The notes below the pieces were generated by a model. That model had not been told where the DNA came from. It did no database searches and saw nothing but the letters and a program-made list of their open reading frames with translations. From Hyphochytrium catenoides (taxonomy: Eukaryota > Sar > Hyphochytriomycetes > Hyphochytriales > Hyphochytriaceae): 24,904 nt of DNA. Positions 1 through 24,904 of this stretch are shown piece after piece. The stretch covers positions 12,616-37,519 of the forward strand of contig FLMG01000131.1 in the NCBI GenBank assembly GCA_900088475.1, written 5' to 3'. The translations under genes and the position numbers were made by a program. The stretch's first letter is position 1. Each line of letters begins with the position of its first letter.

Positions 1-126
1 TTTTCTCCTCTCTCTCTCTCTCTCTTCTCTATTTTCTCTTTTCTCTGTCCTCCTCTTCTGATCTTTGCATTTACCTCTCTCCCTTCCCCACCTCTTCATT
101 TCTGATGGGGCTTGACAATCTCGCAG
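1..126 (+). other. 3' end of an intron with CT microsatellite
   Basis: The first 60 bases are almost pure pyrimidine, including a (CT)n run. The tract continues to the AG at 125-126 that opens the first visible exon of the EGF-like gene. I read it as the polypyrimidine tract of an intron that starts left of the window; no coding frame is supported in it. Confidence 0.7.
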
Positions 127-3100
127 ATGTGTGTCCAAACAGCAATTGTGGGGGCCATGGCCGATGTATGACCTTAAGAGACTTTGCTTCTCGCGGCGCT
201 CTCTCCTACGGTCTGCCGTCTCCTGTCTCTTACAGTGTCAACTGGGATGCTGAGAAGATTCAGGGCTGTTTCTGCGACGAGGGATACTCCGGTCCAGGCT
301 GCGAGCTAAGTGAGTCGACCTGCTTCTGTCATCCTGGCACCACACTGCTGCCAGTTGCCGGATTCTATGGCTTCCCTTCTAAGCCTCTCCGAGGCTTCTA
401 ACACCACGTCTGCCGTCAACCAACTTCCCTAGAGGCTTTTGGCGGCTAATACTTCTCTGCTTCTCCTACTGCTCTCACTGGTCTTCAGATTTGTTTGAGG
501 CTATCCTTGCCTCTCTCCTCCCTTAATTACTCTTCCCTCTCACTCTCTCTTTTTCAATCTGTCTCTCTACCCGCATAAAACTTTCTCCTTCTCCGGCCGT
601 GTTTTCAACTCATTTTAACGGAATGGTGTACTTCTATCCTGGACGATAGGGAGCTGCCCTGCAGGTGATGATCCATTGACTGGAACGGTGGAGGATCCCC
701 AAGGCTTGCAAGTGGATGAGATCCAGCAGATCACGTGTACAGCCACGGTAGGTCTATTAGGCGAAGGGAAAGAGAAGAAGAGAGAAAGACGCTGGCTCTG
801 TTGTTCATTGCTTTCTTTGTGCTCTCTCTCTCGTCTCTCACTGGCTTGCTCTTTGTTGTCTCCTTGTTATCCTCCTAATAATAGGGGGGAACCTTCACGT
901 TAAGTTTCAAAGGAGAGACAACTCCGCGGCTTCCTTGGGACTCTTCGGCGGCGATGGTGCAGGAAGCTCTGAGAGGATTGCGGACGATGGGAAAGGTGGC
1001 GGTTGAGTTTGCTTCTTCTTCCCTCTCCGCCTGTTCTCTCACAGGGACGAGGATTGTTATCCTGTTTCTGACCGAACATGGAGAGTAAGAATCACCAAGC
1101 ATCAACCCCCTTCTTTCCTTCACAATTATCTTCAAGCATCACCCCTCCTGCACGGCACCTTGAGCTGCTCTTCTCCTCTCACTACTCTTCTTTTATCTTT
1201 GCTCTCTCTCCCTTTACCTCTCTCCTGTCCTTTGCCTCTGCTTTGCCTGCCTTCTCTAGCCATGGATTCCTGGTTCCTCTACTAGCTGCGCGTGGAGATA
1301 ATAGTCTCTATAGTATTCTTGCCTAACCTGTTCTCTCCTTTCGCCTTCTTCAGGTTGCCTCTTATACTTGGGGACGACTCTGCACTTGTCTCCTCGTCTC
1401 TCTCCGTACCTCCTGGGCTGTCCGTCCATAGGATTCAGAAAGGGACAAAAGAGAGTGTTCCCTGTGCAGGCAGAGGAACATGCGACAGTTCTATTGTATG
1501 GACTATCTGTCTCTTTCCTTCTCATCCTTTTTGTCACTCAGGACTGATCTTCTCCTGCACTCTACGAGCCATATTGCCTTCACTTGTTACCTCTTGCAGC
1601 CAACTAGATGTTGTTGTTGCTGGTTTCCTCTCACCACCTCTCTTTCCCTTCCTTTGACCGGTCAATTGGCTCTGCTGTTAGGGTGATTGCCAGTGCTTCG
1701 AAGGCTATTCAAGCAGTGACGGCGCAGGGAGGCCAGGAGTTAGGGGAGAATGCGGCTTCAGGAAAGAGCAAGAAGTTAGATGTCCGGTAGGAACAAGGCC
1801 ATTGCTTTCCTTCCTACGACGCACGTGGTCACGACTTGATACTTGGCTTGTTCTCTTTGGATCTCCATCTCGTCTCTCTTTCGCTGTCACACCTACGTAG
1901 AACTCTTCCCCTAGCCGTCGTCGCCTAAGTTATGATTTCTGTTTGCCCGCGTTCCTTGTAAACGTATCCCTGCTTACTTCGTGTTCTCCTATGGGTTCTC
2001 AATGACCTGATGTGGCTGTCACGGCACTCTTCCACTACGATGCTGGCAGGGTCCTTCCCAAAGCCTCTGCAGTGGACACGGTGCCTGTAGCGGGCCTCCA
2101 ACCTTCCGCTGCCTCTGCCACCAGGGCTGGACAGGAGGAGACTGTGGACAACGTAGGGCCAAGCAAGACATTATCGGCTGCCTCTCTACTTTTTTCTCTT
2201 TCTTATAGATAGAGATATACAAGCCTAACCATTGAAGTCATGATAACGTAGACTAAACACTCGCTTTCCGCAGGCATCTGTCCTAGTGGGAAGTCTTTCT
2301 TCTCCTTCCCTTCGACTTCGACCTCTGCGCACCCGTTGGCAGAGTGTTCCTCGGCTGGAGTCTGCGATCGCAGCACGGGAGAGTGCACGTGCTATCCCGG
2401 ATATGAAGGAGCAGCTTGCGAGCGATGTAGGAGTTTGGCTCCTTTGCTTCTTCCCTCCTCTTCTGGCTTTAACTTACTCTCTCTATCTATACCTCTTTTT
2501 CCTGTCTTTCTGTCTGCTCCTCTCTCTTTCCCCTCTAGGGATCCTTATCTCCTTTTTCTGTCTTCTACCAGGACAGACAGCAGCTTCCTGCTTCTACCAT
2601 AACTTTGCCGCTTAAAGCACGCCCTCGCTTTTAATTTCCTCTCGCCGATCCTTGGCTGCTAATCGTGGCGGTTCGGCAAACTGTTCTTTTGCTAAACTAC
2701 CTCTAGGTTTCTCTGCACATCTCTCATTTCTCTTTCTCTCTCTCCCCCTGTCTATCTCTCCTCTCCTGCTTATTCTTTCACTGTCCTCTTTCCGTTCTCC
2801 CTCATCTCTCTGCGGTCGAGCAGTGGCTTGTCCCGGCGGCTCCCAAGAAATAGCGTGCAGTGGCCATGGGCGTTGTCTTTCTATGCGCAAACTGGCACCT
2901 CTTGGTCGGACACCCATCACGAAAGATCTGACGGGTCTGGCCTATGGAGAGGGCGATCCTAAGAATCTGAATGTAGGGGTTTCTCTCTCTCTGTCTCACT
3001 CACTCTCTCTGAAATATCCACATCCAGATGTCTTACCTTGTTTCCCTCAATACGTTCTCCAGTCCCAGTCGTTGTTTCATCCTCTCTCTATCTCTTTGAT

Positions 3101-3402
3101 CCTTGGCTCACTTTCTCACTCTCTCTTCCGCACCTCTCAGATATGGGATGCAGACTCCATTCAAGGATGTCTTTGTGACCAGGGTTATGAGGGCCACGAC
3201 TGCGCAAAGAGTATGACGACACATCTATCTCCTTTAACGGTCAATATTCTTCTAATTGTATGGACTCCTGGCATCGTGTCTCTCTCTTCCTTCTGGCTGT
3301 TCTATGCGCTACCATCAGAGTCCTGTCCCACCGGTGACGATATCTTAAAGCCCTTGGCCAGTGATAACAGTGTAAAAGTACCCACCACGCAGGTGAGAAG
3401 TC

Positions 3403-3433
<31 letters not shown>

Positions 3434-4653
3434 TGTGTGTGTGTGTGTGGAGAGAGGGAAGGGGAGAGGAGTTCCTCTTGCGCCAAATGACGGAGACAAC
3501 CTATCTAAGAGTCTCTCCTTTTGTCCTTTTGTTACTGAAAGTTGGCTGTTTCCTCCTCTGCATCGGTGTCTTTGGTTCTCTTTCTCTTATCCTTATTTCT
3601 GGTGTCTTTAAGCTAGTAACAGATCTATTTACTGCTGCGTCGCCTTGTCTAGGAGCTGCTTTGCACAGGGACAGGTGGTTTCTTTTTCCTCACCTTCCGT
3701 GGCAAAGATACAGAACAGATACCGTTTGACGCTCCGAAGGAGGAGGTAAGAAAGACGGCACTTTAAGGAGAGAGGGAGATGGTGAAAGAAAGAGAAAATC
3801 GAGAGATCGTGAGACCTCATGAAGGAGCTCTCATTCTTACACTTCGTTCCGTCCTTGTGGTGCAGTTACAGCGTCTGCTTGAGGAGGTGGAGAGCATTGG
3901 TCGAGTGACCGTCAGTTATTCTCAGGACGGTCTTGGAGCTTGCACATCTCTCTCTCCCTCGTCTCAGAGTATATCAGTCACTTTCGTCGACGACTTTGGT
4001 CCTCTTCCTGCCTTGGTAGCCACAGTCGGTGAGCCCTGAGGAACTTCACACAGCGTTTTCCAATGACTCTGCTCCTCGCTCTCTAACGGTCCCTTCTATT
4101 GTCCACATTGCTTCTGAACTCTTGGGCCACAGATGGCGTTGGCGTTACGGAGGTCGTAGTGAGGGCTGACGGCAGTGGTGCTTCTGTCCTTGGTACCAAG
4201 GAAGACTTGCTGTGCTCGGGCAGGTGAGAAGCAAGAAAGAGAACGACTGCTACCTCGGGAACAATGGACTATCGGCCTGAAATCTCAGTTGCTCTTTCTC
4301 TAATTTAGGGGTGTCTGCATCTACGACATTGGACAATGCAAGTGTGCGGAGGGCTTCACCAGTAGCGACGGTAAGGTCATTGAGGTTGGGTCTGAAAGAA
4401 AGGTGAAGAGGGAGAATGTGGATTACGGAAGTAGAGACACAGAGCATCAGAGAGAGAAAGAGAGCTAGAGAGAGAAAGAGAGAGCCAGAGTGAAAAGTAG
4501 AACAAGACAGACCGTCGACGAAACAAGCGGCCAAGCTTTGCTGATAAGATGGACTCTGCAGGGTGGGGTTCTCCTGGCCCGCGAGGGGATTGTGGCTATG
4601 TGGATCCTCTTTATTGGAACTCCGAGGCCCAGAGACATAATGATAACCTCTGA
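127..4653 (+). CDS. Modular EGF-like (tenascin-like) protein, 3' part; 5' end outside window
   Basis: Exons: 127-309, 650-747, 885-1084, 1354-1495, 1682-1786, 2050-2152, 2274-2426, 2824-2972, 3141-3210, 3319-3392, 3653-3745, 3866-4028, 4133-4223, 4309-4370, 4562-4653 (stop TGA). All junctions are GT-AG and the frame stays open, giving about 591 residues. Two copies of one large module are seen: a CxGHGRC EGF with WDAE/WDAD and DEGY or DQGY; CPAGDDP or CPTGDD; a beta-rich stretch (GGTFTLSF, GGFFFLTF); GTKE followed by CAGRGTC or CSGRGVC; then SSDG and a C-G pair. Between them lie two plainer EGFs (CSGHGAC; CSSAGVCDRSTGEC). Cysteine-rich EGF modules imply an extracellular or lumenal protein, probably adhesive. 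This module order is one I associate with stramenopiles. The last residues are hydrophilic, with no membrane anchor. The first exon begins in mid-codon after a pyrimidine-rich acceptor, so the signal peptide, if any, lies upstream. Exact function unknown. Confidence 0.86.
3407..3449. repeat. Compound microsatellite (GA)n-(TG)n in an intron
   Basis: About 27 bases of alternating GA followed by about 16 bases of alternating TG, inside the intron 3393-3652 of the EGF-like gene. It lies close after the donor site. No function is suggested beyond simple-sequence slippage. Confidence 0.9.
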
Positions 4654-4838
4654 TAATCAGAGAGGAAGAGCAGATCCAATCGCTTAATAGGAAGCACGTA
4701 AGACGAGAGCATTGTTTGACCACAAAGGAGTCCTACGCGACCGTAGAGACAGTCCGTAGATGTGATCAGGAGCAAGAAGCAAGTCTGCGCGTAGAGCAGA
4801 AGTGTTGAAGACTACTGAAAGAGAGCAATCCGCAGTCT
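4654..4838. other. Short spacer between two convergent genes
   Basis: About 185 bases separate the TGA of the EGF-like gene from the TAG of the minus-strand gene as modelled. The two transcripts must carry their 3' UTRs here and may overlap. No clear AATAAA for either strand was seen. Confidence 0.6.
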
Positions 4839-7800
4839 CTAAAGAGCTGCCAGCGCGTTTCTCCTTCGTGTGGATCGCTTCTGCAAAGGGACAGAGACAG
4901 AGCAACAAGTAGGAAATGCTTAAGCCTTCTACAGAGAAACATATAAACACTTCGTTTAGCTTCTAGGACGCGCGTGTGATATCTCTTACCTTAACTGGAC
5001 TTCCGTTCTCTTCTTCCTCCTTAATCGGGCCTTCTAGCTGCTTTGCCGCTCTCTTCTTTCCTCTGGAAGGGAGAGGGGCGTTTTCCTTGTCGGACAAGGT
5101 GTGATGGCAAGAAGGAACAGGAACAGCAACCCTCCTGCCACTCCGGAGGCTAAGAGTGGAAATGGAGGAAGCGTCCGAGTCGCTCTGCTGGCACAAGTCC
5201 GCTGTGTCTTTTGTCTGAGAACGTGTGCGACGAGAGATCTTCTTACATTCGTTGTGGTCCTCGCCTTTCTCTCCGTCTTCTGGGTGCTGCTTATCCTGGC
5301 CCTTTATTTTGGACGCCTTCTTCCGCGTTCTTGGCTTCTCCTGCTGCTCTCTGTTTTCCGGCTTTGGGGCTTTCTTTGCTCTCTTCTCGACTAGAGGTCC
5401 CTCTTCTTCGTGGGTGGATATGAGTTCCTCCTCGGTGTTCTGGATGGAGTTCTTCCGTGTGCGTCTGGTTCGTAGTTTCTTTGGCTTAGCCGTTGTATTT
5501 TCTTCCTCCTCTTGGTTCTTGTCCACGCTATGAGACGATGCTCCACGTCGCCTTCTCCTCTTTTCAGGAGCCTCGTGGCTCTCCTCGTTCCCAACGGAGG
5601 CCTTGTCCTTAAAAGATAACTGTCCTTCCTCGTCTTTTACTGTGGAAGCAAGAGGAAGGGGCAATGAGCCAGGGATAAAAAAAGGCTGAGTATGAAGAGT
5701 AAGGGGACTGTGTACCATTGAGTCAGAGGCAGTTATTAATGTGGAAAGAGAAAGAGTGGGAACAGGGAGTTATGGAAGGCCATCATAGCGAGACTACCTT
5801 TCTTTTGCCTCTTTCTTTGGCGAGACTTGTCTTTTTCACTGTCGCCCGTATCCTCGACCTGCTCTCTTTCCTTATCCTCATCTTTCTTTAACTCTTCTGT
5901 GGTCTCTCTATTACTCTCCGGGTTGCACTCTTCCAACATCGCCTCTCTAAGAGCAAGAGAATCTTGAAGATAGGCATCCAGTACGAAGCCGTAGGCAATA
6001 TCTAAAGAGAACAAGAGGTTTAAGCTTGGGTTGGGGCGGAAACAGTGGGAGCAGGACGACCATCACCGGCTGCCTTCTTTATGTCGTTTGTGAACTTCTC
6101 ACCTTGGTCAATGTCAGCAAGGACTGACAGTTTATCTGCAAATTTCCGTACCTCTGCTTCCTCAATAGTATCCTTAAACAGAGAGTCTAATGCCATCTCG
6201 TCCTCCACTAATCCTGCATCTCTTTCCTTGACAGCGGCACTACGATAATGACGGACGGTGGGTGAGATGAAGATGGCAGCTGAGAAGCGTCCGGCTGCTT
6301 AGGGGAGTAAGCTCAGGATGCTCTTACATTTGACCTTCTTCACTTCCATCGGCGGCTCGTTTAGAGTCCAATGCTGACTCCGTTGCAACAAAAGGCAGAC
6401 TGACAACAACTTCATCTTCTCCCGTTGGCTCCTCCGATACGTGCGCTTTTTGTTCAACTTCTGCTTCAGGAACTCTTTTGAACTCCAGTGACTGGCGACG
6501 GAAGGCTTCTGGATCAACCAGATACGCAGATAGTGCTGTATCATAGGCTTCTTCCTCTGGGCGAGATAGAACGAATTTAGAGACAAGCACTGGAGCAGTG
6601 GGGAGTCAAAGGAGAAAGAGGTCACTTATAGACAGAATAGACACAGCGACAGACTCCATAGTGTGTGAGATGGCCCTACCAAGACAGGATAAGGAAGAAG
6701 GAGACTGCCAACCTGTTTGCACTTGACCGTGCAGAGTGAGCTCCTGAGCTTGTTCTTCAATGAGCTTCTGGTCCTTTAAGACCAGCATCTTTCGCGTCTC
6801 CTGAGCGCTCTCTTGGTCTAGGGACATTAGGGGTTGAGGAGTGAGGTCACTGAGAAACCCAAAGACAGTCTCACCTGCTGCAGCCTCATCTTGTCGTAGC
6901 ACCTCAGGTTCCTGCTGGTAGGCTTCCACCACGACCCTATATGACACAGCTGTTGCAGGAAGGCTATTAGGGCTCGTCTCGGACAAGGCAGCCGGGCATC
7001 ATGGAAATTGCTTACGAGGGGATAACAAAGGGGCCAAAGGGAGAGAGCTAGAGGGATCATTGGAAAGAGAACCTCTTACATAAGTCGGCCTCTGTCTCAG
7101 CGCTCAGTCGCCTAGCAGCCTGTAAAACCACCTCTTGATCTGCTCTGCACTTCGTTATACACTCCGCCAACGGCGAGACCATCGCTGCGTAATGGCTCCC
7201 GTGCTCCTCTCGTCTTCTCTTTCTCGTACTGACCGCCTCCTTTATCGCTCTCGTCATGGGGCTTTCCATCGTCCTCAAAGTCTTGACGTTTCCCAAAGAG
7301 GAACTCTGAATGTCTCTTTTGAGTGGAGAGGACAGCTTACGCAGTTGGGAATAGTGAAGGGGACGGCTGTCTACCGCCTGCTCCACCTCCTTCTTCAAAG
7401 GAGAGGAGATTCGAGGAAGCATAGAGAAGTGTGGTTGACGGCCAGCTACGGTATCTCTTATCTCTTCCCTTACGGGAGAAGAAACTCTTGACAAAGAGGA
7501 AAAATGTGGAGGACGGCTGTTGACAGCTTCCTCAAGCTCTCTTTTTATGGGTGAGGAGATCCTCTGGCACTGTGAAAAGTGTTGAGAACGATTGGCGGCA
7601 GTCATTGCGAGTTCCCTCTTCAAAGGAGATTCAAGCTGAGGAAGAGCGGAATGATGTGGCTTGCGGTTGCGAGCTACCTCTTTCAGGTCTCTCTGGAGCG
7701 GAGAAGAGAGATGTGGAAAGGAGACTATACGTGGTGGACGCGCGCTGGCTGCCGCTCCAAGTTCGTTCTTAAGAGGAGAAGGTAGGTGAGGAAGAGCAGA

Positions 7801-10800
7801 AAAGTGTGGAGGCCTGGTATGGGCGGCTGTGTGGAGCTCTTTTCTCAAGGGGCTAGGCAACCCAGGGACGGAGGAGATGTGTTGAGATCGTGAAGCGGTC
7901 GCGTCTCTGACTCTCCTAAGAAGTTCCTCCTTATACTCCGCGCACCATCGCATGGCGGAGGCCTGAGGGCGCTGGAACCTCTCTGCAGCAGCTCTGACAA
8001 GTTCTTCCCTTTGCCGCTGAGGAAGACGAGACATCTGCGAAAAGTGCGGCTTGGCATTCATGACATTGGCGGTATCCTTCAGCTCCTTGGTAAGCGGAGA
8101 GGAAAGTGTTGCAAGCTCTCTGAGAGGCGGTGGTCGATTGTCGGCTATGTCAGCTGCTTTGCTCTTCAGCTCCTGCTTTAGAGCTTCAGGTACAGAACCC
8201 ATTCCCGCGTGCAGAGCTCGTCTCTCTGCTCTATCTAGAGCATCTTGCTGCAAATCTTTCCTCAGTGGGCTTGGCAGAGTCGGCACCTCAGTAAGTAGTG
8301 GAGGGCGGCTGCTCTCTCTCTCTTTTCCTCGTAGTACTAGTTCGTGTCTAAGGGGAGAAAGTATGGTAGGAACTTCGCTGGCCAAGGGCACTCGAGATTC
8401 TTCTCTTTCTTTTGTCTTTCCCTTCAATTCCCGTTTTATTGGTGTCGGCAAAGCTGGCAGCTCATCATGTTGAAGCGGTCGCCTGCTCTCTCGTTCTGTT
8501 GCCTTGCTTTTTACCTCGGTCCTCACAGGAGAAGGGATAACTGGAACCTGGCTGTAGTGCAAAGGACGGGTCTCGGCTGAAGCTTTCTGGTACAACTCCG
8601 TTTTGAGGGAGGCGGACATTAAAGGAGGATCAGCCGAAGAGCTAACCCTGCGTGCTTTGGCTTTGTTTTCCAATTCTTTCTTGATAGGGGAAGGAATGGT
8701 CAGCAACTCGTCTCTGAGAGGAGGACGGCTGGCCCCTCTGTCTCGTCCTTCTTTCTGCAGCTCCTCTTGCAACTCTTTTGGAAGAGAGGGAAGCTCCTTG
8801 TAGATGTCAGAGCGGCCAATTTCTGTCTCCCTGACTGCCTGCTTAAGCTCTTTCTTCATGGGAGTTGGCAATCTCGCACTTTCCGCATAGTGCACCGGTC
8901 TTCTCTGGTCCATCGCGGCGGCTGTCGCTACCAGTTCTTGTTTCTGCGGTGAACTCATCACAGGAGGGATGGGGATCCCAAACAGCGAAGAGTCGCTGCT
9001 GACTTCCGATCCAGTTGCTAGGCTGAATGATGATATAGGAAGCGAGGAAAGAATAGCAGTATCTGAATCTTGCTCCATTCTTCTTTCTCTCTTGTTGGCC
9101 TCTTGACAGAGTTCCTCTTTTAGTGCTGAGTCGAGAACTGGGCCCTCAGAATAGTGCTTCGGGTCCCTAGCCGCCGTTTGTTGGAGCTCGAGTCCTGGTC
9201 CTTCCGCCATCGAGCACGGGACGTCGCTGGGTCGATTGACTGTTCCTCCTGTGGAACCATGAATCTCCAGAAGCTCCTGCCGCGATGGAGAAGAGAGAGA
9301 AGGCAGAACCGCCGAGGTCCCTGTCTCTGGGTTCTCCATGGCTCCGACTTCGTTCTCTTCTGGAAGAGGAGGAAGAACCATAGAGGGACTATCTTCTTTG
9401 TGAGCGCATTCGACTAATGTGGTCTCCTTTTCCCCAAGCAGTTCGTCCTGTTGCGCATGGTTCGGTACCAGGGCATTCTCTAGGCACTGCTCTTCCGGTT
9501 TATTAACCGCCTGATTGATTGTTCCCACAATTCTCTCCTCGACGGACTGCTGCGTCTCTTGAATGATTTCCTGGGTTTCAGTTACTTTCTCCTGCTGACG
9601 ACAAACTTCTGGCGATTCCACACTGAGGTCGTCTAGAACAACCTTGGGGGTCTCTGCCTCTACAGACTCCTTTGACACATCAGGCACAAGGAACGGAGAA
9701 CTTGGTCCTGTTGCGCTCAAGGTTGGAATAGAAGGCAAGGAAGGCGAAGGAGAGAACCTCTCGCCAAGAATGCTGCCAGGATCCGAAGATTCATCTACCT
9801 TGTAGCGCTTTGCTGGACTCTCTTCCAGTGAGCACCCAGGTCGAGGGGACGATGATCCAAACGAAGAGGGAGACGAGAGTGCATTCTCCCTGTTCCTTTT
9901 CTCTGGAGTACCCATCGGAACGCCATTCTCCGACGCCGTGCTGTGCCGACCGTTTTGCCCCTCAGATATCTCTGTGGCCGAATAAGACTTCTCATGGAGA
10001 GCTTTCACAGGTGTTGACGCAGAGTTGATTGGGGCAGGGGCCACAGGCTGAGGAGATGGAGGAAGGGCGTTTTCTTTCTCAGACAGGAATTCATACTCCG
10101 ATGGACTTTGGCTCTTTTCCTCAATTTGTGGAGAGGGGATAATCGTCTTGGAATGAGGAGCGCGGTCAGCCAGCGGTCTCCGCTGTAAGAGCGTCCTATT
10201 TCTCACTGCTGCAACCCAGTTGGTCCTCAGAGTGCTAGGAAGATCTGTCCTAGGGAAAGAACTTCTTGCGGGCATCGAGATGGTTCGGTCTTCAGCGTCG
10301 TCCGAGACCATTCCTGGGGTAGACATGGAGCGCTGCGTTGAAGATGTAGGTTCTATGTCCTTTGCGCAGTCATCTGCAGCCCAGGATTCCTGGTGGAGAG
10401 GTTCTGGCAGCAAGAGTGGACGTGAGGGCCAAAGACATAAGATACCCGTGAAAGGAGAAAGGAGAGCAACGTTCAAGGGTCCAAGGGTATGAACTCGAGG
10501 CCAGAAAGCAAGAGTTGAAGGAGAATGTACTAGATAGGCAGAGCGCTACCAAGGGTAAGAGGTGGATCATGATTCGAGAGAGCCAAGATAAGCCAGAAGG
10601 AGCACACTTTGTGTCGTACCATACTCCCAGCGAAAGGAGCGATCTGCAATCTTGATTATGGCGCCATGAGGGACAGCAGTGGGTTTACGAAGTGCCTCAT
10701 CGTTGAGCAGCGTAACATTACTCTGAGTAAGGGACTCCAGGATAACCTGGCCATCGATCACGTTAAGACTGGACGGGCTCTGTCGAGGACGGATACCACA

Positions 10801-11095
10801 AAAGGAGATAAACATAGAGGATAGAGATAGACTGTCTACCTTTCCCCTACGGCAGATCCGGACGCTGGCGTGTAGGCGTGAGACCTGCGGTAACTGGATG
10901 CGGATGTCGCAGGAGTCTTTTCTAGAAGGGGAAAAGAGAGTTAGCCGACGGCCCATTGCAGTGGGCAAGCAAGCAGTGTGATGTAGACCTGCCCAAAGTG
11001 ATATCCTGGCACACTTGGAAACGGCCACCTTCCTTTCCGTCCCGCTTGATGACAATGATGGTTCCAAACGGAGCCACCTTAGACGGTCCTTCCAT
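4839..11095 (-). CDS. Ki-67-like FHA-domain protein with CDK-site repeats
   Basis: Exons, in order of transcription: 11095-10989, 10921-10840, 10779-10620, 10373-7080, 6949-6875, 6817-6713, 6589-6328, 6239-6067, 6001-5798, 5639-4990, 4880-4839; 1717 residues. Residues about 10-116 are an FHA domain with GR (35-36), S50, H53 and N89 in the usual places. CDIRIQLP (40-47) and DRSFR (109-113) match the animal Ki-67 FHA closely, and the start lies about as far before the first strand as in Ki-67. Residues about 477-1192 hold roughly 25 repeats around SPLKREL. KEN boxes lie near residues 216 and 1672. Residues 1488-1717 are very rich in K, R and E. Ki-67 coats mitotic chromosomes in animals; a similar nuclear, mitotic role is inferred here. 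Uncertain points: the 60-base intron 10839-10780 is open in frame and may be coding; the junction near 10620/10373 has alternatives; skipping the last splice gives a stop at 4963. Confidence 0.82.
7147..9294 (-). repeat. Coding array of about 25 repeats of 25-29 residues with CDK sites
   Basis: Within the large exon of the Ki-67-like gene. The core is (S/T)P-x-(K/R)-x-(E/D)-(L/I/V), followed by an alanine-rich stretch and then a proline/histidine segment such as RPPHFS. I counted 25 units: 15 keep the full CDK consensus S/T-P-x-K/R, four keep only S-P, and six have lost it. Units near the 3' end of the gene have a period of 25 residues; units in the middle have a period of 29, with an extra ERE-like insert. 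The copies are diverged at DNA level, so the array is old rather than a recent expansion. Confidence 0.85.
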
Positions 11096-12414
11096 TTCTC
11101 GAGGGGTTTTAAAGCTCTTTAGCACGATAGTCTCTCGCAACCCCACATCTACTAGGGGTAAGCTGTTCCCTGGTAATGAAAGGGCACCTGCGATGCAAAG
11201 ATGCTTTGAAGAAAACGTTGCCGGCACCGGAAAAGCTAGAACTTTTAGAAGTAGTTCAGGCCTGAGGTCGGACCGTGCTTAAGATTTCAAGGCGCCTCTA
11301 GGTTCTGTCTAGAAAGCTCTGTTTCTATGTAAGTCCGGAAGTACTGAGCTCTAGCAGTGTCTGCTGGAGCTTCAACGGAGCTGCTTACCTGGCGATCATG
11401 AAGCTCTGATAAAGGGACAGAGCCCGTAACGCGGGACAGCGCCGAGCTTTGAGCGCGAGAGGTCAGAAGCTTCGTGTCACTTTGATATTTGAATTTTCGT
11501 GGCAACCGTTATCGTGAGAATTCTGAATTCGGCGCACTCTATCCAGCATTCTGAGCCATAATTTAAGCGCGAAGGACGCAATTTCCTTTTTATAACAAGC
11601 ATCCTGAACTACAGGTAAAAGAACGGCTCTGTAAGGAGAGAGGAGAGAGCAAGAATAAAGCATTCTCTGCTCTTTTCAGAATCCCTCTAATTCCTATCGG
11701 ACGGAGGTTACTGAGTCCTTGCACCTCACTGCAGCTAAAGAGTTTATTTCTAAGTACCAATCTGACTTTATTGTCGTTTGGGGCACTAAAAAGTTGTCCT
11801 AATTACCTTTATAAGAATAGACAATTTCTTTTCTATCAATCCGAGGGCGGCGCACGTTATGGTAGATTAATCATAATGACGCTAGCTGTAATGAATGGGG
11901 CGGCTAACGATCAGTCCAACGGCAGGACGAACCGACACGATAACCAAAAACTGCTGCCGCTGCTGCCGCAGGACACTGGCCCGGCATCAGGGAGAGCAGA
12001 GAGCAGCAGCAGTCTGCTGTGCCGCTCAACTGATGGTCAGGCGTTTCTCTTCTTCTCACTTCCTTCTCATGGCGCGTCTGTGAGCAGGACACAGCGGCAA
12101 ACCACAGAGACATCATAGTTTGTGGGAAGGAGTAAGCAACTAGTTACCTTAGCAGGACGGCAAGAAGATTAAGTCAGAGACACAGCGGGGATCGTTGCTA
12201 ACAGCCATCTTTCCCCTTGCTGGATTCTTGTTTCCTCGACCGCTGTAAAGCAAGGTTGATTAAGGGCCCTGAACAGCGGGCTTCATTTACAAATTAGCCT
12301 CCAGCCCTCGGCAAGCCAAGCTCAGCTGCGCGGCCGATGAAAGCTCTTTCAAGATTATCTAGGTCTGATTGACTAGCGCTCAAACCCTTTATCGCATGAT
12401 TGTCAAAGGACAGA
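11096..12414. other. Divergent intergenic region, probable shared promoter; small minus ORF unassigned
   Basis: The stretch separates the start codons of the minus-strand Ki-67-like gene and the plus-strand PH gene, so it should hold both promoters. A minus-strand frame without ATG runs 11505-11287 and ends with an acidic, helix-like tail (TARAQYFRTYIETEL). It contains a good donor (CAG/GTAAGC, near 11388), and a pyrimidine-rich acceptor on the same strand sits near 11632. A small gene or a 5' UTR exon of the Ki-67-like gene is possible, but I could not build a consistent model. A GC-rich patch with CTG/GCC triplets lies at about 11945-12020. Confidence 0.4.
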
Positions 12415-13519
12415 ATGTCTACTCTCGATAGAGAAAGCATCAAAAAGCGACGTGGCAGTGCTCGCTCATCCTTTGAGAAGCCCATACAGTTTCCCGAGCT
12501 AAAGGGTTATCTGAAGAAGAAGTCACGTCAAGACAAATGGCAGCGACGATGGTTTGAAGCTAATGATACATTTCTTACTTACTATAAGGTGACGTGCAGC
12601 CCTTCGTCGCCGTATGATGGCCTTCCACAGGAGGTCTAAATTATATGCACTTCCAGGTAGAAGGCTCGGAGAAGCTCCTTGCTTGTATAGACTTGACCCA
12701 AGTCAACGAGATCGCGAGGGTGGACAACAGCGATCAGCAGCACTTAGGAGAGTTTTATATTGGCCTTGGCGAGCGCTTCTACGTCATCAGAGCTGAGACG
12801 GATGAGGAGGCAAAACGTTGGGTGGAGGTGCGTTCTATGTTGCACTCAATTGCAATACCAACGGGGCTAAGTGGACTTTATTGCTTGCTTGTAGGGCTTA
12901 AAGCTCCGTCAACAGACGAAGAATGCCTCATCGACCTCGTCCGATCTTGCTGCAACTGAGAATAACTCAGGCAACGAAGTGCTGAAGGTCCATTCAATAG
13001 TATAGCGTTAGACATGTTGCCACTGTCTTACTTGAGCGTCATTGTTTCTTCAGGTCCTGACAGGCAATGAGTACGTGGAGCCAGGGGATAACAGCAGCTG
13101 CGACACTAACTCCACCGCCACGGGAGCACTGGCAGAGACTGACGAGTTGGATAAGTTGCCGTCTGCTATCGACACTACCGAACCCAAAGCAAGTGGAGGA
13201 CAGTCCAATTCAAAGGTGCAAATAGAAGGCACAACAGGAGAGCCTGCAGTACTTTCTGGAGAAGTGAAGCTTGAGGTGGGGCTAGAACAGGAGCAGCCGC
13301 CGGGTTATAGGAGTGTGCCAGAAGCAACATTGCATCGGGTTGCTGGCGCAGGTGATCCGTCGAAAGAAGAGGTAAGCAGTCTGGTGCTCAAGTAACGCCG
13401 CAGGTGCTGACCCCACAACCCAACTAAATCTCCCCCAGGCTCTAGAAAATGCGTCAGAAGACGAAGTCAAGAGTGGTGATCGCCCCTGCCTGTCCTGCTG
13501 CAGCTGTGTCGTTCAATAG
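12415..13519 (+). CDS. PH-domain protein with C-terminal cysteine cluster and CaaX box
   Basis: Exons: 12415-12588, 12657-12827, 12895-12987, 13054-13371, 13439-13519; all junctions are phase 0 and give 278 residues. Residues about 26-125 form a pleckstrin-homology domain: KGYLKKKSRQDKWQRRWF opens strands 1-2, the middle has GEFYIGLGERFYVIRA, and the C-terminal helix holds the conserved Trp in EEAKRWVEGLK. The Lys/Arg pattern in the first loop suits phosphoinositide binding. Residues about 125-252 are acidic, low in complexity and probably disordered. The protein ends PCLSCCSCVVQ: CVVQ fits a CaaX prenylation box and the neighbouring cysteines could be palmitoylated. A peripheral membrane adaptor is inferred. 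The start is the first in-frame ATG. The donor at 12988 (GTCCAT) is weak, so the exon 3/4 junction is the least certain. Confidence 0.9.
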
Positions 13520-13965
13520 GGTAAACACCTCCTTGTCTTCTAGAGTATTGGTGTATCGATGTACGATAACGGAGCCAAACGGTCTTCGGCGCTTCGTCTT
13601 GGTGTAGTGTCTTTTATATAAATTACAGCCCTACTCCTTTGCTCCATCTGAAGATGGAGAATGTACTCCTACTTCCTAGTGGGGATTTTCCCATATATGG
13701 GGGTTAAAATAGCATGAGGGATAGAATAACGGAACAGCGGCCGCATGGGATAGAGGTAGCCATAGAGGGAAGTAAGAGATGGTGATTTGCTGCTGGTGCA
13801 AGAAGGGAAGTTTGCATGCACAAGCTGAGTAGGGCTAAAGAAAAATAACGAAGACTGTCTTTGAGAGCTCCGTCATTTCATGTTGCCTTCTTTTTTCTTG
13901 ATCGGACCTCTCCTTCAATGCCCTAGCTGAACAGCTTACTTCGCTCCTGGTAAGTCTTTGTCCAT
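13520..13965. other. 3' flank of PH gene; no gene recognised
   Basis: No convincing coding frame. An exon-like element lies at about 13926-13948: a pyrimidine tract and TAG, then 23 bases, then GTAAGT, on the plus strand. It could be an alternative 3' exon of the PH gene or a remnant; I could not connect it to anything. Confidence 0.4.
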
Positions 13966-14996
13966 TTATCTAGTCATCTCCTTTTGTGCCACCCTCTGGT
14001 TTACCCTAATAACCAACCTGCCCAAGGGCCCGGTGCCCCCGGAAAATGGGCGAGTAATAAATAAACCTAGTGGCATGATGAGGCTCTGCCCCGCTTCTTC
14101 GCCAAGTCTTGGGTCGGCGCGTGACAAAAAGAGATTCTTGTCAGACGACGATGGAAAGAGGTTGCTTGCAAAGACGTCCACTGTTATTCCTGGCACCTGC
14201 ATAGTCCTTTTCCAGCACTACTCCGGGGCCATCGCTTTCTCGTATAAGCATTCGGTTGTCAGTCGAAGCTGAGCCCGTTCCACGAAGTCCTGGTACTTCT
14301 TGGTGTCGACCTGTATTAGGGGCCTCTCATCAGTATGGCGATGCAAACCTTCCTCACCACTGCAGAGCTGCTGGATCTGGCGCTATATTTGCTGGGACTG
14401 AATGGGCTTTGTCTCGTTTGCCCGCCTAATAAGGGTGTTAGCGATGTGTATGGCCTACAAGGTTAAGCTGGCCAATAGCAAGAGCACAGTTACTATCTTT
14501 TTTATCTTTGAAGCCAATGTCCGAGACCCTTCATTACTAGATAAGGTTACGAGACATATTTGTTAGTTTCCAGCTCCGGCCTTCTACAGGCCCTCGTAGC
14601 CATACCACGTCTACCCCGTGATGCCCTAGGTTCTCAAGAAAGCTGGACAATAGGTTCAGGAAAGCAGAGTGGCTGAAGGATATGATCAACTCCAAGACGG
14701 GAGTGGAGACAACATAAGAAAGAAGGTCAGTTGTCTTCATGCCGTACAAAGAGCCAATCAGTCGGCCATCCAACAATGCGACTTTCTAAGGTATTACCAT
14801 TGCCAATGTATCGCGTTTGGTCTCTAGACTATCCCTATTCTCGAGAAAGTACATAGCATAAGCCCTTAGCAAAGCGGCACTTCTATAACAGACAGATAGC
14901 ATTCTACTTGTCATGTGAATCCATATGACGATATGGCCAGCATGGTCGATGTCGGGAGAGGGCAAAAGTGTCAGTCTACCGATCAGGTTCAAATCC
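13966..14996 (-). pseudogene. Probable decayed CRAL-TRIO (Sec14-like) gene
   Basis: Read on the minus strand, 14992-14786 encodes DHAGHIVIWIHMTS and then LLRAYAMYFLENRDSLETKR, which resembles the first half of a CRAL-TRIO lipid-binding domain. After a stop and a frame break, 14776-14537 encodes RLIGSLYGMKTTDLLSYVVS, like the later R-L-G-x-x-Y-x-x-N strand of the same fold. About 25 residues that normally lie between these segments are missing. Further on, near 14450-14230, coding-like sequence (RPLIQVDTKKYQDFVERAQ) is broken by stops, followed by another open stretch at 14202-13966. No set of GT-AG introns repairs the breaks. The family call rests on pattern memory only; an intron-rich functional gene misread by me is the main alternative. 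Confidence 0.38.
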
Positions 14997-15694
14997 GTTG
15001 TCTCAGCGTTGTGCCGTTTTCAACCGACCCTCATAACCGTGAGATTGCTGCTACGCTACGGCTTGATAGCAGTGAGGCAGTAAATACGATGCCTGCAAGT
15101 GGTGAGGATAGTCGGTAGCACTGTCCTAAATAACGTCACTCCACCCAGCCACCAGGCTGAGGAGCTCATAATGCAAAGCTGATGGGATAATGAGGCATAC
15201 TGATGAAGCTTCAGCGTCAGCCTCATCATCAGCTTCAGGTGCAGACTTGTTCTCTATCCCGTATCCATCAACCCACCCACCACCACATAAACAGAGATTC
15301 ACTGTCTGATAATCAACGTTTGTGATCCTTTGTCAATGATTCCTCAGGGGCTTTAAATGTGAATTCCATTGTCTGCACTTCCATCGCTTAAAGTACAGCA
15401 AGCAAGACCTCACCAATCAAGGTTTCGCTTAGCCCTACATTAATCTCGCACCCTGTATTACTACACCCTAAACAGATAGTGCTTTAGCGCATTATGGTCA
15501 TTTGAAGGGGTGTATTATTGCTAGAGGAGCGTATTATTGTTTAGCGCGGCACCATCGGCTGGTGGGCGCTGATGGAAGAAGAAAATCACGGGATGCGAGC
15601 TCTGCGGATCGACAGAAAAAGAGCTCACTTGCTCACTCTGCCAGTCCGCATCTAGACAAGCTTTGTCTGAAAGTTCCATCGCCAGGTATCAAAA
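14997..15694. other. Intergenic; upstream region of eL43
   Basis: No coding frame with family resemblance was found on either strand. It should contain the promoter and 5' UTR of the ribosomal protein gene, but no TATA-like element stands out. A run of CCACCCACCACCA-type sequence lies near 15270-15290. Confidence 0.5.
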
Positions 15695-16254
15695 ATGGTA
15701 AGTAGAGAGAAGTTTGCTGTAAATGATTGGAGTATGTGGCGGTGGGGAGCGTGAGCTGCAATGTCCGGGCTGTAATGTCCGGGCTGTAATGTCCGGGCTG
15801 TAATGTCAAGGTCCATGTAGGCGAAGCTGTTCAAAAGGATGCTGCTTCATGCCTAGGCTTGGTCAAGACACTCCTTTCTAAGGCTATGTTTCTGTTGGCA
15901 ACAGGGTAGACGCACTAAGAAGGTCGGTATTTGCGGTAAATACGGAACCCGTTATGGTTCCTCTCTGAGAAAGATCGTCAAGAAGATCGAGGTGACTCAG
16001 CACTCCACCTACAACTGCGTATTCTGCGGCAGAGACTCTGTGAAGAGAAAGGCTGTCGGTAGGTTAATATAAAGTCGAATCAATCCGGTTTGTATGCCAT
16101 GCTTAGGGTTTGTCGTTTAGGAATCTGGGTGTGCAAGGGCTGCCATAGAACCGTGGCAGGTGGTGCATACACTCTCGCTACCCCCTCTGGAGCTACCCTG
16201 CGATCTACCATGGCCCGTCTCCGTAAGGTGCAGGGCGAGTCTCTTATGGCTTAA
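15695..16254 (+). CDS. RPL37A: 60S ribosomal protein eL43 (L37a)
   Basis: Exons: 15695-15697 (the ATG alone), 15905-16058, 16121-16254; 96 residues. Structural protein of the large cytosolic ribosomal subunit, bound to rRNA through a zinc ribbon. The N-terminus [17 protein letters not shown] is almost invariant in the family. The four zinc ligands are present as C39-x2-C42 and C57-x2-C60, followed by the conserved TVAGGAYT segment. The family is usually about 92 residues; here the C-terminus (GESLMA) is slightly longer. A start codon cut off from the rest by an intron (ATG/GTAAGT) is common in ribosomal protein genes of many eukaryotes and explains why no longer first exon is needed. Introns are 207 and 62 bases long. 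A possible AATAAA signal follows at 16407. Confidence 0.97.
15755..15810 (+). repeat. Four tandem 14-bp repeats in eL43 intron 1
   Basis: Four consecutive copies of a unit reading GCTGTAATGTCCGG. The first has one change (CAATG) and the last ends in AAG. They lie about 60 bases after the donor of intron 1 of the ribosomal protein gene. The near-identity suggests recent slippage; a regulatory role is only a guess. Confidence 0.93.
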
Positions 16255-16406
16255 GGTAATCATAAAAAGGTTTCTTTATGAAAAGTATAGACCGCTAAGA
16301 TCTCTCTTTATCACCAGTTAAGTCTCAGACCCCTGTAACCGTACACGATACCTTGCAGTCCAAAGTCGGCCTGCTAGCGGACTGTGTGATATGACATGAG
16401 CGATGG

Positions 16407-16412
16407 AATAAA
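16407..16412 (+). terminator. Possible polyadenylation signal AATAAA for eL43
   Basis: The canonical AATAAA hexamer lies about 150 bases after the eL43 stop codon. Use of this hexamer in this organism is unproven. Confidence 0.4.
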
Positions 16413-17460
16413 CTCTTTAGGTCTTCTCCTATCAGGGGCTCCCACACGCTCTCCTCCTTTGACCTATCGCCTTTCAATCCATTCCTCTCTTATTCTCCTT
16501 GACTCTGTCACTCGTGTAGCGAAGGGGACGAAGCCCAGAAGTTCATGACAGGGCCCATTCCATTCATGATAAGGCTTTCTCAGTCATTAGGTTATGGGGC
16601 GGGGTCTTAGGGACGCCGAAGTCAACTCGAAATGCTGTAGCTCTGGAGCTTCATTATGTAGTTTCGATGAACGCCCCAATGCGTGAGAAGTGATAGGTCC
16701 TTCTTGTTTTGGCTCATTCTGATGCCCTTCACCTCAGCCACTATTGATACTTGATGTCTAGGTCATCACTCAAACCAGGAGCTGGCTATGCGTTGAATGA
16801 CTCTTGATACTCTTTGCTAGGAGAGATTGTGTATGGGCCTTCCTAGGCAGCCTGCACACTAACGACTAGCATCAGCACCGATAATATTTATTCTACTGTA
16901 ATGCTTTTCGACTCAGTCCTGTTGAATGTTGCTCAAGTTGCTCTTGGCTGACCGCTAACTTGCTCCTTGCATCAGTGGGTGCCCGGTGACACCCAGTCCA
17001 AGCTCGTCCTAAAGAATAGCTAATAAAAGGATAATGATCAATCGCATGATTGATGGCATACGACAGCACAGGAACAAGGAATTCGTAGCTGGTAACGGCC
17101 ACAAATTACAAGCCTTGAGAGAGAGAGAGAGAGCTGTTCATCCTTAAAATGGTCTTATGATCTCGTCAGTCATTCATGATTTCTTGAGTTTCTGATGATG
17201 ATGATGATGAATCAGATGGGACAGCTGCAGCTTCCACTAGCACTAGAAAGCTCCTGAGCATCCAGGGTCATGGGCCGACAAGGATACTCGGCACAGAGTG
17301 GACAGAGAGCGGGTGGTTAGCCAGGGTTGTATAAGCTGAAGTTGCTAGGGTCAGGGTGTCTGCGCCTCTCGCGCCAGCCCATTGAGCCAAGCTTCAGCTC
17401 TGTTGCTGGAGTGTAGAAAGTGAAAGCACCGTGAGCTTCTTTGCACCTTGGGACAACATC
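16413..17460. other. Intergenic stretch with simple repeats; no gene recognised
   Basis: No frame on either strand resembles a known family or can be joined by splice sites. Simple repeats occur at 17117-17133 (GA)n and 17193-17210 (TGA)n. The last part should hold the promoter of the PRPP-synthetase-like gene. Confidence 0.5.
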
Positions 17461-20320
17461 ATGAACACCAGCCGCCTAGTACACTGCTATCGTCGCTTTA
17501 GGCCTCGAGGCTTGCAAGCACTGGAGCAAAGGCCGAATAATGCACATAGGAACCCTATTCGTAAGTAGACGGGGTTCGCTTGCCGGCAATGAGCCATCCT
17601 CCTCGCTTCTTTTCTGTCATGGATTCACAAGAAGCGCACCCGCCCCGTAAGACCTTAGTTTCTTAAGAAGAACTCATAGCCTCTCTGTTGCTGCATTCAG
17701 GCCTCTTGTCTGTCTATCGTCGAGCAGAACCTCTAAGGAGCGTTGGTGCCCCTTTACCACTTGCCACTCTGTTATTGGGAGCAGCAGTAGGTGCAGGGTT
17801 TGCTTTCTCAAGCCATCACAGTGGCTGTGAAGAGCAAAAGGCCGCGTGTGACACTCAGGCGCATATAACTCAGCGATGGTACTACTACAGAGGTAAGGCC
17901 CTCTGATCCTTTTAATGAGTGGCTTCCATTGTCATCCTTTCCACGCGCATTGCTGTCCTAGGGCTCTAGCTCTCTGCGATGCAACTGTCTCCTGCTGTCT
18001 CCCGCCATTAGTACTATCATCTATCCTCATGTACTCTCAAATAGGTCCGTTATCCAAAGATCACTTGCAGATCTGCAATATCAAGATCTTCGCTTGCCAA
18101 GAGCAGCCGATTGCATCAGATATTGCGCGATACCTCGGCGTCCCGCTGGGCGACCTGAAGGGTGGGACGACGCCCACCTCAATTCTTGCTCTGTCCGTCT
18201 TTTGACTCTTCTTTGCCTTTTGATCATTTCTTCATCCTCTTCTTCCCTCTCTAGCTCTTTTCCTCTACTCGTCTCTCTAGCTCAATCTTTCTAGAGAATC
18301 CATAATACTTGTCCCGATTCATCAACCATTTTTGCGCTCCTCGCTTCATAAGTGTCTCTCTTCATCTGCGTCTCTCTTATCTGAAGCTTCCTCTCTGGTT
18401 TTATTGCTGATAAGCTATTGCAGAAGTTGATGAGTTACGACTAACGTCTTGTCCACAGTTGGCAGTTTTGCCGATGGCGAGACCAGCGTAGAGTTTAAAG
18501 AGAGCGTAAGAGGCGATGACGTGTACATTGTCTGCTCTACCACTTCACAAGATAGGTATGGCAAAGGCAAGAAGTCAATGGCAGTGCCCTTTCCTTCCTT
18601 CGCATGTGTGCTGGCAGTTGTTGTTGCTTATCATGGAGACTGGGCGTTGTCGCTGTGTTCCTGTGAGTTTAGTTGCTTACTCAATGGTCGCAGGATTATG
18701 GAGCTTTTTCTTTCAGCTTCCGCAGCATCTCGTGGCTCAGCCAAACGAATAACTGCAATTATCCCTTTCTATGGTAAGTGATTTTGTTTGGTTAGGAGGT
18801 AAAAGGAGAAGAAGGGCCTAGAGAGGGCCTGTAAAAGCAGGATAGACCCATTTGAGCCTGCTACTCGACTTGAAGCATCCTCATGGGTAATCTGGTCGGA
18901 AGGTTACTCGAGACAAGACCGGATGGCAACTGAGGGAGAAACAGTGGCGGCAGCGGTAAGATAACTTCATCACCTTGCTCGACTTGTTCTGATAGACTTA
19001 GCCCTTCTGCCTTCGGCTGGTCAGGACATAGCGCGGATGCTGGAGGTTGTAGGGATTGATCGAGTCGTAACGATTGACCTCCATACAGGGCAGACAGAGG
19101 TAGAATGCGTAGTTCCCTCCCCCCTGGCGCTTTACTAAGAATTTCTTCACACTGCTCCCACACAATCATTGTAGGGCTTTTTGTCACCAAGAATGCCAGT
19201 AAGTGCTTCCTCCTCTCCAACGCTTGAACGTCTGGCTAATCAGTATTTGGACCCCTCTATCCTTTTCTCACTGAATCTATTGTCTATCTTCTTCCTATCC
19301 ACCGTGTCGTTGCCGGTTAGATGGATAACATTCAAGCAATGCCTCTGGGCGCAGCTTACCTCTCTGAATCTGATCTGGATTCGCCTGTCGTGGTAGCTGC
19401 CCAGGAAAATGAAGTGCACAGAGCCAAATCGTTCTTCAAAGCTTACCAACAGTTTAAGGGAAGGAAAGACGGTAAGCAATGAAGAAAGGAGAACATCATT
19501 CTCAATTATAGACTGTGAGGTGCCCGAGAGGGACTCTTCACAGAGTAAAGCCAGGAGGGGCGTCCTGTAGAAGGAAGATCATGGTGGTTAGGAGGCAATA
19601 GGTGGGACTTGCAAGATGACCCTAACGCGTGTCCTTTAAAACAGGCATCTCGTTAGCGATGTTAGTTCGAGCTAGAAAAGACCGAGGGACAGTGGAGCTA
19701 GTAGGAGATGTCGAAGGAAGAGACTGTATCATTGTGGACGACATCGTAGATACAGGAAGGACGCTCCTGTCAAGCTCTCGGCTGCTAAAGGAGAAGGGAG
19801 CGAAGAGCGTCTCCGCCTTCGTAGTTCATGGTCGTTTCTCTGCGGAGGTATGGAAAATGAAGCGGATCCATACCGCGAAGTATTCTATGTCTAGGTCGTT
19901 GGCAAAGTGCGAGCCCAGTCTCCCTCTCCTTCGCCGCTATCCCAGCTTCTCAATGGCCGCTAAGTCATCATTTGGATCGCGTTATATATACAGAGCGTGA
20001 GGCTTGTCGAGGAGAGTCCAGACTTAGACAGGCTGATAATTTTGGACACAATCCCACCCCCTCCAGCCTACGACCCCGAGGTAAGCAGAGAGTGGCTGTG
20101 ACGGTTAGGACGAGTGGAGGCACTGTCAAGAGACAGTGGAGAGGGTAAAACACTTTTGTCCTCCTCTAAGATACTCCTCCCACAGCATAGCAAGATTGAG
20201 TACGTCTCAGTGGCGGCTCTATTAGCGGAGCTGATCAAGGTGATACACCTGAAGGGATCCATCACGGAGATTTTTAACCCAGAGATTCACGGCACGATTG
20301 ACCGTCCTAAGGGGCCATAA
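17461..20320 (+). CDS. PRPP synthetase family protein with mitochondrial-type leader and membrane segment
   Basis: Exons: 17461-17560, 17701-17892, 18045-18161, 18459-18555, 18694-18773, 18903-18955, 19025-19099, 19175-19198, 19321-19471, 19645-19847, 19994-20080, 20186-20320; 437 residues. Ribose-phosphate pyrophosphokinase makes PRPP from ATP and ribose 5-phosphate for nucleotide synthesis. Seen here: FADGE with [28 protein letters not shown], the metal-binding DLHTGQ and the PRPP loop DDIVDTGRT. Residues 1-46 are Arg-rich, contain only one acidic residue (E22), and suit mitochondrial import; residues about 51-69 are a hydrophobic segment, so the enzyme may be anchored in the inner membrane. 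The family core starts near residue 108. Odd points: the usual SPDAGG motif reads AAQENE, the catalytic-loop lysine appears replaced, and RxPI after RQDR is missing. It could be a regulatory PRPP-synthetase-associated type rather than an active enzyme. AATAAA overlaps the stop codon. Confidence 0.94.
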
Positions 20321-20324
20321 TAAA
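20319..20324 (+). terminator. AATAAA overlapping the PRPP-synthetase-like stop codon
   Basis: The stop TAA is followed directly by TAAACC, so AATAAA starts inside the stop codon. If it is used, the 3' UTR would be only a few tens of bases long. Confidence 0.3.
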
Positions 20325-21147
20325 CCTCTGCTTTTCTTTTCAACCTCTTGATGCGTTCTTTGTGTCAGTATAAGAACTTATCCGTACGTGAGACAGGGCT
20401 ATTTGTGAGGCATGGCATGCAGCTCTTCATGTCTGAGCGACAGTGTGCGATCACTTCGTGCCGTGGAGCTATGATGAGGCTCCTGCACTCATGTGCCTGA
20501 GATCAAATCAATGGAGAAGTCAGAAAGAGCCAGAACGGACACAAATCAGTAACCGTCAACGGGGCCTCTTGATAATCAGTTACCACTACTCTTGGTTGAT
20601 CTGATGCTGGTTCTGAAGTTGCAAAGGTTGGAAGCTCATCGCATCTTCTTCCAAAAGTCAGCGCTGCTGTTAGGAAGAAGTATTGCCAGGTCGCAGCAAC
20701 AAGTAGGGCCAACCGACGGCTCTCCAGATCTTCTCTGCTTCCCAGGTTTTTGTTAGAGTTATACAACCCACTTAGCGCCCTGCCACAAGGGCTGAAGCCA
20801 AGGTTGAAGCCTATCAAGGGCCCAGAGTATCCTGGCCCAGCGATGATCTAGAGACAAAGTGCCGCATAGTCGGAGCTTAAGAAGGTCCTTACTCAGACTG
20901 GCACAGTCACCCAGCAGGTTACCATCAGCTCGTGGTCCAGAGCCGATAGATTTCTCTCACCAGTAGACAAGCCCTGTGATTAGGGAAGCGTGCTAGTCAA
21001 CAGCCCTTTCACTTGGCTTAGTTCTGAGCGCCGACCTTGGTCCTCCATCTATCTTCCCAACAGCCAAACCATAAAAGAACTGATGGTGTTTTGCGGTAGG
21101 TTCCTCCGGATTACTTCCTAACTTCAGACTAATGAGATATCTCGGAA
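20325..21147. other. Intergenic stretch; one unassigned minus-strand open frame
   Basis: A minus-strand frame at 20817-20503 lacks an ATG at its 5' end but looks protein-like in places (REDLESRRLALLVAATWQYF; later VVVTDYQEAPL, faintly like the second strand of class I methyltransferases). I found no start exon and no continuing exons. It may be a fragment of a dead gene or chance. The rest shows nothing I can support. Confidence 0.3.
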
Positions 21148-21849
21148 ATGTGGTGGTTCTCAGCTGCATGCGGACAACGGGGAGACGAAGACGCTAGATT
21201 TTGCGGTGAGGTCAATCGTAGCTTCTTTGGAGAAAGTCTTACTTCTCTGCGCCTTTCTCCCCTTCATTGTCCTAGTACAGCATCCTCTCTCTCTTTTCTC
21301 TTCTCTCTCTCATTTTTAAGACTTCAAAAGCGCGATCACATTAATGACGCGGACACTGATCGGTACAGTCTGTGAACCTGCTCTCAGGTAAATGCGGACA
21401 GCCACTCTTCGACCCCAGCCAAGCTCCAGCGTCTTCTCCCCTACCAGCATACCCTCCGGAGACTGTAATCCTTTTGGCTGATGGTTCCACTGCAACGTAC
21501 GGTGAGCCATTTCAAACATTAGTCAGTGGCCAGGTGATAGGGATGGACGGCCAGTGTCTCCACGCGGTGCAGGCGACGCAATTTACTATCTGTGGCGTGC
21601 TTCTAGCGATTATCTTCTTTCCTCTAGGCGTCCTTTGCTGCCTATTGCTGACAGAGCAGCGGTAAGACCTGCTGGCTGGCACATGGCATATGATAGTTGT
21701 ACACTGAACCAAATGCGCAACGTTTCACTTGCTTCTTGACCGTGTCAACTCTCCTCCTCATTTGATGACTCTGGCTAAACATTTTGCTTGCCTCTCCGTT
21801 GCTGTGCTCCTTCTTAATCAGCTGCGTCCACTGTGGGGCTTACCTCTGA
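21148..21849 (+). CDS. Small zinc-ribbon membrane protein resembling brain protein I3 (BRI3)
   Basis: Exons: 21148-21205, 21388-21661, 21822-21849; 119 residues. The middle is rich in proline and small residues (PSQAPASSPLPAYPPE). The C-terminal part is FTICGVLLAIIFFPLG, then VLCCLLLTEQRCVHCG, ending AYL. This hydrophobic segment followed by R-C-x2-C-G is the pattern of the BRI3/DUF2367 family, whose animal member is a small endolysosomal membrane protein of unclear role. The N-terminus adds RFCGKCGQPL, a second CxxC knuckle assembled across intron 1. The short last exon (RCVHCGAYL) fits the family and confirms the frame. The first ATG of this frame is taken as start; a further upstream exon cannot be excluded. 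Function unknown; membrane location inferred. Confidence 0.8.
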
Positions 21850-21959
21850 TAACCCCTAAGATTAGAGAGAAGAGAGCCACCTGGAGCTGCGTTCACTGTT
21901 GGGCTTAGGACGTCAGTAGGATTGAGGAAAAAGAAAGAGCGTTCAATCCCGCTACCCTC

Positions 21960-22418
21960 ATGTACAGGTTCTTCTCTAAGGCAAGAAGTGATTATTTGTT
22001 TGGAAGGAGAACTGTTGGCTTGCCATTCACTTTGGGCATACGTTTCTCAACGCTGCGCTTTACCAGTAAGAGTAGAACACTTTGAAGAAGACAAGGGTGA
22101 TTGCGCTCCCGACTAATCTTGGTAATCTACATGTTAAATCTTCAAAAGCAATATTGGTCCCACCAGGGCAGCGACGAATGGGAGACATGATTTTATGGAA
22201 TATACAGGTTGAGGATGCTTTCTCAGGTCAAGAAGAGCTGACTCCGCTCCATTTTTCTCAGGTAAACGTTGGCTATAAGAATAAGTAATCTACTGGGCCC
22301 TTCTATGAGCTGCTGCCTTCATACCTAGAGAACCTGTTCCCACTCTTCGGTCACTGTCTTCCTTGATGAACTCTCCACCATCACCTTGCAAGACGGGCTG
22401 TCGATCTTCGCTGTCTGA
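21960..22418 (+). CDS. Uncertain small spliced gene, 96 residues
   Basis: A model with exons 21960-22065, 22167-22261 and 22329-22418 starts at ATG, uses GT-AG junctions (GTAAGA, GTAAAC) and ends at TGA. The N-terminus (MYRFFSKARS, then GRRTVG) is basic and lacks acidic residues apart from one Asp, so it could be a mitochondrial leader. The second exon encodes GDMILWNIQVEDAFSGQEEL and TPLHFSQ, which faintly recalls the W-x-x-x-x-x-E-E-L-T-P region of Mth938/NDUFAF3-type proteins. The third exon encodes SVTVFLDELSTITLQDG and does not continue that resemblance. I do not recognise the protein. It lies 110 bases after the BRI3-like gene. Confidence 0.35.
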
Positions 22419-22803
22419 TAGCGCCAAAAGGACAGACAAACTGTAAAAAGCTCCATCTCATGTGCTCCAGATCAGAAACGGATATTTGGACCTCCTTGAA
22501 TGTTTCCAAATATACTTAAAGTTCCAGAGAATTAAATGCAGAGGAAACATTCGTATCATTCAAGTATGCCTTTTCGATACTTTTCGAGGCATATCTTGGA
22601 TGATGTCAAAAGAGTCAGAATCCAGTTCACGATCGTCGTCGTCGGTCTTTCCTTGGCCGTGCGGAGAGGACCAGTTGCGCCTGCCTTGACCTAGAAGCGC
22701 GGCTCTTGACTGTTGAAGCAGACTGGTACGAGACTGGGTCCTTCTCGAGACTGTACTGTCATCGGTAAGTTTGAGCTGGAACGGCTTCGTATCGTCGGGG
22801 AGA
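22419..22803 (+). other. Region upstream of the dehydrogenase, with an exon-like stretch
   Basis: From 22604 to 22764 one plus-strand frame is open and protein-like (LDLEARLLTVEADWYETGSF) and ends at a strong donor, CG/GTAAGT. A different frame here holds a 42-codon ORF with its own ATG at 22565 and a hydrophobic stretch. The first could be a 5' exon of the dehydrogenase gene, but the nearest acceptor would leave an intron of only 38 bases. No firm gene is called. Confidence 0.35.
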
Positions 22804-24000
22804 ATGGTGATGTGGACACTTATTACGGGTGCGAACCGTGGCATCGGATTTGAGCTCGCTCGGCAGCTCTTGCTGGTTGACAGGCCAGTGCTTATTGGGG
22901 GGCGAAGCGGAGATCTGATTGAGAAGGCTAAGAAGGAGTTGCTGCAGCTGACCAACAAGCAAGAAGAAAATGTTGCTACTTTTGAGCTGGATTTGATGGA
23001 TGATGCAAGGTATCTGCTGCTGCGAGCAGCTATATCGTGTCTCTTTTAAGAATCCTCTCCCAGTGACTTGACATCATGAGACCCACAATCAATCTGCAGC
23101 TCTTTCTCTTGTACGAGATGTCTTAGAGTCCGCTCCTTCTCTTATACGGAGTTCTTAGGTCTCGCTTCTCCTCTGGCTCTGCGTGAACCCCACTCCTTCA
23201 ATCAGCATCACAAGCGCCATCGAGTATCTTAGCAAGCACTTTGATCAAAATATCACGGCGCTAGTCAACAACGCCGCCATTTTGCGGCAAGACACCTGGA
23301 CCCGAGAAAATTTTGATGAGGTCTTGAAGACAAACTATCACGGAACCTTACGGTTCCTTAGAGGCGTTGCGCCGCTACTTCCACCCGAGTCCCGAGTTGT
23401 CAACATTTCTTCGCGCATGGGAGAGCTCTCTGGGCTACCTCAAGTCTATAGAGAAGCGATAGCGAATGCGAGCTTGGACGATCTAGAGAAGATTTCCTTT
23501 GATCCTAATCTCCGTAGCGCAGGCACTGTCTCGTACTCCGTTAGCAAGGCGATGATCAATAGAGCTACCCATCTGCTCGCAGAGGAGGAGCCTTTCAAGA
23601 AAAGGCACATCAAGCTTGTCGCTCAGACTCCTGGATGGGTACAGGCTCCTTTGCCCCTACATCTGGAACATATCGCTTCCATAGTATCTTCTCTAACGTT
23701 CTTCCCGTAAAAGCTCACGAGACCTGTCGGCGCAGCATAGAGTGTCCTGCTGAGCGCACTTTCACTTCTTCACCGCGCTGCCAGACATGATCTGTGTCCT
23801 CTGCGCTTGTTTGTTTCTGGAGAGTCTCCTTCTGATGATTTCCTCCTTTATTGTAGGTTCAGACAAGAATGGGCGGAAGCGGAGCCCCTAAGTCCATTGA
23901 GGACGGAGGACGAGCGCCTTTCCGCGCGGTGACATGTGACTTCGCGTCCCTGCCCAACGGCTGCTTTGTAGATGAAGAGGTTAAGCCGTTGGAGTTCTAA
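22804..24000 (+). CDS. Short-chain dehydrogenase/reductase, carbonyl-reductase type
   Basis: Exons: 22804-23009, 23206-23638, 23857-24000; 260 residues. NAD(P)H-dependent oxidoreductase with a Rossmann fold. The cofactor loop is TGANRGIG near the N-terminus, the structural motif is LVNNAAI, the catalytic Ser lies in VVNISSRMG, and the catalytic Tyr and Lys are in SYSVSKAMIN (Y-x3-K). PGWVQTRMGG after the active site is typical of CBR1-like carbonyl reductases, which are about 270-280 residues long. The second exon joins in phase 2 (AG/C) and the third in phase 0 after PGW. The start is ATG at 22804; another in-frame ATG follows two codons later, directly before WTLITG. No signal peptide is seen, so it is probably cytosolic. 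The substrate cannot be told from sequence. Confidence 0.93.
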
Positions 24001-24014
24001 GGGCTACTGTCGAT

Positions 24015-24191
24015 ATGTTGCAAGAACAAGAGGCGCACTCAGTCGAAACGAAGACGTATGGCGGAGGCAATCGTGTGCACATATTGTCCTCGTTCCGTTG
24101 CGCAGCGGATCTTGTTGAATGCTCTTACCGGCACGTTAAGTGCTTGGAGGAGAGAGTCCGTATTGAGACGATGCAGCGTGGCGGAAGATGA
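24015..24191 (+). CDS. Possible small ORF, 58 residues, three cysteines
   Basis: ATG at 24015 and stop TGA at 24189, starting 15 bases after the dehydrogenase stop. The product is hydrophilic, with GGGNRVHILSSFRCAADLVE and then CSYRHVKCLEERV, giving cysteine spacing C-x6-C-x6-C. I do not recognise it. It may be chance within the 3' UTR of the dehydrogenase gene, or an exon of a gene that continues. Confidence 0.22.
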   Translation: MLQEQEAHSVETKTYGGGNRVHILSSFRCAADLVECSYRHVKCLEERVRIETMQRGGR

Positions 24192-24904
24192 CGGACGCGA
24201 CTAGACTTATCTGCGCAATATGACAATTCCATATCTCTTCGCAATAGCTTGTTAGTCTAGAAACTTTGCTAAGCTGCTGGCTGCTGACGGCTGACCAGAG
24301 CAAGAGTAGATGAAAGGGTGCACTTGATGCATGCACACCACCAGGAAGTTGATGCCTTCTTCATTCCTTCCTCCTTACGAGTCAGTGAGACGCCTTTGAT
24401 GCTTTGAAGATAGCCGAAGGAGGTGCTTGGAAAGTAAACGACCACATCTTAGCTTTTACGTACAGCTTACACGGAGGAGGAGGATAACCCAAGGACCTCT
24501 CGCGTGACCCCACACGAGGCCAATCATCCCTTTCCTAAACTAATGCGTCTACTTTTCCAATGAGCTGATGACGCTCTTGTGAAGGGTGGCTCCCCCCATA
24601 GTTTTCCATTAGTAGCAGTATCAAGGGAAACTCTTCATCTGCGACCGAGGCGTGAGCACAGGCAGAAGCAATAAACTTGTGAATAGTAAGCAAGAGCACC
24701 ATGGATTAGCTTTGTCTTAGCCGGTTGGAGCCAGGTCAGAGGATGACACTCCGAGGAATCACCGGATGAGGTCAATAAGATACTCCACATCCGACAGGTC
24801 TTGAGCAGAGAGATTTACTCTTGCCTTCCGACTTTGCTAGGAAGAGAAACCTCAGCTAGGAAGAAGTATCTGTTTCTTCAAGAATAAGGAAACAAAGAAG
24901 CAAC
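24192..24904. other. Right end of window; no gene recognised
   Basis: No frame on either strand shows family resemblance or can be joined through splice sites. An AATAAA lies near 24671 on the plus strand. The stretch may be intergenic or the edge of a gene outside the window. Confidence 0.45.

Follow-up and report, generated by a model that had tools for sequence, protein, structure and literature searches.

A probable stramenopile member of the Ki-67/bridgin family with a Ki-67-type FHA domain, putative CDK-site repeats and a basic tail

Ki-67 is among the best-known proliferation markers, while its origin is little discussed. The question raised by the present locus is whether a relative of this protein is encoded outside the animals and, if so, which of its parts are shared. 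The locus is situated in a window of 24,904 nucleotides (the whole stretch of DNA that was analysed), belonging to an assembly of 42.5 Mb in 1105 contigs, and the initial annotation had proposed that it encodes a Ki-67-like protein in a probable stramenopile. The reading favoured here, which is considered probable, is that the gene encodes a stramenopile FHA protein of the Ki-67/bridgin family, that it most likely goes back by vertical descent to an early eukaryote, and that its product works as the mitotic tether proposed below.

A splice model generated by script predicts a ten-exon gene on the minus strand (4839..11095) that encodes 1765 amino acids. Its start codon at 11095 and the end of its stop codon at 4839 agree with the limits given by the initial annotation. 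The predicted exons 1 to 10, all on the minus strand, occupy positions 11095-10989, 10921-10840, 10746-10620, 10529-7080, 6949-6713, 6589-6328, 6239-6103, 6001-5798, 5639-4990 and 4880-4839, respectively. All nine predicted introns are of the GT..AG type with lengths of 67-158 nt, and pyrimidines account for 63% of these introns vs 46% of the coding strand. Exons 1-3 (10620..11095, minus strand) encode residues 1-105 with an FHA domain that is of the Ki-67 type by sequence comparison. Exon 4 is a single exon of 3450 nt, open throughout in its frame, that contains an acidic stretch and the entire repeat array. The FHA exons and the repeat exon are separated by the predicted intron 3 of 90 nt (10530..10619, minus strand); the donor of exon 3, GTACGA, falls short of a strong consensus, and the exon 3/4 junction is the weakest joint of the predicted splicing.

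Residues 32-96 match the Pfam FHA domain (4.4e-12). When the FHA domain was compared with the PDB sequences, two Ki-67 FHA entries came out on top (2.9e-16 and 8.7e-16; 62.7 and 61.2 bits), vs 20.9 bits for the best non-Ki-67 domain, the bacterial OdhI, in third place. In total, 22 PDB sequences were found up to E = 1, including MDC1 and TIFAB; no NIPP1 chain was found up to this threshold, although NIPP1 chain 2jpe is present in the PDB library. The pairwise score to the human Ki-67 FHA domain is 167, whereas the best of 1000 shuffles reached only 47. Identity amounts to 40.7% with human Ki-67 and 44.8% with the Ki-67 protein of a lizard (see below), human and lizard being 65.2% identical to each other. 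Residues G35, R36, S50, H53 and N78 and the motif CDIRIQLP are identical in all three proteins. The initial annotation had pointed to CDIRIQLP and DRSFR, at the same distance from the start as in Ki-67. Both motifs are indeed present, but the distance is off by 5-6 residues, as they occupy residues 40-47 and 98-102 here and residues 35-42 and 92-96 in human Ki-67.

Besides the PDB sequences, a collection of 5.8 billion proteins was searched, restricted to sequences whose length is 0.55 to 1.75 times that of this protein and which share exact 5-residue words with it. Only one of the 34 scored candidates passed E 0.001 with the FHA domain, i.e., P0001 from the lizard Phrynocephalus forsythii (3.9e-14, 44% identity). 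At its source, this protein is named only FHA domain-containing or hypothetical, but both PP1_bind and the KI67R repeat are detected in its sequence by Pfam. The limited reach of the search is illustrated by the absence of human Ki-67 itself from its results, and since exact 5-residue words were required, missing further matches say little. In the reverse direction, the human Ki-67 FHA domain ranked this gene first in the assembly, albeit weakly per exon (E 0.0014, 24.1 bits; 15.3 bits for the second exon), the best place elsewhere reaching 20.0 bits. Against the open frames of loci covering eight of the ten FHA places, the human domain scored 39.5 bits with this gene and 19.7 with the runner-up. 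A three-sequence profile of this gene, human and lizard gave a strong match to Ki-67 only, but Ki-67 itself is part of that profile. A separate FHA locus of the assembly, L001, has human NIPP1 as its best PDB match (56 bits, 33.7% identity). Altogether, judging from these comparisons, the FHA domain can be assigned to the Ki-67 kind with high confidence, as the initial annotation had suggested.

Phylogenetic analysis of the FHA domain was performed on sequences taken from the search outputs, many of which are fragments. In the full tree of 18 rows, the window's domain and those of human and lizard Ki-67 form one group with a support of only 59/29. After removal of five rows (DUN1, the assembly's own L003, L004 and L012, and one of two bacterial domains), the support for the same group in the remaining 13 rows is 94/90 and human and lizard pair together (95/87) with the window's domain outside them. 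All five were on the long-branch list of the 18-row tree and the rows were chosen after the first result, while other rows with long branches were retained, namely the assembly's own L001, EmbR, the other bacterial domain and kanadaptin. The grouping with Ki-67 that the initial annotation had put forward as a check is thus obtained well supported in the reduced tree and poorly supported in the full one. As bridgin is absent from the rows, the tree is silent on the placement within the Ki-67/bridgin family.

The region following the FHA domain is built from blocks of alternating charge. The stretch in front of the array in exon 4 is acidic (residues 113-560, pI 4.76), while the repeat region is basic (residues 561-1135, pI 9.74). 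The array itself spans residues 573-1200 (7246..9129, minus strand) with about 20 units by reading, which measure 25-29 amino acids where regular and share the core [ST]P-L-[KR]-[KR]-E-[LI]; the 25-residue units also carry RPxHFSxLP or a similar sequence. Four units follow each other at a spacing of 29 residues, the first one starting at 772, and eight successive units at a spacing of 25 residues, with starts from 998 to 1173, the final one being decayed. The strict motif [ST]P[LVIM][KR][KRTHEN][DE][LIV] occurs 13 times, compared to a mean of 0.009 and a maximum of 1 in 2000 shuffles. CDK-type sites, [ST]Px[KR], number 19 where about 3.5 are expected, and 14 of them lie within residues 632-1173. 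The long array of CDK-site repeats described in the initial annotation is thereby borne out. Exons 5-8 encode a mostly acidic stretch (residues 1256-1490, pI 4.25; 5798..6949, minus strand) that holds three look-alike units, starting at residues 1258, 1349 and 1469. Uversky values are 0.002 for residues 106-560 and -0.028 and -0.080 for the repeats; values below zero indicate disorder, and as a measure of composition only, these are borderline.

The differences among the 25-residue units are distributed over the codon positions as 338, 294 and 484, the third position being the commonest. This excess is what is expected if the protein sequence has been kept. Estimates of dN/dS among these units, for which only 11 of 28 pairs were usable, are saturated (median dN 0.65, median dS 1.54). 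When part of the array was used as query against the assembly, four matches were obtained at E <= 0.01, all of them within this gene. Against the PDB sequences, the repeat region matched only two chimeric chains, weakly (E 0.021), and exon 4 had no NCBIfam match.

The C-terminal tail comprises residues 1491-1765 (4842..5933, minus strand) and ends in KKRSTRRRNALAAL. These last 275 residues contain 24.7% lysine and arginine, and have a pI of 9.37 and a net charge of +11, but their basic clusters are interspersed with acidic clusters in alternation. The description of this region as very basic was thus overstated. The general plan noticed initially, i.e., that of animal Ki-67 with an FHA domain, CDK-type repeats and a K/R-rich tail with basic clusters, holds.

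KEN boxes are marks of APC/C substrates, and two of them are found in the protein, one behind the FHA domain at residues 257-259 (FLSEKENALPP; 10069..10077, minus strand) and one in the tail at residues 1720-1722 (TLSDKENAPLP; 5080..5088, minus strand). Their surroundings are near-identical (SEKENALPP and SDKENAPLP). The pattern [DNE]KEN.{0,2}P occurs twice, which none of 20000 shuffles reach, and KEN.{0,2}P alone occurs twice in 41 of 20000 shuffles, both patterns having been defined after the sites were known; for plain KEN occurring twice, P is 0.03. The two boxes suggest that the protein may be removed after mitosis.

The initial annotation had inferred homology with Ki-67 over the whole length of the protein, which the present comparisons do not show. 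Outside the FHA domain, the features that characterize animal Ki-67 were sought and not found. The Ki-67 repeat (PF08065, KI67R) and PP1_bind gave no Pfam match up to E = 1, while the lizard protein as control was detected at 3.1e-25 and 4.6e-15, respectively. Alignments of lizard stretches to the body of this protein were no better than those of shuffles, either for the repeat (P 0.99), for the PP1 stretch (P 0.26) or for the stretch that we take to be the Ki-67 conserved domain (P 0.68). The protein has one RVxF-type motif (RIVSF, residue 1039) where 0.9 are expected, so this motif is not enriched, and two LR/RL pairs in the last 275 residues compared to 2.8 expected, i.e., no LR enrichment. 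A search for the FHA-binding region of NIFK (PF12196) gave no match, but as the controls were equally silent, this result is uninformative. According to the text available, a motif of the Ki-67 conserved domain is said to be present in all homologues (PMC4841783), and the PP1 motif is kept in all Ki-67 orthologues (PMC8354752). As the latter was not found here, the gene should not be classed as a strict Ki-67 orthologue, and the lack of any animal-specific Ki-67 feature beyond the FHA domain among those sought places it in the wider Ki-67/bridgin family rather than in Ki-67 in the strict sense.

The same results could be read as convergence or domain shuffling, by which an unrelated, low-complexity CDK substrate gained or kept a Ki-67-like FHA domain and shares the rest of the plan by coincidence. 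Two results fit such an origin: all comparisons with Ki-67 outside the FHA domain were negative, with a positive Pfam control in the lizard, and of the 7990 candidates scored for the repeat region, none reached E <= 0.001. However, according to the parts of a review that were available, Ki-67 itself is poorly conserved between species apart from a few regions, and the number and size of its repeats differ widely (PMC8354752). The tails of bridgin and Ki-67 likewise lack any evident shared sequence, although that of human Ki-67 is able to substitute for that of bridgin (PMC7794384, in the sections covered). Moreover, an N-terminal FHA domain, repeats in a single exon and a K/R-rich tail co-occur in this gene, so that convergence is regarded as unlikely. 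Horizontal transfer of Ki-67 from an animal into this lineage, either as the whole gene or as its FHA part, would agree with the reptilian source of the only protein match and with the letter identity of IIVIKRDG and CDIRIQLPQVS between this protein and the lizard's. That single match carries little weight, coming from a search that needs exact 5-residue words, and the human and lizard domains resemble each other far more (65.2%) than either resembles the present one (40.7% and 44.8%), which falls outside the animal pair in the reduced tree (95/87). The repeats and tail are not animal-like and the gene has nine predicted introns, all of which makes transfer the least probable of these origins, with only a slight chance of being correct.

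Alternatively, the window's contig (C957) could be a contaminant that derives from an animal, a fungus or an amoeba present in the culture. The stramenopile label comes from mitochondrial cox1 on other contigs rather than from genes of C957, so contamination is possible, but it is judged very unlikely. The GC content of the window (0.499) falls within the 0.486-0.513 of the little-masked nuclear loci sampled, and its tetranucleotide composition correlates at 0.785-0.952 with 13 readable loci, one of which is from C957 itself, although this control is weak, as correlations between loci of the assembly go down to 0.57. Codon usage is weak evidence against both transfer and contamination, with a correlation of 0.80 with seven long open frames (unproven genes) and of 0.58 for the antisense control. 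The density of CT/GA runs is not decisive, as individual loci have anything between 0 and 457 per 10 kb. The cox1 gene of the assembly is distributed over two contigs and its best homologue is 97% identical; among the 120 homologues listed out of 8000 scored, nine name organisms, which belong to six species, all stramenopiles (Nannochloropsis (Microchloropsis) gaditana, Heterosigma akashiwo, Saprolegnia ferax, Phaeothamnion confervicola, Discosporangium mesarthrocarpum and Schizocladia ischiensis). The stramenopile source that had been supposed from the window alone is in line with this mitochondrial gene. The large subunit of RuBisCO was not found in the assembly, in a search that detected 5 of 14 controls, and a plastid may be missing from the assembly. 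A fusion of TPI and GAPDH is a nuclear marker of stramenopiles. In this assembly, the TPI frame stops without GAPDH and no GAPDH match was obtained, while 14 of 14 controls were detected, so this nuclear marker gives no placement.

None of 21 pattern-matching stretches in viral contigs encodes a relative. One of the 58 pattern matches in prokaryote genomes encodes an FHA protein (36% identity over residues 30-101), present in a Halieaceae MAG, which by reading is an ordinary bacterial multi-FHA region; scanning with the two peptide patterns thus revealed no close bacterial relative. An FHA protein of the NIPP1 type is probably common to both the animal lineage and this one, and since the identity with Ki-67 (40.7%) is within the range of that of the NIPP1 domain (33.7%), vertical descent is plausible.

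For the gene as a vertically inherited family member, the likeliest role is that of a phosphorylation-switched mitotic tether between a phospho-protein partner and chromatin, either at the chromosome surface or at the kinetochore. The predicted transcript would give rise to a presumably nuclear protein of which the N-terminal FHA domain would recognize and bind a partner protein in mitosis through a phosphothreonine motif of the latter. At mitotic entry, phosphorylation of the CDK-type sites in the middle repeats would alter how charged and how extended the chain is, and it would be reversed at exit. The basic clusters of the tail would anchor the other end on chromatin. In this way, the molecule could act as a tether between the chromosomes and either a layer of phospho-proteins or the outer kinetochore, after which APC/C would remove it through the two KEN boxes. 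The proposal is supported by bridgin, which shows that such a plan works in the mitosis of a non-animal (PMC7794384, as far as the text covered goes).

If the assignment is correct, a stramenopile member would push the Ki-67/bridgin family beyond animals and fungi, towards the last eukaryotic common ancestor. It lies across one of the deepest splits among eukaryotes, so that the family would be nearly as old as the eukaryotes. A more tentative extension, on which we stay somewhat doubtful, is that this ancestor already possessed a tether composed of an FHA domain, a CDK-switched repeat spacer and a chromatin-binding tail, of which the spacer repeats were replaced time and again while the plan was kept; the stramenopile version would then still form a mitotic chromosome layer or a link between kinetochore and chromatin, cleared by KEN boxes and APC/C. 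A stramenopile member would also separate the parts that were kept (FHA end, CDK-switched spacer and charged tail) from those specific to animals (Ki-67 motif, PP1 site and LR domain). Moreover, a further supergroup becomes available for testing whether the ancestral task was to coat chromosomes or to link the kinetochore. The initial annotation had expected the gene to bear on the age of the mitotic chromosome coat. It does bear on the age of the family, but the coat itself is not established by this gene alone, as the family had already been reported in fungi and Amoebozoa and bridgin works at the kinetochore in Cryptococcus. Within the open-access literature searched, as far as its text was covered, a stramenopile member would be new; Supplementary Data 4 of PMC7794384, on bridgin-like proteins outside fungi, may list one.

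Among known proteins, animal Ki-67 (MKI67) resembles the present protein in carrying the same type of FHA domain at the N-terminus (62.7 bits and 40.7% identity for the human protein), in its long body with tandem repeats of CDK-type sites in a single exon (for Ki-67, see the review PMC8354752, in the parts covered) and in its K/R-rich C-terminus. Unlike those of Ki-67, the repeats are 25-29 amino acids long and of different sequence. In the portions of the literature covered, Ki-67 is reported in all vertebrate types by a 2021 review (PMC8354752), its alignment extends to the sea squirt in a 2014 paper, and the term 'Ki-67 ortholog' is used in an annelid paper (PMC12669781). NIPP1, SNIP1, kanadaptin, MDC1 and other FHA proteins have the FHA domain in common with this protein, with scores that are far below those of Ki-67 or absent.

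The second family member for comparison is bridgin (Bgi1) of Cryptococcus, which, in the passages of its description covered, starts with an FHA domain, continues with an unstructured, acidic central part that contains 13 repeats, and ends in a basic C-terminal region (PMC7794384). It acts at the kinetochore and not as a chromosome coat (PMC7794384, PMC9252888). Its authors consider Ki67 to be the metazoan homologue of bridgin and report bridgin-like proteins outside fungi (PMC7794384), and a review extends the protein to Amoebozoa, with a homologue in Dictyostelium; bridgin is not mentioned in the Alveolata passages covered of that review (PMC9252888). Compared by description only, the present protein is like bridgin in its N-terminal FHA domain, short central repeats and basic C-terminus. 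It differs in length (1765 amino acids vs 1295 in Bgi1), in the pI of the tail (9.4 vs 11.2 for the basic domain of Bgi1) and in its middle, which is acidic as a whole in Bgi1, whereas the repeat region is basic here (pI 9.74). Bridgin-like proteins were screened by a family FHA domain, an unstructured centre and a basic C-terminus, according to the parts of the paper available (PMC7794384). In the present protein, an N-terminal FHA domain closest to this family, in a comparison that represents the family by Ki-67, is combined with short central repeats and a basic C-terminus. Judging from this combination, the gene is a member of the wider Ki-67/bridgin family, and the plan of its predicted protein is that of the family.

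Within the acidic stretch of the Ki-67/bridgin-like protein (window positions 5798-6949, minus strand), three look-alike units can be recognized, which approximately follow the pattern AYxxxLxAYLxDPxAxR and are spread over three different exons. A Pfam match was not found for this acidic stretch.

The Ki-67/bridgin-like gene is accompanied by several other coding regions, all on the plus strand. Downstream of it, on the opposite strand, lies an exon of an EGF-repeat protein (2252-2602), which together with neighbouring frames matches EGF_2 and laminin-type EGF domains; GA-rich simple runs are present close to this exon, at 3406-3433 and 4451-4495. The exon at 19626-20000 matches both a phosphoribosyl transferase domain and a phosphoribosyl synthetase-associated domain and, judging from these two matches, is probably part of a ribose-phosphate pyrophosphokinase. 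It is followed by a frame matching Brain protein I3 (PF10164, 2.3e-10; 21360-21665) and by a short-chain dehydrogenase of at least two exons (22717-23710). In addition, the window contains a tandem array with a 14-bp unit (15755-15807; 3.8 copies, 97% matches).

Elsewhere in the assembly, cox1 is present on two contigs, C402 and C1105. It is adjoined by a frame with a long low-complexity C-terminal extension (locus L010, 31-1305), which by sequence resembles mitochondrial cox2. A match to the GAPDH C-terminal domain was not found in the assembly search, while the control genomes were positive in 14 of 14 cases; introns, or stretches outside the search, may be the cause. Lastly, the assembly encodes another FHA protein (locus L001, contig C239), for which the best PDB match is human NIPP1, with 56 bits.
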